A DNA stretch of 64,000 nt from Chloracidobacterium sp. N (GTDB lineage: Bacteria; Acidobacteriota; Blastocatellia; Chloracidobacteriales; Chloracidobacteriaceae). The notes below the pieces were generated by a model. It was given only the letters and a program-made list of their open reading frames with translations, searched no databases and had not been told where the DNA came from. Positions 1-64,000 of the stretch are shown piece after piece (positions within the stretch are counted from its first letter, which is position 1; the number at the start of each line of letters is the position of its first letter). The translations under genes and the position numbers were made by a program. The stretch covers positions 1,223,501-1,287,500 of the forward strand of contig NZ_CP072642.1 in NCBI RefSeq assembly GCF_018304765.1, in the 5' to 3' direction.

Positions 1-3000
1 CATGGCATTGACAATCCGTAGTGCCCGCCGGAAAGCCCGGATACGGCCGGTCTTGGCGCTGTCCACGATGCGCCACGTACGCATGCCGTCGCCTCCGTTG
101 ACCGCAGGGGTCAATGAAGTCGGAAAAACAGCGGAGGGATAGGCAATGCCGGAGAGGGTGCTGGCAATGGTGCGGGTTCCATCCGGGTTGGGGGTGTAGG
201 TGTAGCGGGTAAACTGCGCCACGACGCCATGCCCGGTCCCGGCCGTGGCCGCGTTCGGATTGGCGGAGCCGCCGAAGTATTCGTACCCGTCGTTGACCGG
301 CACGGCGCCATGGGGGGCTTCCCCGGAGCGGGCCGGCTGACTCAGCGTGGGTTTAAAGTTGGGCTGGGTTTCACATTCCACATCGCGCCGGAGGCGTCCG
401 TCGCCCGGTTTGGGTCCGGGGCCGTTGGCGACGTTGGCATAGCTGACCGTGATGCCACCCTGTTGCGGATCGCTGACCGTCCCCGGATCGGTTTCACAAC
501 TGTCATCCAGGGCATTGAGGACGTTGTTTTCACCAAAGACATCGTTGAAGTCATAGATGCCGTCGTTGTTGAAGTCGCCCCGCCGGTCGGAGAAATAGAC
601 GACAAAGCCGTTGTCTGAGACATCAATCTTCCCGCCAAGCTGAAGGGGTTTCCCGGAGGTAAACCCGCCACTTGGGTTCGCGGTCAGTCCTGACGTTGCC
701 GCTTCGACGTTGGCCAGGTAGGTATCGAAGTCCCCCCGGAAGAGGCGTTTGAGGTTACCGACGTTGAGATCGGTCAGGTTCATCACTCCCCGCCGCTCAT
801 AGGCGATGGGGCTGGGCATCGGCAGCCGATAAACCATGTTGGCCAGAATTCTCTGGTCATCAGGAAGCTGTCCGCCGCCGGGCCAGACCGGCCAGACCGT
901 TCCCACAATCCCATTGGGGCCGCTGGTATTGCCGAGGTCACCGTTATAGTAATCCGATGCCGTTGCAATGCCCTGGAGGCTGTAGCGACGGTTGACGTGC
1001 CGCCCCTCGCGCTGGTCATAGACATTGATGGGGAAGGCGCGGTCCATCTCGATGCGTATTCGCGGGGTGAGCGTCGCCGTGCTTTCCGGTGGCAGCAGCG
1101 GGTTGCCTGGGTTGGGCTGGAAGGCGATGTAGGCGTGGCCGGGGAAGGCGTAGTTGGCATCACCAAGGCCCAAGCGGCGCCCAATCTGGGTTTCGAGGTT
1201 GAGGTTCTGGGTGCCGGAGCCGGGGCCAATCGGAGACGGCACCCCATCCAGCACCGGCGTGGTTGCACCAATACCGGCCGTGTCAATCCCCGGTGCACCG
1301 GGATAAACCCGTGAAGCCAGAGGATGCTGAAAGATAATCCCGACGGCCTCACGGACATTGAACCGGACGTTCACAAGGTTTAGTGGTGCACCCAAATTTA
1401 CCGGCAGCGTTTTGCCGAGGAAGGTGTTGAACGGCACCTTGATGCGGAAGCAGTTCTGAAACTCCCCGGTTTCCGTGAAGCCGGCAGAGGGTGGGAAGGC
1501 AGCCGCCGTGCTGCCGGGGTCTGATTGTCCAAGTATGTCATCCCGGCCGTTTTCGGGATCGGGCAGTGGCGCAAAGTTGGGGTCCGGGTCATTCTGCGCC
1601 GCTTCCCAGAAGATGATCTCGATGGGCATTGAAGTGACCCGCCGGGCCATCCGGTTGAGGTTGTTCACTGCCGGCGGCGTGTGGAGCACCCGCAGGGTTG
1701 AAGGCAGCAGCGAGTTGACATTGCTTTCCGGGGAGTAGCCCATGCGGGCCACTCCCTGGTCCCCCGGGTTGGTGGTGGCGACAAGACGGGGCAGGGCGCT
1801 CATCTGCTCGCCAAGGTCATCGGTATCACCATCCCCAAAGAACCACTCACCGTTCTCATTGTTGGGAATCCGGCGGACGCCGTTCAGGTCCACCCGCTGG
1901 TTCTCAAACGGATAGTGGGGCGGCTCGATGAGGCCGTCGCCATTCCAGTCAAAAGTGAGGTTTTCGCGCGCGATTTCCGGTGTACCCAGAATCTGGGCCG
2001 TGGCAAAGTCGCCAATAGTCGGGATGTTACCCAGTGACGGATCAGTGGAGCGACCTGGTGTGCCAAGTTCGGCTCCCCGGAGGGTCTGCAGGAAGTTCAC
2101 TGTGAAGTTTGGCGCTGCCCGAAGCAGATGCGGGAAGAGCCGGACCTGTTCAGCCGGTGTCAACCCCGTCGGGTTGAACAGGCACTTCGCCAGAAGCTGC
2201 TGGTCAGCCACATTGGCAAAGGGGGTCATCTCCTGCAAATCAACCGTACCGGTCGGTCCGGTCCCTGGGTAGTCCGTAGGGGGATCGCCCGCGGCGGGCG
2301 CATCTGCCGCCGTCGTGTTGAGGTTCCGGTTGAAGGTTGGTGTGTAGGGACCGGTAATGTAAGCAGCGGCAGGGCTGGTTGGGTAGGCTGCCGGGCCCTG
2401 GTTCAGATAGTCGAGGTCGTTGTCAAGGCGTCCATCGCCCAGGCTGCTGGCGCCGGCGCCGGCGGCAACCGGATTGCCCAGGATGTTCAGGTTGTCATGC
2501 CGCATGGCGTAGAAGCCGGGAATGCCGGGCCGGAAGACAAAGCTCCGCAGCAGGCGCACGAGTTGGCGCTCGACGCGCAGGACCCGCGCCGGGCTGGCCG
2601 GGTCATTCGTCCAGAAGTTGGGCGAGCGCATAATCTGGTTGAAGCTGGTCTCGTAGGCCATGACGGGTGCTGTGACCGACGGAGCATACTGCGGGTTATT
2701 GCCAAGGGTGTTCAAATCCGGCATCAGCATCGCTATCGGGTGAAGCGTTGTATCAGCGACAGGGAGGGCGTTCGGTAACGGTAATCGGAGTCGGGCCGCA
2801 CGAACGCGCACCCGCCGGATGAACCGCTCCTGCCGTTTGTCGCCGCTGCTGTTTTCCCCGTTGAAGATTTCTTCCCGTGGAATGTCGCTCTTCATCGGGT
2901 TGGGCATCAGGAACATGTCGTCGGCGGTGTTCCGTGTGCCATCGGGGCCGATGTCGTAGGAGCCCTTGATGTAGCTGCGGTTGTCGAAGTCATCCGTGAA

Positions 3001-5145
3001 GCGGAAATACGGCTTGGCAAGCAGGCTCTTGAAACGCGCCGGATAACCGGTGAGGGAGGGGTTGCCGTTGTTGTCCAGCCGTCCCCGCAGGGAGGCCGTC
3101 TCGGTGGTGATGACCGGCCGTCCGCGGTCATCCACCTGCGGTGGGTCGGCATTCGCCATGTTGACGTTGGTCTGCGGTGTGAAGGGCAGCATCGTCCGCT
3201 GAAGCGTCAGGATGCTGTTGGGTTCATACCAGTAGGTGACACGCTGATTGACCGAACCGGCCGGGCTGCTGATGGCCACGGTTGGCGGCGCACCAAACGT
3301 CTGGGCAAACCGCCCGATGAAACTGGGGGTGGCGCTTTCCGAGAGAAACGGCAGGAAGTTGCGGGGAAGGTTGCCCGGGTCCTGCGTCTGGAGACGTGAC
3401 ACACTGCCGCCATCGTTGAGGGCATAGACGGCGGCATAGGTCGTTTCCGGTTCGGGCTGTCCGGCCGCGAGGTTGGCAGGGGGCAGATCACGCAGCACCG
3501 GGATGGGGCCGGCCGTAATCCCCAGGTTGAGGATATGCGGTGTGATGTCATACCGGGCCGGGAAGGCGTTGGGATTTCCGCCGGGGTTGTTGTTCACCAG
3601 CAGTTCAATCTTGATGTAGGTCCGCTTCCGCCGGGTTGGGTCATCCGTGTTGTTGGAGGTGGACTGGAAGTAGGCCTGCTGGTTGACCAGATTGGTTTGC
3701 GGTGGAAGCACCCGGCGCTGGGTTCCGGAAGCCGTCGCCAAGGTGTCGCTCTGGTTATACTTCTGCGGCGCGCCTCCACTTCCGGCCGGAAGCACACTGG
3801 CCGGTTGGTCCGGGTGGTCACTGCCCTGCAGCGGATTGAACTGGACGACATTGGGGTTGTCACTAAGCCAGAACTTCTGGAAAAGTTCCGTGTTGGGGTT
3901 GGAAAGGGCTTCCATGTCATAAGCGCGGGTGCCGCCAGGGGTGGCGGGGGGGAAGTGGTCGAGATCGTCATCCAGCAGGATGCGGATGGTGGTGGCGCGT
4001 GCCGAGACCTGTCCCTCGAAGAAACGTGAGTTGCGGAGCACTTCCAGATTCTCGTTGGGGTTGGACCGCCGGAGGATTTCGATGGCGTTGAAGCCGTTGG
4101 TCTGGGTCGGCAGGAGCAGCGGCACGATACGCTGCTTGCCCGGAGACTGACCATTGGTTGCACCCCAAGGCGTGCCAATACCACCGTTGTTCGGCCCGGC
4201 ACCGACCACCGGGGTGCTTGGCCCGGGGCCAATGGCGAGGTTGATGTCGTCAATGAGCCAGTTGACCGGCGCAACGCGATATACCGCGGGGTCATTCGAG
4301 TACCCCCGCGGCCCCTTCCGGTTGGGGAGGCTGGGCGTAATGGGGCGGGTGACACTGTCGGCCAACTCTCTTGGTGTGCTGCCGCTGGCCGTGAGGTTGG
4401 GGTCGAGCACCCGGGAGTTGTTGGCACGGGTTTTGTTGCTTGGTGTGACTTCGGTGACGATTTCGCCGGCAACTGTCACCGGACCAAAAAACCACGCCCG
4501 GTTGCCCGCCCCAAGGTAGAGGTGGCGGTTGACGTGTGCGCGTCCGCCCAGATAGAACTCCGGACCGGGTGACACCTGAAGACAGTCAAACCCAAAGACA
4601 GCAAACTGAAACGCCGGAATCTGGTAGAAGTTGACCTGCCGGATGAGGCGGGCTTCTTCGTTGGCGTTGGTGGTACGCGCCGAGGCGCCCAGCACGAACT
4701 GGCGGCGCAGGGCCGTCATCCCGTTGAACGGGGCGTCGTTGACCGTCACCGTGGTGGTTGACGATGCGCCCGGTGGGACGAACGGTGTATCCGCCGTGAA
4801 GGTGTAGAGCGGCTGTCCGGCCTCGGTGACAAACGGCGGAAGATTGCTCGTGATGCCCGTCGGCCCAAGGTCATCAGCGGTGATGTTGGGCGACCGCGAG
4901 AGAATGCGGTTGACGTTCGCCGTGATGGTTTCCAGATAGGCAATTGCGGCGTTGAACGTCCGGGTCTTCTGGTAGTCGGCTGCCGTCTGGCGCGCCTCCG
5001 TCGTCATCAGGGTGGCTGAGACCGACGTAAAGACCAGCAGCACACCCAGGAGCACCAGTGCGATGGCCAGGGCGACACCGCGTTCCTGATAACGATGCTT
5101 ACGACGCAGGATTCGGGCAAAACGTGGGGTCATGGCGAATTTCAT
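1..5145 (-). CDS. Giant PilX-like pilus assembly / pseudopilin-tip protein (3' end outside window)
   Basis: The frame is open without a stop from an ATG at 5145 to the window edge, at least 1715 residues. The N-terminus is a short basic leader, then QERGVALAIALVLLGVLLVF at about residues 17-36. This matches the prepilin-like signal of PilX-type minor pilins: Gly at -1 and a hydrophobic helix, but no Glu at +5. The remainder is Pro/Asn/Gly-rich with no recognised enzyme domain. Two Ca-binding-like loops of the D-x-N-x-D-G type are visible: DWNGDGLIE near residue 1064 and DFNNDGIYDFND near residue 1520. Ordinary PilX is about 200 residues, so this resembles a PilX anchor joined to a PilY1-like extracellular body. 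It is the last gene seen in a minus-strand pilus cluster, 111 nt after the PilW-like gene. A GTGAGG box abuts ATG 5145; ATG 5133 is the alternative start at more usual spacing. The pilus assignment is inference from the leader and context. Confidence 0.7.
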   Translation of the reverse strand, partial: MKFAMTPRFARILRRKHRYQERGVALAIALVLLGVLLVFTSVSATLMTTEARQTAADYQKTRTFNAAIAYLETITANVNRILSRSPNITADDLGPTGITSNLPPFVTEAGQPLYTFTADTPFVPPGASSTTTVTVNDAPFNGMTALRRQFVLGASARTTNANEEARLIRQVNFYQIPAFQFAVFGFDCLQVSPGPEFYLGGRAHVNRHLYLGAGNRAWFFGPVTVAGEIVTEVTPSNKTRANNSRVLDPNLTASGSTPRELADSVTRPITPSLPNRKGPRGYSNDPAVYRVAPVNWLIDDINLAIGPGPSTPVVGAGPNNGGIGTPWGATNGQSPGKQRIVPLLLPTQTNGFNAIEILRRSNPNENLEVLRNSRFFEGQVSARATTIRILLDDDLDHFPPATPGGTRAYDMEALSNPNTELFQKFWLSDNPNVVQFNPLQGSDHPDQPASVLPAGSGGAPQKYNQSDTLATASGTQRRVLPPQTNLVNQQAYFQSTSNNTDDPTRRKRTYIKIELLVNNNPGGNPNAFPARYDITPHILNLGITAGPIPVLRDLPPANLAAGQPEPETTYAAVYALNDGGSVSRLQTQDPGNLPRNFLPFLSESATPSFIGRFAQTFGAPPTVAISSPAGSVNQRVTYWYEPNSILTLQRTMLPFTPQTNVNMANADPPQVDDRGRPVITTETASLRGRLDNNGNPSLTGYPARFKSLLAKPYFRFTDDFDNRSYIKGSYDIGPDGTRNTADDMFLMPNPMKSDIPREEIFNGENSSGDKRQERFIRRVRVRAARLRLPLPNALPVADTTLHPIAMLMPDLNTLGNNPQYAPSVTAPVMAYETSFNQIMRSPNFWTNDPASPARVLRVERQLVRLLRSFVFRPGIPGFYAMRHDNLNILGNPVAAGAGASSLGDGRLDNDLDYLNQGPAAYPTSPAAAYITGPYTPTFNRNLNTTAADAPAAGDPPTDYPGTGPTGTVDLQEMTPFANVADQQLLAKCLFNPTGLTPAEQVRLFPHLLRAAPNFTVNFLQTLRGAELGTPGRSTDPSLGNIPTIGDFATAQILGTPEIARENLTFDWNGDGLIEPPHYPFENQRVDLNGVRRIPNNENGEWFFGDGDTDDLGEQMSALPRLVATTNPGDQGVARMGYSPESNVNSLLPSTLRVLHTPPAVNNLNRMARRVTSMPIEIIFWEAAQNDPDPNFAPLPDPENGRDDILGQSDPGSTAAAFPPSAGFTETGEFQNCFRIKVPFNTFLGKTLPVNLGAPLNLVNVRFNVREAVGIIFQHPLASRVYPGAPGIDTAGIGATTPVLDGVPSPIGPGSGTQNLNLETQIGRRLGLGDANYAFPGHAYIAFQPNPGNPLLPPESTATLTPRIRIEMDRAFPINVYDQREGRHVNRRYSLQGIATASDYYNGDLGNTSGPNGIVGTVWPVWPGGGQLPDDQRILANMVYRLPMPSPIAYERRGVMNLTDLNVGNLKRLFRGDFDTYLANVEAATSGLTANPSGGFTSGKPLQLGGKIDVSDNGFVVYFSDRRGDFNNDGIYDFNDVFGENNVLNALDDSCETDPGTVSDPQQGGITVSYANVANGPGPKPGDGRLRRDVECETQPNFKPTLSQPARSGEAPHGAVPVNDGYEYFGGSANPNAATAGTGHGVVAQFTRYTYTPNPDGTRTIASTLSGIAYPSAVFPTSLTPAVNGGDGMRTWRIVDSAKTGRIRAFRRALRIVNAM

Positions 5146-5256
5146 CCTCACTAAAGGTCTCACACAAGGGCGTTGGGGCAAGGGTGTTTGGATTGGTTGT
5201 CGCAGGGCATGGGGCTTTCAGCCGCATCCGGGGCGGCTTTACTCCACGGTGGTTGT

Positions 5257-6891
5257 TTACTGCGGGGCCAGGTTGCGTAACCCGATTGAGGTGCGCTCGC
5301 TGACGTGGAAGTAGCCCCGGTTGAAAGCGTCCGGGATGGCTGCATCGGCGTTGATGAGCGCGCGTTGCCGCTCACCGGTTCGGCCGTACACGGTCAACTC
5401 CACCAGGCGCACCTGGGTTTTGGTTGTCAGGGGCGTCCGAGCCGGATTCTTGGTGGGGTCTGCCCCGCTGGGGAGGGGAATCGGGCCACCGATGTCGTTG
5501 GTATTGAACATAAAACCCTGAATGGGGGTGTCGTCGGCGCGCACCGCGCCCTCATCCACCAGGGTGAAGTTCAAGCGCAGATTCTCGATGTCAAAGGCCA
5601 GCGGCGACAGCAGTCCCCCCTGCCGGCAGTACAACACGGGTGCGCTGTCACCCCCATCCCAGCCAACAAAGTAGTGCGACAGCCGCATGCGCGTGATCGT
5701 GACCGGGACGTTGTTCTGAATGATGACCGGCCATTCAGGATTGATACCCGCCAGATCATTGCCCGCCAGGACAATGTTGTTGCCCTGGATGCCTGTCACC
5801 AGTCCAAGAACACAGAGCACCGTGGGAATTGGTGAGCCACTGGGAATTGGTGAGCCACTGGGAATTGGTGAGCCACTGGGGGGCGTGTAGGTGTACGTCA
5901 GCAGCAGGGTGTCCACATAGGGGCGCAGCCGTGGCGCCAGCAGGCGATCATTGGGGTTGACAAAAGGGTTGCTGTTCGTCACGACGTTGGGCGCGATCCG
6001 GGCGGGTTTGAGGTTGACCGGTGTGCCCGTCGGGATAGCGCCACCGTAGGTTGGGTCGGAAGGCGTCGTCAGCTCCGGGGTTAGGATGAGGTCGGAACCA
6101 GCCAACTGGGCGCGGGCCGAGAAAGTGGCTTCAACCGGGAAGATTTGCTTCTGAACGATGCTGTTGCCAGGGTTGTTCGGATCAGGCACCGCCACGCGCA
6201 CGGCAACTGGCACGGGATTGACCTGCAGGGTGATGAGCTGGTGGCTGCCGTTGCCGTACGCTGTTGGGAATTCCGTACGGTCACAGGCTCCCGGATAAAG
6301 CCGCAGGTTGGGATACCGGGTTGCGGCCGGAGTCCCCGCCGTGTCGGCATAGCCCTGATTGGCGATGAGTCCCGGGGAGGTAAACGTTCCCTGTGAAAGG
6401 GCACCATTGGTGACGGCCGTCCAGGCCTGAATCGGCGACAGGATGTCACAGTTCGTGTTGATGGTCCCGGCAATCAGCCGGGGGGGCACATTACCAATCC
6501 GGTCGGGTGCTTCCGACCCGGAACCCACCGGAAAGCCGCGTGACGCCAAAAAGCCGCTGCGGACATAGACTGCCGGAGCACCCAAGCGGGGGTTGGGGTC
6601 CGGGGTGGCGAAGAACACACTCGTCAACGGCAGTTCGCCGACGTTGTCCAGGTCGTTTTTGATGAAGTTGACCACCGCCCGGACGTTGTTGTTGGCCTCG
6701 ACCAGGGCGGCATTGCTGCGGTTGGTCTGAAGTGCCAGCGACAGCGTGCCCATCACGGCGGCCATGGCAATCGTCAGGATGCCGGCCACGACAAGCAGTT
6801 CGACGAGTGAAAAACCGGCCTGGATGACAGCCCGCCGCGGTGACCGGCGTTGCAGGCGTGACCACCCTTGCAGGCGGCAGGGAGGTTGCAT
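5257..6891 (-). CDS. PilW-like type IV pilus minor pilin / pseudopilin
   Basis: The protein has a prepilin peptidase site G^FSLVELLVV with Glu at +5, followed by a hydrophobic helix ending near SLALQTN. This is the class III/type IV pilin signal processed by PilD and inserted in the inner membrane before pilus assembly. The mature part (about 520 residues) is long for PilW and is mostly beta/Asn/Pro-rich. An in-frame SGSPIP hexapeptide is repeated three times about two thirds of the way along. The frame is open back to 7047, 3 nt after the stop of the preceding pseudopilin gene. I prefer ATG 6891, which gives a 26-residue leader; 6978 or 7047 would give unusually long leaders. No strong ribosome site decides the start. 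It sits between the GspH-like and PilX-like genes, the usual order of minor pilin clusters. Confidence 0.75.
   Translation of the reverse strand: MQPPCRLQGWSRLQRRSPRRAVIQAGFSLVELLVVAGILTIAMAAVMGTLSLALQTNRSNAALVEANNNVRAVVNFIKNDLDNVGELPLTSVFFATPDPNPRLGAPAVYVRSGFLASRGFPVGSGSEAPDRIGNVPPRLIAGTINTNCDILSPIQAWTAVTNGALSQGTFTSPGLIANQGYADTAGTPAATRYPNLRLYPGACDRTEFPTAYGNGSHQLITLQVNPVPVAVRVAVPDPNNPGNSIVQKQIFPVEATFSARAQLAGSDLILTPELTTPSDPTYGGAIPTGTPVNLKPARIAPNVVTNSNPFVNPNDRLLAPRLRPYVDTLLLTYTYTPPSGSPIPSGSPIPSGSPIPTVLCVLGLVTGIQGNNIVLAGNDLAGINPEWPVIIQNNVPVTITRMRLSHYFVGWDGGDSAPVLYCRQGGLLSPLAFDIENLRLNFTLVDEGAVRADDTPIQGFMFNTNDIGGPIPLPSGADPTKNPARTPLTTKTQVRLVELTVYGRTGERQRALINADAAIPDAFNRGYFHVSERTSIGLRNLAPQ
5824..5877. 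repeat. 18-bp tandem repeat, 3 perfect copies, in frame inside the PilW-like gene
   Basis: The unit GGGAATTGGTGAGCCACT (plus strand) is repeated three times without mismatch. Being 18 bp long it keeps frame and encodes SGSPIP repeats on the minus strand. Copy-number change would alter the length of a Ser/Pro linker in the pilin without breaking the gene. Confidence 0.9.
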
Positions 6892-7050
6892 TGCACCCAA
6901 GTGGAGAGAGACTCCCGGACGCGGTTGCGGCTGAAGCTGTCCCACAGGTGACTTTCCGTACATCCACAAGGTTGTCATACACATGGCTTTCACGTGGCTT
7001 TCCAAAAAGGTACGCATCAAAACGGAAGGGCAGCCCCTCGCCACCATCGC

Positions 7051-7836
7051 TCAATCTGCTGCCTGGCGGTTGCCGCTCACCCAGATACCCTGCCCCGGGG
7101 CGTTGCCGCCGGCGTTCTTCCACATCAGCACCCGCCCCGTCAGTCCAAAAATGGTGATGGCGCGGGCCTGGGTGCTGCGGGTGCTGGCCGGGCCGATGTC
7201 GCTGCTCAGGAAAATGACGCCGTTGAACGGGACATTGTTGAGATTTGAGGTCGGGTCGGCATTAGGGGGCGTGTTGATGATGGAGCCATCGCTTTTGAAG
7301 GTCAGAATGGCGCTTTCACCACTCATGCCGATGTCCACGCCGAGACTGGTGAGAAAGGCAAAGGTGTTGTTGGTGAAGGTCAGCTCAGGCAGATTCAGGA
7401 CTGTGGCCGGCGGGGTCAGCACACCCGTCCCGCTTTCTGTAAAACGCTGGAAACGGTAGTCCGGCGGCAGGCTGTTGCGGCTCACCACCGTCGCCGTCGT
7501 GGTGTAGGTGGTGGCATCAGCCGTGACATTGCGGGCGTCGTTGACGTAGCGGATGACGACATACCCATCCGAGTTTTCACCCGGCCGACGGAAGAGAATC
7601 ATCTGATAGGTGTTGCGCTGCCCCATAGCGGTGGCGCGGGTTTCCCGAATCGCTGCGGCAAGGTCGCTTCCGGCCGAGTCCGCCGCGACCGCCTTGCGGT
7701 AGGAGATGACGAAAATGCCGGAAATGGCGGCCAGAATCCCGATCAGCGCGGCAACGACGATAATCTCGATGAGCGAATAACCGCGTTCCTGACGACAAAC
7801 CCCTTGGCGACCAAGCCGACGACCGTTGCGTTCCAT
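7051..7836 (-). CDS. GspH/FimT-family pseudopilin
   Basis: The protein is 261 residues. The leader MERNGRRLGRQGVCRQERG precedes YSLIEIIVVAALIGILAA, a prepilin cleavage site with Tyr at +1 and Glu at +5, then a hydrophobic helix and a GspH/FimT-like region (SAGSDLAAAIRETRATAM). The upstream frame stays open to 8145. ATG 7836 is chosen because GTGAGG lies 7 nt before it and because it gives a normal leader length. The product would be a minor pseudopilin that primes or caps a type IV pilus or type II pseudopilus. It follows the Ser/Thr kinase gene by about 180 nt and is followed by the PilW-like gene, whose open frame starts 3 nt after this stop. Confidence 0.82.
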   Translation of the reverse strand: MERNGRRLGRQGVCRQERGYSLIEIIVVAALIGILAAISGIFVISYRKAVAADSAGSDLAAAIRETRATAMGQRNTYQMILFRRPGENSDGYVVIRYVNDARNVTADATTYTTTATVVSRNSLPPDYRFQRFTESGTGVLTPPATVLNLPELTFTNNTFAFLTSLGVDIGMSGESAILTFKSDGSIINTPPNADPTSNLNNVPFNGVIFLSSDIGPASTRSTQARAITIFGLTGRVLMWKNAGGNAPGQGIWVSGNRQAAD

Positions 7837-7999
7837 GGCGAGCCTCACGCTGTGACGGATTTTGTCTCTACAGGGGAACAAATGGCGTGCCACAGCTTGC
7901 CAGCCCGCCGTGCCGGCAGGTAAGCATAAGTGGAACAAGGGGTTGTTGCTTGAGACCGAGGTGCGGGGCCGTCGTCTGTGGGATGATGCAGCACAGATA

Positions 8000-8020
8000 G
8001 CCGTTACAAAAGGTAACAGC
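8000..8020 (-). terminator. Hairpin after the kinase gene (possible terminator or regulatory site)
   Basis: On the minus strand GCTGTTAC and GTAACGGC pair (8 bp with one G-T) around a CTTTT loop, directly after the kinase stop. There is no T-tract after the stem, so termination is uncertain. Confidence 0.3.
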
Positions 8021-9886
8021 TTAGGCGATGACTGCACGCCGCCGGGCAGCGATGCGGCTGTAAAGGAAGGCCAGCGCCGCAATGGACAAGCCACGGATGC
8101 TGAACCAGGCCATCGTGGGCATCTCCCAGTGATTGGCCAGCGCACCGAGTGCCGCCACGATGGTTCCCCCCACCACGACGACCAGAAAGGCCACCCGGAA
8201 GATGTTGAAGACCATCACCAGGAAGGGGACTGGTCGGTAGGGATAAACATAGTCGGCCAGCAGCAGACAGGTTGGCACGACGATGACGGATGCCACACCC
8301 GCGCTGTTGGTCCACCAGGAGGTTCCAGGCATCAGGGTCTTGTCCCAGCGAAGGGAAAGGGGATCGGAAGGGAAGACCGCAAAAGCGGCCAGTCCGGCCA
8401 GGACACCCACGATGGTCAGGATGGTGTCCAGCGCGATGTTGATCCCGGAGGTGGGCGTCGCGCCAAGTGTGACCGGAAGTGAAGTCGGTGCAGGTGGCGG
8501 CGGCAGTGACCCGGTGGAAGTCCGCAACTTGCCGGTGTGAGCAAGGGGTGATCCGGTCGGTGGGGCAAAGCTGCCCGTGGCCGGACTGGCCGGCAGAGGC
8601 ACGCCCACCGCCGGAGCCGTCGCCATGACCGTCGTTTTGTGGGTCAGACGAATTTCCAGGCTCTGGTCACTGTTGCCCATGACGACCGTCCGCGCCAGAT
8701 CGTTCCAGCCCGGCGAGGTAAACCGGATGCGGTATTCTCCCGGCGGCAGGCGCAGCTCGAACCGCCCCTGGGCATCCGTTTTGCCGCGAAAATCGCCGTC
8801 CACTTCAATCGTGCAGTTGCCCGGAAAGGTGGTGATGAGCAGCCGTGGGGAAGCCTGAAGCGATGCCGACGAGTCAACCGATGGTTTGGGCGCAATGGCG
8901 GCTTCGAGTTCGGCCAGAAGTTCGCGGGCACTCGCCTGGCGGTTGGCCGGGTTTTTGGACAGGGCGCGCAGAATGACGGCTTCCAGTTCCGGGGAGACGG
9001 CTGGATTACGCGCCCGGATGCTTGGCGGCGCCTGCGTCAGGTGCCCGGAGACGATGGCGGCAAAGGAGTCCCCCCGAAAAGGAACGTCCTTGGTCAGCAT
9101 CTGGTAGAGAATCACCCCCAGACTGTAGATGTCTGAGCGGGCATCCACCGGCTTGGAAGAGCACTGCTCCGGTGACATGTAAAACGGCGTTCCCATGATG
9201 CCGGTTTTCAGGTCAGCATGGTCATCCCCCAGAATTTCATCATTGAGGATTTTGGCCAGCCCGAAGTCGAGAACCTTGACGGTCATTTCGGAGGCTTTGG
9301 TGATGGGGGCCGGCTCATCGGTCAAAATCAGGCCCAAATCCTCCAGGTTGTTCCCCCCGGCCGGCTCGTGAACCATGATGTTGGCCGGCTTGAGATCACG
9401 GTGAACCAGCTTCAAATCGTGAGCGGCCGCAATGCCTGCAATCGCCTGCCTGAAAATTTCGAGAATGCGCTTTGGCGGCATCGGCGCTTCGCGCGCAATG
9501 ATTTCATTGAGCGGCCGTCCCTCGACGTACTCCATCACGATGTAGCGCGTGCCGTCGGGGGTGATGCCAAAGTCCAGGGCGCGCACGACATTGGGGTGTT
9601 CGATGGCGTTGGCAGCCCGGGCTTCACGTTGAAACCGGTTGACGGCCGTGGCATCGGTGGAGGCGTACTCCTGAAGCAACGTTTTGACGGCCACTGTGCG
9701 CCCCAAGTGGATGTGTCGGGCGCGATAGACCGCCCCCATCCCCCCACGTCCAAGGCACTTCTCCAAGTGGTACTTGTTGTCGAGAAGTTGGCTCCCCCGC
9801 AGGGACTGGGTGAGGGTTGCGCCATCGTGGGGGCAAACCGCAAGGTCATCCTCGAAGCAGTGTTTGCACTTGGGACACTCTTTCAT
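8021..9886 (-). CDS. Ser/Thr protein kinase with zinc ribbon, PEGA-like domain and C-terminal membrane segments
   Basis: The protein is 621 residues. Residues 4-20 form a zinc ribbon (CPKC...CPHDG). Residues 40-330 are a Hanks-type kinase: glycine loop GRGGMGAVY 46-54, Lys68, HRDLKPAN 162-169, DFG 207-209 and GTPFYMSPEQ 232-241, so it should be active. The stretch between HRDLKPAN and DFG is lengthened by about 15 residues. After a Pro/Ser linker comes a PEGA or carboxypeptidase-regulatory-like beta domain (about 350-415), then a Pro-rich stretch and three or four hydrophobic segments near the C-terminus. The catalytic domain is N-terminal, so probably cytoplasmic. It lies inside the pilus cluster, after the 249-residue pseudopilin gene and before the GspH/FimT gene. 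This suggests, without proof, a role in pilus or envelope regulation. Confidence 0.93.
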   Translation of the reverse strand: MKECPKCKHCFEDDLAVCPHDGATLTQSLRGSQLLDNKYHLEKCLGRGGMGAVYRARHIHLGRTVAVKTLLQEYASTDATAVNRFQREARAANAIEHPNVVRALDFGITPDGTRYIVMEYVEGRPLNEIIAREAPMPPKRILEIFRQAIAGIAAAHDLKLVHRDLKPANIMVHEPAGGNNLEDLGLILTDEPAPITKASEMTVKVLDFGLAKILNDEILGDDHADLKTGIMGTPFYMSPEQCSSKPVDARSDIYSLGVILYQMLTKDVPFRGDSFAAIVSGHLTQAPPSIRARNPAVSPELEAVILRALSKNPANRQASARELLAELEAAIAPKPSVDSSASLQASPRLLITTFPGNCTIEVDGDFRGKTDAQGRFELRLPPGEYRIRFTSPGWNDLARTVVMGNSDQSLEIRLTHKTTVMATAPAVGVPLPASPATGSFAPPTGSPLAHTGKLRTSTGSLPPPPAPTSLPVTLGATPTSGINIALDTILTIVGVLAGLAAFAVFPSDPLSLRWDKTLMPGTSWWTNSAGVASVIVVPTCLLLADYVYPYRPVPFLVMVFNIFRVAFLVVVVGGTIVAALGALANHWEMPTMAWFSIRGLSIAALAFLYSRIAARRRAVIA

Positions 9887-10032
9887 GGGGCAATCCGGTG
9901 GCGGTCCTAAACGATTTCATTGAGGCTGGGACCACGTCGTCAGAGGAAGTCGCGGAACACGGCTGAAGTGTTGATTCAAGCCATACATGTAGCACACCTG
10001 GGGTGCCAAGCGTCCAGTCAGATACCGTGAGT

Positions 10033-10782
10033 TTACGGGATCGGCAACACCAGGCGCTCGCAGGGAGTTCCAATCAGTATCCCCCCGTCGGGACGGGCAA
10101 CCAGAGGCCCGTACATGAACAGCCAGGTATCGTAGGTGACATCTTCGCCAAATACGGTTGTGAAGGCCGGTTTGGGGATGCTTCCAACGACGCCGACAAT
10201 CGGTCTCTGCGCGGCAAATCCATCGTCATCATCGCCGTTGCCATCCTCACCCGGCGGCTGGGGGAGCATCCCCCCGGAGGGATCGAAGTTGCCGCCAAAG
10301 CCGCCCTGATTGACGACACTGGCCGTCAGCGCCACGTAGCTGGCGGGCACCGGTTGGCCCGTAAAGGATGACCACCGTTCGAGATACCGTCTGATGAGCG
10401 GGTCGCCGACGCAGACCACACGCCATTCATTGCCGGTAAACGGGTCACGGAGGGCAGAGGGGCGCAGCAGGCGCAGGCGCTGGCCGTTGACGTTGACCTC
10501 CTTGGTCAGGTCACTGAGCTTGAGGGGAAAGGGGGCGCCGGGGTTGAGCGGTGCAATCCGTCCGGCATTGTTGTAGCGGGCGATGGCCTTGGCAACCGCA
10601 CAGCCACGAACGATGAATTCCGCCTCCCGTTCCCGTTGGCGCTCGATCTGGCTGGTGTCGGCCCGCATCGTCAGCAGGATGATCATGGCGGCCAGGGCAA
10701 AGATGAGAAACAGCAGCAGGTAGCCGCGTTCCTGACGCCGCCGGGTGCGACTCAGCCGACCGAAAGCACGATAACGCATCAT
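10033..10782 (-). CDS. Pseudopilin-like membrane protein lacking Glu5
   Basis: The protein is 249 residues. The N-terminus has RRRQERG followed by YLLLFLIFALAAMIILLTM, so it looks like a prepilin leader and helix. The Glu normally at +5 of the mature pilin is Phe/Leu here, as in tip-type or GspK/PilX-like subunits. The next stretch (DTSQIERQREREAEFIVRG) is a charged helix typical of pseudopilin stems. The rest is a small globular domain I do not recognise. The gene begins 35 nt after the PilP-like gene, in the same operon as pilN-pilO. It is probably a minor pseudopilin or general-secretion-like protein. Confidence 0.7.
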   Translation of the reverse strand: MMRYRAFGRLSRTRRRQERGYLLLFLIFALAAMIILLTMRADTSQIERQREREAEFIVRGCAVAKAIARYNNAGRIAPLNPGAPFPLKLSDLTKEVNVNGQRLRLLRPSALRDPFTGNEWRVVCVGDPLIRRYLERWSSFTGQPVPASYVALTASVVNQGGFGGNFDPSGGMLPQPPGEDGNGDDDDGFAAQRPIVGVVGSIPKPAFTTVFGEDVTYDTWLFMYGPLVARPDGGILIGTPCERLVLPIP

Positions 10783-10817
10783 GGTTCCGAAACCGCCAAT
10801 GTGGGTGAAGGTTACGG

Positions 10818-11942
10818 TTACTGGTTGGGCGGACGCTGGCGATTGAACGGCCGCATGGGACGCCCATTGCCATCCGTTGGCTTGTTCGGGTCGCCCATGA
10901 TGACCGGCATTCCCCCCTGACCATCCTGGGGCTTGGTGATGGGCTTGACCGGCATCTGGGGTTGACCCTGAACGGGTTGCCCGGTGCTGTCATACTGAAC
11001 CGGTGGTTGCCCCCCGTAAGGCGCCTGATAGTTCTGGGGTGGCTGGTAGCCTGGGGTGGGATAGCCCTGTGGGTATCCACCGACGGGTTGGGTGGGTGGG
11101 GCTCCCGTCGGAGCCGGGCCGCTCGAAAGGGGCATGGTGTGGCTGACACCGGGCAGTTGGGTGTCTTCGACGACAACCTGTTCGCTGGTGACGCTCTTGA
11201 CCCGGAATCGTCCAATGGCTTCGTCGGGGCGAACCGTCTGGTACTCGTTGGTGGTGGCCAGGACGGCACGTGGGTTTTGCCCTCCGGCATCGGTCACCAT
11301 GCCGATGTAGCGGTACTCATCGTTCGGGTTGGGTGGGGGATCAATTTTCAGAGTGACATCGTTTGAGTACCACTTCGTTTCCTGTCCCGGAACGATGACG
11401 CGCACCGTGACAGTCCGGGGTTGGGCGGTCAGGTTGGGCGTCAGACGCACCCGCAACTGCTGGTCTCCCTTGCGCTCGGCAGCCAGAGTTTCCCCGTCTA
11501 TGACAACCCGCGCGCCCTCCGGCAGGGGGCGGGCATCCACCGTGAGTTCATAAGTCATGGTCGAGCGCGCATAGACACTCGGAGGATAAACCGACTGAAG
11601 GGTAATCGGTGGTGGTGGCGGCGGTGGAACCGGTTTGGGCGGTGGCGGCGGTGGGTAGTCGAAGATGTTGCGGGGAGACTCCGGTACGGCGGGTGGTATC
11701 ACCGGCGTCAGTGTGGCCCGGGCCATGCGCGCGAGAGTGCCTTCCACGACGACCGGTGGGGGCGCTGCCAGCTTGTTGTCCGTCCGGCCCCGTTCCAGGT
11801 CCGTTGCCCGAATCAGCCCCGGACGAAGGGGCGCCATCCCGGCGGTGTCGGTTCCGCCGGTGTCAAACCAGACATAGAGCAGGGCGGCCAATGAGCTGAC
11901 AAACAGAATGCTGACGAGGACGGTCTTCCGGGTCTGATTCAT
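10818..11942 (-). CDS. PilP-like pilus assembly protein (Pro-rich, single membrane anchor)
   Basis: The protein is 374 residues. The N-terminus MNQTRKTVLVSILFVSSLAALLYVW is a membrane anchor with a mostly periplasmic body. A Pro-rich linker (about 95-115) leads to an Ig/IPT-like beta region (PSVYARSTMTYELTVD). Then comes a stretch (RYIGMVTDAGG..AVLAT..EYQTVRPDEAIGRFRVKSV) with the pattern of PilP/GspC homology-region domains that contact the secretin. The C-terminal 120 residues are Pro/Gln/Gly-rich and probably disordered. The ATG overlaps the PilO stop in an ATGA, so the genes are translationally coupled. PilP assignment rests on weak sequence pattern plus operon position after pilN-pilO. 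Confidence 0.65.
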   Translation of the reverse strand: MNQTRKTVLVSILFVSSLAALLYVWFDTGGTDTAGMAPLRPGLIRATDLERGRTDNKLAAPPPVVVEGTLARMARATLTPVIPPAVPESPRNIFDYPPPPPPKPVPPPPPPPITLQSVYPPSVYARSTMTYELTVDARPLPEGARVVIDGETLAAERKGDQQLRVRLTPNLTAQPRTVTVRVIVPGQETKWYSNDVTLKIDPPPNPNDEYRYIGMVTDAGGQNPRAVLATTNEYQTVRPDEAIGRFRVKSVTSEQVVVEDTQLPGVSHTMPLSSGPAPTGAPPTQPVGGYPQGYPTPGYQPPQNYQAPYGGQPPVQYDSTGQPVQGQPQMPVKPITKPQDGQGGMPVIMGDPNKPTDGNGRPMRPFNRQRPPNQ

Positions 11943-12733
11943 GGCTGTGGTTTCGTGGACGGCCCGGCCGTCGGCTGGGGCTGGCGTGCTGCGGACACCG
12001 GGCCACCCAGGGAAACGCCCGGTTCACTTCGGAAGTAAGCGGTCAGGGAGAGGCTAATGGTCAGTTCGTCCGGGGCGGCAGGATTCCCACCCATCATAGT
12101 GCCCGACGGCATGCCGCCGGATGGCGATGGACGTTCTCCGGGGGTGAAGCTCAAAAGCTGGAGTACAAGAAATTGGCGGCTTTGTTCGAGGGCATGGATG
12201 AAGCGCCGGATGTTGCGATAGTTGCCGGTGATCCCAAACCTGACCTCGAAAGCCGGGTAGCTCTGGACGAGCTGGTTCGGTTGTTCACGGGAGGCGCCCG
12301 CTGCCGGGCCTTTGTTTTGTTCCGTCATCAGAAAGGCCACCGTGTCGGTCAGTTTGACGTCATGTTTACGCGCCAGCGCGTTGATCTCGTCAATCAGCGC
12401 CAGTTGTCCGACGCGGGCATCCCGTAACAGCTCGCGCTCGAAGCGCCGCCAGTTTTCGATGGCGCCGTTGAACGCTGCGGCTTCCTGCTCCAGTCGCTGA
12501 CGCTCCATCCGCAGATTTTCCGTCTGGCGGCGGATGGTGCTGGTTTCACGGGAAATGCTGCTCAATCGCTGGTTGAGCGGCTCCAGCAGCATCTGGTAGC
12601 CCGTCACCACACCGGCCAGGCCCATGACCCAGGCCGCCATTCCAAGCCATTCCGGCCACTGAAGATAACGCCGCCGCACGACCGTTCCGTGCCATCCCCG
12701 CCAGCCAATCCAGCGTCGCCAGAGCCGGTTCAT
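11939..12733 (-). CDS. pilO: PilO-like type IV pilus inner-membrane assembly protein
   Basis: The protein is 264 residues. There is a cytoplasmic N-terminal stub, one membrane helix (LGMAAWVMGLAGVVTGYQMLL), a coiled coil (SISRETSTIRRQTENLRMER to about residue 115) and a ferredoxin-like C-terminal region (YPAFEVRFGITGNYRNIRRFIHALEQSRQFLVLQLLSF). The phrase GNYRNIRRFIHALEQS is characteristic of PilO/GspM-type domains. In other bacteria PilN and PilO form a heterodimer that links the cytoplasmic PilM ring to PilP and the secretin. It overlaps both neighbours by ATGA (pilN stop, PilP-like start). Confidence 0.85.
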   Translation of the reverse strand: MNRLWRRWIGWRGWHGTVVRRRYLQWPEWLGMAAWVMGLAGVVTGYQMLLEPLNQRLSSISRETSTIRRQTENLRMERQRLEQEAAAFNGAIENWRRFERELLRDARVGQLALIDEINALARKHDVKLTDTVAFLMTEQNKGPAAGASREQPNQLVQSYPAFEVRFGITGNYRNIRRFIHALEQSRQFLVLQLLSFTPGERPSPSGGMPSGTMMGGNPAAPDELTISLSLTAYFRSEPGVSLGGPVSAARQPQPTAGPSTKPQP

Positions 12734-13446
12734 CGCTTCACCTCCATGGGCGCGGGACTCCCCGTGGCCAGTATCGTTCCACCGGGACGATAGCGACCAC
12801 GGAGGGTGAATTCGACTTCCTCCCGACCATGGGTTGTCCGCTGGTCTGAAGGCAGGGCCTGGGTGTTGGGGTCAAAGTAAAAGACGCCCCGTTCATCGCA
12901 GGCCCGGATAAAGGCGGTGACGGCTTCGGGTTTTGGCGCCCGAACGGTGACGGTAAACGGGACTTCCTGGGAAACGGGCAGAGGTGTGTCCGCCCCACTG
13001 GTGTCTTTCCCTGGCGAACGTTGGTTCAAAGCCGGATTGGCCTCACCCTCCTGTCGGAAGGCGATTTGCAGGATACGGATGTCTGCCGGGAGTTGCTGTT
13101 CCATCTGAAGCAGCAGGCGCGACCAGGAAAGCTGCCGCCGTTCAAGAAGATAAAGCGCCTCGCGCATGGCGCGCGCCTGCTCCGGGGTCGGCTGAAGCCC
13201 GGCGCTGGCGGACTGTTCCCGGACCTTTGTGAGGCGCGCCTGCTCCAGTTCGTGGGTGGACTGGGAGGCTTTCTGCAGCTCCACATAACGCTGTTCATCG
13301 GCCAGCAGTTGGGTGTAGTGCCGGGTCAGGAAAACTGTGCCGAGGAGCAGAAGGCCAAAGGCCGCCGACAATCCCATCCAGAAAAGGCGCCGATTGTGAA
13401 ACGGCGTTGCAGAGAGATTGAGGCGATACACATCGTGCGTGGTCAT
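12730..13446 (-). CDS. pilN: PilN-like type IV pilus inner-membrane assembly protein
   Basis: The protein is 238 residues from ATG 13446. The N-terminus carries the PilN signature NLSATPFHNRRLF (the NLxxxPFxNRR motif that binds PilM in other systems). A membrane helix (LSAAFGLLLLGTVFLTRHY), a coiled coil and a ferredoxin-like domain follow (LSWSRLLLQMEQQLPADIRILQIAF). The frame extends to 13488, but 13446 places the motif at the N-terminus as in the family. It is the first gene of the minus-strand pilus operon. No pilM lies upstream, where a divergent glutaredoxin gene begins, so PilM must be encoded elsewhere or be absent. The 276-nt gap upstream should hold the operon promoter; I could not place it. 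Confidence 0.85.
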   Translation of the reverse strand: MTTHDVYRLNLSATPFHNRRLFWMGLSAAFGLLLLGTVFLTRHYTQLLADEQRYVELQKASQSTHELEQARLTKVREQSASAGLQPTPEQARAMREALYLLERRQLSWSRLLLQMEQQLPADIRILQIAFRQEGEANPALNQRSPGKDTSGADTPLPVSQEVPFTVTVRAPKPEAVTAFIRACDERGVFYFDPNTQALPSDQRTTHGREEVEFTLRGRYRPGGTILATGSPAPMEVKR

Positions 13447-13722
13447 GACATCGTAACCTGATGGCTGGGTGCGCCCCGCACGGCGCACCGGTTGTTCCGA
13501 ACGCTTTGGTGCTCGAACGGAGGCTGGTTTTATCAGTTCCGTTCTCTTTTGTCCCTACCCCGTGCGTTTGTTGGCACTGGCTGCCGGATGTCTCTCAGCA
13601 TCACCGGTTGCGCGCGTCAAGATACCTGTGGGGCTTGGCAACAGGTAAGCGGATTGGACATCCAGAGGGGAAATTGACTACGATACTCTCGTCCGACATT
13701 ACCTTATTCTGCGGGAAAGCCT

Positions 13723-13992
13723 TTGAAAGTCTATTCAACCAAGTGGTGTACGGACTGCATGCTGGCCAAGCAGTTCCTCAAGCAGCGGGGGGTTACTTTT
13801 GAGGACATTCTGCTGGAGACCAATCCAAGCGCCAAATCCTACATCATCGAGCGCCTGGGACGTGCCGCCAAAGTGCCGGTGATTGAAATTGGCGACCGGA
13901 TATTCTCACTCAACCCTTTCGACCCGAACCGGCTTGCCTCCGAGTTGTCTGTTGACCCCTCCCACAATAACCCTGACGAAACCAGCGGGTAG
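13723..13992 (+). CDS. Glutaredoxin-like protein
   Basis: The protein is 89 residues. The N-terminus KVYSTKWCTDCMLAKQFL has the dithiol active site Cys9-x-x-Cys12, and the cis-Pro context AKVPVIEIG is present, so it has the thioredoxin fold of the glutaredoxin/NrdH group. It would reduce disulfides or mixed glutathione disulfides in the cytoplasm. The start is a TTG (13723) with GGGA about 8 nt upstream; no ATG fits. It is divergent from the pilus operon and convergent with the diguanylate cyclase gene. CTDC in place of the usual CPxC makes it a CGFS-independent, Mycobacterium-type minimal glutaredoxin. Confidence 0.87.
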   Translation: MKVYSTKWCTDCMLAKQFLKQRGVTFEDILLETNPSAKSYIIERLGRAAKVPVIEIGDRIFSLNPFDPNRLASELSVDPSHNNPDETSG

Positions 13993-14021
13993 TCCACTCC
14001 ACACCGTCTGACTTCTCAGAC

Positions 14022-14039
14022 GGCCATCATCAGATGGCC
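14022..14039. terminator. Perfect 7-bp hairpin between convergent genes
   Basis: GGCCATC and GATGGCC pair around an ATCA loop in the 64-nt gap between the glutaredoxin and diguanylate cyclase stops. The position suits a bidirectional terminator, but neither side has a T-tract. Confidence 0.4.
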
Positions 14040-14056
14040 AGCAAGGGAATACCACA

Positions 14057-15097
14057 CTAGGGCTTGACCGGCTGGGGCTGTTCCAGGGTGAGATGCTCCG
14101 TGGGCTGGTCATCACCGGATGGCGGCGGGGGTGCCGGTGACGGCAGGGATGGCGGTGTAGCGCGGCTGGCCGCAGATTGCCCGATTGTCTGCACCAGGTT
14201 CCGTCCACGGCGCTTGGCTTCATACATCGCTTCATCCGCCCGATGGATCAGATCATTGATCTGCGTGGCGTCACCGGGGTAGCTCGCAACCCCAATGCTG
14301 ATGGTGAGACCGAGTTTGTGGTGCGGAGCCTTGATCGAGGCCGTAAACGGGGTTCGTTCAATGGCCTGCCGAATCCGCTCGGCTGCCTCGTGCGCCCGCA
14401 GCCGGTCGGTTTCAGGCAGCAGGGCGATGTATTCTTCTCCGCCATAGCGTCCGGCAATGTCAGAATCCCGCAGGGTTTCCCGGATGACCGCAGCGACTTC
14501 GCGGAGAACCTGACTGCCGACGAGATGCCCATAGGTGTCGTTGACCCGCTTGAAGTAGTCAATATCCATCATCAGCAGCCCAAAGGGATGCCCGTAGCGG
14601 TTGGAGCGGGCCATTTCGCGCTCCATCTCCAGGATGAAACTCTTGCGGGTCAGCAAGCCAGTCAGATCGTCGTGCGTGATGAGTTCCGTAATACGGCGGT
14701 GGAATTCCTCGTCAATGTCGTCCAGAAAGGTGAACTTGAGAATATGGCGACCGATAGAGAATTTGTCTCCGTCATGCAGCAGGACGGCTTCACCGGGCAC
14801 GAGCGGAATGCCGTTGAGCTGGGTGCCGTTGGTGCTGCGCAGATCGGTCAGCCAGTATTGGGAGTGTCCGGTCGGGGTTTCCAGACGCTCGATCCGGGCG
14901 TGCAGCCGTGACGCCTCATCGTCATTTTCAAGGCGGAGCTCGGCATCCGAGCCACGCCCAATGCGGGTCACGGCGCACTCGATGCGGAACGAACTCCCAA
15001 GGTAATCCCCACGCATGTGAACAAGCGCCGGCCGTGCCTGCCGCGGACGCGCAAGCGGGTTGGCTTGCAATTTTTGCGTCTGATTGAGACTGTTCAC
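14057..15097 (-). CDS. FHA-GGDEF diguanylate cyclase
   Basis: The protein is 346 residues. Residues about 25-125 are an FHA domain (IGRG 46-49, SRLHARI, LRSTNGTQLNG), which binds phosphothreonine. Residues about 135-310 are a GGDEF domain with an intact catalytic motif GGEEY (219-223). An inhibitory-site motif RDSD (210-213) lies exactly five residues before it, so c-di-GMP feedback inhibition is expected. The C-terminus is Pro-rich. There is no membrane segment, so the protein is cytoplasmic. FHA input points to control by a Ser/Thr kinase; one is encoded 4 kb away in the pilus cluster, but a link is only inference. Confidence 0.95.
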   Translation of the reverse strand: MNSLNQTQKLQANPLARPRQARPALVHMRGDYLGSSFRIECAVTRIGRGSDAELRLENDDEASRLHARIERLETPTGHSQYWLTDLRSTNGTQLNGIPLVPGEAVLLHDGDKFSIGRHILKFTFLDDIDEEFHRRITELITHDDLTGLLTRKSFILEMEREMARSNRYGHPFGLLMMDIDYFKRVNDTYGHLVGSQVLREVAAVIRETLRDSDIAGRYGGEEYIALLPETDRLRAHEAAERIRQAIERTPFTASIKAPHHKLGLTISIGVASYPGDATQINDLIHRADEAMYEAKRRGRNLVQTIGQSAASRATPPSLPSPAPPPPSGDDQPTEHLTLEQPQPVKP

Positions 15098-15190
15098 GGG
15101 TTCAGAATAGCCCCAAGCTTCATGTTCATCAAGATGTGACCCAAATCAGGTCCGCTTCAAAAAGATAACCTGCGAGTACAACCCTCTGTC

Positions 15191-16471
15191 ATGCCATTTG
15201 AACAAGCTGTCCACCGTGTCGTTTTGCCCAACGGATGTGTTGCCCTGCTGGCCGAACAGTCCGCGCTGCCGGCGGTGGCGCTGTATGCCATCGTGGCGTA
15301 TGGCTCCCGCTACGAATCCGAGGACCAGGCCGGTCTGGCTTCCCTGCTGGGTGACATGCTCGATGAAGGAACAGCACAACACACGGCGCAGGACATTGCG
15401 CTGGCCATTGAAGCCACGGGAGCACGGCTCAACACGTTTGGCGGATATGCCCGCAGCGGGTTGGGTCTGACGGCGCTGCGGGACGACTTTCCACAACTGC
15501 TCACCATCGCCGCCGATCTGTTGCGCCACAGCCGGTTTCCTGAAGACCGCTTCACACCGTGCCAGGCACGACGGCTGGCGCAACTTCGGTCACGGGCCGA
15601 CGACGCCCGGACCGTGGCTTCCGATGCTTTCGACGCGCTGGTCTATCCCGGACATCCGGCCGGCCGGCCGATTGTCGGTTATGAAACCACGGTTTCCCAA
15701 CTGACGGTGGATGACCTGCGTACCGCCTATGCCCGGTTCTTCGTTCCGAACAACCTGCTCATTGCCATCGTGGGCGATCTGCCGGTGGCGGAAATGGAGC
15801 GCCGGCTGATGGAGGTGTTGGCTGACTGGGCACCGGCGCCGGATTTCCGGCTCCCGACCGTGCCACCTGTTCAGCGCCAGACCGTGCCCCAGGAGCAGGT
15901 GTTGTCACGCCCGGACAAGGAGCAGATTCACATCCTCCTGGGCCACCTGGGGATTACCCGGACGCACCCGGATTACCACGCCCTGCGGGTCATGGATGTC
16001 ATTCTGGGGGACAGCCCCGGCATGACGGCGCGGATTCCGCGCATCCTGCGGGATGACCTGGGGTTGGCCTACACAACCTATGCCAACATCACGTCCACGG
16101 CCGGGGTCGATCCTGGTCGCTTCGTGGCCTACATCGGCACTTCGCCGGAGCACCAGACGAAAGCCATCGCGGCCATTCGGGATGAAATCGAGCGGATGCG
16201 GCAGGAGGTCGTGACACCTGAAGAACTGGCCGCGGCCAAGGCGTATCTGACCGGCAGCTTCGTCTTCAATTTTGAAACCAATGCCCAGCGGGCGCTGTTT
16301 TTGATTGAGACCGAAATTCACGGGTTGGGGGACGATTACGCACAGCGTTACCCTGAACGGATTGATGCGGTCACGGCGGAGGATGTGCTGCGGGTCAGCC
16401 AGGCCCACCTCAATCCGGCGGCGCTCACCACGGTCATCGCCGGCCCGGTCAGCTCCGGCGCCGGGGCGTGA
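15191..16471 (+). CDS. M16-family peptidase homologue, zinc site absent
   Basis: The protein is 426 residues with the two-domain M16B fold: an N-terminal half (VVLPNGCVALLAEQ...VALYAIVAYGSRYE) and a C-terminal half (GRFVAYIGTSPEH...EELAAAKAYLTGSF). The inverted zinc motif HxxEH should fall in residues 48-61 (GLASLLGDMLDEGT). There the His, Glu and His positions are Ser51, Gly54 and Asp55, so it cannot bind zinc or cleave on its own. Such chains act as the non-catalytic partner of an active M16 subunit, as in mitochondrial processing peptidase. No partner is next to it. The next gene (glutaminyl cyclase) starts within its TGA stop (TGATG), so the two are coupled. Confidence 0.88.
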   Translation: MPFEQAVHRVVLPNGCVALLAEQSALPAVALYAIVAYGSRYESEDQAGLASLLGDMLDEGTAQHTAQDIALAIEATGARLNTFGGYARSGLGLTALRDDFPQLLTIAADLLRHSRFPEDRFTPCQARRLAQLRSRADDARTVASDAFDALVYPGHPAGRPIVGYETTVSQLTVDDLRTAYARFFVPNNLLIAIVGDLPVAEMERRLMEVLADWAPAPDFRLPTVPPVQRQTVPQEQVLSRPDKEQIHILLGHLGITRTHPDYHALRVMDVILGDSPGMTARIPRILRDDLGLAYTTYANITSTAGVDPGRFVAYIGTSPEHQTKAIAAIRDEIERMRQEVVTPEELAAAKAYLTGSFVFNFETNAQRALFLIETEIHGLGDDYAQRYPERIDAVTAEDVLRVSQAHLNPAALTTVIAGPVSSGAGA

Positions 16472-17547
16472 TGCATCCTGTGTGGCAGCTTGCTTGGAGG
16501 CGTTACCATCGCATGCCCTTTCGTTTTCCCCCCGGTGGATGGCTGCCGGGCAGCACCCTGGCCATCGTCGCATTACTGGCGGCCTGCAAGGCACCATCAA
16601 GCACGACCATCGTGCCCGCAGCCGCGCCAAACCGGCCGGCAGAACAGATTGCCGCACGTGAAACCACAACCCCCTTCGATGCCGAACGCGCTTTCAAACA
16701 CATTGAAAAGCAGGTGTCCTATGGCCCGCGCCCGGCCGGTTCGGCGGCGCTGGGACGGTTGCGCGCCTGGCTCATCGAAGAACTGAAAGGCTATGGCCTG
16801 ACCGTGACCACGCAGCCCTTTGTCGCCAAAACCCCGTCGAAGAAGTTTCCCACGCTGCGCATGGAGAACGTCATTGCGGAGTTGCCCGGCAAAAGCCCGG
16901 AAGTCATCATCATCGCCAGCCACTACGACACCAAGCACATGGAAGATGAGGTGTTCGTCGGAGCGAATGACGCCGGCTCAAGCACGGCCGTCGTCCTCGA
17001 ACTGGCGCGGGTGCTGGCGGCCATGTCGCCGGAAGAACGCGGCTTTCCCCACACGCTGCAGTTTGTTTTCTTCGACGGCGAAGAGGCCGTTGTCGAGTGG
17101 GAAGGGGATGACAATACCTATGGCTCCCGGCACTTTGTGGAGCGCCTTCAGGCAACCGGCCAGGCGAAGCGGATCAAGGCCATGATCCTGCTGGACATGG
17201 TGGGCGATGCCGATCTGTCCATCCCCAAGGAGTATCAGTCGTCGGCCTGGCTGGCGAACATTCTTCACGACACTGCGCACGAACTCGGCTACGGCGCCCA
17301 TTTTCCCAAAACAACCCACGCCATCGCCGATGACCATATCCCGTTTCTCAAGGCCGGGATTCCGGCCGTGGACCTGATTGACTTCACCTACGGTACGGAT
17401 GAGGTCAACTTCGGGCCCGGCGGCCCCGAAAACGCCTACTGGCACACGGCGCGGGATACCGTGGACAAGCTGAGTCCACGCAGCCTGAAAATCGTAGGTG
17501 ATACGGTACTGCGGGCACTGCCCAAAATTGCCCGGGCGGCGCGCTAA
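16471..17547 (+). CDS. Glutaminyl-peptide cyclotransferase-like M28 lipoprotein
   Basis: The protein is 358 residues from ATG 16471. The signal peptide ends in lipobox LAAC (Cys39), so it is an envelope lipoprotein. The M28 fold is clear: SHYDTK 150-155, GANDAG 164-169, FDGEEA 201-206, LDMVGD 241-246 and YWHT 323-326. The wording DGEEAVVEW..DDNTYGSRHF and DDHIPFLKAGIPAVDLI resembles animal-type glutaminyl cyclase. Asp167, Glu205 and His325 are the expected single-zinc ligands and Glu204 the general base. Such enzymes convert N-terminal Gln to pyroglutamate. ATG 16471 is coupled to the M16 stop; ATG 16513, with GGAGG 12 nt upstream, is a good alternative and still keeps the signal peptide. A plain aminopeptidase is the other possibility. 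Confidence 0.85.
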   Translation: MHPVWQLAWRRYHRMPFRFPPGGWLPGSTLAIVALLAACKAPSSTTIVPAAAPNRPAEQIAARETTTPFDAERAFKHIEKQVSYGPRPAGSAALGRLRAWLIEELKGYGLTVTTQPFVAKTPSKKFPTLRMENVIAELPGKSPEVIIIASHYDTKHMEDEVFVGANDAGSSTAVVLELARVLAAMSPEERGFPHTLQFVFFDGEEAVVEWEGDDNTYGSRHFVERLQATGQAKRIKAMILLDMVGDADLSIPKEYQSSAWLANILHDTAHELGYGAHFPKTTHAIADDHIPFLKAGIPAVDLIDFTYGTDEVNFGPGGPENAYWHTARDTVDKLSPRSLKIVGDTVLRALPKIARAAR

Positions 17548-17553
17548 GGGCCG

Positions 17554-19122
17554 TCAGTCGTTGGTTTCCTCTTCGTCCGGCACATCAGGTGTTTCAACCG
17601 GTTCTTCGGCTGAAGGCACAACCTGCCGCCGGAAAGGCATACGGCTGGCAACATCCGCCCCACGGTAAATGGAGCCGGCAATCACCGAAGCGCTGGAGCC
17701 ACGGGCCATTGAACCCTTCGTGATGACGGTCACGAGCAGCCCCGGCTTGCCGGGCGCATCCACAAATGACACGAACAAGCCGACGCGGGTGCGCGGGCTG
17801 AAGTCACAGTTGCAGCTTCCGGTCTTTCCGGCGACGCCCAGCGCCGCCGCGCCGGACCGCCGCGCCGTACCGCGCTCGACGGCACTGACCAGTCCGGCCA
17901 GCAGATCGCGGCGGATGTCTTCGGTCAGGGGCAGCGTCCGAACGGGAAGGGGTTTGAAGCGGGCCACTTCCTGTGGGCTACGTAAAACCTGGGGACGGTA
18001 CAGGGTGCCGCCGTTGGCAAGGGCGCTGATGAAGGTGGCAAGCTGCACGGCGGTGACACCAAAGCCGTCTCCGTGGCTGCCCATGCGTCCCAGATCGGCT
18101 GGCGGGTGACGCGGAATGACGCCGCTGGTTTCACCGGGCAGGTTGATACCGGTTTTTCGTCCAAAACCGGCCTGCCCGGCATAAAACAGGAAGCGCTCAA
18201 AGCCAAGCCGGTGCGCCAGTACCTGAAAGTATTCGTTGTTGGATTGCGCCATCGCCGTCCGCAGCGTCCAGCTCCGGCTGCCAGCTAGGATGATTTCATC
18301 GGCGGTGGTGAGCTTTTCCTGAAGGGCTGCGTATCCGGTCAGCACCTTGATGGTGGAGCAGGGCTTGAAGGGCGTCCGCACGGCCCACTGCTGGTTGACG
18401 ATGCTGAGCACCCGGCCCGTCCACGGTTCCATGACAACGACTGTCCCGGCCCGGTCGCCAAGCGCGTCGAGCGCCAGTTGGCGGATGGCCGGGTCTTCCC
18501 CGCGCAGGTCATCCTGTTCGATGCTGGATTGGGTTGTCCGTTGGAGTTGTTCATCCAGGGCACGGATGCGGGCCAGTTCCGCCAGACGCGCCTGTTCGGC
18601 CCGGCGGCGCAGGGCGGCGCGTTCGGCTTCGGCGCGGGTGGGCGTCCGGCGGACGGCTGTGGCGCGGGTGGTGTAGTCCCGGCGTGCCCTGGCGTTGCGG
18701 GAGTCCGTGGCCGTGCGCGCCACGGAAGCCGATGCCTGCCGGCTGCCGGGCGCTGGAGTTGTCCTGGTGGTTTTCGCCGCTTTGCCGGACGGCCGTTGTC
18801 CGACTAGCGTTTTGCGGTCCGGTTCCCGGCCGGCAGCCGCCCGGCGGCCAGTCTTTGGGTTGGCGGCGGCAGTGTCTTTTGAATGGCGCAGCCGCTGCGG
18901 CGTCCCCGGCTGCGCCGGGCGCGTATCTTTCCGGGTGATTGCAGGCCGGGTAGCTGCGGGAGACGCCTTTGGCGTCGGGCGCGAGGGCGGCGGAGTTTTG
19001 ACCGGCTTTGCCGCACGCCGGGTGACTTGGGCAAAGGCCGGCAGTGCGCTCATGAGCAGCAGCCATGTGACGATCCCCCTGACGACGATTCGGCAAACAA
19101 GCCAACGATGCTGACCGGCCAT
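17554..19122 (-). CDS. Penicillin-binding protein, transpeptidase domain only
   Basis: The protein is 522 residues. A signal sequence (IVTWLLLMSALPAFAQ) is followed by about 150 residues of Ala/Arg/Thr/Pro-rich basic linker and a coiled coil (ERAALRRRAEQARLAELARIRAL). Next comes a transpeptidase fold: SxxK motif STIK (nucleophile Ser256, Lys259), SxN motif SNN in MAQSNNEYF, and KTG in GKTGSCNC. The stretch GINLPGETSGVIPRHP is typical of PBP2/FtsI-type enzymes. The pedestal and glycosyltransferase domains are missing. It should cross-link peptidoglycan in the periplasm. A GGAG box lies 9 nt before ATG 19122. It is on the same strand as rpsU, 150 nt downstream. Confidence 0.9.
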   Translation of the reverse strand: MAGQHRWLVCRIVVRGIVTWLLLMSALPAFAQVTRRAAKPVKTPPPSRPTPKASPAATRPAITRKDTRPAQPGTPQRLRHSKDTAAANPKTGRRAAAGREPDRKTLVGQRPSGKAAKTTRTTPAPGSRQASASVARTATDSRNARARRDYTTRATAVRRTPTRAEAERAALRRRAEQARLAELARIRALDEQLQRTTQSSIEQDDLRGEDPAIRQLALDALGDRAGTVVVMEPWTGRVLSIVNQQWAVRTPFKPCSTIKVLTGYAALQEKLTTADEIILAGSRSWTLRTAMAQSNNEYFQVLAHRLGFERFLFYAGQAGFGRKTGINLPGETSGVIPRHPPADLGRMGSHGDGFGVTAVQLATFISALANGGTLYRPQVLRSPQEVARFKPLPVRTLPLTEDIRRDLLAGLVSAVERGTARRSGAAALGVAGKTGSCNCDFSPRTRVGLFVSFVDAPGKPGLLVTVITKGSMARGSSASVIAGSIYRGADVASRMPFRRQVVPSAEEPVETPDVPDEEETND

Positions 19123-19274
19123 GGTGATACTCCAAAAAAGCGATGGTCAGGAAACATTCGGAAGAGAACTCCGCATGTCCCCTGACCACCGCTGGTTGCT
19201 GTATGATGATATGGTGTGTGTCCGCCGCTGAACCCGGATGGTTTCACCTAGATGGCATCCGGGGCCGACGAACG

Positions 19275-19475
19275 TCAATCCATCCGACGCTTGCGCATGC
19301 TGGAACGTTGCCGCTTGCGGGCCAGCTCAGACTTGAGCCGCCGTTTCTCCCCTGGTGGGATGAAGAAACGATGCCGCTTGACATCGGCAATGATGCCCTC
19401 GCGCTGCACCATCCGCTTGAAGCGCCGCAGCGCGCTGTCAATGGATTCATTCGGCGCGACTTCGACGATGGCCAT
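19275..19475 (-). CDS. rpsU: Small ribosomal subunit protein bS21
   Basis: The protein is 66 residues and matches bS21 along its whole length: VEVAPNESIDSALRRFKR at the start, then a basic tail of KRRLKSELARKRQRSSMRKRR. It binds the 30S platform near the 3' end of 16S rRNA and helps initiation. An AAGGTGGT box precedes the ATG by about 11 nt. It stands alone between the Cys-rich protein gene upstream and the PBP gene downstream. A weak 7-bp hairpin (19234-19264) follows its stop without a T-tract. Confidence 0.96.
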   Translation of the reverse strand: MAIVEVAPNESIDSALRRFKRMVQREGIIADVKRHRFFIPPGEKRRLKSELARKRQRSSMRKRRMD

Positions 19476-19839
19476 GCGTGTTATTCACCACCTTGCTGCT
19501 TCATAGTGTTTTTGGCGAAGCAGGGCATGGTAGTTTAGTCGGGAAACGCTTGTCAAGGTATTCTGTGGCCCACGGCGTAACCTTTGCCGGAAGGTGCGTC
19601 AGCGACGGGCAAAAAGGCGGCAGCGGAGTCCGGTTCGGTGGCGCGCCGCGCTGTGTCGTCCATAGGACGAATGTCCTCAGTGATGTGCGCGAAGTCGGCT
19701 CCGGTTCACCCTCAAGTCACCACGGGGCTGGTCGTACCCTGAGCTTTTACTCTCTCTCTGAACTGCCACCCGCGAGTGTCTTTTCAGTTTCAGCACAGGG
19801 AAGCACGGGGAGGACCGTGCACTGAGGTGTTTGGACAGA
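19476..19839. other. Intergenic stretch, no gene recognised
   Basis: These 364 nt hold the rpsU ribosome site at the left end. The open frames here (for example 19478-19825, plus) are low-complexity, have no ribosome site and look like no known family. One GCGTCAGCGACG fragment at about 19597 resembles the repeat array at 32-34 kb, perhaps a decayed single copy. Confidence 0.6.
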
Positions 19840-19877
19840 GAAAAAGGCCAGGCAGGTATCCGACACCACCTGGCCTT
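19840..19877 (-). terminator. Rho-independent terminator of the STN-like Cys-rich gene
   Basis: On the minus strand AAGGCCAGG and CCTGGCCTT form a perfect 9-bp stem around a 16-nt loop, followed at once by TTTTT. It lies 31 nt after the stop at 19909, so it ends that minus-strand transcript and insulates rpsU. Confidence 0.85.
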
Positions 19878-19908
19878 GCAATGTTCTGACAGGAAATGAT
19901 TTAGCACC

Positions 19909-20535
19909 CTAGAAGGCAACTTCAATCCCCATTTTGGACAGAGCCTGAACTATATCCTGGAGGGTAGCTTCTTTGAGAGCTATCCTCACATGCTCTTGAG
20001 CATTACCTGACTTTATGCGAAGCGGAAAACCGCTTACGAAAGACAGCCAGCTTACCATCTCGTCAGCAGGCATACTGAATTGCAAACTGATCTTTTCACC
20101 TGCCAGGAGTGCACTGCGCAAGTCCTGAAGTGCGCAGAAGTCCACGCCGTCAATTTCCACGGTTCCTCTTTTGGACAACTCTTCAAAGACCTCCCACACA
20201 GGAGCCCGTTTGAAATCAAAGCTGAAGAGGTCATCGGGTTCGGATGCCGTAAATACGATTTCTCTGCCGCTGATACGCGTGAGTTCAGAGGAGAGTTGTT
20301 CACTGTTGGAGTTGGTTACCTGGAATGTAACTTCTTTCGCTGCTCCTTTTCTTCCTTTTCCACAACCTGAGACGCATCCTCCGCTTGTAGAACAGTGAGC
20401 GTAACAGCTACCCGGACATGTTGTAACCGTCGAGCAATTGTTAGTCCCGCAACTGCAAGTATCTGCGAGGGCAACCTGCATCGGGCTGACGAAAAACAGC
20501 AAGGACAGTGATGTGGCAGCAAGCGTTTTCTTCAT
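19909..20535 (-). CDS. Secreted Cys-rich protein with STN-like repeats
   Basis: The protein is 208 residues from ATG 20535, which has AGGGGGTG about 6 nt upstream; the frame is open to 20646 but that extension is duplicated non-coding DNA. A Sec signal peptide (1-25) precedes a 35-residue segment with eight Cys (27, 29, 34, 40, 44, 48, 54, 58). Residues 68-208 appear to hold four beta-alpha-beta units, near 68-96, 102-129, 147-175 and 181-208. Each reads roughly V-x-F/L...LSxxSG-x-x-I-x-F, the pattern of secretin/TonB short N-terminal (STN) domains. No barrel or secretin domain follows. The function is unknown: it could be a periplasmic binding partner of a secretin or TonB receptor. The upstream DNA and signal peptide are duplicated at the next gene. 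It ends in a strong terminator. Confidence 0.75.
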   Translation of the reverse strand: MKKTLAATSLSLLFFVSPMQVALADTCSCGTNNCSTVTTCPGSCYAHCSTSGGCVSGCGKGRKGAAKEVTFQVTNSNSEQLSSELTRISGREIVFTASEPDDLFSFDFKRAPVWEVFEELSKRGTVEIDGVDFCALQDLRSALLAGEKISLQFSMPADEMVSWLSFVSGFPLRIKSGNAQEHVRIALKEATLQDIVQALSKMGIEVAF

Positions 20536-20700
20536 GGTTTCACCCCCTTTGAGGATATTGTGGCGAGGCTCTACTTTTGTGTAGGCGGCAGCCAATGTAG
20601 TAAGATCGAAAAAAAACGTCAACCGGAATTTCTGTTCTTTGGGCATCAGATAAGTGGAGCGCGCAATGCTTGGCCAGGCTGTGGTGGAGGCTGCTGCGAG
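20460..20700. repeat. Duplicated upstream/signal-peptide block, copy 1
   Basis: About 240 bp closely resembling 21558-21796 (roughly three quarters identical by eye). It covers the signal-peptide codons of the STN-like gene and about 165 bp upstream. Shared landmarks are GAAGAACAG/GAAAAACAG, GATATTGTG, GGCAGCCAATGTAG and GGCTGTGGTGG. Homology stops at the mature protein. Confidence 0.8.
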
Positions 20701-20848
20701 CAGGAAGTCTTTGAAACCAGCGATGCCCCACCCAGCCGGCTGGTCACCGCCAGCCGGCCACGTCGGTGGTGTTGCCGCTGTGTTGCCCGCCAGGAAGCTG
20801 ACTGACGCAGCTGCCCGCGTCGTTCGTCAAAGGAAATCCCATGAGGTT
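20536..20848. other. Intergenic region between the two Cys-rich genes
   Basis: This 313-nt gap contains the upstream half of duplicated block 1 (to about 20700), which should include the promoter of the STN-like gene. The following 150 nt are unique and show no convincing gene. No sigma-70 consensus was obvious. An A-tract lies at about 20610-20616. Confidence 0.5.
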
Positions 20849-21625
20849 TTAATTACTTGGAGGAGCGATTGGTTGGACTACTTTGGAACAATTATCAATA
20901 CATGCGCCCTCGATCAGGTAACAATTGATGATTTCCCCAGGGGGCACGTTTCTTACGCAGCTTTCACGTAGATTCCGGCAGGCCTTCAGACAATCCTGAT
21001 AGTCGCCCAAATTGGCTTTCTCTTGTACTTTGATTATTGCTTCAGGAATTGAATGCTCCGGGTTGGGTATATCTTTTGTGGCAAGCACATAGAAACACTC
21101 AGCATAGAGCGAACGGGGATCAATCTCGGCAATCATGCGAAGCCACGGCATGTCATCTGAGAAGTAAGCTTTGGCTGCTTCCGGGTTGCCAAGCGTGAGA
21201 CCGGGCAAAGGCATTTTGGGCAGTTTCCCGTCAGACATCTTAAAGTTTCTTAATGTTTCTGAACAGACATAAGCAAAAACAAAGTCATTACCTGTTTCAC
21301 CAACCAGCAACCCTGGGTATCGGAGATAACGAAATCGGTGCTGTGGAGCCGTTGTACGGTCAACTGTAATGACAATTTCCTGATGGGTTTCATAGATGGC
21401 GATTGTTGCAACCTCCTTGTCATTCTCGACAATCTGATAGCGGCCTTCCCTGAGATGTGATTTATCTCCCCGAGAACTGACGGCGAAACCGCCACCCGGA
21501 AATGATATGTTCGCCAGGCAGCCAGAGTCAGTGGCTGTGCAGGAGTAGCCTTCGGCAGGAGCGACCTGTATAAGGCTGACGAAGAACAGTAAGGACAATG
21601 ATGTAGCAGCCAGTGCCTTCTTCAT
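20849..21625 (-). CDS. Secreted protein with a symmetric C-terminal six-Cys motif
   Basis: The protein is 258 residues from ATG 21625. The signal peptide MKKALAATSLSLLFFVS is nearly the same as in the neighbouring STN-like protein, but the mature part is unrelated. The mature domain starts with two Cys (EGYSCTATDSGC). It then has a beta-rich region (REGRYQIVENDKEVATIAIY) and a helical C-terminus with Cys spacing C-x3-C-x6-C-x11-C-x6-C-x3-C. That spacing is a palindrome and suggests a disulfide-stapled helical hairpin. I do not recognise the family. The frame is open to 21790, but that part is duplicated upstream DNA. It is probably periplasmic or extracellular, and likely regulated like its neighbour because the upstream region is shared. 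Confidence 0.7.
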   Translation of the reverse strand: MKKALAATSLSLLFFVSLIQVAPAEGYSCTATDSGCLANISFPGGGFAVSSRGDKSHLREGRYQIVENDKEVATIAIYETHQEIVITVDRTTAPQHRFRYLRYPGLLVGETGNDFVFAYVCSETLRNFKMSDGKLPKMPLPGLTLGNPEAAKAYFSDDMPWLRMIAEIDPRSLYAECFYVLATKDIPNPEHSIPEAIIKVQEKANLGDYQDCLKACRNLRESCVRNVPPGEIINCYLIEGACIDNCSKVVQPIAPPSN

Positions 21626-21796
21626 GCTTTCACTCCCTTCAAAGATATTGTGATAAAACCCTGCTCTTGAGCAGGTGGCAGCCAATGTAGCAAGGTTGAA
21701 AAAAAATGTCAGCCGGAATTTTGAGCCTTTAGGCATTAAATAAGTAGAGCACGCAATGTCTGGCCCGGCTGTGGTGGTGGGGGCTGCCACGAGCGG
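21558..21796. repeat. Duplicated upstream/signal-peptide block, copy 2
   Basis: Partner of 20460-20700, in the same orientation. It covers the first ~20 codons of the six-Cys protein gene and about 170 bp upstream. The A-tract, the CAGCCAATGTAG stretch and the GGCTGTGGTGG end are kept in both copies. Confidence 0.8.
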
Positions 21797-21823
21797 GGTG
21801 ATCCCTGTAACTTCAACAGTGAT

Positions 21824-23173
21824 TCACATGCCGGTTCTTTTCGGGTCAGGACACGTGGACACATGCAAGGCGAGGTTGGCAGGGGGGGCTGCGGCAGTTT
21901 CCACCGCCCCAAGCTTCGATTGTTTCCGGGTGGTGTTCTGCTTCTGAAGCCGGTTCTGACGCCAGCGCGACTTCCGCTTCACCCACCAGATGACCACGCC
22001 GCTGATGCTCAGCATGGCAATGAATACGCCGCCCACGCTGACCAGAATCCGGTACGGCAGTCCGCCGACGGCTGCAAAGTGCAGGGCGTATAGCCACGAC
22101 GTGATGGTGTTCCCCATCGCCTCGCCGGTCGGGGCCTGGAATGCCCGCTTTTCCCCGGTGTCCCCGTCGAAGTACACGAACGTGCCGCTGCGCCTGCGCG
22201 ATACGTCCAGTGAGCTGTGGACGCGGTACTGGTACGTTCCGGTTTGGGGGAGGTAGCGTAACTGTTCCTCATCGCCGAGTGTGAACCCGCGTGCGGCAGC
22301 TTCGGCGGCCATCAGCACCCGGCCACGGGCGCGAGCGGCCTGCCAGTCCAGCTTCGGTGCGTCAAGTGGCGTATCGCGCTCTGGCAGCATTTGTCGCACC
22401 TGTGGCCCCATGCCAAAGGTTGTGTTCATCACCGGGTGATAGACCGGTTGCAGGTTCAGCCCGACGGCCGACCACGCGAACACGAACAGCAGCGCCCAGA
22501 GCCACAGCCCGCTGGCCCGGTGAAAGGTGAATGTCGTTTTGAAAAGGCCGCCGGTCTTGACTTTCCACGACTGCCACCAGCACCGCCACCAGCCGCGACG
22601 GGGAGCTGCATTCGGAGGGTTGACAACCCCTGCTTGCCTTGGCGGGAACGTCAGGTACGCCCCAACGAAACAGTCGAACGTCCAAAGCAGGGCAATGATG
22701 CCGAACAGCAGCGAGCCGACTTCGCCAAGGGCCAGCGAGTAGTGCAGCCGGTAGGCGAACGGCATCAGGTTTTTGGTGCCCTGGGTGATGTCGCCCCATT
22801 TCCGGGAGCCGATGACTTCACCTGTGTAGGGGTTCAGGAAGTACTCATCGTCGGCGGATTCATCGTCTGTCTCAACGAAGAACACCACGGCGTGCCCCGG
22901 CTCAACTGGCTTGAGTGGTATGGTGTCCACCTTGATGCCGGGCACAGCAGCGTGCAGCCGCTCGTGGAGGGTGAACGTGTCAAGAGGAGCGGCCGTTGGG
23001 GATGGCAGCGGCACACGCCTGCAACCGGGATTCAGCAGCACGTCGAGTTCGTGGTAGAACGCGAGCAGGCTGCCGGTCAGCCCGGCGACAATCAGGAAGA
23101 CGGCCGTCAGGAGGCCAACGTAACGGTGTAGAACGAGAGCGATGCGGCGCATGGGGTGTGGCTCTGGGGTCAT
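21824..23173 (-). CDS. PepSY-associated transmembrane protein
   Basis: The protein is 449 residues from ATG 23173; 23197 and 23152 are alternatives, and none has a clear ribosome site. It follows the PepSY_TM layout: helix 1 (LHRYVGLLTAVFLIVAGLTGSLLAFYHEL, read around residues 17-45), a periplasmic PepSY-like domain (DEYFLNPYTGEVIGSRKWG), helix 2 (SLLFGIIALLWTFDCFVGAYL), helix 3 (FHRASGLWLWALLFVFAWSAVG), a second PepSY-like domain (YFDGDTGEKRAFQAPTGE) and helix 4 (VGGVFIAMLSISGVVIWWV). Members are often iron-regulated and sit beside siderophore receptors; some are thought to act in reductive iron release. A Fur-like box lies 440 nt upstream, and a methyltransferase remnant lies in between. 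The C-terminus is a basic tail. Confidence 0.85.
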   Translation of the reverse strand: MTPEPHPMRRIALVLHRYVGLLTAVFLIVAGLTGSLLAFYHELDVLLNPGCRRVPLPSPTAAPLDTFTLHERLHAAVPGIKVDTIPLKPVEPGHAVVFFVETDDESADDEYFLNPYTGEVIGSRKWGDITQGTKNLMPFAYRLHYSLALGEVGSLLFGIIALLWTFDCFVGAYLTFPPRQAGVVNPPNAAPRRGWWRCWWQSWKVKTGGLFKTTFTFHRASGLWLWALLFVFAWSAVGLNLQPVYHPVMNTTFGMGPQVRQMLPERDTPLDAPKLDWQAARARGRVLMAAEAAARGFTLGDEEQLRYLPQTGTYQYRVHSSLDVSRRRSGTFVYFDGDTGEKRAFQAPTGEAMGNTITSWLYALHFAAVGGLPYRILVSVGGVFIAMLSISGVVIWWVKRKSRWRQNRLQKQNTTRKQSKLGAVETAAAPPANLALHVSTCPDPKRTGM

Positions 23174-23211
23174 GACGTCAACAGGTGTTGCCGGCAATCA
23201 CTGCCAGCAGC

Positions 23212-23606
23212 TCAGTCAGGGTAGAGGTGGGGCAAGTGGGGGGTGTCGGCCCTGCAGCCGGTCAGACCTTCGAGCAGGACGGTGGTGCCGTGACGATTCA
23301 GTTCAAGGGCATCAGCCACCTCGTCGGCAGTGAGCGGTCCGTCAGCCAGCTTGTCGAAGACACCAAGCCGTACCCCGGTGGGAACAAGGCGGCTGACAAC
23401 AGCTCCCATCCAGGCAGACATCGGCGTGGGGTAAATGCCAGACGTGAGGCGGTCGCGTTCGGCGTCGTTGTCAGGAGTCAGGGGCGGATGCGTGGTGGAA
23501 TCCTCCAGTATGGGGTAGGGGGTAGCAACTGGGGTGGGTGTATCGGCAGCATCACCGGGGAGTCTTTGACTTCAGCGGCACGGCAGGTTTCACAGTGGCT
23601 TGGCAT
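23212..23606 (-). pseudogene. Decayed methyltransferase (dimerisation-domain remnant)
   Basis: The clearest part is 23212-23421: RLGVFDKLADGPLTADEVADALELNRHGTTVLLEGL. This has the winged-helix dimerisation pattern of SAM-dependent O-methyltransferases. It then stops (RADTPHLPHLYPD) with no catalytic domain. The same frame is open upstream, without a start codon, to a TGA near 23560. In another frame ATG 23606 opens MPSHCETCRAAEVKDS just downstream of the Fur-like box. This fits a gene broken by a frameshift and a 3' deletion before the PepSY gene. It is a short remnant, so the family call is tentative. Confidence 0.5.
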
Positions 23607-23611
23607 TGTTT

Positions 23612-23633
23612 GATAAATGAAAATGATTTTCAA
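23612..23633. promoter_or_regulatory. Fur-like box
   Basis: TGAAAAT-G-ATTTTCA (23618-23632) is a perfect 7-1-7 inverted repeat of the classic Fur-box form, in an AT-rich island within GC-rich DNA. It lies 12 nt upstream of ATG 23606 on the minus strand and upstream of the PepSY gene. Iron-dependent repression of that transcript is inferred. Confidence 0.65.
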
Positions 23634-23665
23634 GTTAGTACCCTGCCGCTTCACCTCTGTCAAGC

Positions 23666-23745
23666 CCTGTGATGGCCGGGGCCTGTGATGGCCGGGGCCT
23701 GTGATGGCCGGGGCCTGTGATGGCCGGGGCCTGTGATGGCCGGGG
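23666..23745. repeat. 16-bp tandem repeat, 5 perfect copies
   Basis: The unit CCTGTGATGGCCGGGG is repeated five times with no mismatch, 34 bp to the right of the Fur-like box. It is non-coding, and 16 bp would not keep a frame. Perfect identity indicates recent slippage. Confidence 0.95.
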
Positions 23746-24090
23746 TAGGTGACCTGCTGAAAACAGCGTGGCTGTCACAGCGTGGCCGCAGAAACGCGAG
23801 GCAAAGTCATAAACCGTTGAAACCGTTGGTGAACGGCACGCCGGCTGAAGCCAGACTTGGCGGTGGGTTTCAGGAAGGCAACTGGGGCAGGGCTGGCGCT
23901 GGTAAGCTCAATTTCACTTTTCAGGCGTCTATCAGCCTCGATGAAGGTTTGCCGTGGCCTCACCGTGGGGGCTTTGCCGTGGAAAATTCCGGGAGTGCCG
24001 TTAACGGTTTGCCTTCAAATCCGTCTTTACCCATGGGCAACCTTTTGCGTAAGGTGTAAGGCTGGCAATGCTTCGTGGGACGAGACATGC
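23746..24090. other. Intergenic stretch upstream of the ECF sigma gene
   Basis: These 345 nt hold no convincing gene; the plus-strand frames lack ribosome sites and family resemblance. GCAACCTTTT at 24037-24046 is 45 bp before the sigma start and resembles an ECF-type -35 element. No matching -10 was found at normal spacing, so autoregulation is only a suggestion. Confidence 0.45.
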
Positions 24091-24723
24091 ATGGCTGACA
24101 AGCAGGACAGGGCGCCGTACACCGGCGCTGACCACGTGGCGGTTCAGCCGGGGTTGCCAACGATGTCGGCGTGGGGGTCCACGGTGGCGGCCCTGGTCAG
24201 GGCAGCCCAGCAAGGCGACACAGCCGCTTTTGAGCGACTCTACCAGATGTTTGCGCCGATGGTGCACGGGCTGCTGGTGGCCCGCCTGCCCCTCGATGAG
24301 GTTGACGACATCATGCAGGACGTGTTCTTCACCGCCTTTCGGCAACTGGGGACCATCCGCGAGCCGGCAGCTTTCGGCGGCTGGCTGGGGGCCATTGCAC
24401 GACAGAAGGCGGCTGATTTTTTTCGCCGTTCCCATCAAACGGAATCCCTCGACGCGGCATCGGCAGAGATGATGGCGCGCAGTGGGGAACTCGACACCAG
24501 GCTCGATGCCCGCACGATCCTCGGTCATATCCGGCAGTTGCCGGAAACCTATGCCGAAACCCTGACGCTCCGCCTGGTGGAAGGGATGACCGGCCAGGAG
24601 ATTGCGGCTGTTACCGGACTGACACCCGATTCCGTACGGGTTAACCTGCACCGTGGTCTGCGATTGTTGCGTGAGCGACTGGGCCTTGGGGACAGCTACA
24701 ATGGGAAAACAGACGGCGTGTGA
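24091..24723 (+). CDS. ECF-type RNA polymerase sigma factor
   Basis: The protein is 210 residues from ATG 24091; the frame is open further upstream but conservation begins here. Sigma region 2 is AFERLYQMFAPMVHGLL...VDDIMQDVFFTAFRQL, and region 4 is LPETYAETLTLRLVEGMTGQEIAAVTGLTPDSVRVNLHRGLRLLRERL, a clear helix-turn-helix. Region 3 is absent, as in ECF factors. GGGACGAG lies about 8 nt upstream. The next gene (24760) begins 36 nt later and starts with an anti-sigma-like motif joined to TonB. So the pair probably forms an envelope-sensing switch. Confidence 0.93.
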   Translation: MADKQDRAPYTGADHVAVQPGLPTMSAWGSTVAALVRAAQQGDTAAFERLYQMFAPMVHGLLVARLPLDEVDDIMQDVFFTAFRQLGTIREPAAFGGWLGAIARQKAADFFRRSHQTESLDAASAEMMARSGELDTRLDARTILGHIRQLPETYAETLTLRLVEGMTGQEIAAVTGLTPDSVRVNLHRGLRLLRERLGLGDSYNGKTDGV

Positions 24724-24759
24724 ACACCGGGGAACTCTGGGCTGACAGGGAGCAAAGCC

Positions 24760-26256
24760 ATGCGGGATGATTATCTGTGGGATAAGTCCGGCGAGCCGTC
24801 GCCAGAAGTCGCCGAATTGGAAACTCAGCTTGGCCAGTATGGCTTTCGACATGTCGGGAGGGTGATGACCGTGAACGACTTCAATCGTGTCTCTGAAACA
24901 ACGACTGCCACCGGAACGGTTGAACCGGGCCCATCCCCGCACACATCCCGTTCTGCGTGGGCCCCCACGTTTGCTGGACTGCACAGCGAACCGCTGTTGG
25001 CTCGCCTGTGGAGCAACCTGAAGGATACCGTGCGGGACTTCATCCGCCACCCGGGGCAGTTTTTCTGGCACCAGCCTGCCCCGGACGAGCAGGGGATGTT
25101 TTCGTCAGGGCTGTATTTCGAGCCGACTTCGCGGAGTCTGTTCTCCAAGCTCGGTGAGTTTGTGCGTCAGCCGCGTGCTTTTCTGAGTCGTACACCCTCC
25201 ACCCCGGTTCCCGATGCCCCCAACCTCACCCAGATTGACACGCCGCCGATATGGGGACGGATCACGCGCGAAGTTTCCGATCTGGGCCGGCAGGTAAAGA
25301 CGAATCCCGCCGGCTACGCACGCGCCCAGTTCACCCTGACCCGTATGGAGCGGCAGCGCGCCCTGCTTTTTGGGCTGTGTTTCCTGTTCGCCTTCTTCAT
25401 CATGTCCGGGCTGATTGGTGTGTTGCTGATCTGGTCGCCGCCACTGGTCGCCGAGCAGCCGCCGGAAGAAAAAGAGGAAATGCAGCTCATTTCGATGCTG
25501 GAGTTGCCGCCCCTGCCGCCACCGCCTCCGCCGGATGACCGTCCCAGTGGCGGCGGCGCCGGCTTTGGTCTCAAAACGCCGGGGAAAGGTGGTGGTGGTG
25601 GCGGCAAAACCGATCCGGAACCGGCCATGAAGGGACGGTTGCCCGAACCAACCCTTCAGCCTGATCAGCAGATCGTTGACCCGACAACCAAGCCCCGCAT
25701 CGAGGAACCCTCCCTGCCGGTGGCTCCAAAAATCATTGCTGATCCGAAGTCCGTCCCGCCGCCGGACCTGAAGGTTCCGATTGGCGATCCCAACAGCAGC
25801 AATACAACGAAGCCTTCCGATGGCACAGGCAAACAGAACGCCGGTATCGGTAACGGCGGCGACGGGCGGAGCGTCGGCAGCGGAACCGGCCCCGGTGGCG
25901 GACCCGGGAGCGGTGGCGGTGTCGGCGGTGGCGTCGCGGGCGGCCCGGCCGGGCGCGGCCTCGGCGAGGGCGAGGGGACGGGCGTGATTACGCAGCGTCC
26001 AAAACTCGTTTATGCCGTCAAGCCGAAATATACCGAGGAAGGGCGGGTCAACAAAATCCAGGGAACGGTCGTGCTGTCAGCAACGGTCGGCCCCGATGGC
26101 TCACTCAGCAACATTCGGGTTATCAAGTCGCTTGGTTACGGTCTCGATGAAAAAGCCATTGAAGCTGCCCGGCAGTGTCGCTTTCAGCCGGCGATGGCCG
26201 ATGGCCGTCCGGTGTCGGCAACCGTGAAGTTTTCGATGGAATTCCGCCTGCTCTAG
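24760..26256 (+). CDS. Anti-sigma-like / TonB fusion protein
   Basis: The protein is 498 residues; AGGGAG lies 8 nt before the ATG. Residues 1-30 (MRDDYLWDKSGEPSPEVAEL) match the short N-terminal motif found in many acidobacterial and myxobacterial anti-sigma or FecR-like proteins next to ECF genes. Three amphipathic aromatic repeats follow (LWSNLKDTVRDFIRHPGQFF, LFSKLGEFVRQPRAFL, IWGRITREVSDLGRQ), then one membrane helix (201-224). The periplasmic side has a Pro tract (248-258), a long Gly/Pro linker and a TonB C-terminal domain (about 410-498: RPKLVYAVKPKYTEEGRVNKI..., ending SATVKFSMEFRLL). It would couple cytoplasmic sigma binding to outer-membrane energy transduction. Domain assignments are from sequence pattern; the coupling is inference. 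Confidence 0.85.
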   Translation: MRDDYLWDKSGEPSPEVAELETQLGQYGFRHVGRVMTVNDFNRVSETTTATGTVEPGPSPHTSRSAWAPTFAGLHSEPLLARLWSNLKDTVRDFIRHPGQFFWHQPAPDEQGMFSSGLYFEPTSRSLFSKLGEFVRQPRAFLSRTPSTPVPDAPNLTQIDTPPIWGRITREVSDLGRQVKTNPAGYARAQFTLTRMERQRALLFGLCFLFAFFIMSGLIGVLLIWSPPLVAEQPPEEKEEMQLISMLELPPLPPPPPPDDRPSGGGAGFGLKTPGKGGGGGGKTDPEPAMKGRLPEPTLQPDQQIVDPTTKPRIEEPSLPVAPKIIADPKSVPPPDLKVPIGDPNSSNTTKPSDGTGKQNAGIGNGGDGRSVGSGTGPGGGPGSGGGVGGGVAGGPAGRGLGEGEGTGVITQRPKLVYAVKPKYTEEGRVNKIQGTVVLSATVGPDGSLSNIRVIKSLGYGLDEKAIEAARQCRFQPAMADGRPVSATVKFSMEFRLL

Positions 26257-26264
26257 CGCCCGGC

Positions 26265-27536
26265 ATGCCGACAACCGTTGAACTGATCCGCCACAAACGC
26301 GAGGGCGGCGAGTTGTCTGCCGCTGACATCGCCGCCCTGGTCGCTGGCTACACCCAGGGCAACATTCCCGACTACCAGATGGCAGCCTTTCTCATGGCTG
26401 CCTTTTTACGTGGGATGACCATCGCTGAAACCCGCGCCCTCACCGAAGCCATGCTGCATTCGGGCGAGGTCGTGGATTTCTCACATCTCCCACAAGCCAA
26501 GGTGGACAAGCACAGCACCGGCGGCGTGGGCGACAAAACCTCACTGGCGCTGGCCCCCATCGTGGCGGCAGCCGGAGTCGCGGTGCCGATGATTTCCGGG
26601 CGCGGGCTGGGGCACACCGGCGGCACCCTTGACAAGCTCGAAGCCATTCCCGGCTTCCGTACCGATCTGCCGCTCGACACCTTCCGCCGGCTGGTGGAGC
26701 AGCTCGGCGTGGCGCTCATCGGACAAACCCGCGAAATTGCCCCGGCCGACAAAAAGCTCTATGCCCTGCGCGATGTCACCGGAACCGTCGAGTCCATTCC
26801 GCTCATTACGGCCAGCATCATGTCGAAAAAGCTGGCCGAGGGGATTGATGCGCTCGTGCTGGATGTCAAGTTCGGCAGCGGGGCTTTTATGAAAACCCCG
26901 GCCGAAGCCCAGGCGTTGGCCGATTCCCTGACGGCCACCGGAGAAGCCATGGGCAAGCGCGTCCAGGCGCTGCTCACCGACATGAACCAGCCGTTGGGCT
27001 GGGCCGTGGGCAATGCCCTCGAAGTCTGCGAGGCCCAGCAACTGCTGCGTGGCGAGCAGCTCACCGGACGCTTTGCCGATCTCACCTTCGGGCTGGCTGC
27101 CCACATGCTCCGGCTTGGGCAGGTGGCCGCCTCCGTTACCGAAGGCCAGACGCTCGCCCGCGCCATGGTGACGTCAGGAAAGGCACTGGAGAAGTGGCAA
27201 GCCATCATCAGGGCGCAGGGGGGCGACCCACGGGTGGCGGAAGATGACCGGCGGTTGCCACAGGCTGCCTACGAAACCGTTGTGCGTGCGCCACAGTCGG
27301 GCACCGTGACCGCCATGGACACCGAAGCCATTGGCCGGGCCGCCGTTCTGCTCGGCGCCGGACGCCTTACCCTTGATGCCGTCATTGATCCGGCCGTCGG
27401 CTTCCGCATGGAAGTCGAACTTGGTGCGCCGGTGTCTGCCGGGGATGAGCTCGTCCGGGTGTACTACAACGCAGCCCAGGCGGTGCCCGAAGTGGAGCAG
27501 CGCCTTCTGGCGGCCATCACTATCACTCCAAACTAA
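26265..27536 (+). CDS. pdp: Pyrimidine-nucleoside (thymidine) phosphorylase
   Basis: The protein is 423 residues. ATG 26265 is chosen because the family starts at this point (MPTTVELIRHKREGGELS); the earlier frame lies inside the TonB gene. Signature motifs are KHSTGGVGDKTSLALAPIVAA and SGRGLGHTGGTLDKLEAI, which bind phosphate and nucleoside in the alpha/alpha-beta fold. It cleaves thymidine, uridine or deoxyuridine with phosphate to base and (deoxy)ribose-1-phosphate. The start is 8 nt after the TonB stop, so it may be cotranscribed, though a functional link is not evident. It is convergent with the acylase gene, with a CCAAACTAA direct repeat in the 10-nt gap. deoA is an alternative name. 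Confidence 0.93.
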   Translation: MPTTVELIRHKREGGELSAADIAALVAGYTQGNIPDYQMAAFLMAAFLRGMTIAETRALTEAMLHSGEVVDFSHLPQAKVDKHSTGGVGDKTSLALAPIVAAAGVAVPMISGRGLGHTGGTLDKLEAIPGFRTDLPLDTFRRLVEQLGVALIGQTREIAPADKKLYALRDVTGTVESIPLITASIMSKKLAEGIDALVLDVKFGSGAFMKTPAEAQALADSLTATGEAMGKRVQALLTDMNQPLGWAVGNALEVCEAQQLLRGEQLTGRFADLTFGLAAHMLRLGQVAASVTEGQTLARAMVTSGKALEKWQAIIRAQGGDPRVAEDDRRLPQAAYETVVRAPQSGTVTAMDTEAIGRAAVLLGAGRLTLDAVIDPAVGFRMEVELGAPVSAGDELVRVYYNAAQAVPEVEQRLLAAITITPN

Positions 27537-27546
27537 ACATCCCAAA

Positions 27547-30054
27547 CTAAGGGCGGTGCCCTGCACTTGCCGGCGGCTGTAGGGTGAACTTTTGCCGGGC
27601 GGCTTTCCCGATGGCCGCCGGGCTGAAGGGAAACACGGCAGGCGTACAGGTCTTCCAGCTTTCAAGCTGATCAGCCCAGTGCGGACTGCCGGGATCGCCG
27701 GACTGGCCGAGTGGCAGCCCCATCCGGGAGGCGTCCCACTGGCTCACGTCGGCGACAAAGCGCATGGAAACCGCCTCGCCGACATTCGGGGTCGCCACGA
27801 TGAAATACCCTCCGCCCCGCTGCGGCAGAGGTGGAACCTGAAATGAGCGCCCAATCAGCGGCGCGGCAGCCAACGGGTGGGGAAATGTCGCCGGTTTCCA
27901 CCGTCCCCAGGTCCAGTTCGCCGGGTCAGCGCCGAGTTCGGTCGCCAGTTGTTGCCGCGCCATCCGGTGGCTGCGGCGCAGCAGTTGACCGTAAGTGGCG
28001 GTTTCTTTGGGCAGCCAGTCGGCCGGTTGCGTCGCCAGAATATAGGTCAGTTCCGGCCCGCCAAAAACGGCGCGCCGCCAGTCGGCACGTATGGCCTGGC
28101 GGGAGCGGAGCGTCAGGTTGGCCGGCGGCGTACCGAATTTGGCCGTCAGCAGTTGCCGGCGGAGGGCGTTGGCCAGCTCCATCGCCAGGGCGGCCGCCCG
28201 TGATTCCGGGGTCATGTCCCCGTCCCAGTCCCGAAAGAGCCTGAGCGTGGCCTGCCATTCGGCATCCTGGCTGGCTTCCGGGTCCCTGGCCGCAATCTCC
28301 AGAACGAGTTCGACGAAATCCAGCGCGCCAAGGGCAACAATGTCGTCCTGGATGTGCAGACAGTCGGCAACCGAAACTTTGGGCTGTGCGGTCAGAAGGT
28401 CATAAATCCGCCGTGCGCGGTAAGGCGGGGCCCAGTGTGTGGTGAGAAAGTGGGGGTAGCTGTGCCCCACCACCCGGTTGTTGGCCGTGACGATGAGTCC
28501 CGCCGGGGGATTGAGCACGTGGGGCAGGGCATCGAATGGAATCAGTCCCGTCCATTCGTGGTCATCCGTATGGCCCGGAACGGGGAAGCGTCCGTTGCCC
28601 TTTTTGCGCCGGGGGATGCGGCCGGCGCCGTAGTAGCCAATGTTGCCCTCCACATCGGCATAGATGAAATTCTGCGTGGCCCCGCCGTAATCGGCAATCG
28701 CCCGGCAAAACTCCTTCCAGTTTCTGGCGCGTATCAGCCGCCGGTAGCAGCGGGTTTCATTGGGCGTGACATCGAGCGCCGTCCAGCGCAACGCCAACCG
28801 TTGGCCTTTGTCTTCGAGCAGAACCGGGCCGTGGCGTGTCACCAGCACTTCGTGGGAGACCGTCTCCACATCGGGCGCGCCCGGCATGCGCCGGACCGGG
28901 ATGGTCTCCACCCGCACTTCAGCTTCCCGCCAGCCCTGTGGTGTCTGGTAGAGACGTGGGCGGGTCTGGTGGAAGGTCTCCCGGAAAAGGTCCTGCACAT
29001 CCGGGTCGAGATTGGTGCAACCCCAGGCAATGTGCTCATTGTGCCCGATCAGGACACCCGGAATGCCCGGCGCCGTCACGCCGGCGACGCGGTATTCCGG
29101 CACGGCAAGGTTGACCATGTACCAGATGCCGGGCGCTGATGCCTCAAGGTGCGGGTCATTTGCCAGAATGGGTTTGCCGGTGGTGGTCCGTTTGCCGGAG
29201 ACCACCCAGTTGTTGCTGGCGGCCAGTTCCTCGGCATACAGCCCGACGCGCGCCAGCGCCCGCTGCTGCGCCGTCAACCAGCGGTCGGCCCCGGCCAGCA
29301 AATCCGGCGACAGGAGAGCGCCTGACGCTCCGCCGGCGTGGTTTTTTGGAGGGGACGCCGGCGACGGCTTATCGCGCCCGACGACGATGACTTCCGGGAT
29401 GCGTGACGATGCCTGCATCAATTGCGCGTATGCCTTGGGATCGGCCTGCGCCATGGCCGCCGCGGCCAGATCGACGGGCCACGTCGTCGAGAGTGACTCG
29501 GCAAACACCTTGCCAATCAGAAGTGTATCGGTTGGTTGCCACGGACGCGGGCGGTAGCGCAGCAGCCGGCATTCGCGGGGGAGCCGCTGTTCGTCGCACT
29601 GCGCCAGGTAGGCGTTGACGCCGGCCGCGTAGGCTTCGAGGTATTGCCGTTCTGTGGCATCCATCTGGGCGAAGGTGGCTTCGCATACCTGCCGAAAACC
29701 GTAAGTGCGGTGCAGCCGGTCTTCATCAAGGGCTTGCGCTCCGAAGATTTCTGCCAGTTCACCGGCCCCGGTGCGCCGGAGCAGGTCCATCTGCCACAGC
29801 CGGTCGCTGGCGGTCATGAAGCCTTGAGCAAAAACGAGGTCGAGTTCGTTGGACGCCGTGATGTAGGGGATGCCGCGCGCATCCCGTACCACCGTCACCG
29901 GTGCCGTCAGACCGGGCAGGGTGGTGGTATCCGCTGAGTCCGGCATCCGCTGGAGATGGGCCGATGTGTGAACGTTCAAACCAGCCATCAGGTGTAGCAG
30001 CAGCACCAGGCACAAACCGGCCCGGCCTGGCAGGGTGAAGGCAAAAGGGAACAT
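27547..30054 (-). CDS. Penicillin acylase family N-terminal-nucleophile hydrolase
   Basis: The protein is 835 residues from ATG 30054. The N-terminal hydrophobic segment (GLCLVLLLHLMAGLNV) is a signal peptide. The alpha chain holds VTVVRDARGIPYITASNELDLVFAQGFMTASDRLWQMDLLRR. Autocleavage is expected before Ser280 in AASNNWVVSGKRT, the N-terminal nucleophile of the beta chain; NDPHLEASAPGIWY follows as usual. It hydrolyses amide bonds such as those of acyl-homoserine lactones, beta-lactams or lipopeptides in the periplasm. The frame opens at a TTG at 30174, but that overlaps the divergent promoter and gives an odd extension. The substrate cannot be told from sequence; quorum quenching is one option. 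Confidence 0.9.
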   Translation of the reverse strand: MFPFAFTLPGRAGLCLVLLLHLMAGLNVHTSAHLQRMPDSADTTTLPGLTAPVTVVRDARGIPYITASNELDLVFAQGFMTASDRLWQMDLLRRTGAGELAEIFGAQALDEDRLHRTYGFRQVCEATFAQMDATERQYLEAYAAGVNAYLAQCDEQRLPRECRLLRYRPRPWQPTDTLLIGKVFAESLSTTWPVDLAAAAMAQADPKAYAQLMQASSRIPEVIVVGRDKPSPASPPKNHAGGASGALLSPDLLAGADRWLTAQQRALARVGLYAEELAASNNWVVSGKRTTTGKPILANDPHLEASAPGIWYMVNLAVPEYRVAGVTAPGIPGVLIGHNEHIAWGCTNLDPDVQDLFRETFHQTRPRLYQTPQGWREAEVRVETIPVRRMPGAPDVETVSHEVLVTRHGPVLLEDKGQRLALRWTALDVTPNETRCYRRLIRARNWKEFCRAIADYGGATQNFIYADVEGNIGYYGAGRIPRRKKGNGRFPVPGHTDDHEWTGLIPFDALPHVLNPPAGLIVTANNRVVGHSYPHFLTTHWAPPYRARRIYDLLTAQPKVSVADCLHIQDDIVALGALDFVELVLEIAARDPEASQDAEWQATLRLFRDWDGDMTPESRAAALAMELANALRRQLLTAKFGTPPANLTLRSRQAIRADWRRAVFGGPELTYILATQPADWLPKETATYGQLLRRSHRMARQQLATELGADPANWTWGRWKPATFPHPLAAAPLIGRSFQVPPLPQRGGGYFIVATPNVGEAVSMRFVADVSQWDASRMGLPLGQSGDPGSPHWADQLESWKTCTPAVFPFSPAAIGKAARQKFTLQPPASAGHRP

Positions 30055-30185
30055 TTGAGGTGACAACGTGCCTTGGGATTGGATGGGGATAAGGCAGAAC
30101 AGGGAAATGATGCATGTTTTCAGAAATCGCGCTAGAGTTGGCGGCTTTTGAAAGCTGTTGTCGTCAATATCCAAGGAGTCATCCC

Positions 30186-31661
30186 ATGGCTACGGTAAAC
30201 GAACCCGATGAACCCACCCCATCACAACCCTCCAGTACGTCTGACCCAACCCCGGCTGCGGCCGATGCGCCGCCGGCTGCCGGAGACTTGCCGGTAGCCG
30301 AAGCCGCCCCGTCTGAGTTGGTCATCGGTGAGGCCGATATTGAAGCCACCGCTGAAGTGCCCGTTAGTGATGTGCCGACGGCGGCGCCAGTCGCCAGCTC
30401 TGCAGTGAGTCCTGAAGACCTGCTGCTGGCCGGGCAGGGTGGGGCCTCCGAACAGTTTTTGACCGCCACGGCAACGGTTGCCGACGTTCTGGCTGCCGCG
30501 CCGGAAATTCGGGAAACGCCGACCTTTCTTTCCGCCCTGCCCGAAGTGCCGGACGTGGATGCACCGCCCCAGCTTGCCCCGCTTCCCGACGAGTACGAAA
30601 CCGATGCCATTGCAGCCCTGGTACAGGACCCTTTCCGTATGTTCGTCTATTGGGAAGCCCGGCCGGAGACGGTGCTTGCCGTTGAGCGGTTGTTTTCGCC
30701 GGAAGAGGTGGCAACGTTCCGCCCGGTGTTACGGGTTACGGAACGTGAGACGGAGAAAGAAACCTACTACCCGGTGCTGTATCAGGGGAGCGAGTGGTTC
30801 AGCGTGTTTCCCGACCGGACCTATCTGGTGGAATTCGGCGTCCATTCGCCGCAGTTTGGTTTCATTCGTCTGATGTCGGCGCCGGAGAAGAAAACCCCCC
30901 GGGGCACGGTTGCGCCGGAGTTGCCGCCCCAGCCGGAGTACCGGATTTCGGAGACCCGTTTCCGGCGTACGCTGGAGGTGTCCGGTTTCCAGACCAACGG
31001 TGCCGCGCTGCCACGGGAGGCGTTGGAGGCGTGGTTTGCGCCGGCCGTGTCTGACGCCGTGTTTACGGCTGGCGACGGACTGCCGCTCGAACCGGAGCAT
31101 ATTCGGCAGCTTCCCGATTCCGTGCGGGATGTGGTGTCCGAACTGTTCGAGCGGGATGGCGGAGACCTGGCGGCGCTGGCGCTGCTGCACTATCTGCCCG
31201 CCCTGCTGCGGGACACCTACCTGGCGCGACTGGCGGCGCGGGGCATTCCGGTTGCCTTTGCCAATGTGGAGCAGCTTCTGTCGGCCGGGTACATTGCCGA
31301 AGCCGTCCCGACAGAGGAAGAAATCATCGAGGAGCTGGAGTGGAGTGACTGGATTGAGGATGAGGAAACCTTTGACGTGCCGGGTCTTCACCGGTTTGGC
31401 GTAGGGAGTTCGGCGGGCAGCGAGTTGGGGAGCCTGCGGCAGCGTCGCCGGCGGCGTCTGCCACGACGGCGGGTGCGCCGGCCGGAGGTGGTCCAGCCGG
31501 TGCCACAGCCGGTGACGCAACCGCTCTGGTTGCCGAGTATGGAGCGTCCGGGCAGCCTGCGCCTGTCCGGTGGCGGGCAGGGGTGGCTTTATTTTGACCT
31601 GGATGCCATTGCCTGTGAGCTGGCGGCGGAGCTGGGGCTGCCGCCCTCGGTGTGGGTCTAA
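30186..31661 (+). CDS. DUF4912 domain protein
   Basis: The protein is 491 residues with AAGGAG 8 nt before the ATG. Residues 1-130 are Ala/Pro/Glu-rich and acidic, probably disordered. Residues about 132-235 contain LPDEYETDAIAALVQDPFRMFVYWE and later SEWFSVFPDRTYLVEFGVHS, the DUF4912 pattern of a small beta-sandwich. The middle part is helical with an acidic stretch (EEEIIEELEWSDWIEDEETF). Then comes a strongly basic patch (RQRRRRRLPRRRVRRPE) and a short C-terminal domain. There is no signal peptide. The function of DUF4912 proteins is not established. The gene is divergent from the acylase and ends 6 nt before the repeat array. Confidence 0.82.
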   Translation: MATVNEPDEPTPSQPSSTSDPTPAAADAPPAAGDLPVAEAAPSELVIGEADIEATAEVPVSDVPTAAPVASSAVSPEDLLLAGQGGASEQFLTATATVADVLAAAPEIRETPTFLSALPEVPDVDAPPQLAPLPDEYETDAIAALVQDPFRMFVYWEARPETVLAVERLFSPEEVATFRPVLRVTERETEKETYYPVLYQGSEWFSVFPDRTYLVEFGVHSPQFGFIRLMSAPEKKTPRGTVAPELPPQPEYRISETRFRRTLEVSGFQTNGAALPREALEAWFAPAVSDAVFTAGDGLPLEPEHIRQLPDSVRDVVSELFERDGGDLAALALLHYLPALLRDTYLARLAARGIPVAFANVEQLLSAGYIAEAVPTEEEIIEELEWSDWIEDEETFDVPGLHRFGVGSSAGSELGSLRQRRRRRLPRRRVRRPEVVQPVPQPVTQPLWLPSMERPGSLRLSGGGQGWLYFDLDAIACELAAELGLPPSVWV

Positions 31662-32229
31662 GCTGCCGGGAGCGCGGGCGTCCAGCCCGCATTGACCCAC
31701 ATGGGAATGGGGGCATCACCACGGTCCGTGGGTTGAAACCCCCTCAACTCAACCGTCGCTGACGCGACGGGGGTGTGGGGGGGCCGCGATCCGTGGGTTG
31801 AAACCCACGGCTAAAATCAGGCGTCGCTACGCGACGATGGGGATTCCAACCCGGCGTGTGGCGGTTGCCCGTACGTGACGCGGCCGATACGGGGATGCCC
31901 GGAATTCGTGGGTTGAAACCCACGGCTAAAATCAGGTGTCGCTACGCGACGATGGGGATTCCAATCCGGCGGGTGTGGCGGTTGCCCGTACGTGACGATG
32001 GAGATTTGGGGACGCCCGGGATTCGTGGGTTGAAACCCACGCCTCAATTCAACCGTCGCTACGCGACGATGGGGATTCCAATCCGGCGGGTGTGGCGGTT
32101 GCCCGTACGTGACGCGGCCGATACGGGGATGCCCGGGATTCGTGGGTTGAAACCCAGGGCTAAATTCAGCCGTCGCTACGCGACGATGGGGATTCCAACC
32201 CGGCGGTGTGGCGGTTGCCCGTACGTGAC

Positions 32230-32610
32230 GATGGAGATTTGGGGACGCCCACGGAAATGGGGGAGATGCCTACGGTCGCGAAGTGGGAAACCCGTGTTCC
32301 TGCCGCGTCAGCGTGCAGACGAAGGTTGGTGAGATTCCTTGTTGAGTGCAGTGGGAAATGGGTGTTCCTGCCGCGTAGCGGCAACCGAATTTAGCCGTGG
32401 GTTTCAACCCACGGATTACGTCGCCCCCCCCCCCAATTGTTTCCCGTCGCGTCAGCGACGGATGAACGCCACCGGCGGGGAAGAGGTGTTCCGATACGTC
32501 GCGTAATTCGTGCGGGCAGGACGCCCGCGCTCCCAGGATTCCGTGGGTTGAAAAAAACGTCTCAATTCAACCGTCGCTGACGCGACGGGGGTGTGGGGGG
32601 GGCCGCGATC
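32230..32610. repeat. Long array block, copy 1
   Basis: Contains GATGGAGATTTGGGGACGCC, an inverted hairpin A (about 32395-32414), an 11-C homopolymer, hairpin C at 32512-32528 and a broken hairpin A at 32541 whose second arm is an A-tract. Confidence 0.88.
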
Positions 32611-32815
32611 CGTGGGTTGAAACCCACGGCTAAAATCAGGCGTCGCTACGCGACGATGGGGATTCCAATCCGGCGGGTGTGGCGGTTGCCCGTACGTGAC
32701 GCGGCCGATACGGGGATGCCCGGAATTCGTGGGTTGAAACCCACGGCTAAATTCAGCCGTCGCTACGCGACGATGGGGATTCCAACCCGGCGTGTGGCGG
32801 TTGCCCGTACGCGAC

Positions 32816-33192
32816 GATGGAGATTTGGGGACGCCCACGGAAATGGGGGAGATGCCTACGGTCGCGAAGTGGGAAACCCGTGTTCCTGCCGCGTCAGCGT
32901 GCAGACGAAGGTTGGTGAGATTCCTTGTTGAGTGCAGTGGGAAATGGGTGTTCCTGCCGCGTAGCGGCAACCGAATTTAGCCGTGGGTTTCAACCCACGG
33001 ATTACGTCGCCCCCCCAATTGTTTCCCGTCGCGTCAGCGACGGATGAACGCCACCGGCGGGGAAGAGGTGTTCCGATACGTCGCGTAATTCGTGCGGGCA
33101 GGACGCCCGCGCTCCCAGGATTCCGTGGGTTGAAAAAAACGTCTCAATTCAACCGTCGCTGACGCGACGGGGGTGTGGGGGGGGCCGCGATC
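32816..33192. repeat. Long array block, copy 2
   Basis: Near-identical to copy 1 with a 7-C homopolymer; the broken hairpin A starts at 33123. It is followed by three ~116-bp subunits. Confidence 0.88.
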
Positions 33193-33513
33193 CGTGGGTT
33201 GAAACCCACGGCTAAAATCAGGCGTCGCTACGCGACGATGGGGATTCCAACCCGGCGTGTGGCGGTTGCCCGTACGTGACGCGGCCGATACGGGGATGCC
33301 CGGAATTCGTGGGTTGAAACCCACGGCTAAAATCAGGTGTCGCTACGCGACGATGGGGATTCCAATCTGGCGGGTGTGGCGGTTGCCCGTACGTGACGCG
33401 GCCGATACGGGGATGCCTGCGATCCGTGGGTTGAAACCCACGGCTAAAATCAGGTGTCGCTACGCGACGATGGGGATTCCAACCCGGCGGTGTGGCGGTT
33501 GCCCGTACGTGAC

Positions 33514-33890
33514 GATGGAGATTTGGGGACGCCCACGGAAATGGGGGAGATGCCTACGGTCGCGAAGTGGGAAACCCGTGTTCCTGCCGCGTCAGCGTGC
33601 AGACGAAGGTTGGTGAGATTCCTTGTTGAGTGCAGTGAGAAATGGGTGTTCCTGCCGCGTAGCGGCAACCGAATTTAGCCGTGGGTTTCAACCCACGGAT
33701 TACGTCGCCCCCCCCAATTGTTTCCCGTCGCGTCAGCGACGGATGAACGCCACCGGCGGGGAAGAGGTGTTCCGATACGTCGCGTAATTCGTGCGGGCAG
33801 GACGCCCGCGCTCCCAGGATTCCGTGGGTTGAAAAAAACGTCTCAATTCAACCGTCGCTGACGCGACGGGGGTGTGGGGGGGCCGCGATC
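33514..33890. repeat. Long array block, copy 3
   Basis: Near-identical to copies 1 and 2 with an 8-C homopolymer; the broken hairpin A starts at 33822. It is followed by four ~116-bp subunits and a partial one at 34311. Confidence 0.88.
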
Positions 33891-34546
33891 CGTGGGTTGA
33901 AACCCACGGCTAAAATCAGGCGTCGCTACGCGACGATGGGGATTCCAACCCGGCGTGTGGCGGTTGCCCGTACGTGACGCGGCCGATACGGGGATGCCCG
34001 GAATTCGTGGGTTGAAACCCACGGCTAAAATCAGGTGTCGCTACGCGACGATGGGGATTCCAATCCGGCGGGTGTGGCGGTTGCCCGTACGTGACGCGGC
34101 CGATACGGGGATGCCCGGAATTCGTGGGTTGAAACCCACGGCTAAAATCAGGTGTCGCTACGCGACGATGGGGATTCCAATCCGGCGGGTGTGGCGGTTG
34201 CCCGTACGTGACGCGGCCGATACGGGGATGCCCGGAATTCGTGGGTTGAAACCCACGCCTCAATTCAACCGTCGCTACGCGACGGGGGACGATTGCGGGG
34301 ATGCCGCGATCCGTGGATTGAAACCCACGCTAAATTCAACCGTCGCTACGCGACAGGTTTGAGGCGCGGGCATCCCACATCGTCCTACGTCGCGTAGCGA
34401 CGCCTGAATTTAGCCCGGCATTTCAATGCCGGGTAAGGTGTCACCAAGTCGTTCCGTCGCGTCAGCGACGGTTGAATAACATCCGGCGGACATGCGGGCG
34501 GATGCCCGGTTCTCCAGCAAAAGATGCGGGCGAGACGCCCGCACTC

Positions 34547-35662
34547 TCAGGAATTTGGGACGCCCGTGCTCCCAGCGGCGGCATATTCAATCTCAAACAC
34601 ATAGACCGTGCTGGGGCGGTAGTTCGACACCCACACGTATTTGCCATCGGGCATGGTCGTCACACCAATCGGGTGCACGTCGGTTTTGACCGTAAAGAGC
34701 TGTTTCATCTGTTCGAGATCGACGACGCCCAGATTGTTGTCTTCGTAGTTGCACACAAAGGCATAGCGATCATCAATGGAAAGCGAGGTCGAACGTGCCT
34801 GCGTGCCGGTTTTGGCGCGCCCGATAATGGTTTCCGTCGCGCGGTCAATTTTGATGAGTGTCCCGGAAGCATTGAGGGCAACGTACAACAGCCTGCCATC
34901 CTGGGAGACACAGACGTGACGTGGGTTGTAACCGGTTTCAATGTCGCGGACCTTCTGATGTCCCTGTTCGACATCAATGACCGCCAGACTGTGCCCGCCC
35001 ATGATGCAGACGTAAGCCAGCTTGCCATCGGGCGCAAAGCAGATGCCACGGGGAACCCTTCCAACGGGAACATCCTTGACCCTGGTCAGTTTTTCGGCGT
35101 CCATGACCGTAATGGACTCGGAGAGCCAGTTGGCGGCATAAACCCACTTGCCATCCGGGCTTTCAGCAACGACCTTCGGTACCCGCCCGGCAGGAATCCG
35201 GGTGACAATCTGGTAGGTTTCGGTGTCAATGACCACCACGACGCTCGTCGCCCCGACCCGCTCGCTGCCGTAAAGTGACACCCAGGCATATTTGCCGCCT
35301 CGGGTGAAGGTGCATTCGACCGGCTCGCCGCCGACGGGGACTTTGCGCAGGATTTCATAGGTTTGGGCGTCAATGAACGTCACCTGGTAGCCGTAGAGGT
35401 TGCACGTCATGACCCGCTTGCCGTCCGGGAGGACACGCAGCGACTTGGGCCCCGCCGGAACGTTCAGCTTTTTGACCAGCTTGAGTCCGGTAATGGTTCC
35501 GCCGGTCGGCCGGGTGTCCGTCCGGGTATCAGGCGTGGAAGCCAGGTTAGGTGCCGAGGGCGAGGGGGTGGGAGCGGCAAGAGAAGTGGATTTGGGCGTG
35601 GAACAGGCCGCCAGGATGATGAGCAGGACAGCCAGGGACAGCGGGCTGAAGCCAGGGCGCAT
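34547..35662 (-). CDS. YVTN-type beta-propeller lipoprotein
   Basis: The protein is 371 residues. The signal peptide ends in lipobox LAAC (Cys20); AAGGA lies upstream of the ATG. Residues 55-360 are seven-bladed-propeller repeats of the YVTN/cytochrome-d1-like type: LRVLPDGKRVMTCNLYGYQVTFID, VAESPDGKWVYAANWLSESITVMD, ICFAPDGKLAYVCIMGGHSLAVID and so on, each about 42 residues. No haem or metal site is visible. It probably acts as an envelope scaffold or binding protein. The last codons (AGSTGVPNS and the TGA) lie in DNA matching hairpin C of the adjacent repeat array, so the native C-terminus seems to have been replaced by repeat sequence. It is divergent from rlmB. Confidence 0.9.
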   Translation of the reverse strand: MRPGFSPLSLAVLLIILAACSTPKSTSLAAPTPSPSAPNLASTPDTRTDTRPTGGTITGLKLVKKLNVPAGPKSLRVLPDGKRVMTCNLYGYQVTFIDAQTYEILRKVPVGGEPVECTFTRGGKYAWVSLYGSERVGATSVVVVIDTETYQIVTRIPAGRVPKVVAESPDGKWVYAANWLSESITVMDAEKLTRVKDVPVGRVPRGICFAPDGKLAYVCIMGGHSLAVIDVEQGHQKVRDIETGYNPRHVCVSQDGRLLYVALNASGTLIKIDRATETIIGRAKTGTQARSTSLSIDDRYAFVCNYEDNNLGVVDLEQMKQLFTVKTDVHPIGVTTMPDGKYVWVSNYRPSTVYVFEIEYAAAGSTGVPNS

Positions 35663-35868
35663 AGGGAGGATTCCTTCAGGGGCGGTTGAATTATCTGTGT
35701 GGAATATCTATTTCGGTGTTGGCCGTGACGGGGTGGAGGGGTGTTTCTGCGAGAGCCTAGCGTAAAGCCGGCTGCGAGGCGAAGGCAAAGGTTATTGAAG
35801 ATGGAAGCTGTTATGGAACAATCGTCTGATAATGCAAGGCAGGGCGCAGAACTGCCGGGGAAGACAAT

Positions 35869-36612
35869 ATGGCGGTGATCTACGGTATCTCGCCGGTTCT
35901 GGAAGCCCTGCGCAGCGGCAAGCGGCGGGTGAAGGAAGTGTGGCTGGCGCACGGCACAAAGCCGCACCGGTTGCAGGAACTGCGCGCGCTGGCCGGACAG
36001 GCCCGTGTCCCTTTGTCTGAAGTCGAACGCAGTCGGCTCGATGCCATCACCCGCCGGGCCAATCATCAGGGCGTTGTGGCGTTGGTGTCGGCGGTCGGCT
36101 ATGCCGATCTGGAAGAAGTGCTGTCCGGCATCACGGGCAGTCCCCTGCTGGTGGTGCTCGATCAGGTCGAAGACCCGCACAACCTGGGGGCAGTTATCCG
36201 TACGGCGGAGTGCGCCGGCGCGCACGCCGTCATCATCCCGGAACACCATGCTGTCGGGTTGACCGATACGGTTGTCAAAGCCTCCGCCGGCGCGACGGAA
36301 TACCTGCCGGTTGTGCGGGTCGTCAATCTGGCGACGACTCTCGACAGCCTGCGGCAACGGAACATCTGGATTGTCGGGGTGGAACGGGACGGGGAGCGTC
36401 CGTACGTCGGCTGGGACTTTACCCTGCCAACAGCGGTGGTCTTGGGAAGTGAGGGAAAGGGCATCCGGCGGCTGGTGCGCGAGCGGTGTGATCTGGTGGT
36501 GACGCTGCCGCTTCTGGGCCACATCACCTCGCTCAATGTGTCGGTGGCTGCCGGCATCATCCTCTACGAGGCCGTCCGGCAGCGCCATCCCGTTTCACCG
36601 GCAGGCGGCTAA
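35869..36612 (+). CDS. rlmB: TrmH-family 23S rRNA 2'-O-methyltransferase
   Basis: The protein is 247 residues. The N-terminal substrate-binding domain has VIYGISPVLEALRSGKRRVKEVWLA. The SPOUT domain shows the three family motifs: LDQVEDPHNLGAVIRTAE (1), LGSEGKGIRRLVRE (2) and LPLLGHITSLNVSVAAGIILYE (3), which form the trefoil knot that binds SAM. The closest match by pattern is RlmB, which methylates G2251 of 23S rRNA in the P loop; a tRNA TrmH-like target is less likely given the N-terminal domain. It is convergent with the next gene across a 16-nt gap. Confidence 0.92.
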   Translation: MAVIYGISPVLEALRSGKRRVKEVWLAHGTKPHRLQELRALAGQARVPLSEVERSRLDAITRRANHQGVVALVSAVGYADLEEVLSGITGSPLLVVLDQVEDPHNLGAVIRTAECAGAHAVIIPEHHAVGLTDTVVKASAGATEYLPVVRVVNLATTLDSLRQRNIWIVGVERDGERPYVGWDFTLPTAVVLGSEGKGIRRLVRERCDLVVTLPLLGHITSLNVSVAAGIILYEAVRQRHPVSPAGG

Positions 36613-36628
36613 ACCTGGACCGTCCCGC

Positions 36629-38008
36629 TTACGGCTCCCGTGAATCGCCGCGTCGCAGCCGCCGTTTGCGGCGCAGTTCGTTGACTTCGCCGATGAGTTC
36701 GCGGGCTTCCGTCAGGGCTTCGTTCAGTTGTTGGCTAAACAGCGATGCCTTTTTGGCCGCCGCTGTAAGCGCGTCAAGGGTTTGCTGGGTGGCGGCCAGA
36801 AGGTGTTTGTGGGCGTCTTCCGGGTCTGAGGTGGACGCTGGCCCGTCAAACAGGGACCGGAGTTCTTCGCGGTGAAACTCCAGTTCACCCCGGAGGCGGT
36901 TGTGTTCGGCGCGCAACTGCAACAGGGCGCGGTGGGCGCGGTGCAGTTCAATGCTCAACCGGGCCCCGGCTTGACTGTAGCGGTTGCCTTCCTGCTGGAT
37001 GAGTTCCCGCAGGTGTGCCAGACGGCGCAGCTCCGTGATGGGTTGATCGCCAGCGAAAGCCGCAAACTCGCCACTGATGTCGAGCGGCGGCGGTGTGGCG
37101 TCAATTGCCCTGGCCTCCGCCGTTTCAGAGACCGGTGGGGGGAGCGTCGTTGGGGTTGGGGGGCTGCCCGGTGATGGCGCGGCGGAACCGGCCGGCGGTG
37201 CGCTGGCCCCCACCCCAGCCCCGGTTTCGAGAATCGCCCGAAAGGCACAGGCTTTGACCCGTTCGGCCACGGGAACAGGGATGCCGGCGGCTGTGGCGAG
37301 TTCGTAGGCCGAAGCCGTGCCAATGTCGCCCAGGCGGGTAATGCCGGCGGCATGCAGCCGCTGAAGGTTGACCGGGTCAATGGTCTTGAAGTACGCCGCA
37401 ACATCTGAAATGTGAGGCGTGGCTGCCATGGCATCGTTGGCGTCCTGGCTCGGGGACGCCGGTTCCGCCGCCAGATTCTGCCGGATGAGGCGGCGGAGTT
37501 CGTTGAAATCACGGGTAAGGTTTTTGGTGTCGCGCTCGGTCAGGGTGCGTTTGCCCATCCGCACATCAAGGAGAGGACGCTCAATGCCCTTCAGCACATC
37601 GAGAATGTCGTGGTACTGAATCGTCTCCGAAGCCTTGATGAGCGGGCGCAGCGCCCCGATACAGGCATCCACCGTCCCCTTGACGACCCGGCTCTGGTCC
37701 GAGCCGTTGCCGGCGCGGGCGACATAGTCCGCCAGGGTGTAGAGCGACAGTCCGACGGGTTCCAGGAATTCCCACACGATGGAGCCGAACATGCCCTTGA
37801 GTTCGGCTTCCGTCCGGCGTTCGGTGGCGAGCTGGTCTTCGATGGAAGGCGGCGCAAAGGCCCCGGTCGGGTGGATGAGTTCGTCAATGGCCGCCGCAAT
37901 ATCGTCGTCACTTTCTTCGGCCCGGTAGGGCTTTTCCCCGGAAGGACTGCCCAAGCTGGGGTTGCGTGTCGTATCCGTGTCGGGCGGGTTGGCATCGCGG
38001 TTGGGCAT
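36629..38008 (-). CDS. Helix-hairpin-helix and coiled-coil protein of unknown function
   Basis: The protein is 459 residues with no signal peptide. Residues 1-60 are acidic and polar. Residues 60-185 are helical (EAELKGMFGSIVWEFLEPVGLSLYTLADY). Residues about 206-262 read like tandem helix-hairpin-helix units (YFKTIDPVNLQRLHAAGITRLGDIGTASAYELATAAGI), as in RuvA C-terminal or DUF4332-type domains that bind DNA or protein. A Pro/Ala linker follows (265-315), then a long coiled coil (about 335-450) ending in RRKRRLRRGD. The family is not recognised. The genes on either side, rlmB and the cyclophilin, give no clue. A nucleoid- or repair-associated scaffold is possible. Confidence 0.75.
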   Translation of the reverse strand: MPNRDANPPDTDTTRNPSLGSPSGEKPYRAEESDDDIAAAIDELIHPTGAFAPPSIEDQLATERRTEAELKGMFGSIVWEFLEPVGLSLYTLADYVARAGNGSDQSRVVKGTVDACIGALRPLIKASETIQYHDILDVLKGIERPLLDVRMGKRTLTERDTKNLTRDFNELRRLIRQNLAAEPASPSQDANDAMAATPHISDVAAYFKTIDPVNLQRLHAAGITRLGDIGTASAYELATAAGIPVPVAERVKACAFRAILETGAGVGASAPPAGSAAPSPGSPPTPTTLPPPVSETAEARAIDATPPPLDISGEFAAFAGDQPITELRRLAHLRELIQQEGNRYSQAGARLSIELHRAHRALLQLRAEHNRLRGELEFHREELRSLFDGPASTSDPEDAHKHLLAATQQTLDALTAAAKKASLFSQQLNEALTEARELIGEVNELRRKRRLRRGDSREP

Positions 38009-38033
38009 AGACAGTGACGCTACTCAGCGGTGC

Positions 38034-38693
38034 TCAGGGCTGGGGGGGCGTGGGTGGATAGTTGCTCCGTGGTTCAAGTGTCACCGAAAGCATGGTGATC
38101 TTCTGCTTTGGGCGGGACGTTCCTTCAACCGTGGGTGCATTGGAGATAATATCCACAACGTTCATTCCTGCAATCACCCTTCCAAAGATACTGTACTGGT
38201 TATCCCATTCGGGATGCGCCCGGCAACAGATGAAAAACTGGGTCGTGGCACTGTTTTTGTCATTGCCGACGCGCGCTGCCGACACCGTGCCGCGGACATG
38301 CTTGAGCGCGCTGAATTCCGCCGGAATCTTGGGCAGGTCGGGGCGTCCCATGCCCCAGGTGTCTTCGCGCCCGGTTTTGGAGTTGGGATCGCCGCCTTGA
38401 ATCAGGCTGCCCGGCTCGACCCGATGGAAGGCGGTTCCATCGTAAAAACCACTACGGATGAGGCCCTGAATCTGGGCTGTATGCTTCGGAGCAATATCGG
38501 GAAAGAACTCAAAGACGATACTGCCAAACTCGGTTTTGATGACCGCCACCGACTGGGCCGCCGATGGCCGACAGGCGGTGAGGGGAACAGCGCCCATCAG
38601 CAGTATCCCCATCACCGGGAGGAAAAAGGTTATGGATCGGGTTACAGAGACAGGAAAGGAAAATTTACGCAGCTTGAACGGACGATTTGGCAT
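38034..38693 (-). CDS. Cyclophilin-type peptidyl-prolyl isomerase lipoprotein
   Basis: The protein is 219 residues from ATG 38693. A signal peptide (FFLPVMGILLMGAVPLTAC) ends in lipobox LTAC. The cyclophilin domain follows: KTEFGSIVFEFFPDIAPKHTAQIQGLIRSGFYDGTAFHRVEPGSLIQGGD, then ATTQFFICCRAHPEWDNQYSIFGRVIAGMNVVD (split here only by reading). The catalytic Arg (FHRV) and the QFF motif are present. It accelerates prolyl isomerisation during folding of envelope proteins. The start lies inside the 3' end of the FmdB gene, with a 29-nt overlap in a different frame, so the two are probably coupled. The frame is open to 38852, but that part overlaps FmdB. Confidence 0.9.
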   Translation of the reverse strand: MPNRPFKLRKFSFPVSVTRSITFFLPVMGILLMGAVPLTACRPSAAQSVAVIKTEFGSIVFEFFPDIAPKHTAQIQGLIRSGFYDGTAFHRVEPGSLIQGGDPNSKTGREDTWGMGRPDLPKIPAEFSALKHVRGTVSAARVGNDKNSATTQFFICCRAHPEWDNQYSIFGRVIAGMNVVDIISNAPTVEGTSRPKQKITMLSVTLEPRSNYPPTPPQP

Positions 38694-38967
38694 CGGAGGT
38701 GGAAGTTGCCGTCCCGGTGTCTGAAGCCGCTTCTGTCTGGCTTCCTTCGCGCCGGGAGGACGTGGAGGTGTTTTCCTGGCGACCCTTGGCACTGTAGTCC
38801 GTAATGTACCAGCCGGAACCTTTGAACGTAATCGCCGGAGCGGACACCACACGACTCAGGGCGTCGGCGCCACAGGTGGGACAGGTGACGAGCGGCGCAT
38901 CGGAGAACTTCTGGATGACTTCCACCCGTGCGCCACAGCTTTCACACGCATATTCATACAGGGGCAT
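38665..38967 (-). CDS. FmdB-family zinc ribbon protein
   Basis: The protein is 100 residues. The N-terminal MPLYEYACESCG...VTCPTCG is the FmdB zinc ribbon with two CxxC knuckles. The stretch ITFKGSGWYITDY is also typical of the family. The C-terminal 40 residues are Ser/Thr-rich and disordered. FmdB proteins are thought to be regulatory or to bind nucleic acid, but the role is not settled. It overlaps the cyclophilin gene downstream. Confidence 0.92.
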   Translation of the reverse strand: MPLYEYACESCGARVEVIQKFSDAPLVTCPTCGADALSRVVSAPAITFKGSGWYITDYSAKGRQENTSTSSRREGSQTEAASDTGTATSTSDAKSSVQAA

Positions 38968-39069
38968 GGCTTGGACACTTCCTTGACCTGGAATCTAAAG
39001 CTTTTGCCTTCAAAGGTTACGGAGCCATCCCCAGAGCGGAAAGTATGTTTGGAAACATTTGGGCCAGCG

Positions 39070-39855
39070 TCAGGGTGTTCTTTGAATTTCAACCTGCGCT
39101 TCATAGCTCCCGCTGTTGTCGGACAGGTCGCCTTCATTGACACCCAGATACAGCTTGCCGCTGCGTTGCGCCACGAATTCGCGTGTGCTGCCGATAAAAA
39201 TGTAGTCGTCATTGTCATCGCCGATGACGGCAATGAGGGCCCCGGTGGGCCGTCCCGGCATCAGTTTCTCCGGGTCATCCTCGGCGATGCCGGCCGGAGT
39301 GGACTGGCGGCGGCCATCAAGCTGGATCGAGCCACGGGCTGAGATGCGCACCCGGTCGCCACGGCGCACATCGAGTTGGGTATAAGTCCAGTCGTCGCGG
39401 GCGATGACCTGTACCGTCCGGGTCAGCGCCGGGCTGCCGGTCCCGCTTCCGGTACTACTGCCGGTTGCCGGAGGACGGGTGGCCGGGGGCGTTGTCGGGC
39501 TGGAAGGTCCCGAAGCCGAGCCGGATGAAGGGGGCATCGTGCGGGGTGGGGGCGTACTGCTGGCGGGCGGGCGCGTGTCTGGTGGACTTGTGCTGCCGGT
39601 GCTGCTGCCATAGCCAGGCGGCAGTGGGCGTCCGTCAAACTCGACGCTTTCAATATCCTCAAGGGCAATGATGGCTTGGGTTCCGGGCGAAGACCGTTCA
39701 TACACGATGATGAACCGCCGGTTTTCATAGCGGACAATCTTGCCGACAACCGTCTGTCCGTTTTTGAGGCGGATGGTGTCGGCCTGTGCCGAAGCTACCG
39801 GCCAAATGACAAGACCGCCCAAGAGCGCAAGTGCAAGCAGAGGTTGGTGGTTCAT
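39070..39855 (-). CDS. Secreted protein with SH3/Sm-like and PA-IL lectin-like domains
   Basis: The protein is 261 residues. A signal peptide (LLALALLGGLVIWPVASAQA) precedes a small beta domain (DTIRLKNGQTVVGKIVRYENRRFIIVYER, about residues 26-75) of the kind that begins many acidobacterial envelope proteins. A Ser/Thr/Pro linker follows (80-145). The C-terminal domain (about 147-259) reads VQVIARDDWTYTQLDVRRGD...GALIAVIGDD...GKLYLGVNEGDLSDNSGSYEAQVEI. This resembles the galactose-binding PA-IL (LecA) fold: GALxxxIG, then NEG..DNSGS. It may bind sugars at the surface or be a structural relative. No operon partner is evident. Confidence 0.78.
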   Translation of the reverse strand: MNHQPLLALALLGGLVIWPVASAQADTIRLKNGQTVVGKIVRYENRRFIIVYERSSPGTQAIIALEDIESVEFDGRPLPPGYGSSTGSTSPPDTRPPASSTPPPRTMPPSSGSASGPSSPTTPPATRPPATGSSTGSGTGSPALTRTVQVIARDDWTYTQLDVRRGDRVRISARGSIQLDGRRQSTPAGIAEDDPEKLMPGRPTGALIAVIGDDNDDYIFIGSTREFVAQRSGKLYLGVNEGDLSDNSGSYEAQVEIQRTP

Positions 39856-39938
39856 AAGGGTTCACCCAACTGGCACGGAGCCGCACCTTTGATGTCCCGG
39901 ACAGATTCCATCACGCGGGTCCGGTCCTGTCCCGGCGG

Positions 39939-40928
39939 CTACTTTACTTCCGTTGCCAGAGCGCCCGGAAAATAGCCCCGCCGGGTGAGAACGCGCGCAT
40001 CCCGGTGCTTGGGAATGCGCACTTCAATTTCCCGGAAGTGTTTGGTGTTTCTGTTTTCGTTTGGTTCATAGACGAGGAAATACTGGTTGCGCAAGTAATC
40101 TTTGGCCAGGTCAAAAGCCCGTTTGGTCTGTTTGGTATCGCTGGGGAAAAAGACATCCCCGCCGGTTTCCTTGCACAGGCGCTTGAGGTTGCGGTCGTCC
40201 ATGTTGAAGTAGGGATTGCCTTCGATGCGAAACACGCCGCCGCCCTTGGTGCTGATGGCATAAATGGTGACTTCCGCCCGTTGGGCAATGGCAATGGCTT
40301 CGTCCAGGGTTGTGCTGCTGGCCGTATCGCCGCCATCGGTGACGAGCAGGATGGCGCGCCGCCGTGTGCTGGCCAAAGGCATGTGCTCCAGGCAAACCTT
40401 TTTGATGGTGTCGTAAAGTGCTGTCCGACCGTTGGCGGTCGTAACGCTGTTGACGACCCGGGCCAGTTGCTGGAAGTCGTTGGTAAAGCCGGACCGAATC
40501 CGTGGCTCATCATCAAAGGTGACAAACGAAGCCTGGTCGCGGCGGTTGTCCAGCAGCTTGCTCAGGAATTCCGTGATGGCTTCGCGCTCAAAGGCCAGGC
40601 GGTAACGCACGCTTGTGCTGGTGTCCATGAGAATGGCCACGTTGAGTGGGAGTCCGTCCCGGCGCTGGAAGGCAATAATGGGTTGCCGACGCTTGTTTTC
40701 AAACACTTCAAAGTCAGACTGCCCCAGGTTGGGAATGAAGCGCCCCTGCCGGTCAATGACCGTCACCGGCAGGGAGATATTGATCACGTCGAGAGTAAAC
40801 TCTTCCTCACCGGTGGCGGCCGTGGCCGGCTGGGGAAGGTTCTGGGCCGCGACACCAGGTGGGCGCGGCACGCAGAGCAGCCCCCCCAGAAGTCCAAGGC
40901 AGCAGAGTATGAACAGAAAATGGCGCAT
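39939..40928 (-). CDS. VWFA-domain protein of the acidobacterial type
   Basis: The protein is 329 residues from ATG 40928 (GAGG 7 nt upstream; the frame is open to 41114). A signal peptide (FLFILCCLGLLGGLLC) is followed by a short beta region (LDVINISLPVTVIDRQGRFIPNLGQSDFEVFEN, split here only by reading) that typifies the VWFA-related Acidobacteria family. The VWFA domain has the MIDAS motif DTSTS in LNVAILMDTSTSVRY and TDGGD further on, so it should bind a divalent metal and protein ligands. It is probably periplasmic or surface-exposed. Function is unknown in this family. Confidence 0.9.
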   Translation of the reverse strand: MRHFLFILCCLGLLGGLLCVPRPPGVAAQNLPQPATAATGEEEFTLDVINISLPVTVIDRQGRFIPNLGQSDFEVFENKRRQPIIAFQRRDGLPLNVAILMDTSTSVRYRLAFEREAITEFLSKLLDNRRDQASFVTFDDEPRIRSGFTNDFQQLARVVNSVTTANGRTALYDTIKKVCLEHMPLASTRRRAILLVTDGGDTASSTTLDEAIAIAQRAEVTIYAISTKGGGVFRIEGNPYFNMDDRNLKRLCKETGGDVFFPSDTKQTKRAFDLAKDYLRNQYFLVYEPNENRNTKHFREIEVRIPKHRDARVLTRRGYFPGALATEVK

Positions 40929-41411
40929 CAATACCTCATAACAAAACCGCCGCGATGGAGGGATGCAGCGGGGAGTTGCCCGGAGGGCCGGCGGGCTAAC
41001 CATAACACGCGGCAAAGTCGTCCTGAGAAGCCCAGAGAACAGGAGAACCCACGGGTGAACCTGCGAAAGGGTTTGACAGGAACCGGATGGTGTGTCCTTG
41101 GTTGGCAAAACCAACTGGCAGGTTGGCTTGCTGCGGGCGGCGTTCCTGAAGAACCGGGCCGTTGCCTCCGTCCGCCTTCCTGGACTGGCGCTCGCTGTTT
41201 CCCGGCTTGAACCGGGATTTTTCAGGCGTGGAGAAATTTCGCCTCAACCGGCTTGTGCAGTGCTCAAAACCAAAGCACAATCACAACGGTCGAGTCACCA
41301 GTTTCCTCGATACGCCCGGTCGTTTGACGGTCAATCCCGGCCCAAGTCACAGACATTCGACTTTGGCCTTGCGCCCTTGGCATTTTTCGTACGCTGCTTT
41401 TGGATACTTCC
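40929..41411. other. 483-nt divergent intergenic region
   Basis: It should contain promoters for the VWFA gene (minus) and the DUF4388-DnaJ gene (plus). No convincing ORF is present. It holds TTGGTT...AACCAA (about 41099-41115) and a terminator-like hairpin at 41200-41222, so a short plus-strand transcript or leader is possible. Confidence 0.55.
41200..41222 (+). terminator. Terminator-like hairpin upstream of the DUF4388-DnaJ gene
   Basis: TCCCGG and CCGGGA pair around a CTTGAA loop, followed by TTTTT. There is no plus-strand gene before it, so it may end a small RNA or act as an attenuator in the leader of the gene at 41412. Confidence 0.45.
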
Positions 41412-43304
41412 ATGAAGGGCACGCTTTCACTTATCAACTTCGCCGACATTATCCGTGACTTACATCTGACACGGCGGACGGGCCTGCTGCGCCTGACCCG
41501 CGACCGTGAGCTGCGCGCCGTCTTTGTGGAGCAGGGTGATCTGGTGTTTGCCCTCTCCAATCTGCCGCACGAACGGCTTGGCGACTTTCTGCTGGCGCGC
41601 GACCTCATCACCCGCGAGCAGTATGAAGCGGCCGTCCAGAAGCCCAATGCCAAACAGCGCTTTGGGCAGGTGCTGGTCGAAATGGGCGTCATGTCCCGTG
41701 AGACCGTGGAGACCCATGCGCACCAGCACCTCACCGAAATCATCCTGGCCGCCTTCGAGTGGGAGCGTGGAGAGTTTGTTTTCGAGGAAGGCACGCGCGC
41801 CGCCCACGATGTCAAGCTCAATTTGCTGACTCCCAATCTCATCCTGATGGGCGTCCGCCGTATGACCAATGATGAGGCCGTACGGCGCGCGCTTGGGCCA
41901 ACCACGCAGTTCATCGAGTTGTCGCCCGATGCCATGACCCAGCTTCAGCGCGCAACGCTCGATGGTACGGAAGGCTTTGTCCTGTCGCGGATCACCGGAC
42001 GGATGACGATTGACGAGCTGGTGCTGATCAGTGGCGTCCCGGAGGCAACCATCCTGCGGGTGGTGTATGGTCTGCTGTGTGCCGGTATCCTCGTGGGAAG
42101 TCATCCCCGCCCAACCATGGCCAATCCCCAACCGGCAGCTCCGGCTGCGCCGCCACCAGCAACACCACAGCCAGTGGCGACACCACCCACCCCGCACAGC
42201 ATCCCGGAGCCGGAAGCCGTCAAGCCTGATGAAGCCCGCTTCGAGCTTCAGATGCTTCGTGAGTTTCTGTCCCTCAAAACCACGACCTACTACGACATGC
42301 TCAACGTGGGGCCGACGGCGAGTGATTCCGAAATCAAGCGTTCGTACTACCAGATGGCGAAAAAGTACCATCCCGACCGCTACCGGCCGTTGGGGATGCC
42401 GGATGTCCTGGAAAGCGCCGAATGGATTTTTGCCCGCATCAGTGAAGCCTACGAAAAGCTGCGCGACCCGGATGTCCGGCGACGGTATGATGAGTTCATT
42501 GGGTTGATTCCAGAAAATACGGTACAGACCGAAGCCAAAGTCGCTTCGGTCACAGCGCCCAGTCCGCCCTCCGCGCCACCGGTCAGTAAACCCGCGGTCG
42601 GCACCCAGACAGGGCAGATACCCACGCCGCCAATCCCACCGGTCGGCGCTGGCACAACTGGCTCACTCGCCTCTTCCACACAACCTGTTGGCAGCCGAAC
42701 CGGGTCTTCCAGCCAGGGGTTGGGACGGCAGACCGGGGCGGCAACCACCGGCTCTGTGTCGGCGCCAGCCGAGACGGCGGCTGAAACGGCCGCGCGAAGC
42801 TATGAGATGGCCTGTGCGGCTATTGAGCGCAAGGATTTCATTACAGCCATAACCTACCTGCGCGAAGCCGTGCGCCTGGCACCGGAGGTCATCCGCTATC
42901 GCTCGCGCTTGGCTTCGTTGTGCATGCAGAACCCGAAGCTGCGCAAGGAAGCCGAAGATCAGCTTCTGGCCATCCTCAAAATTGATGGAACTTACGTGGA
43001 CGCGCACTTGGCACTGGGGCACATGTACCATCAGGCCGGCATGGAAAAGTCGGCGCGCAAGCAGTTTGAGGCGGCGTTGGCCATTCAGCCGGACAACGCG
43101 GTGGCCAAACAGATGCTATCCCTGCTGAAGCCGGAGACCGAAACCAAGGCGGCAAAGGCTGCACCCGTGCCACCCAAATTGCCCACCAAGCCGCAGACAC
43201 CAGCGGCGGAGTCCCCGGCCAAGACGGAAAAACCCGAAGAACCCAAGAAAAGTCTGCTACAGCAGGATGTCGGTGAGCTGTTTGGCAAGCTCTTCAAGCG
43301 TTGA
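41412..43304 (+). CDS. DUF4388 - DnaJ - TPR fusion protein
   Basis: The protein is 630 residues from ATG 41412 (a TTG at 41400 would add four residues). Residues 1-220 are a DUF4388/PatA-like N-terminal domain (KGTLSLINFADIIRDLHL; LTRDRELRAVFVEQGDLVFA). A Pro/Ala linker follows. Residues about 290-365 are a J domain (YYDMLNVGPTASDSEIKRSY, HPD in KKYHPDRY near residue 320, YEKLRDPDVRRRYDEF). A second Pro/Thr/Gly linker leads to TPR repeats (about 465-580: AARSYEMACAAIERKDFITA, AHLALGHMYHQAGMEKSARK). A Lys/Pro tail closes the protein. The intact HPD implies it recruits DnaK. DUF4388 is linked to signalling and polarity proteins. The sugar nucleotidyltransferase gene starts 15 nt later. Confidence 0.88.
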   Translation: MKGTLSLINFADIIRDLHLTRRTGLLRLTRDRELRAVFVEQGDLVFALSNLPHERLGDFLLARDLITREQYEAAVQKPNAKQRFGQVLVEMGVMSRETVETHAHQHLTEIILAAFEWERGEFVFEEGTRAAHDVKLNLLTPNLILMGVRRMTNDEAVRRALGPTTQFIELSPDAMTQLQRATLDGTEGFVLSRITGRMTIDELVLISGVPEATILRVVYGLLCAGILVGSHPRPTMANPQPAAPAAPPPATPQPVATPPTPHSIPEPEAVKPDEARFELQMLREFLSLKTTTYYDMLNVGPTASDSEIKRSYYQMAKKYHPDRYRPLGMPDVLESAEWIFARISEAYEKLRDPDVRRRYDEFIGLIPENTVQTEAKVASVTAPSPPSAPPVSKPAVGTQTGQIPTPPIPPVGAGTTGSLASSTQPVGSRTGSSSQGLGRQTGAATTGSVSAPAETAAETAARSYEMACAAIERKDFITAITYLREAVRLAPEVIRYRSRLASLCMQNPKLRKEAEDQLLAILKIDGTYVDAHLALGHMYHQAGMEKSARKQFEAALAIQPDNAVAKQMLSLLKPETETKAAKAAPVPPKLPTKPQTPAAESPAKTEKPEEPKKSLLQQDVGELFGKLFKR

Positions 43305-43319
43305 GCAGGTGGTGGTGCC

Positions 43320-44306
43320 ATGAAAGCCATGCTCCTGGCCGCCGGGTTCGGGACACGGCTGTTTCCGCTCACGCTGGACCGTCCCAAACCGGCCCTCCCC
43401 GTACTGGGCTGCCCGCTCGTTGCCTATGGCGTGGACTACCTCACCCGCTTTGGCTGCTGTGATCTCGTGGTGAACCTGCACTACCGGGGGGAAGCCATTG
43501 TGGCCGCCCTGGGGGATGGTGCGGCCTTTGGCTGCCGCATTGCCTACAGCCACGAGTCGGATGAGATTCTGGGGACGGGTGGTGCGCTCGACCACGCCAA
43601 GCCGCTCCTCAATCCAACGGAAACCTTTGTGGTCATGAACGGCAAGCTCATCACCACGATTGATCTTCAGGCGGCGCTGGCGACGCACCGCCGCCAGCAG
43701 GCGCTGGCAACGTTGATTCTCAAGCCAAACCGGCGGTGGGAGCGGTTCAGTGTGGTCGAAGTGGATGACACAGGAGCCATCCGGGGCTTTGCGCCGCCGC
43801 CAGATGCCGCTGCACCTGATCCGCCGCCGTTGTTTTTCACGGGCATTCAGATTCTCGAACCGGAGATTTTTGACTACATCCCACGCGCCCGGTTCTCACA
43901 CACAACAACCGACGTTTATCCCCGCGCCATGGCCGACGGGCAGCGCGTTATTGCCCACGTGGCAGGGCCGGATGAAGACTGGTATGAGTTCAGCACGCTG
44001 GAGCGATACCTTGACCTGTCCTGTCACCTGGCAGGCCATCCGCAGGCGGTCATTCGCGGCCAGAATTGCCAGGTGGCGGCTGATGCCCGTCTGGCGCGCA
44101 CCATTCTCTGGAACCACGTCACCATCGGCGCTAAGGTGGAGTTGCACGAGGTCATCGTCGGAGACGGTGTGACCATCCCGGAAGCAACGACACTGTCGCG
44201 GGCCGCTGTCGTGCGGGCCGATCTGCTGGAAGTGTCGGAACGGGCGCGCGCCATTGCCGAGGGCAGAGGAAGGCAGGTTGGGGAAAACTTCATTGTCCAT
44301 TTTTGA
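43320..44306 (+). CDS. NDP-sugar pyrophosphorylase (nucleotidyltransferase)
   Basis: The protein is 328 residues. The N-terminal MKAMLLAAGFGTRLFPLT..RPKPALPVLG is the nucleotide-binding signature of sugar-1-phosphate nucleotidyltransferases. ILGTGGAL and the C-terminal left-handed-helix-like repeats (VIRGQNCQVAADARLARTIL, VTIGAKVELHEVIVGDGVTI) also fit. It probably makes GDP-mannose or a similar activated sugar; the exact nucleotide and sugar are not decidable. The canonical MNGD (product/metal site) reads MNGK here, a notable change of the expected Asp. It is close behind the DnaJ fusion gene. Confidence 0.87.
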   Translation: MKAMLLAAGFGTRLFPLTLDRPKPALPVLGCPLVAYGVDYLTRFGCCDLVVNLHYRGEAIVAALGDGAAFGCRIAYSHESDEILGTGGALDHAKPLLNPTETFVVMNGKLITTIDLQAALATHRRQQALATLILKPNRRWERFSVVEVDDTGAIRGFAPPPDAAAPDPPPLFFTGIQILEPEIFDYIPRARFSHTTTDVYPRAMADGQRVIAHVAGPDEDWYEFSTLERYLDLSCHLAGHPQAVIRGQNCQVAADARLARTILWNHVTIGAKVELHEVIVGDGVTIPEATTLSRAAVVRADLLEVSERARAIAEGRGRQVGENFIVHF

Positions 44307-44406
44307 TGTTCGTCCAGGTTCTGAGGATCCCAGATTCTGATGGTCAACGTGAGCCGGGTTTTCACCGGCGTCCGTGGCCAGGTTCGATGTGTGCGGTGAA
44401 TGCGTC

Positions 44407-45960
44407 ATGAGACGCCGTGAGTTTCTTCAGCATCTTGCGCTCAGTTGCGGTGGGGTCTTGTGTCCGGTCGGGACTGGTGTGGCGGGACCTGTACTGCACC
44501 GTTTGGAAGGGTGGGTTGACGCGCCGGAAACGCTGGACCGGGACATTCCGCGCGTTCCCCGTGAGTTCCGGGGCGTCTGGGTGGCCACGGTCGAAAACAT
44601 AGACTTTCCTTCGTCGCGCCGCCTCACCCCGGAGGAGCAGCAGTCCGAGTTGCGCGCCATCTTCGACCTGGCTCAGGCGCTTGGTTTCAATGCCGTGATT
44701 TTTCAGGTGCGGCCCATGTGTGATGCGCTCTATGCGAGTCCCTATGAGCCGTGGTCGGAATATCTCTGCGGGGTGATGGGGCGACCGCCAGTGCCGTTTT
44801 ACGATCCGCTGGCCTACGCCATCGAGCTGGCTCACGCACGCGGACTGGAACTGCATGCCTGGTTCAATCCGTTTCGGGCGCTGCACCGGGCGCGACAGGG
44901 GGGCGTGGACCCGCAGCACATTGCCCGGCGGCGTCCCGACCTGGCCAAGCCCTACGGGCGCTATCACTGGCTTGATCCCGGCGAGCCGGAAGCCCGCGCC
45001 CATTCCTGCCGGGTCATTCTGGATGTCGTTGAACGTTACGACATTGATGCCGTTCACTTCGACGACTACTTCTACCCGTACAAGGAACGGCTGGTATCCG
45101 GCTACCTTATTCCTTTTCCCGATGATGACAGTTGGGCGCGCTACGGCCAGGGCAAGACCTGGCGCGCGCGGGACGACTGGCGGCGGCATAACATCAACCA
45201 ATTCCTCGGCGAGGTTGCCGCCGGGATTCGTCGCCTCAAGCCCCACGTCAAGTTCGGCATCAGTCCCTTTGGCATCTGGCAGCCCGACCATCCGCCCGGC
45301 ATTCAGGGACTGAACTCCTACGTGGAGTTGTGTTCTGACTCCCGCCGGTGGTTGACCGACGGACTGGTGGATTATCTCGCGCCCCAGCTTTACTGGCCCA
45401 TTGAGCGTGAGCGGCAGAGTTATCTCCGGTTGCTTGAATGGTGGCTGGCGCAAAATCGCCAGCGCCGGCACGTGTGGCCTGGCAGCGCCGCGTTCAAGGT
45501 GGCTGATGGCACGCCGCGCGCTGTTCCGGCGCAGGAAATTACGGCCCAAGTCCGGCTTTCCCGGCGGCTCAATCGGCAGGGCGGCAACATTCACTTCAGC
45601 TTTCGGGTGTTCCGGCACAATCGCGGCGGACTGTCAAATTTGCTCCAGCAGGAAGTGTATTCCGTCCCGGCGCTCGTCCCAGCTTCGCCGTGGCTCAATG
45701 CCGCCGTTCTGCCGGCGCCGCACCTGGAAGTTGGAATGGCTCCAAGGCGTGGCCGTCCGGTGGCCGTCTGGCAGACTGGTGACGGCTTATCGGTGGCCCG
45801 CTGGTGCATTGCCATCCAGACCGGTGAAACCTGGGAGTTGCAGATTCAACCCGCCACACAGCGCCAAGTGGCCTTGCCGGAGTCTGCGCGCGCTGTTGCC
45901 GTCTGGCCGGTGAGCCGCAGTGGAGTCGAAGGTCGCCGGGCAACTCTGTGGCGCGCATAG
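44407..45960 (+). CDS. GHL10 (DUF187)-family glycosyl hydrolase
   Basis: The protein is 517 residues from ATG 44407. The N-terminus MRRREFLQHLALSCGGVL resembles a twin-arginine signal (RRREFLQ), so export of a folded enzyme is likely. The catalytic region starts at PREFRGVWVATVENIDFPS and continues with GFNAVIFQVRPMCDALYAS, YAIELAHARGLELHAWFNPFRA, DIDAVHFDDYFYPY and VKFGISPFGIW. This is the family-10-like barrel of GHL10/YngK proteins. A C-terminal beta domain follows (from about residue 430). Substrates of this family are poorly known; peptidoglycan or polysaccharide is usual speculation. A GTG at 44374 would destroy the signal. Confidence 0.9.
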   Translation: MRRREFLQHLALSCGGVLCPVGTGVAGPVLHRLEGWVDAPETLDRDIPRVPREFRGVWVATVENIDFPSSRRLTPEEQQSELRAIFDLAQALGFNAVIFQVRPMCDALYASPYEPWSEYLCGVMGRPPVPFYDPLAYAIELAHARGLELHAWFNPFRALHRARQGGVDPQHIARRRPDLAKPYGRYHWLDPGEPEARAHSCRVILDVVERYDIDAVHFDDYFYPYKERLVSGYLIPFPDDDSWARYGQGKTWRARDDWRRHNINQFLGEVAAGIRRLKPHVKFGISPFGIWQPDHPPGIQGLNSYVELCSDSRRWLTDGLVDYLAPQLYWPIERERQSYLRLLEWWLAQNRQRRHVWPGSAAFKVADGTPRAVPAQEITAQVRLSRRLNRQGGNIHFSFRVFRHNRGGLSNLLQQEVYSVPALVPASPWLNAAVLPAPHLEVGMAPRRGRPVAVWQTGDGLSVARWCIAIQTGETWELQIQPATQRQVALPESARAVAVWPVSRSGVEGRRATLWRA

Positions 45961-46222
45961 CCGGGTGGTGGATTGCTACACTGAATTTTTGAAATCCCTG
46001 CCCGGAATCATCCAAAAAAATGAAGGCGTCTGGAACCTGTGCGGCTGATGTGTTGCATTCCTGCACGGGGTTCTGGTTCTTTGTCGGTTTTCTGCCCGGT
46101 CAGGTGGGAATCTGACCTGACAGACCGGCGCTGTAAACAATCTGTAAATTCCGGTACGTTATTTGCCTTACTATGGTGGTGCCCTTCTGGGCAACTTTGC
46201 AAGTGAGGAGTCAACGAAGTCT

Positions 46223-49200
46223 ATGGATAGGCCTCGTTACATGAAGAACATCCGGCAACTTCTGGTCGCCGCGCTTTTCGTCCTGACCGGCTGGCTGGCA
46301 ACACCCAGCCTGGGGCAGGTGACGAATGGGAACATCCGTGGGATTGTTCAGGATGCAACCGGCGCGGTGGTCGCTGGTGCCAAAGTCACCCTGACGGACA
46401 AACAAACCAACAAGGTGACCACGGGACAATCAAATGACAGCGGCGAGTTTTTGTTCGTCAACCTGCCGCCCGGACTCTACGAAGTTAAAATCGAAGCGAC
46501 AAACTTCACAACTTTGCTCCTGACAGGCGTGCGCGTTGAACTCAACCGTACGACTGACGTCCTCGCCAAGCTGGAAGCTGGCGGCACCACGGATGTCGTT
46601 GAAATCACCGCGACGAGCGTGGGGCTGGTGCAGACGAGTTCCAACGATCTGGCACGTTCCTATGAATCCCGCCAGGTTGTCGAGCTTGGGCAAACCACTG
46701 TCGCGGGAGGCGTCTATAACCTGGCGCTGACCTCGGCCGGGGTATCCAGCAGCGGCGGTTTGGGGGTTGGCACCGGCGGTTCCGTCGGCGGGCAGCGCCC
46801 CCGGAACAACAACTTCACGGTGGACGGCATTGACAACAACGACAAGTCGGTGACGGGTCCGCAGATTTACATTTCCCCCGAAGCCGTTGCCGAATTCACG
46901 CTGCTGACCAATCAGTTTGGCGCTGAGTTTGGCCGGTCGAACGGCGGGCAGTTCATCACCGTCACGAAATCCGGCACGAATGCCTTTCACGGGACGGCCT
47001 ATTTCTTCCTCCAGAACCGCAACCTCAATGCGCTGGGCGTCCGGGAGAAGGAACAGGGCATCACCCGTGACACCCAGCCGCGCTTTGACTACTCCCGCTA
47101 TGGCGGGAATGTCGGCGGCCCGATTGTCAAGGACCGGCTGTTTTTCTTCACCCAGTATGAAGGCCAGCAAACGGGTTCATCGGCGACGGCCGGTGGCATC
47201 ATTGCACCGACCCAGGCCGGCTACGCCCTGCTTGGCAGCATTCCCGGTCTCTCGGCGACCAATCTCAACATCCTGCGCACCTATCTGCCCGCCGCACCCG
47301 TGCCCGACCCCAGCCTCGCCGGGACACTGGTTGTAGCCGGGCAGAACATTCCCGTCGGATTTGTGGCCATTGAGCGTCCGGCCTTCAGCAACCAGCGCAA
47401 CTTCGTGTTCAATCTGGACTTTGTTCAGAGCGAACGGATGACGCACCGGACGCGCTTCATCTTTGACCGCATTCGCGCCATTGACACCGGAGCGGGCCTG
47501 CCGGCCTTTTTCACGTCCATTCCGGTAGATGGGCGGTTGTTTTCGTACACCAACGTCTTTGCCATCCAGCCCAACCTGACCAACGAGTTTCGTTTCTCGT
47601 TCCGGCGGTCACGGAATGATGTTCCCGTGCCGGATATTCCTTATCCGGGGTTGGATAGTTTTCCCAACATCGAACTCAACGATCTGGGCGTCAACATCGG
47701 CCCCAACGGCGTTGCTCCGCAGTTCGGGATTGAAAACAACTACCAGCTCATCGAGAACCTGACTTGGACGGTGGGCAACCACACGCTCAAGTTTGGCATT
47801 GACACCCGGCGGCTGATTGCGCCGCAGTCGTTCGTCCAGCGGCAGCGGGGCGATTACTTCTACCTGGCAACGGAGTCCTTCCTGCGCGACCTCAGCCCGG
47901 AGTTTGGTGAGCGCACGGTTGGGGTTTCGCCCTACTACGGCAACCAGTGGCTGTTTTTTGGGTTTGCGCAGGACAGTTGGCGGATTCGGCCGGAGCTGAC
48001 CTTCAACTACGGCTTCCGGTATTCCTACCAGCAGGTGCCGTTTACGGCCCGTTTGCAGCGGCTCAACAGCGCCGCTTCCGTGCCGGGCCTGATTTCGTTC
48101 AACTCGCCCGCCGAGCAGACGACCAACTTTGCGCCGGTCATCGGACTGGCTTACGCGCCTAACTTTTCGTCGGGACTGATGAACCGCATCTTCGGGAATC
48201 CCGGAGCCAGCTCCATCCGCGCCGGATTTTCGATGGGCTACGACATCATCTTCGACAACCTCTACATCTTGTCGCTGCCGCCCCAGTTCAACCAGACCCG
48301 TAACGTGGAAGACCCCGGTGTGCCGGGCTTTCTGGCCGGTGGTGGCCTGCCGCCGACACCGGCACCCGTCACAGGAACCCCGGCGCAGTTGCGCGCCATC
48401 ACCTCGTCGTGGATTCCTGACCAGAAAGTGCCCTACTCCATTACCTGGACGCTGGGCATTCAGCGCCAGTTCCTCAAGGACTGGGCGGCCGAAGTCCGCT
48501 ATGTCGGAACCCGTGGCGTCCACCTGCTGACGCAGAACCGCATCAACCGGCAACCACGGGTGACACCGCAGAACTCGCTGCCGACGTTCCTGAGCAACCC
48601 GACGCCAGCGCAGTTGGCCGGATTGCCGACATTATCCCAAGTGATTGCGGCCCGGTCGAACTTCGTCCCGGCGTTTGCCGCGGCCGGTTTCAATGCTGGC
48701 AACCTGGTGGCGTTTCTCTCCAACGGCAACTCGACCTACCATGGCTTGCAGTTGCAGGTGCAGAAGCGGCTGACGCAAAACTACAGCGTGAACCTGGCCT
48801 ACACCTTCAGCAAGCTCATTGACGACACGACGGCGGAACTGTTCAGCACCGTGTTGTCCTCGCGCCGGGTACAGGATTTCCAGAACCTGCGGGCGGAGCG
48901 GTCGCTGTCCCTGCTCGACAGCACGCATCGGTTGGCGATTACGGCTAACTACGATCTGCCGTTTTTCCTCAACAGCCCGAACCCGTGGCTGCGGTCCCTG
49001 CTGGGGGGCTTCAGCATCTCTGGTACGTACAGCTATGAGACCGGCAAGCCCTTCACGGCCCGCAGCGGTGTGGATTCCAACCTCAACGGCGACAACGCCG
49101 GCGACCGTACCATCCTCAACCCGAACGGGCAGCGGGGCACTGGAAGCGGTGTGCGCGCTGTCAATGCGGCTGGAAACACCGTGCCAGTGGGCAGTGCGAC

Positions 49201-49561
49201 GGCGGTGGCTTACGTGGCGCTCAATCCCAACGCGCAGTACATCGTCGCCGGCCCCGGCGCGCTGGCCACGGCTGGACGCAACACCCTGCGGACGCCGGCC
49301 ATCAACAACTTTGACATCTTCGTGCGCAAGAACTTTCGGATTACGGAAGGCATCCGGGCGCAGTTCCGGGCTGACTTCTTCAATGCCTTCAACCATCCGC
49401 AATTTGTGCCGGGGTCAGTCAATGGCGTCAATCCGGTGAGCACGACGGGCACGGCTGTCAATCGGTTCACGATTGCTTCGGACAGCTTCTTCAACCGTCC
49501 GCGGGCGACATTTGGAAGCAACCCGCGTGTCATCCAGCTTGCACTGCGGATTGACTTCTGA
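46223..49561 (+). CDS. Oar-like TonB-dependent receptor with carboxypeptidase-regulatory domain
   Basis: The protein is 1112 residues from ATG 46223 (GAGGAG 12 nt upstream; ATG 46241 is the alternative). After the signal peptide (LLVAALFVLTGWLATPSLGQ) comes a carboxypeptidase-regulatory/CNA-B-like domain (GNIRGIVQDATGAVVAGAKV...YEVKIEATNF). Then a plug (GQRPRNNNFTVDGIDNNDKS, GAEFGRSNGGQFITVTKSGT) and a long outer-membrane barrel end in IQLALRIDF with terminal Phe. This is the Oar/acidobacterial TBDR type, thought to import or bind large substrates. It is followed 94 nt later by a small beta-barrel gene. The ECF-TonB fusion at 24-26 kb could energise it, but any pairing is guesswork. Confidence 0.93.
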   Translation: MDRPRYMKNIRQLLVAALFVLTGWLATPSLGQVTNGNIRGIVQDATGAVVAGAKVTLTDKQTNKVTTGQSNDSGEFLFVNLPPGLYEVKIEATNFTTLLLTGVRVELNRTTDVLAKLEAGGTTDVVEITATSVGLVQTSSNDLARSYESRQVVELGQTTVAGGVYNLALTSAGVSSSGGLGVGTGGSVGGQRPRNNNFTVDGIDNNDKSVTGPQIYISPEAVAEFTLLTNQFGAEFGRSNGGQFITVTKSGTNAFHGTAYFFLQNRNLNALGVREKEQGITRDTQPRFDYSRYGGNVGGPIVKDRLFFFTQYEGQQTGSSATAGGIIAPTQAGYALLGSIPGLSATNLNILRTYLPAAPVPDPSLAGTLVVAGQNIPVGFVAIERPAFSNQRNFVFNLDFVQSERMTHRTRFIFDRIRAIDTGAGLPAFFTSIPVDGRLFSYTNVFAIQPNLTNEFRFSFRRSRNDVPVPDIPYPGLDSFPNIELNDLGVNIGPNGVAPQFGIENNYQLIENLTWTVGNHTLKFGIDTRRLIAPQSFVQRQRGDYFYLATESFLRDLSPEFGERTVGVSPYYGNQWLFFGFAQDSWRIRPELTFNYGFRYSYQQVPFTARLQRLNSAASVPGLISFNSPAEQTTNFAPVIGLAYAPNFSSGLMNRIFGNPGASSIRAGFSMGYDIIFDNLYILSLPPQFNQTRNVEDPGVPGFLAGGGLPPTPAPVTGTPAQLRAITSSWIPDQKVPYSITWTLGIQRQFLKDWAAEVRYVGTRGVHLLTQNRINRQPRVTPQNSLPTFLSNPTPAQLAGLPTLSQVIAARSNFVPAFAAAGFNAGNLVAFLSNGNSTYHGLQLQVQKRLTQNYSVNLAYTFSKLIDDTTAELFSTVLSSRRVQDFQNLRAERSLSLLDSTHRLAITANYDLPFFLNSPNPWLRSLLGGFSISGTYSYETGKPFTARSGVDSNLNGDNAGDRTILNPNGQRGTGSGVRAVNAAGNTVPVGSATAVAYVALNPNAQYIVAGPGALATAGRNTLRTPAINNFDIFVRKNFRITEGIRAQFRADFFNAFNHPQFVPGSVNGVNPVSTTGTAVNRFTIASDSFFNRPRATFGSNPRVIQLALRIDF

Positions 49562-49655
49562 TCGGCGGCCAAGCGTCTGGCGGTCGAACGGCGACGGTCG
49601 TTTGACCGCCACACGTCTGGCGCTGGTCTCCATTTTTCCTGAAGGAATGATGCGT

Positions 49656-50219
49656 ATGAAAAAGCAACTGTGGTTTGTTCTGCTGTTTGGCCTGTTTGTA
49701 TGTGGCCACACGGCCTTTGCCCAGGATGTTCCCCAGGGCGAATTTTTTGCCGGTTTTACCTACACGCGCCTCAATGACCTCACTCCCCGTGGCCCCAGCC
49801 AGGATGCCTTTGGCTTCAATCTGCAGGGGGTGTACAACGTCAATCGCGTGCTGGGCATTGTCGGCGACTTTGGGGCGCACTATGACAACGCGACCAACCT
49901 GTACACCTTCATGGCCGGCCCACGGGTGAGCCTGCGGAGCGACCGGGTGACGCCTTTTGCCCATGTGCTGTTGGGCGGCGCGCGGGCCAGCCGGGTGCCG
50001 GTGTCCAATACGACGCCCCTGCGTTTTGACGGCGATGGCGGTTTTGCCATGGCGATGGGCGGGGGCCTCGACGTGAAGGTTTCGGATTCGGTTTCCCTGC
50101 GCGCCATTCAGGGGGAATACATGTTTACGAAAATCGGTGGCTCCGGCAGCGTTCTGCGCGACACCCAGAGTCACCTGCGCCTGAGCTTTGGCGTCAACTT
50201 CACGTTCGGCAAAAAGTAA
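49656..50219 (+). CDS. Small outer-membrane beta-barrel protein
   Basis: The protein is 187 residues from ATG 49656; GAAGGA ends 9 nt upstream, whereas ATG 49647 and 49650 would be too close. A signal peptide (LWFVLLFGLFVCGHTAFAQ) precedes alternating strands: GEFFAGFTYTRLN, FGFNLQGVYNVNRVLGIVGDFGAHYD, YTFMAGPRVSL, ending LRLSFGVNFTFGKK. This is the OmpA-like/porin-type eight-stranded barrel with a near C-terminal aromatic strand. It lies just after the Oar-like receptor, with a terminator after it, so the two probably form one transcript. Confidence 0.87.
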   Translation: MKKQLWFVLLFGLFVCGHTAFAQDVPQGEFFAGFTYTRLNDLTPRGPSQDAFGFNLQGVYNVNRVLGIVGDFGAHYDNATNLYTFMAGPRVSLRSDRVTPFAHVLLGGARASRVPVSNTTPLRFDGDGGFAMAMGGGLDVKVSDSVSLRAIQGEYMFTKIGGSGSVLRDTQSHLRLSFGVNFTFGKK

Positions 50220-50270
50220 GCTTCGGCAGAAAGTAAGCGCCATCGTCGGGTGACGCACACTTTTGTTACA

Positions 50271-50297
50271 CCGGGAGCTTTCGGCTCCCGGTTTTTT
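50271..50297 (+). terminator. Rho-independent terminator after the beta-barrel gene
   Basis: CCGGGAGC and GCTCCCGG form a perfect 8-bp stem around TTTCG, followed by TTTTTT. It lies 52 nt after the stop at 50219. Confidence 0.93.
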
Positions 50298-50384
50298 GTT
50301 CCCGGAAAGAAATTCAGTGGCCGCCTGAAGGCAGAACGTGGATCACTAGGCAGCACTGGCGGGACATGTCATGGTTTACACCAT

Positions 50385-50432
50385 TGCCTGCGGCTTGCAG
50401 CCGGAAAGTGCCTGCGGCTTGCAGCCGGAAAG
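50385..50432. repeat. 24-bp perfect tandem duplication
   Basis: The unit begins TGCCTGCGGCTTGCAGCC and ends GGAAAG; two identical copies lie in the leader 34 nt before the prolyl oligopeptidase start. Each copy contains CTGCGGCTTGCAG, which can fold back on itself. Confidence 0.9.
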
Positions 50433-50465
50433 GCAGGATTCCCAATCTCACGAGGACAAGACACG

Positions 50466-52646
50466 ATGTTCAAGCGACAGGCGTTGCGACGCTCCCTGGT
50501 GGCCGGCACGGCAATGTTGCTCTGGACGGCCCCGCTGCCGCTTTTTGCCCAGAACTTCTCCAAAGATATGAAGGCTTCCGCATCGTCACCCATCGTCTAT
50601 CCGCCCTCGAAGAAGGTCGAGCAGGTGGATGACTACCACGGCATCAACGTCGCTGACCCCTACCGCTGGCTGGAGGACGCCGACTCACCGGAGACCAAAG
50701 CCTGGGTCGAAGCCCAGAACAAAGTCACCTTTGGTTTTCTGGAGTCCATTCCCGAACGGGCGCGGCTCCGGGAGCGCCTGACCCAGCTCTGGAACTACGA
50801 AAAGTTCGGGGTGCCGTTCCGCGAGGGCGACCGCTATTTCTTCACGCGCAACGATGGGCTGCAAAACCAGAGTGTGTTGTACGTCGGCAGGACGCCGGAC
50901 GACCCACAGGCGCGCGTGCTGCTCGACCCGAACACCCTGTCATCCGACGGGACGGTGGCGCTGACCGGCTATGCCGTCAGCGATGACGGCCAACTGCTCG
51001 CCTACGGTCTGGCCACAGCCGGCTCCGACTGGAACGAGTGGCGGGTACGGAATGTCGAAACCGGCGAAGACCTGCCCGACCGTCTCCAGTGGGTCAAGTT
51101 CTCCGGCGCGTCGTGGACGAAAGACGGCAAGGGCTTTTTTTACAGCCGCTATGACGAGCCGAAGGAAGGGAATCTGCTGCAATCCACGAACTACTACCAG
51201 AAACTCTACTACCACCGCGTGGGCACGCCGCAGTCGGCGGATGAACTCGTTTACGAGCGCCGCGACCACAAGGAATGGGGTTTTGGCGGCTATGTCACCG
51301 ATGACGGGCGGTATCTGGGCATTGTCGTCACCATGGGGACGAGTCCCAGAAACCTGTTTTTCTACAAGGATTTGACCAACCCGGAAGCGAAGGTGGTCGA
51401 GTTGATTCCCGACTTCATCGCCGACTTCACGCCTGTCGGCAACGATGGAACGACCTTTTATTTCCGCACCGACTGGGAAGCGCCACGTGGCCGTCTCATC
51501 GCCATTGACGCCACCCGCCCCGAACGGACGAACTGGCGGGAGATCATTCCCCAGAGCCGGGACACGCTGGAAGCCGTCCGGTGGGTCGGCGGACGGTTCG
51601 TTGCCCTGTATCTTTCGGACGCCAAAACCCAGGTCAGGATGTTTGACCGCGAAGGGAAACCCGGCCCGGACATCGCCCTGCCCGGCATCGGCACGGCCGC
51701 CGGTTTTGGCGGCAAGCCGGAAGCCACCGAGACGTTCTATGCCTTTACGAGCTTCACCCAGCCGACAAGCATCTATCGCTACGACTTCACCACCGGAAAA
51801 AGCACGCTTCTGCGGCAGCCCAAAGTGGCTTTCGATCCGGGCGCGTATGTCACCCAGCAGGTGTTTTACCGGAGCAAGGACGGCACGCGCATCCCGATGT
51901 TCATCGTCCACCGCAAGGGTCTCAGGCGGGACGGAAAGAACCCCACCCTGCTGTATGGCTATGGTGGGTTCAACATTTCGCTCACACCGTCATTCTCACC
52001 GGCCCGGATTGCCTGGCTGGAAATGGGTGGCGTGCTGGCGATTCCCAACCTGCGCGGGGGTGGCGAGTATGGCGAGGAATGGCATCAGGCCGGCACCAAG
52101 CTCAAGAAACAGAACGTGTTTGATGATTTCATCGCGGCCGCCGAGTGGCTGATTCGGGAGAAGTACACCCAGCCGGCGCGGCTGGCGATTCAGGGCGGCA
52201 GCAACGGGGGGCTGCTCGTGGGGGCCTGCATGACGCAGCGCCCGGAACTGTTTGGCGCGGCGCTGCCGGCGGTCGGTGTTCTGGACATGCTGCGCTTCAA
52301 CAAGTTCACGATTGGCTGGGCGTGGGAGTCCGACTACGGCTCACCCCAGAACCCGGAAGAGTTCAGGGCGCTGTATGCCTACTCTCCGCTCCATAATCTG
52401 AAGCCCGGAACGCGCTACCCGGCCACGCTCATCACCACAGCGGATCACGATGACCGCGTTGTGCCGGCGCACAGCTTCAAGTTTGCGGCGGCGCTTCAGG
52501 CCGCGCACAAAGGCGACGCGCCGGTACTCATTCGGATTGAAACCAAGGCCGGACATGGCGCCGGCAAGCCCACGTCCAAGCTCATCGAGGAAACGGCCGA
52601 TGTGTGGGCGTTTCTCGTCAGGACGTTTCAGATGACGGTGAAGTAG
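50466..52646 (+). CDS. Prolyl oligopeptidase (S9A)
   Basis: The protein is 726 residues from ATG 50466. A signal peptide (LRRSLVAGTAMLLWTAPLPL) indicates export. The start of the mature enzyme (YHGINVADPYRWLEDADSPETKAWVEAQN) is the S9A hallmark. A seven-bladed propeller follows, then the alpha/beta-hydrolase domain: GGSNGG with nucleophile Ser579, DHDDRV for the Asp, and GHGAGKPTSK for the His. All three are intact. It cleaves short Pro-containing peptides, here in the periplasm. It lies after a terminator, so it has its own promoter in the 170-nt gap, next to the 24-bp duplication. It is convergent with plsC. Confidence 0.95.
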   Translation: MFKRQALRRSLVAGTAMLLWTAPLPLFAQNFSKDMKASASSPIVYPPSKKVEQVDDYHGINVADPYRWLEDADSPETKAWVEAQNKVTFGFLESIPERARLRERLTQLWNYEKFGVPFREGDRYFFTRNDGLQNQSVLYVGRTPDDPQARVLLDPNTLSSDGTVALTGYAVSDDGQLLAYGLATAGSDWNEWRVRNVETGEDLPDRLQWVKFSGASWTKDGKGFFYSRYDEPKEGNLLQSTNYYQKLYYHRVGTPQSADELVYERRDHKEWGFGGYVTDDGRYLGIVVTMGTSPRNLFFYKDLTNPEAKVVELIPDFIADFTPVGNDGTTFYFRTDWEAPRGRLIAIDATRPERTNWREIIPQSRDTLEAVRWVGGRFVALYLSDAKTQVRMFDREGKPGPDIALPGIGTAAGFGGKPEATETFYAFTSFTQPTSIYRYDFTTGKSTLLRQPKVAFDPGAYVTQQVFYRSKDGTRIPMFIVHRKGLRRDGKNPTLLYGYGGFNISLTPSFSPARIAWLEMGGVLAIPNLRGGGEYGEEWHQAGTKLKKQNVFDDFIAAAEWLIREKYTQPARLAIQGGSNGGLLVGACMTQRPELFGAALPAVGVLDMLRFNKFTIGWAWESDYGSPQNPEEFRALYAYSPLHNLKPGTRYPATLITTADHDDRVVPAHSFKFAAALQAAHKGDAPVLIRIETKAGHGAGKPTSKLIEETADVWAFLVRTFQMTVK

Positions 52647-52662
52647 GCAGGTCAGCTACCGG

Positions 52663-52717
52663 GCCGGCCCCGTATGGCGTTGGCTGGTTCTGGCTTCCAG
52701 CTTCACACGGGGCCGGC
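52663..52717. terminator. Bidirectional hairpin between prolyl oligopeptidase and plsC
   Basis: GCCGGCCCCGT (52663-52673) and ACGGGGCCGGC (52707-52717) form a perfect 11-bp stem; an inner GCTGG/CCAGC stem sits in the loop. It overlaps the last plsC codons and lies 17 nt after the peptidase stop. There is no T-tract, so it is a probable rather than certain terminator. Confidence 0.5.
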
Positions 52718-53653
52718 TTCATCTTCGCTGGCGGCCTCGGCGGGAAGTTTTGGCGCTTCCGGCTGGGCGTCCATCGGCAGCGGGCGTCCGTCACCCAGGG
52801 CGCGGATGGCTTCAATGACGCGGTTGGAAATTGCACGGTAGAAGTCAATCCGCGCCCGTTCGTCTTCCGGCAGCGGTTGATCAAGCAGGTCGCTCAAGTC
52901 GAGCGGCTTGCCAATGATGATACGCACTGTACGAAAGAAGCTGGGGATGAGCTTGCCGACGCCAAGCACTTCATCGGTGCCCATCAGACGTACCGGAATA
53001 ACCGTGGGGCGCGCGTCGTAGATGAGTTTGCCGACGCCGACGCGGCCGCGGCCGATTTCGCCCGTCCGTGACCGCGTGCCTTCCGGGAACACGATGACGA
53101 TATTCTGCCGGAGCATCTCCACCCACTGATCAACCTGTTCGAGACCGCCGACACCCTGCCGGTCAACCGGGAAGGTACGCAGGTTTTTGAAGAAGTATTC
53201 GCCCAGCACCCGCAGAACGCGGTCCTTGAAGCGCCGGGAGGACGGATCGCCAAAAAAGTTCTTGCGGTCGGCGAGATTGATGGGGATGTATTCCGGGCGA
53301 AACAGCATGCGCGGGATGTACAGCCCGACGCCCAGAGCGAAGTTGTCCAGGATGGAGGAATGGTTGGGGCAGTAGAGGACGTTTTCGTGTGATTCCGGGA
53401 TGTTTTCAAGCCCCTCCACCTTCATCCGGTTGAGCAGGCGAAACAGCAGGAAGCTGCCAATCGTGGCAATGCCCAGCGCGATGCCGACGCCAGCGCTCGC
53501 CTTCAGCAGGGAGGTGTGTTTTTCCGGTGAAGGCGGGTTATCGCCGGCCGCTGCCTTTGGTTTCGGGGTTTCGTCCGGTTGCCCATTCAGGCTGCCGGCG
53601 GGCACTTGCGGGACGACGCGCATGGGCGAATCAGGGAGGCGGCGTTTGGACAT
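52703..53653 (-). CDS. plsC: 1-acyl-sn-glycerol-3-phosphate acyltransferase
   Basis: The protein is 316 residues. A Pro/Lys-rich N-terminus precedes a membrane helix (ASAGVGIALGIATIGSFLLF). The PlsC motifs are present: NHSSILD (motif I, His and Asp catalytic), RPEYIPINLADRKNFFG, VIVFPEGTRSRTGEIG (motif III) and VIPVRL (motif IV). It transfers an acyl chain to lysophosphatidic acid at the inner membrane to make phosphatidic acid. It is divergent from the ferredoxin gene; a 12-bp inverted repeat lies in the gap. Confidence 0.93.
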   Translation of the reverse strand: MSKRRLPDSPMRVVPQVPAGSLNGQPDETPKPKAAAGDNPPSPEKHTSLLKASAGVGIALGIATIGSFLLFRLLNRMKVEGLENIPESHENVLYCPNHSSILDNFALGVGLYIPRMLFRPEYIPINLADRKNFFGDPSSRRFKDRVLRVLGEYFFKNLRTFPVDRQGVGGLEQVDQWVEMLRQNIVIVFPEGTRSRTGEIGRGRVGVGKLIYDARPTVIPVRLMGTDEVLGVGKLIPSFFRTVRIIIGKPLDLSDLLDQPLPEDERARIDFYRAISNRVIEAIRALGDGRPLPMDAQPEAPKLPAEAASEDEAGPV

Positions 53654-53684
53654 AACTTCAGGTGGTCAGACGGGTTGGGGATGT

Positions 53685-53726
53685 CGCCCCGGAGTGCATC
53701 ATGGCAGGGGCAATCACTCCGGGGCG
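53685..53726. promoter_or_regulatory. 12-bp perfect inverted repeat in a divergent promoter region
   Basis: CGCCCCGGAGTG and CACTCCGGGGCG face each other across an 18-nt loop, 32 nt upstream of plsC and 135 nt upstream of the ferredoxin gene. There is no T-tract. It may be an operator or a structured leader. Confidence 0.4.
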
Positions 53727-53860
53727 GCGCTGGCGCTACTTTATACGTGCCAATCGGCTGGAAACAACTGGCCGGGCGCCACGCCGGGGCGACTTCCCAA
53801 CCGCCAGTGTTTCCGCCAAGATAGGCGGCATTTGGCACTTTGTGGTGAAGGATTTTTCCG

Positions 53861-54172
53861 ATGAGTATCTACGAAAAGCACGTGTTCGTGTGTGTGGCGG
53901 GCAAAACCTGCCCGACCCAGGGAAGCGAGGCGGTCTGGCAGGCGCTGCGGGATGAAGTCAAAGCCTGCGGCAAGCTGGAGAGCATTCGGGTCAACAAGGC
54001 GGGCTGCCTTGCCCAGTGCGGCAACGGCCCGATGGTCGTCGTGTACCCGGAGCAGGTCTGGTATGGGCACGTCGCTGTGGAAGATGCAGCCGCCATTGTC
54101 CACGAGCACCTGCTGGGCGGGCAGCCGGTTGAACGGCTGCGCTACGTCAAAGCCAAGCCGGCGGCCTCGTGA
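53861..54172 (+). CDS. Thioredoxin-like [2Fe-2S] ferredoxin
   Basis: The protein is 103 residues. It has the NuoE/Shethna-type thioredoxin-fold ferredoxin pattern: VFVCVAGKTCPTQGS with Cys11 and Cys17, and NKAGCLAQCGNGPMVVVYP with Cys49 and Cys53, four ligands for one [2Fe-2S] cluster. An extra Cys36 is present. The stretch VWYGHVAVEDAAAIVHEHL is also typical. It is a cytoplasmic electron carrier; the partner is unknown. Its TGA stop overlaps the ATG of the GHMP kinase (TGATG). Confidence 0.92.
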   Translation: MSIYEKHVFVCVAGKTCPTQGSEAVWQALRDEVKACGKLESIRVNKAGCLAQCGNGPMVVVYPEQVWYGHVAVEDAAAIVHEHLLGGQPVERLRYVKAKPAAS

Positions 54173-55176
54173 TGCGCAAGGTCATTGCCACGGCTCCGAC
54201 GCGCGTTGATCTTGCCGGCGGTACGCTCGACCTTCCACCGCTCTATCTGTTTCATCCGGGGGCGCTCACCGTCAATGCCGCCATTGACCAGCTTGCGACC
54301 TGTGAAGTGACGACCCGCGCGGATACGAGCATTGTCCTGGTCTCGCGTGATGTCGGACAGCGTGAAGTGTACCCGTCACGGGAAGCCCTGCGTTTGGACA
54401 CTCCGCTTCAATTGTTGGCGCGACTGGTGGCTTTTTTTGCACCGTCGGGCGGCATCGAGGTCACGACGGCGTGCGCTGCGCCACATGGTTCGGGACTGGG
54501 CGGTTCATCGGCGCTGGTCATCGCCATGGCCGGGGCATTGAATCATCTGACCGGCGCTGGCTACACCCCGGAGCAACTGTTGATGCTGGCCCCGAATATC
54601 GAAACGCAGGTGATTCGCGTTCCGGCCGGGGTGCAGGATTACTATCCGGCGGTGTATGGGGGCATCAGCGCCATTCACCTGGGAGTGGGGGGCGTCTGCC
54701 ATGAGTCGCTGGCGGCCGATTGGCTTCCGTGGCTGGATGCCCACGTCGTGGTCTGCCACACCGGGCAGGCGCACTTTTCCGGCACGAACAACTGGGAAAT
54801 TTTCAAGCGGCACATCGAGGGCGACCTGGCGACGCAGGCGGCTCTGGCGCGGATCCGGGATTTGGCCCGGGCGATGTATGCTGCCGTGTGCGCCCGTGAC
54901 CTTGGCGCGGTGGCCGCAGCACTGGAACAGGAATGGCACCACCGGCGGCAACTGGCGGCCGAGGTTTCCACACCGACCATTGAACGGCTCATGGCCGTGG
55001 CGCGGGAGTCCGGCGCGCTGGCCGGGAAGGTATGTGGCGCTGGCGGCGGTGGCTGCGTGGTCTTCGTCGTTGCCGAAGGGCGCAAGCCGGATGTGCAGGC
55101 CGCTCTGACGGCTGCCGGCGGGCAGGTGCTCGATGCCCATCTCACCACCCAGGGGCTGACCGTGACCGAAGTGTGA
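54172..55176 (+). CDS. GHMP-family sugar kinase
   Basis: The protein is 334 residues. The N-terminal ATAPTRVDLAGGTLDLPPLY and the phosphate loop PHGSGLGGSSALVIAMAGAL are GHMP kinase motifs 1 and 2; KVCGAGGGGCVVFVV near the C-terminus is motif 3. The DLAGGTLD form resembles heptose-7-phosphate kinase and fucose or galactose kinase-like enzymes, so it probably phosphorylates a sugar or sugar phosphate with ATP. A GTG at 54169 precedes the ATG; ATG 54172 is chosen because of the TGATG coupling with the ferredoxin gene. It converges on tmk with a 14-nt gap. Confidence 0.87.
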   Translation: MRKVIATAPTRVDLAGGTLDLPPLYLFHPGALTVNAAIDQLATCEVTTRADTSIVLVSRDVGQREVYPSREALRLDTPLQLLARLVAFFAPSGGIEVTTACAAPHGSGLGGSSALVIAMAGALNHLTGAGYTPEQLLMLAPNIETQVIRVPAGVQDYYPAVYGGISAIHLGVGGVCHESLAADWLPWLDAHVVVCHTGQAHFSGTNNWEIFKRHIEGDLATQAALARIRDLARAMYAAVCARDLGAVAAALEQEWHHRRQLAAEVSTPTIERLMAVARESGALAGKVCGAGGGGCVVFVVAEGRKPDVQAALTAAGGQVLDAHLTTQGLTVTEV

Positions 55177-55190
55177 CGGCTACAGGACGG

Positions 55191-55817
55191 CTACAGCAGG
55201 GGCGGTGTCAGCCGCGCTGCCGCCACCTGCCAGATGGCTGTGTGTACGTCGTTGGGGGAGCGCGTTGCGTCAATGACCCGAATGCGCGTTGGGTACTGTT
55301 CGGCCAGCGCCAGAAAGCCGGCTCGCACCCGGTGGTGGAACTCCAGTCCCGCCGCCTCGAAACGGTGGACGGGGGAGCCGCGTTGCCTCAACCGCTGGAC
55401 GGCCATTTCAACTGGCAGGTCAAGCAGGAAGGTCAAATCCGGTTCCAGCCCCTGCGTGGCGAGCTGGAGACTCTGTTCGATGACCTCGGCGCTTATCTGG
55501 CGTCCGTATCCCTGATAGGCCCGGGTGGAATCGGCAAAACGGTCACAGACGACCATCTGGCCGGCGGTCAGCGCCGGACGGATGACGGTCTCGACGTGCT
55601 CGGCGCGGTCGGCAGCAAACAGGAGAATTTCAGCGCGGATGGTGGGTGCTGTCTCTCTGGTATCGAGGAGCACCTGGCGAAGGTGACGCCCAAGGCGCGT
55701 GCCGCCCGGTTCATAGGTGTGGATGACCGGCACGGCTGCCCGCCGGAGCGCTCCCACCAGCCGTTTCGCCTGGGTCGTTTTTCCACAACCATCAATCCCC
55801 TCGAAGCTGATGAACAT
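55191..55817 (-). CDS. tmk: Thymidylate kinase
   Basis: The protein is 208 residues from ATG 55817, chosen because MFISFEGIDGCGKTTQ is the usual N-terminus (P-loop 6-14); the frame is open to 55847. Other motifs are YEPGGTRLGRHLRQVLLD (DR/EPGGT), VVCDRFADSTRAYQGYGR (DRY/LID-type) and LTFLLDLPVEMAVQRLRQRG. It phosphorylates dTMP to dTDP. It lies 57 nt downstream of hfq on the same strand. Confidence 0.96.
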   Translation of the reverse strand: MFISFEGIDGCGKTTQAKRLVGALRRAAVPVIHTYEPGGTRLGRHLRQVLLDTRETAPTIRAEILLFAADRAEHVETVIRPALTAGQMVVCDRFADSTRAYQGYGRQISAEVIEQSLQLATQGLEPDLTFLLDLPVEMAVQRLRQRGSPVHRFEAAGLEFHHRVRAGFLALAEQYPTRIRVIDATRSPNDVHTAIWQVAAARLTPPLL

Positions 55818-55874
55818 ACCGGGGGTGTACGCTTGACAGGTAGGCATCGGGTTTGGACGCCGTGCAGTTATGGC

Positions 55875-56213
55875 TCAGGGCGCGTCGCCGCCGTTACCGG
55901 CCTCTTTTTCGCCTGACGAACTCTCGGCTGTCGTGCCGGGTGCGGATGCGCCGGAGGATGCCGGATGGCGGCCCGGGCCGCTGCGCATGACGGAAATGGT
56001 GGAGATGGCGTGTTTGAAGATGAGCTGTTCCTGCTGTCCGGCTTCCAGAACAACCGAATACTTGTCGAAGCCACGGATGCGGCCCGTCAGTTTGACGCCG
56101 CTGACGAGGTAAATCGCTACCAGCGCACGCTCGCGGCGCACCTGATTGAGAAAGGTGTCCTGAAGATTTTGTGAAGACGCCCCCGATGGCGACGCAGGTG
56201 ATTTGGTATCCAT
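55875..56213 (-). CDS. hfq: RNA chaperone Hfq
   Basis: The protein is 112 residues from ATG 56213; the longer frame to 56381 has no support. [22 protein letters not shown] (residues 18-39, read in two parts) is the Sm1 region and IFKHAISTI (65-73) the Sm2 region, with the KHA poly-U-binding loop. Residue 38 onwards ([20 protein letters not shown]) matches the family closely. The C-terminal 35 residues are a disordered Ser/Gly/Ala tail. Hfq assists sRNA-mRNA pairing as a hexamer. It is divergent from mazG. Confidence 0.95.
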
Positions 56214-56432
56214 AGTCTTGTGTCCAAAGCCCCCCCCTGCCAGGAAGGCGCGGCAGGTTGACGGTTCAACAGGTTGGGACAAAAAAGAACGTCCAAAAAG
56301 ATAGATGGTCAAAGTACCATTGCCGCTCCGAAAATTCCAACCGGGCCAGCCCCCTGGCTTGACCTGCCCGGTGGCGAACATCCATGTTCGACCTGCACGC
56401 TGGTGCGTAGAAAACCCACAGGAGTCATTGGC

Positions 56433-57302
56433 ATGGCATCATCGCGGACCTTCCCGGACAACCCTGGCCCGGAGCAACGGTTTCAAGCTCTGGTCGAGGT
56501 CATGGCGCGGTTGCGCGGCCCACAGGGCTGTCCCTGGGACCGGGAGCAGACGCACCAGACGCTCAAGCCCTATCTTCTGGAAGAAGCCTACGAGGTGCTT
56601 CACGCCCTCGACGAAGGGGATGACCGGGAGCTGTGCCGGGAGCTGGGGGATGTTCTGCTCCAGGTGGTCTTCCACGCCCAGATTGCGGCTGAGGAAGGCC
56701 GCTTCGACATCTACGCGGTGATTGACGCGCTGCGTGAGAAGCTCATCCGCCGCCACCCGCACGTGTTTGGCAACGTCACGGTGCAGGATGCCCAGGAAGT
56801 CACCCGCAACTGGGAAGCCATCAAGGCTCAGGAAAAAGCCCAGGAGAAGTCCGCGGCCAGCCAGGACGGGCGGCCGGCGTCAGTGCTGGATGGGGTTTCG
56901 CCCCGGATGCCGGCGCTCATCGAAGCGCGGCAACTGACGGAGCGGGCCGCGTATTACGATTTCGACTGGCCGGATGCCCGGGCGGTACTCGCCAAGCTGG
57001 AGGAGGAAACCGGGGAACTCCAGGCGGTGCTGGCGCAGCCGGCACCCAACCCACAGGAAATTGCCGAAGAAGTCGGCGATCTGCTCTTTGTCGTGGTCAA
57101 TCTGGCGCGCAAGCTCGGCCTCGATCCCGAAGCCACGCTCAAGGCGACGAATCAGAAGTTTCGGCGGCGTTTTGCCGCCGTGGAGCAGGTGCTGGCAGCG
57201 CGGGGCAAGACCCTTGCCGAAAGTGACCCGGCCGAGATGAACGCCATCTGGGATGCCATCAAACACGCGCCGGCATCGTCCTCTGAAAGCCATGGCGGAT
57301 GA
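56433..57302 (+). CDS. mazG: Nucleoside triphosphate pyrophosphohydrolase MazG
   Basis: The protein is 289 residues from ATG 56433, with AGGAG 8 nt upstream; the frame reaches back to 56274 over the hfq promoter. It has two MazG helical domains. The first has [24 protein letters not shown] and [16 protein letters not shown]. The second has [15 protein letters not shown] and [18 protein letters not shown], with the ExxE...ExxD metal ligands visible in both. It removes damaged or excess dNTPs/NTPs. The linker between domains is a little long ([17 protein letters not shown]). It overlaps dprA by 11 nt. Confidence 0.95.
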
Positions 57303-58416
57303 CCTGCGGGACTGGTTCAGGTTGTGGTTGACGCCGGGCGTCGGGCCCGTCGTGGGCGGTAAGCTGATCCACCACTTTGGCACGCCGGCAGCCGCTCTGG
57401 CAGCCCCCTATTCAGAGTTGCGCGCTGTGGGCGTGCCGGAAGAAACGGCCCGGGCCATTGTGGGGCAGGCATCTGAAGCGGCGGTGGAACGGCAGTTGGC
57501 GGCTCTGGAGCGTTCCGGCGGTTGCGTACTGACCCTGGCCGATACGGCCTATCCGGCGCTATTGCGTGCTATTCCTGACCCGCCGTTACTGTTGTTCGTT
57601 CGGGGAAATCTGGCCGATGCCGTGGCGCAGCCCTGCCTGGCCATTGTCGGTTCGCGATCCTGCTCAACCTACGGACGGAATGCCGCCAACCGTCTGGCGC
57701 GCGACCTGGCCAGCCGGGGTGTGACCATCGTCTCCGGCCTGGCGCGGGGCATTGACACGGCCGCCCACGAAGCGGCGCTTGATGCTGGGGGGCGAACCAT
57801 CGCCGTACTGGGGACGGGATTGGACGACACCTACCCACGGGAAAATGCCAAACTTGCTGACCGGATAGCAGAAACCGGGGCGCTGGTGACGGAATTCCCC
57901 TTTGAAAAGCCTCCGGCCCCCCAGAACTTTCCCTACCGGAACCGGGTCATTGCCGGATTGTGCCTGGGTGTTCTGGTCGTGGAAGCGGCTGAGCAGTCCG
58001 GCTCACTCATCACGGCGCGGCTGGCTCTCGAACAGGGGCGCGAAGTGTTCGCCGTGCCGGGCAACATCACTTCGGGGAAGTCCATCGGCACGAACCGGCT
58101 CATTCAGGATGGCGCCAAACTCGTGATGGACTGGCAGGATGTCGTGGCCGAGTTTTCCTATGATCTGCGGCAACGGCTCCGCACCGGACAGCCTGCGGCA
58201 ACGCCACAGGAAAGCCACTTGCCCTTTGATTTGGGCGAGGATGAGCAGTGTATTCTGGCGCTGGTGGGCTTTGATCAGCCGGTGTATGTGGATGGGTTGA
58301 TTGTGCAGAGTGGGCTGGGGCAGCCACGAACCATGGCTGCCCTGCTCAACCTGACACTGCGCGGCCTGCTGCGTGAGTTGCCCGGCAAGTGCTACGTCCG
58401 GGCGTGGAATGGATAA
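57292..58416 (+). CDS. dprA: DNA-processing protein DprA
   Basis: The protein is 374 residues from ATG 57292, which lies inside the mazG 3' end. An N-terminal SAM/helix-hairpin-helix-like domain (LWLTPGVGPVVGGKLIHHFG) is followed by the Rossmann domain: AIVGSRSCSTYG, VSGLARGIDTAAHEAAL, VLGTGLDDTYPRENAKL, FPYRNRVIAGLCLGVLVVEA and GSLITARLALEQGREVFAVPG. A C-terminal winged-helix-like domain closes it. DprA loads RecA on incoming single-stranded DNA, so natural transformation is plausible, along with the pilus genes at the left end. Confidence 0.95.
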   Translation: MADDLRDWFRLWLTPGVGPVVGGKLIHHFGTPAAALAAPYSELRAVGVPEETARAIVGQASEAAVERQLAALERSGGCVLTLADTAYPALLRAIPDPPLLLFVRGNLADAVAQPCLAIVGSRSCSTYGRNAANRLARDLASRGVTIVSGLARGIDTAAHEAALDAGGRTIAVLGTGLDDTYPRENAKLADRIAETGALVTEFPFEKPPAPQNFPYRNRVIAGLCLGVLVVEAAEQSGSLITARLALEQGREVFAVPGNITSGKSIGTNRLIQDGAKLVMDWQDVVAEFSYDLRQRLRTGQPAATPQESHLPFDLGEDEQCILALVGFDQPVYVDGLIVQSGLGQPRTMAALLNLTLRGLLRELPGKCYVRAWNG

Positions 58417-58419
58417 CCT

Positions 58420-58437
58420 TTCTGCCCAGGGGCAGAA
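58420..58437. terminator. Hairpin between dprA and the metallophosphatase gene
   Basis: TTCTGCC and GGCAGAA pair around CAGG in the 26-nt gap between two convergent genes. There is no long T-tract. Confidence 0.45.
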
Positions 58438-58442
58438 CCCGG

Positions 58443-59564
58443 TTACTTGCCCGCCGGGGCGGCGCTGGACGGCGGGCCGGCCGGCTCGGCCGGCGGCGAG
58501 TTGACGACGGCCTTCATCGCCTCGTCAATGGCTTTCTGGGCATCGGCGACCATCTGCTCCCACCGTTGATCCTTGGGAATATCCTTGTCGAGGCTGGGCA
58601 TCGAAAGCCGCATCTGGCTGATCTGTCCGTCTGAGCCGTAGTAGAGCCGCAGATCGCCCAGCAGTTTCGTCTGGGAAAAGGCATAGACGACCGAAACATC
58701 GTTGACCTTTTGCACCTGAAGGTACATCGCCCCGGAGTTGTTGGCCACAACGACGAGATCAATGCCCGGCACTTTGGTGATTTTGTCGGTCTGAATGTCC
58801 GGCCCATAGGACATCACAATGACGAAGTCGGCCTTGGTGCGCAGTTCGGGCAGAACCCGCTTGAGGGCTTCCGCCGGGTCCTCGATGGCAAAGTTGAGCG
58901 TTTCAGCGCCGGGATTGGGGTTGGCCATGGTGACGCCGGTAATCCCCAGCCGGACGGGTTTGGGCAGCCGCTTGCTCTCCACGGTCTCAATGACGTAGGC
59001 GGGGAGCGGCGTCAGTTCCGGCTTGGTGGGACGGATGTTGGCGGAGACGATGCGGTTCAGGAAGGGAAACGTCTGGCGTTTGGTATCAAACTCAGGCTTG
59101 TGCAGCAGCTCGGCCAGCATCTGGACATCGAAGTAGCTCGCGTTGGCGGCGGCAAACCCGGCTTCGCCGTAGGCGCGCAGCATCCACTCGTTGCGCACGC
59201 GGTCGTAGGGCTGAATGTAGCCTACCGAGTTGGCAAACATCCGTCCGGCGTCGAGCTGCACAATGGCGGCGTCGGGAGCGAGCTTTTTGAGACCTTCAGC
59301 ATAGCCCATCCGCCAGGCAATCCCGCCTTGGGGATGCTTGGGGCAGCCGCAATCTTTGAGGTTGCCCTGCACATCAGAGCCGAACAGAACCGAGAGGGCA
59401 AAACCGTCATCCTGGCCGAGTCGGGCGGCAAACTCCGGCGACATCGCTGCCGCTCCCGGATTGGCATCACCGGCCGCCGAGCCATTCTGACAACTGAGCG
59501 AGGGAAGGAGTCCGGCCAGCAGCGCCAAAGCTGCGGCGAGTATGATTGCAGACTTGGGTTTCAT
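58443..59564 (-). CDS. UshA-like metallophosphatase-fold protein with lost metal ligands
   Basis: The protein is 373 residues from ATG 59564 (59585 is the outer start). The N-terminus (AIILAAALALLAGLLPSLSC) is a signal peptide, perhaps a lipoprotein although the lipobox is imperfect. The fold pattern follows 5'-nucleotidases of the DCGCP type: FGSDVQGNLKDCGCPKHPQGGIAWRMGY, then VQLDAGRMF. Expected metal ligands are changed: DxH reads DVQ, the GD Asp reads GR, the NHE position reads NASY and the GHH position reads ANNS. It is probably not an active phosphatase. The Cys pair in DCGC may bind haem, metal or a partner. It is convergent with dprA. Confidence 0.8.
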   Translation of the reverse strand: MKPKSAIILAAALALLAGLLPSLSCQNGSAAGDANPGAAAMSPEFAARLGQDDGFALSVLFGSDVQGNLKDCGCPKHPQGGIAWRMGYAEGLKKLAPDAAIVQLDAGRMFANSVGYIQPYDRVRNEWMLRAYGEAGFAAANASYFDVQMLAELLHKPEFDTKRQTFPFLNRIVSANIRPTKPELTPLPAYVIETVESKRLPKPVRLGITGVTMANPNPGAETLNFAIEDPAEALKRVLPELRTKADFVIVMSYGPDIQTDKITKVPGIDLVVVANNSGAMYLQVQKVNDVSVVYAFSQTKLLGDLRLYYGSDGQISQMRLSMPSLDKDIPKDQRWEQMVADAQKAIDEAMKAVVNSPPAEPAGPPSSAAPAGK

Positions 59565-59742
59565 CGGGTCATCTGTCTCCCGCAAAGATGTGAAGTGAAA
59601 GCCTGATTATGGACGAAATGGGATGCGCTGCAAGCCGTCCCTTGCTTCCGTTTTGGGGCGCGGCCTATTCTGCCAGACCTGTATTTTATTTCCCCCTCGG
59701 CGCTTCCCGCAGCGTAGCTGCCTGCCCACTGCCTCTGCCGAC

Positions 59743-60627
59743 ATGTCGAAACGCCCTGCGCCGAGTCCTGCTGCGTTCATCCCGTCGCTCCCACGCGATG
59801 CCGACAGTTATGCGGGCAGTTTTCAACTCCATATCAATGTGGCCTCACGACATCTCACCCAAAAGCGGCATGTCATTGTCTATCTGCCACCCGGTCACGG
59901 CGCAGACCCGGCAGTACGCTATCCGGTGCTGTATATGCACGATGGGCAAAACCTTTTCGATGGCGATACGGCCTACATCCGGGGCCATGACTGGAAGATG
60001 GCCCGGACGGCCGAACGGCTCATGCTCGAAAAGAAAATCGAACCCCTCATCATCGTGGGCATCTGGAACACGGGCGTCCACCGCATGGACGAATACACAC
60101 CCACCCGCGATCCCGGCGTCAAACAGGGCGGGCTGCTGCCCATGTATGGACGTTTCATCGTTGAGGAACTCAAGCCTTTCGTGGATGCCACCTACTGTAC
60201 CGATCCCGCCCGTGACCGCACCGGTATTGGCGGTTCATCGCTGGGGGGGCTGGCCGCCCTGCTGCTGGGGTTGCACTACTCGGAGTATTTTGGGCGCATT
60301 GCCGCCCTTTCACCCTCGCTGTGGTGGGACCACGGCGTTGCCTTTCGGCTTGTGCGGCACCTGAAGCGCAAGCCGGATGTCCGCATCTGGCTCGATATGG
60401 GCACGCGCGAGATGGGGGGCGGCATTGCGCAGGTGCGGCGCATGCGCGATCTGCTCATCGAATACGGCTGGTTGCCCGACAAAGACCTGTTCTACCGTGA
60501 GGTGCGGGGGGGAAAGCACACCGAAGGCGACTGGGGAAAGCGCGTCGGCACGGTCCTGCGCCGGCTCTACCCGGTCAAAACAGCCCGCACCCGCAAGCCC
60601 CGGCAGACCGCTCCGGCCGGAAGCTGA
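59743..60627 (+). CDS. Esterase D / IroE-like alpha/beta-hydrolase
   Basis: The protein is 294 residues from ATG 59743; the frame reaches back to 59623 over unlikely sequence. It resembles the putative-esterase family: HVIVYLPPGHGADPAVRYPVLYMHDGQNLFDG, split here by reading, then nucleophile elbow GIGGSSLGGLAALLLG. The catalytic His is in GGKHTEGDWGKRV. There is no signal peptide, so it is probably cytoplasmic. Family members hydrolyse carboxylic esters, including siderophore trilactones and S-formylglutathione; the substrate is not clear. It is convergent with mscL. Confidence 0.88.
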   Translation: MSKRPAPSPAAFIPSLPRDADSYAGSFQLHINVASRHLTQKRHVIVYLPPGHGADPAVRYPVLYMHDGQNLFDGDTAYIRGHDWKMARTAERLMLEKKIEPLIIVGIWNTGVHRMDEYTPTRDPGVKQGGLLPMYGRFIVEELKPFVDATYCTDPARDRTGIGGSSLGGLAALLLGLHYSEYFGRIAALSPSLWWDHGVAFRLVRHLKRKPDVRIWLDMGTREMGGGIAQVRRMRDLLIEYGWLPDKDLFYREVRGGKHTEGDWGKRVGTVLRRLYPVKTARTRKPRQTAPAGS

Positions 60628-60647
60628 GGAAAGCGCCCGCCGGCCGA

Positions 60648-61049
60648 TCAGCGTTTGAGCAGGTCCCGAATCTCGGTCAGCAGTTTTTCCTCATTGGTCG
60701 GCTCCGGCGGGGACGCCGCCGGAGCCGGCGCTGGTTGCCGCAGGCGGTTGACAGCCTTGATGACGAGAAAGACGGAAGCAGCAATGATGAAAAACTGAAG
60801 GATGACCTGAAAAAAGTTGCCATACCGGATCGCAATGACCGGATCGCCGGCTTTGGCCGCTTCCTTGAGGACGATTCCGGCTTCGGAGAGATTGACCCCG
60901 CTGGTGAGCAGGCTGATGGGCGGCAGGATGATGTCCTCGACGAAGGACGACACAATTTTGCCAAAGGCACCACCGATGACGACGCCGATGGCCAGATCAA
61001 TGACGCTGCCGCGTGAGATGAAGGTTTTGAATTCCTGAACGACGCTCAT
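60648..61049 (-). CDS. mscL: Large-conductance mechanosensitive channel
   Basis: The protein is 133 residues. It matches MscL throughout: the N-terminal amphipathic helix (VQEFKTFISRGSVIDLAIGV), TM1 (IGVVIGGAFGKIVSSFVEDI), the PPISLL turn, the periplasmic loop and TM2 (FFQVILQFFIIAASVFLVIK), with a charged C-terminal helix (EEKLLTEIRDLLKR). It forms a pentamer that opens under membrane tension to release solutes during osmotic downshock. Confidence 0.97.
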   Translation of the reverse strand: MSVVQEFKTFISRGSVIDLAIGVVIGGAFGKIVSSFVEDIILPPISLLTSGVNLSEAGIVLKEAAKAGDPVIAIRYGNFFQVILQFFIIAASVFLVIKAVNRLRQPAPAPAASPPEPTNEEKLLTEIRDLLKR

Positions 61050-61091
61050 AACCAGATAGAGAAGGGCAGGCTATGCCTGCTGCAAGCTTGG

Positions 61092-62381
61092 CTATGGTGT
61101 TTCCCGGAGAAGTTCATCCGTTCGAGGGGTGGTGATGATGCGCGCCCCCTGCCGGTAGGTGATATAGCGGAAAATCCATTCGGTGAGAACACTGACCTTG
61201 TTGTTGAAGCCGACCAGCATGGCCAGGTGGACGATGAGCCAGCCAACCCAGGCCAGGAAGCCGGTCATGCGCAGTTTGCCAGCCTCCAGAACGGCGGCCG
61301 CCCGTCCGATGGTTGCCATGCTGCCCTTGTCGAAATAGACGAACGGCGGCGGCTTGGGCCGGCCGCGCAACTCGGCGGCCAGAACCCTGGCGGCATAGCG
61401 TCCCATCTGAAGCGCCGCCGGCGCCACGCCCGGTACGACGACGCCCCTGGCGTCGGTCAGCGCCGCGATGTCGCCGATGGCGAAGATTTCGGGATGACCG
61501 GGAACCCGCAGGTCGGGTTCAACCTGAATCCGCCCGGTCCGGTCGGTGGGCAACCCCAGTTTGCGCGCCAGAGGATGCCCTTCGACCCCGGCGCACCAGA
61601 TGATGTTGGCCGCCTCGATGATTTTTCCGTTGTCCAGTTCAATCTGGTGTGGTCCGACGCGGACGACACGCGAGGAGACACGCACATCCACGCCGAGCTG
61701 AACAAGCTTCTGGCGGGCATACTCCGAAAGGGCCGGATGATAGGGCGGAAGCAGGCGTGGGGCACCCTGAATGAGGAAGACCCGCGCCTGGGAGGTATCA
61801 ATGTTTTTGAAATCGCGCCGCAGGACGCGCCGCGTCAGCTCGCCGAGCGCCCCGGCCAGTTCAACGCCGGTCGGGCCGCCCCCCACGACGACAAAGGTGG
61901 TCAGGCACTTGACCAGGGACGGATCGGGACAGTTTTCGGCTTCTTCAAACGCCGAGAGCACCCGGTTGCGGATGTTGAGGGCATCCTCGATGCCCTTGAG
62001 TCCGCCGGCATAGCGCGCCCAGTCGTTGTTGCCGAAGTAGCCCGTCCGGGCCCCGATGGCCAGCACGAGGTGGTCGTACTCAAGTGTCCGCCGCCGCATG
62101 GTGATGGTACGGCTCTGGCGGTCAATCCCGGTAACTTCATCCATCAGCACGGTGATGTCGCGCCGCCGGTCGAAAATCGTGCGGATGGGTTCGGCAATGT
62201 CGGCTGGAGAGAGGTCGGCCGTCGCCACCTGATACAGAAGGGGCTGGAAGAGATGATAGTTGTTGCGGTCCACCAGCGTGATGTCCGCCAGCCCTTCCGG
62301 GAAAGACTGGCAGAAGGCGACGCCACCAAACCCGGCGCCGACAACGACGATGTGTTTGCGTCGGGAAGCAGATTGGGTCAT
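61092..62381 (-). CDS. ndh: Type II NADH:quinone oxidoreductase
   Basis: The protein is 429 residues from ATG 62381; the frame is open to 62591 but the family begins here. FAD motif VVVGAGFGG at 12-20, NAD motif VVVGGGPTGVELAGALGEL, and FAIGDIAAL near the end are clear. The stretch NNYHLFQPLLYQVATADLSPADIAEPIR is typical of NDH-2. A hydrophobic C-terminal segment (LAWVGWLIVHLAMLVGFNN) anchors it to the membrane. It passes electrons from NADH to quinone without pumping protons. A divergent alcohol dehydrogenase gene lies 143 nt away. Confidence 0.94.
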   Translation of the reverse strand: MTQSASRRKHIVVVGAGFGGVAFCQSFPEGLADITLVDRNNYHLFQPLLYQVATADLSPADIAEPIRTIFDRRRDITVLMDEVTGIDRQSRTITMRRRTLEYDHLVLAIGARTGYFGNNDWARYAGGLKGIEDALNIRNRVLSAFEEAENCPDPSLVKCLTTFVVVGGGPTGVELAGALGELTRRVLRRDFKNIDTSQARVFLIQGAPRLLPPYHPALSEYARQKLVQLGVDVRVSSRVVRVGPHQIELDNGKIIEAANIIWCAGVEGHPLARKLGLPTDRTGRIQVEPDLRVPGHPEIFAIGDIAALTDARGVVVPGVAPAALQMGRYAARVLAAELRGRPKPPPFVYFDKGSMATIGRAAAVLEAGKLRMTGFLAWVGWLIVHLAMLVGFNNKVSVLTEWIFRYITYRQGARIITTPRTDELLRETP

Positions 62382-62524
62382 CCGAACCGGTACGTCTTCT
62401 GAATGGATGGTTTCGAGGCCTTTCGTCTCACAGTGGGGGAGCGCCTTGACGGCGGAGTCCTTACTTCGCCACATTCCACCCGGCAATTCAAGCCAGCAAT
62501 TCAGGCCCAGGCAGGACAGGTACC

Positions 62525-63559
62525 ATGACGGCGTTGATGAAAGTTGCCCGCGTGTATGACTTCGATGACGTTCGGATTGAGCACATGCCACGTCCGGCGG
62601 TCGGCCCCCGCGAGCTGTTGGTTCAGGTCAAGGCCAGCGGGATTTGCTCCGGGGATGTGACGCCCTGGTACATCAAGCGCAAGGCGGGCAAGGTTCTGGG
62701 CCACGAACCGGCCGGCGTCGTGGCCGAAGTCGGCGCTGAAGTGACCGGTTTTCGCGTCGGCGATCCCGTGTTTGCCCACCACCATGCACCCTGCTTTGCC
62801 TGCAAGTTCTGTGAAAAGGGCGAGTACGTCCAGTGCGCGACGTGGAAAGCCTCGCACATCGTGCCGGGTGCCATTGCCGAGTATTTCCTCGTCCCGGAAG
62901 TCAACCTGCGCGACACCCTGCGCCTGCCTGAAGGGATGTCCTTCGAGGATGGGGCGCTCGTCGAACCGGCCGCCTGTTCGGTCAAGGCCATCCGCAAGGC
63001 CCGGCTTCACCCACGCGATACGGTGCTCATCATCGGGTTAGGGATCATGGGGCAGATGAACGTCCTGCTTGCCCGGCAGGCCGGCGTCGAGCGGATCATC
63101 GGGGCTGATCTGGTGGACTGGCGCTGTGCCAAGGCGCTGGAGTTCGGCGCGGATGCCGTCATCAACCCGGCACGCGAAGACCTGGTGGAACGACTGGGGG
63201 AACTGACTGCCGGCGCGATGGCGGATGTCGTCATTGTGGGGCCGGGCAGCATACCGGTGATGGAATTGGGTATCCGCTGCGCCGGAAAAGGTGGGACGGT
63301 CGTGTTTTTCATGGGGTCATCGCCGGGTGAACGCCTTACCGTCGAGCCGTTCCATCTGTATTTCAACGAGATTGACCTGGTGATGAGCTATTCCTGCGGG
63401 CCTGACGACACGCGGGCGGCGCTTCAGTGCATTGCCGAGGGCGTCCTGACGGCCGGAAAGCTGGTCACGCATCGCTACACCCTGGAAGACACGGGGCTTG
63501 GCTTCCGAAAAATGGCTGAGGCGCAGGATGTGCTCAAGGCGCAGATCATTTTTCCCTGA
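62525..63559 (+). CDS. Zinc-dependent medium-chain alcohol dehydrogenase
   Basis: The protein is 344 residues with AGGACAGG upstream of the ATG. Catalytic zinc ligands are Cys41 (GICSGD) and His60-Glu61 (GHEPAG). The structural zinc site has four Cys: Cys90, Cys93, Cys96 and Cys104 (CFACKFCEKGEYVQC). The nucleotide-binding loop is IIGLGIMGQMNVLLARQAG with a GADLVDWRC stretch (Asp in GAD favours NAD). It oxidises an alcohol or sugar alcohol, such as threonine or sorbitol, but the substrate is not decidable. It stands alone. Confidence 0.93.
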   Translation: MTALMKVARVYDFDDVRIEHMPRPAVGPRELLVQVKASGICSGDVTPWYIKRKAGKVLGHEPAGVVAEVGAEVTGFRVGDPVFAHHHAPCFACKFCEKGEYVQCATWKASHIVPGAIAEYFLVPEVNLRDTLRLPEGMSFEDGALVEPAACSVKAIRKARLHPRDTVLIIGLGIMGQMNVLLARQAGVERIIGADLVDWRCAKALEFGADAVINPAREDLVERLGELTAGAMADVVIVGPGSIPVMELGIRCAGKGGTVVFFMGSSPGERLTVEPFHLYFNEIDLVMSYSCGPDDTRAALQCIAEGVLTAGKLVTHRYTLEDTGLGFRKMAEAQDVLKAQIIFP

Positions 63560-63807
63560 TGGATGTTTTCTGAAGGGAGGCCTGGCTGCCCCCTGTGCCC
63601 CAGGGGAGAGCAAAGCGGCGGTTGGCCGCCGTTGGCCGGCAGAGTAGAGTGGTACCACCAGCCCTTGTTGCCGTCGGCTATGAGTGCTAAGAACAAAAGC
63701 GCCGAAACTCCTTGGCCTGGGAAGGCGACGGCGGGCTGGACAGTACGTTTGCGGCAACGCGGTTGGTCGTCCCGATTCATTCCCGGATGTGCCGTTGGTA
63801 AACGCGC

Positions 63808-64000
63808 ATGCAACTTCATATCTGGTTCGTTGGAAGCGCCGAACCAATCGAGGTTCGCATGGACACGGAAGTTGAAAATGTGGATGCGCTTGGTATCTTG
63901 CTGTCGCAGGCCCGGTGGTTGGCTGTGGATGGAGGACGGCTCATCAATCTGTCCAATGTCCGTATGATTCGCCTTCTGCAAAGCGGTGAAGGTGTGACAT
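63808..64000 (+). CDS. Small protein, truncated by the window edge
   Basis: The frame is open from ATG 63808 (MQLHIWFVGSAEPIEVRM) to the window end, 64 codons and one nt, without a stop. A long conserved-looking stretch (VDALGILLSQARWLAVDGGRLINLSNVRMIRLLQ) is hydrophobic/charged alternating as in a small folded domain. No family is recognised. The ribosome site is weak. The 248 nt between the alcohol dehydrogenase and this start show only a short C-rich hairpin (63590-63606). Confidence 0.5.
   Translation, partial: MQLHIWFVGSAEPIEVRMDTEVENVDALGILLSQARWLAVDGGRLINLSNVRMIRLLQSGEGVT

Follow-up and report, generated by a model that had tools for sequence, protein, structure and literature searches.

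In Chloracidobacterium sp. N, the gene of an ECF sigma factor is directly followed by the gene of a TonB protein that starts with the motif DDYLWDKSGEP. We consider it probable that the sigma factor controls its own operon and has the TonB protein as its membrane partner, and that the N-terminal ~30 residues of this partner constitute a minimal, putative sigma-binding module, which was joined in frame to an old TonB start. The computational results behind this reading are the adjacency of the two genes, the one-to-one co-occurrence of sigma factor and module, their joint decay in three species, a retained internal start signal and a shared promoter-like site. The features are compiled in Table 1; positions refer to the window, i.e. 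the whole stretch of 64,000 nucleotides that was analyzed.

Table 1. Features of the sigma factor/TonB locus, numbered by position in the window
Feature	Position	Strand	Basis
Candidate autoregulatory ECF promoter, GTTAAC-N16-CGTC	24000..24025	+	count of the pattern AAC-N15/17-CGTC
ECF sigma factor gene, 210 aa	24091..24723	+	Pfam r2 and r4 above cut-off; best PDB match E. coli sigmaE-RseA
Motif-TonB fusion protein, 498 aa	24760..26256	+	sequence and Pfam
Putative DYLWD sigma-partner module, codons 1-27	24760..24840	+	module model search (396 genomes) and ECF adjacency
GGGAGG within the gene, with codon 38 (GTG) as possible start, at the fusion joint	24856..24873	+	sequence comparison
Repeat unit A, residues about 70-105	24967..25074	+	match to unit C profile with 14.4 bits for the window
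Possible degenerate repeat unit B, residues about 117-151	25105..25209	+	6.5 bits, within the range of shuffles
Repeat unit C, residues 155-192	25222..25335	+	aligned ahead of the transmembrane helix in 12/12 homologues
Transmembrane helix, residues about 202-226	25363..25437	+	hydrophobic stretch; AlphaFold2 helix 183-225
TonB C-terminal domain	26020..26250	+	PF03544, E 5.1e-19

Results

Organization of the locus

The genome around the window comprises 3.72 Mb on two contigs. The sigma factor was matched by Sigma70_r2 (E 1.3e-9) and Sigma70_r4_2 (E 3.2e-12), both above the Pfam cut-off, and thus has regions 2 and 4 of an ECF factor. ATG 24091 was taken as its start; the mechanical open reading frame begins at TTG 23857. 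The upstream neighbor, on the other strand, encodes a PepSY_TM protein. On the same strand, the TonB gene begins after a spacing of 36 nt and is followed by a gene that we take, from its sequence, to encode a thymidine/pyrimidine phosphorylase-like protein. The TonB_C match covers residues 421-497 with 69 bits against a cut-off of 24.6, and the protein contains a single long hydrophobic stretch, after which a Pro/Gly-rich spacer follows. The anchor, at about residue 202, sits behind a cytoplasmic part of ~200 residues. No Pfam family was matched in residues 1-200, and the first 44 residues had no second match in the same genome. The original prediction of an ECF gene next to a TonB-like protein with the motif at its N terminus, one membrane crossing and a TonB C-terminal end was confirmed in all of these points. 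The transmembrane helix of E. coli TonB contains S-x3-H. Residues 202-226 of the fusion protein contain no histidine, and neither does the hydrophobic stretch of the ExbB-linked TonB protein of the same genome (L005).

Distribution of the motif and the sigma factor

When the 44 N-terminal residues were first used as query against 199 genomes from the phylum, 8 matches were obtained up to E 5.3e-4, of which 3 belong to the genus. A module model was built from 12 sequences, all previously seen beside an ECF gene; two of these, from G176 and G157 (E 0.18 and 0.24 in the 44-residue search), entered the model because of their ECF neighbor. Applied to 396 acidobacterial genomes, the model yielded 27 matches in 26 genomes at E ≤ 3.9e-9, sharply separated from the next 20 matches, which ranged from E 2.5e-3 to 0.05. 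One protein (G216) carries the motif twice. The neighborhoods taken in were those of the 25 other strong genomes, of the family members G200, G202 and G203, which have the motif, and of the 20 weak matches. An ECF gene lies directly upstream on the same strand in all 28 loci with an intact motif (the window and 27 fetched loci, Acidobacteriota). Twelve of the 28 had been known to stand beside an ECF gene before the model was built; for the loci found only with the model, the adjacency held in 16 of 16. Among the weak matches, an ECF neighbor was found in 0 of 20 (4.5-6.1 kb per locus). The distance from the ECF stop to the first matched motif residue ranged from -11 to +63 nt, the latter in L071 of G382, and was -4 in 10 of the 27 fetched loci, which corresponds to the overlap of coupled genes.

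The reverse search with the sigma protein, in which 7 candidates per genome were scored and weaker sigma relatives lie outside the count, returned 25 of the 396 genomes at E ≤ 1e-25, with one place each. These are exactly the 25 genomes with an intact motif, and in all of them motif and ECF gene are adjacent; in the 26th genome, G123, the motif is broken and the sigma search gave no match at E ≤ 1e-25. The co-occurrence check proposed with the original prediction was positive for sigma factor and motif; the fusion to TonB was seen in the family of the window. The prediction had also named many motif proteins without an ECF neighbor as the finding that should count against it. Since the intact motif is beside an ECF gene in all 28 loci examined, the prediction was not refuted on this point. 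The prediction called the motif typical of anti-sigma-like proteins next to ECF genes, which applies to a single ECF group and not in general: the motif, about 27-30 residues long, marks this group and not ECF partners at large.

The systematic searches covered the Acidobacteriota. The only case from another phylum was met by chance on a Candidatus Eisenbacteria contig (L011), where an ECF gene is followed by MRDDYLWDKSGEPDADV on a FecR-like-looking protein, the 29th case of adjacency. A separate TonB gene lies about 0.7 kb further and is followed by another ECF gene; this one arrangement suggests a link between this sigma factor and TonB.

Loss of the sigma factor within the genus

Sigma factor and motif are intact in the species of the window and in G096, G200 and G202. 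In G123 most of the sigma gene is gone, and the motif is altered with a stop inside. The sigma gene of G199 contains frameshifts and stops, and its motif has a stop and lacks a start; little of the sigma gene can be recognized in G201, where the motif is out of frame. The TonB frame is open from codon 36/38 to the end in all three. Each sigma-less species is paired with an intact one in the TonB tree (window-G123 98/97, G200-G201 86/92, G202-G199 99/97). Pairwise dN/dS values of TonB were 0.12, 0.08 and 0.15 for these pairs, respectively, compared with 0.065-0.082 for four intact pairs; several pairs have high dS values (0.94-1.83 for the intact ones). The best reading is that the sigma factor was lost three times independently, with two losses as the other possibility. 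Three losses are likely and not certain, because the assemblies of G199 and G201 are drafts, support for the G200-G201 pair reaches only 86/92, and a tree of the phosphorylase (six species, G200 missing) did not separate G202, G201 and G199. From the joint decay and the conserved TonB it follows that sigma factor and module fall together and that TonB is independent of both. These natural knock-outs support a sigma-partner module.

The joint between module and TonB

In all four intact species, codons 33-34 read GGG AGG and codon 38 is GTG. A GGAGG with an in-frame start at 4-10 nt occurs once per gene in each of them, at codon 38 with a distance of 9 nt. When the genes were shuffled synonymously, a GGAGG-start pair at codon 36/38 arose in 5 of 2000 shuffles for the window and in 5, 2 and 1 of 1000 for the other three species, results that are not independent because the four species are related. 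Anywhere in the gene of the window, such a pair appeared in 467 of 2000 shuffles. Among 25 arginines conserved in the four species the codon is unchanged in 3, and the AGG of the joint is the sole conserved AGG. Codon identity is increased near the joint (codons 16-35, 8 of 12 columns with 3.2 expected; codons 31-50, 7 of 12 with 2.5 expected); some other stretches also exceed the expectation, e.g. codons 106-125 with 6 versus 3.2.

In the sigma-less species the joint reads GGGAGG (G123), GGAAGG (G201) and GAGAGG (G199); G199 has lost the start at codon 36, and its codon 38 was turned into ATG. Two unfused TonB homologues (G051:C72 and G063:C125), which are without the motif and without an ECF gene within the 16 kb fetched, have GTG CAA GAY at the position of the joint, preceded by GGAGG at 10 and 8 nt, respectively. 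In G203, where motif and ECF gene are present, GGAGG is absent from the joint. The simplest account of these sequences would be an in-frame fusion of the module to an old TonB start, with the ribosome-binding site of that TonB gene retained. Given the retained internal start signal, one gene may yield both a sigma-binding TonB and a shorter, sigma-free TonB. A tentative extension, which we regard as possible rather than probable, is a nested gene with two ribosome-binding sites, from which a long, sigma-holding TonB and a short TonB starting at GTG 38 would be made; the share of sigma-bearing TonB, together with the mechanical or energetic state of the envelope, would set transcription. With such a gene, TonB would continue alone after loss of the sigma factor; the three sigma-less species of the genus may be compared.

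Sequences upstream of the sigma gene

The promoter pattern was taken from an alignment of Chloracidobacterium sequences before counting, and several spacings were tried. Of 27 loci (26 rows plus the window, with L071 of G382 left out), 26 have AAC-N15/17-CGTC ahead of the sigma gene, the miss being L066, compared with a mean of 1.15 and a maximum of 4 in 200 base shuffles. A cautious count is 25, because the homologous site of G202 reads ATAAC..CATC and the counted match sits elsewhere. TTAAC was found at this place in 20 of the 23 loci listed, again with L071 left out. Of the sigma-less species, G199 has an altered site, and in G201 the site is not recognizable. G330 and G372 have a second site after the partner gene, the sole site found in G125 is after the partner gene, and in G382 a GTTAAC..CGTC match precedes the sigma match by about 300 nt. 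The presence of the pattern ahead of the sigma gene suggests that the sigma factor may control its own expression.

Regulon scans were performed with related patterns. In the genome of the window, AACNGTT-N11/13-CGTC gave 36 matches versus 60 in the reversed control. In 20 genomes, GTTAAC-N16/17-CGTC gave 144 matches versus 454 in the reversed control in sum, and only G351 (10 versus 6) and G330 (5 versus 4) were above their own control. Because the scans in sum do not exceed the reversed control, no regulon was found and no target genes are claimed.

Juxtamembrane repeats and structure predictions

Three aromatic amphipathic repeats had been noted between the N-terminal motif and the C-terminal domain and called unexplained. 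Units A and C are indeed related by profile in 10 of 10 sequences (8.5-27.2 bits), with a maximum of 6.8 bits in 2000 shuffles. A third copy found no statistical backing: unit B scored 6.5 bits in the window and 3.4-6.8 bits in seven sequences, within the range of 2100 shuffles that reach 10.8 bits. The number of units per homologue is one (both G063:C182 proteins), two (G203, G051 and G063:C125) or two to three (genus). The repeats precede the transmembrane helix with or without the motif, also in homologues that have neither motif nor ECF gene. On the sequence comparison, they are a juxtamembrane module of the TonB line.

The AlphaFold2 model of TonB residues 1-240 was poor (mean pLDDT 53.3, pTM 0.21), and no fold is claimed for the repeats. 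For the sigma factor in read-through with TonB residues 1-77, a mean pLDDT of 75.7 and a pTM of 0.46 were obtained. In this model regions 2 and 4 of the sigma factor were confident, and the blocks of the module had pLDDT values of 63/77/76; about the same stretch had 48/60/46 when the TonB part was modeled alone. Two short helices were predicted in the module, at residues 4-8 and 15-25. The rise in pLDDT beside the sigma factor may be a weak hint of contact between sigma factor and module, weak because of the pTM of 0.46 and the differing depth of the alignments; interface information is not contained in the comparison. The best PDB matches were ECF factors with and without partner, among them sigmaE, SigW, CnrH and CnrH-CnrY. 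Over both domains, the ECF chains gave an rmsd of at least 11.6 Å, and the placing of the domains in the model therefore matches none of them.

Role of the TonB domain

The TonB_C domain might serve an anti-sigma factor merely for sensing or anchoring in the periplasm and transduce no energy, which we consider conceivable but not likely. Such a case would be the second ECF system of the genome (L006, G000:C1:1978207), in which an ECF factor is combined with a one-TM protein with a TonB_C-like end. A search with this partner gave matches in 30 of 58 genomes of the class, and an ECF gene stood beside the homologue in 20 of 20 loci examined. All nine homologues scanned have a zf-HC2 match, above the cut-off in seven, and the C-terminal profile of this type was matched to TonB_C in a profile-profile comparison (probability 96.5%, E 8.9e-10). 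TonB_C-like ends are therefore found on sigma partners in two different ECF systems of the genome. However, TonB_C is below the Pfam cut-off in L006 itself; of the 9 homologues, 7 match the domain, none above the cut-off, and the long spacer is missing from these proteins. The TonB domain of the window, in contrast, is full and was kept after loss of the sigma factor in three species, which argues that it has a job of its own.

Alternatively, the fused TonB could work with ExbBD, and sigma release would report the load at outer-membrane receptors. The full TonB_C domain above the cut-off and the long Pro/Gly-rich spacer are in agreement with such a sensor, as are 17 Plug matches (16 above cut-off) and one MotA/ExbB match in the genome. 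We nevertheless judge it rather doubtful, as the MotA/ExbB match lies outside the window and adjoins a different TonB_C protein (L005), and no Plug match was found inside the window. The five best-scoring of the 17 Plug proteins start with CarboxypepD_reg, and an STN domain was detected in none of these five. Receptor occupancy, which the original prediction had assumed as the input, thus found no backing.

Bodies behind the module

In the motif carriers, the motif is followed by a hydrophobic helix and then by a FecR-like body, a short domainless body or, in the family of the window, the TonB body. The sigma tree comprises 28 rows and includes L071; the labels FecR-like (12) and short (10) were given by eye. 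Pfam scans of five FecR-like rows placed FecR above the cut-off in L065, L075 and L085 and below it in L064, with no match in L072; three short-body rows (L067, L070 and L082) gave nothing significant. The FecR-like carriers form one side of a branch (96/94). The TonB label needs two changes on the tree, with L062 on a long branch; the tree is compatible with one origin of the TonB fusion as well as with two. In G176 (L068) the motif frame stops after 99 residues, and the FecR-like part is in another frame. In the short-body Blastocatellia scanned, the next gene encodes a DUF4252 protein in L067 and L079 (2 of 2) and a HEAT-repeat protein in L070 and L078 (2 of 2).

The FecR-like bodies bear on the idea that the module, instead of inhibiting the sigma factor, acts as a co-activator like that reported for FecR. 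Such bodies are present on 12 of the 28 motif carriers, and N-terminal parts of E. coli FecR are described, in the available text of two reports, as needed for or stimulating FecI activity (PMC7406223, PMC9249621). No FecR domain, however, was found by Pfam in the protein of the window, and we regard a co-activator as unlikely. Because of the role reported for the N-terminal part of FecR in sigma activity, inhibition by the module is not established. A plain operon, in which the motif would be an N-terminal extension without sigma contact, draws on the putative nature of that contact and is highly improbable in view of the one-to-one co-occurrence across three different bodies and the joint decay.

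Discussion

The preferred reading is that of a sigma factor held by a module on its membrane partner. The module would most likely be an anti-sigma peptide of class II with a size similar to CnrY, holding the sigma factor at the inner membrane, and TonB would stand where other members of the phylum have a FecR-like body or one without known domain. Release of the sigma factor would follow when the TonB part senses a change, either load on the C-terminal domain or cleavage, and the released sigma factor would transcribe its own operon. The steps that we infer are sigma binding and inhibition, the nature of the signal, autoregulation, and production of a second, shorter TonB from the internal start.

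CnrY, the anti-sigma factor of CnrH, is not known to carry a TonB part, unlike the fusion protein described here. The CnrY/CnrH system of Cupriavidus, of the class II type, likewise relies on a short cytoplasmic peptide, for which two helices that embrace CnrH are described (PMC4598750); two short helices were predicted for the module, and the two systems are likened on peptide size and predicted helices. Class I anti-sigma domains are reported to average 101 residues, and those with <50 residues were set aside as possible class II (PMC7406223). The conserved module has ~30 residues and lies in a region without Pfam match, instead of the ~100-residue domain of class I (ASDI). In common with FecI/FecR, an ECF factor is combined with a membrane partner, and many motif carriers outside the family of the window are FecR-like; in contrast to FecI/FecR, the partner in the window has TonB_C instead of FecR, and STN is missing from the five of 17 receptors tested. 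The fusion pair may act like a cell-surface-signalling pair; it is not classed there, as the search for a FecR domain was negative.

Related combinations of these parts have been reported. VreA of the Pseudomonas aeruginosa PUMA3 system brings a C-terminal domain of the TolA/TonB superfamily into an ECF signalling system; in contrast to the protein described here, it is presented, in the available part of that report, as a protein of its own that is soluble for the most part, has an STN-like domain and is unfused to the sigma partner (PMC2729926). IutY of Pseudomonas putida is described as a sigma/regulator fusion in an ECF signalling chain (PMC9249621); in IutY the regulator is joined to the sigma factor itself, whereas in the present case TonB is joined to the sigma partner. 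The zf-HC2/TM/TonB_C-like partners of Blastocatellia (L006, L119-L138) also place an ECF gene beside a one-TM protein with a TonB_C-like end, but they differ in their length of about 200-300 aa, the missing long spacer, the sigma factor and the N terminus. The strings DYLWD, YLWDGSG, YLWDKSG and DDYLW had no occurrence in the literature searched. Among the titles and abstracts of that literature, outside which the 2021 ECF reclassification lies, none was on an anti-sigma/TonB fusion.

If the TonB part still does TonB work, the energy transducer itself would carry the leash of the sigma factor, and, if true, this layout would be simpler than that of receptor, FecR and FecI. Even without TonB work, a very short sigma-partner module is tied one-to-one to an ECF factor and occurs on three kinds of body; it is therefore a clean case in which to study the minimal size of an anti-sigma factor, with the three sigma-less species as ready-made controls. 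Gene control and a machine of the envelope may be tied together in one polypeptide.

Conserved leader and neighboring genes

A single copy of the leader CGTCTTTACCCATGGGCAACCTTTTGCGTAAGGTG was found in the 64-kb window. Within the genus it is well conserved ahead of the ECF sigma gene, and it is kept in G123, a species of the same genus, although this species is sigma-less. For the two minus-strand proteins with similar starts, the Pfam scan gave no match. The adjoining PepSY_TM gene is apparently truncated in G123.

Features and their coordinates
Feature	Location	Strand	Remark
Conserved leader CGTCTTTACCCATGGGCAACCTTTTGCGTAAGGTG	window 24022-24056		upstream of sigma gene
Protein pair with similar starts, MKKTLAATSLSLLFFVS.. 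/ MKKALAATSLSLLFFVS..	window 19909-21790	minus	
Second ECF system, partner with TonB_C-like end	L006 = G000:C1:1978207-1978812		relatives L119-L138
TonB_C domain ending a HEAT-repeat-looking protein	L002 1501-1764 (G000:C2:382668)		HEAT repeats judged by eye
Candidatus Eisenbacteria gene cluster	L011 3255-6978		

Other ECF and TonB_C systems

The ECF partner in the second system of the genome (L006) has one TM and carries its TonB_C-like domain at the end. Homologues were detected in 30 of the 58 genomes searched from the class. The domain scan matched an N-terminal zinc finger in all scanned relatives (9/9) and found none in the L006 partner itself. The window's own genome encodes a further unusual TonB_C fusion, at L002.

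The Candidatus Eisenbacteria cluster runs from an ECF gene through the gene of the motif protein, judged FecR-like by eye, to those of a small exported protein, a separate TonB and a second ECF. Two tandem copies of the sigma-partner motif lie within a single protein at L078 (G216:C118:2073-2255).
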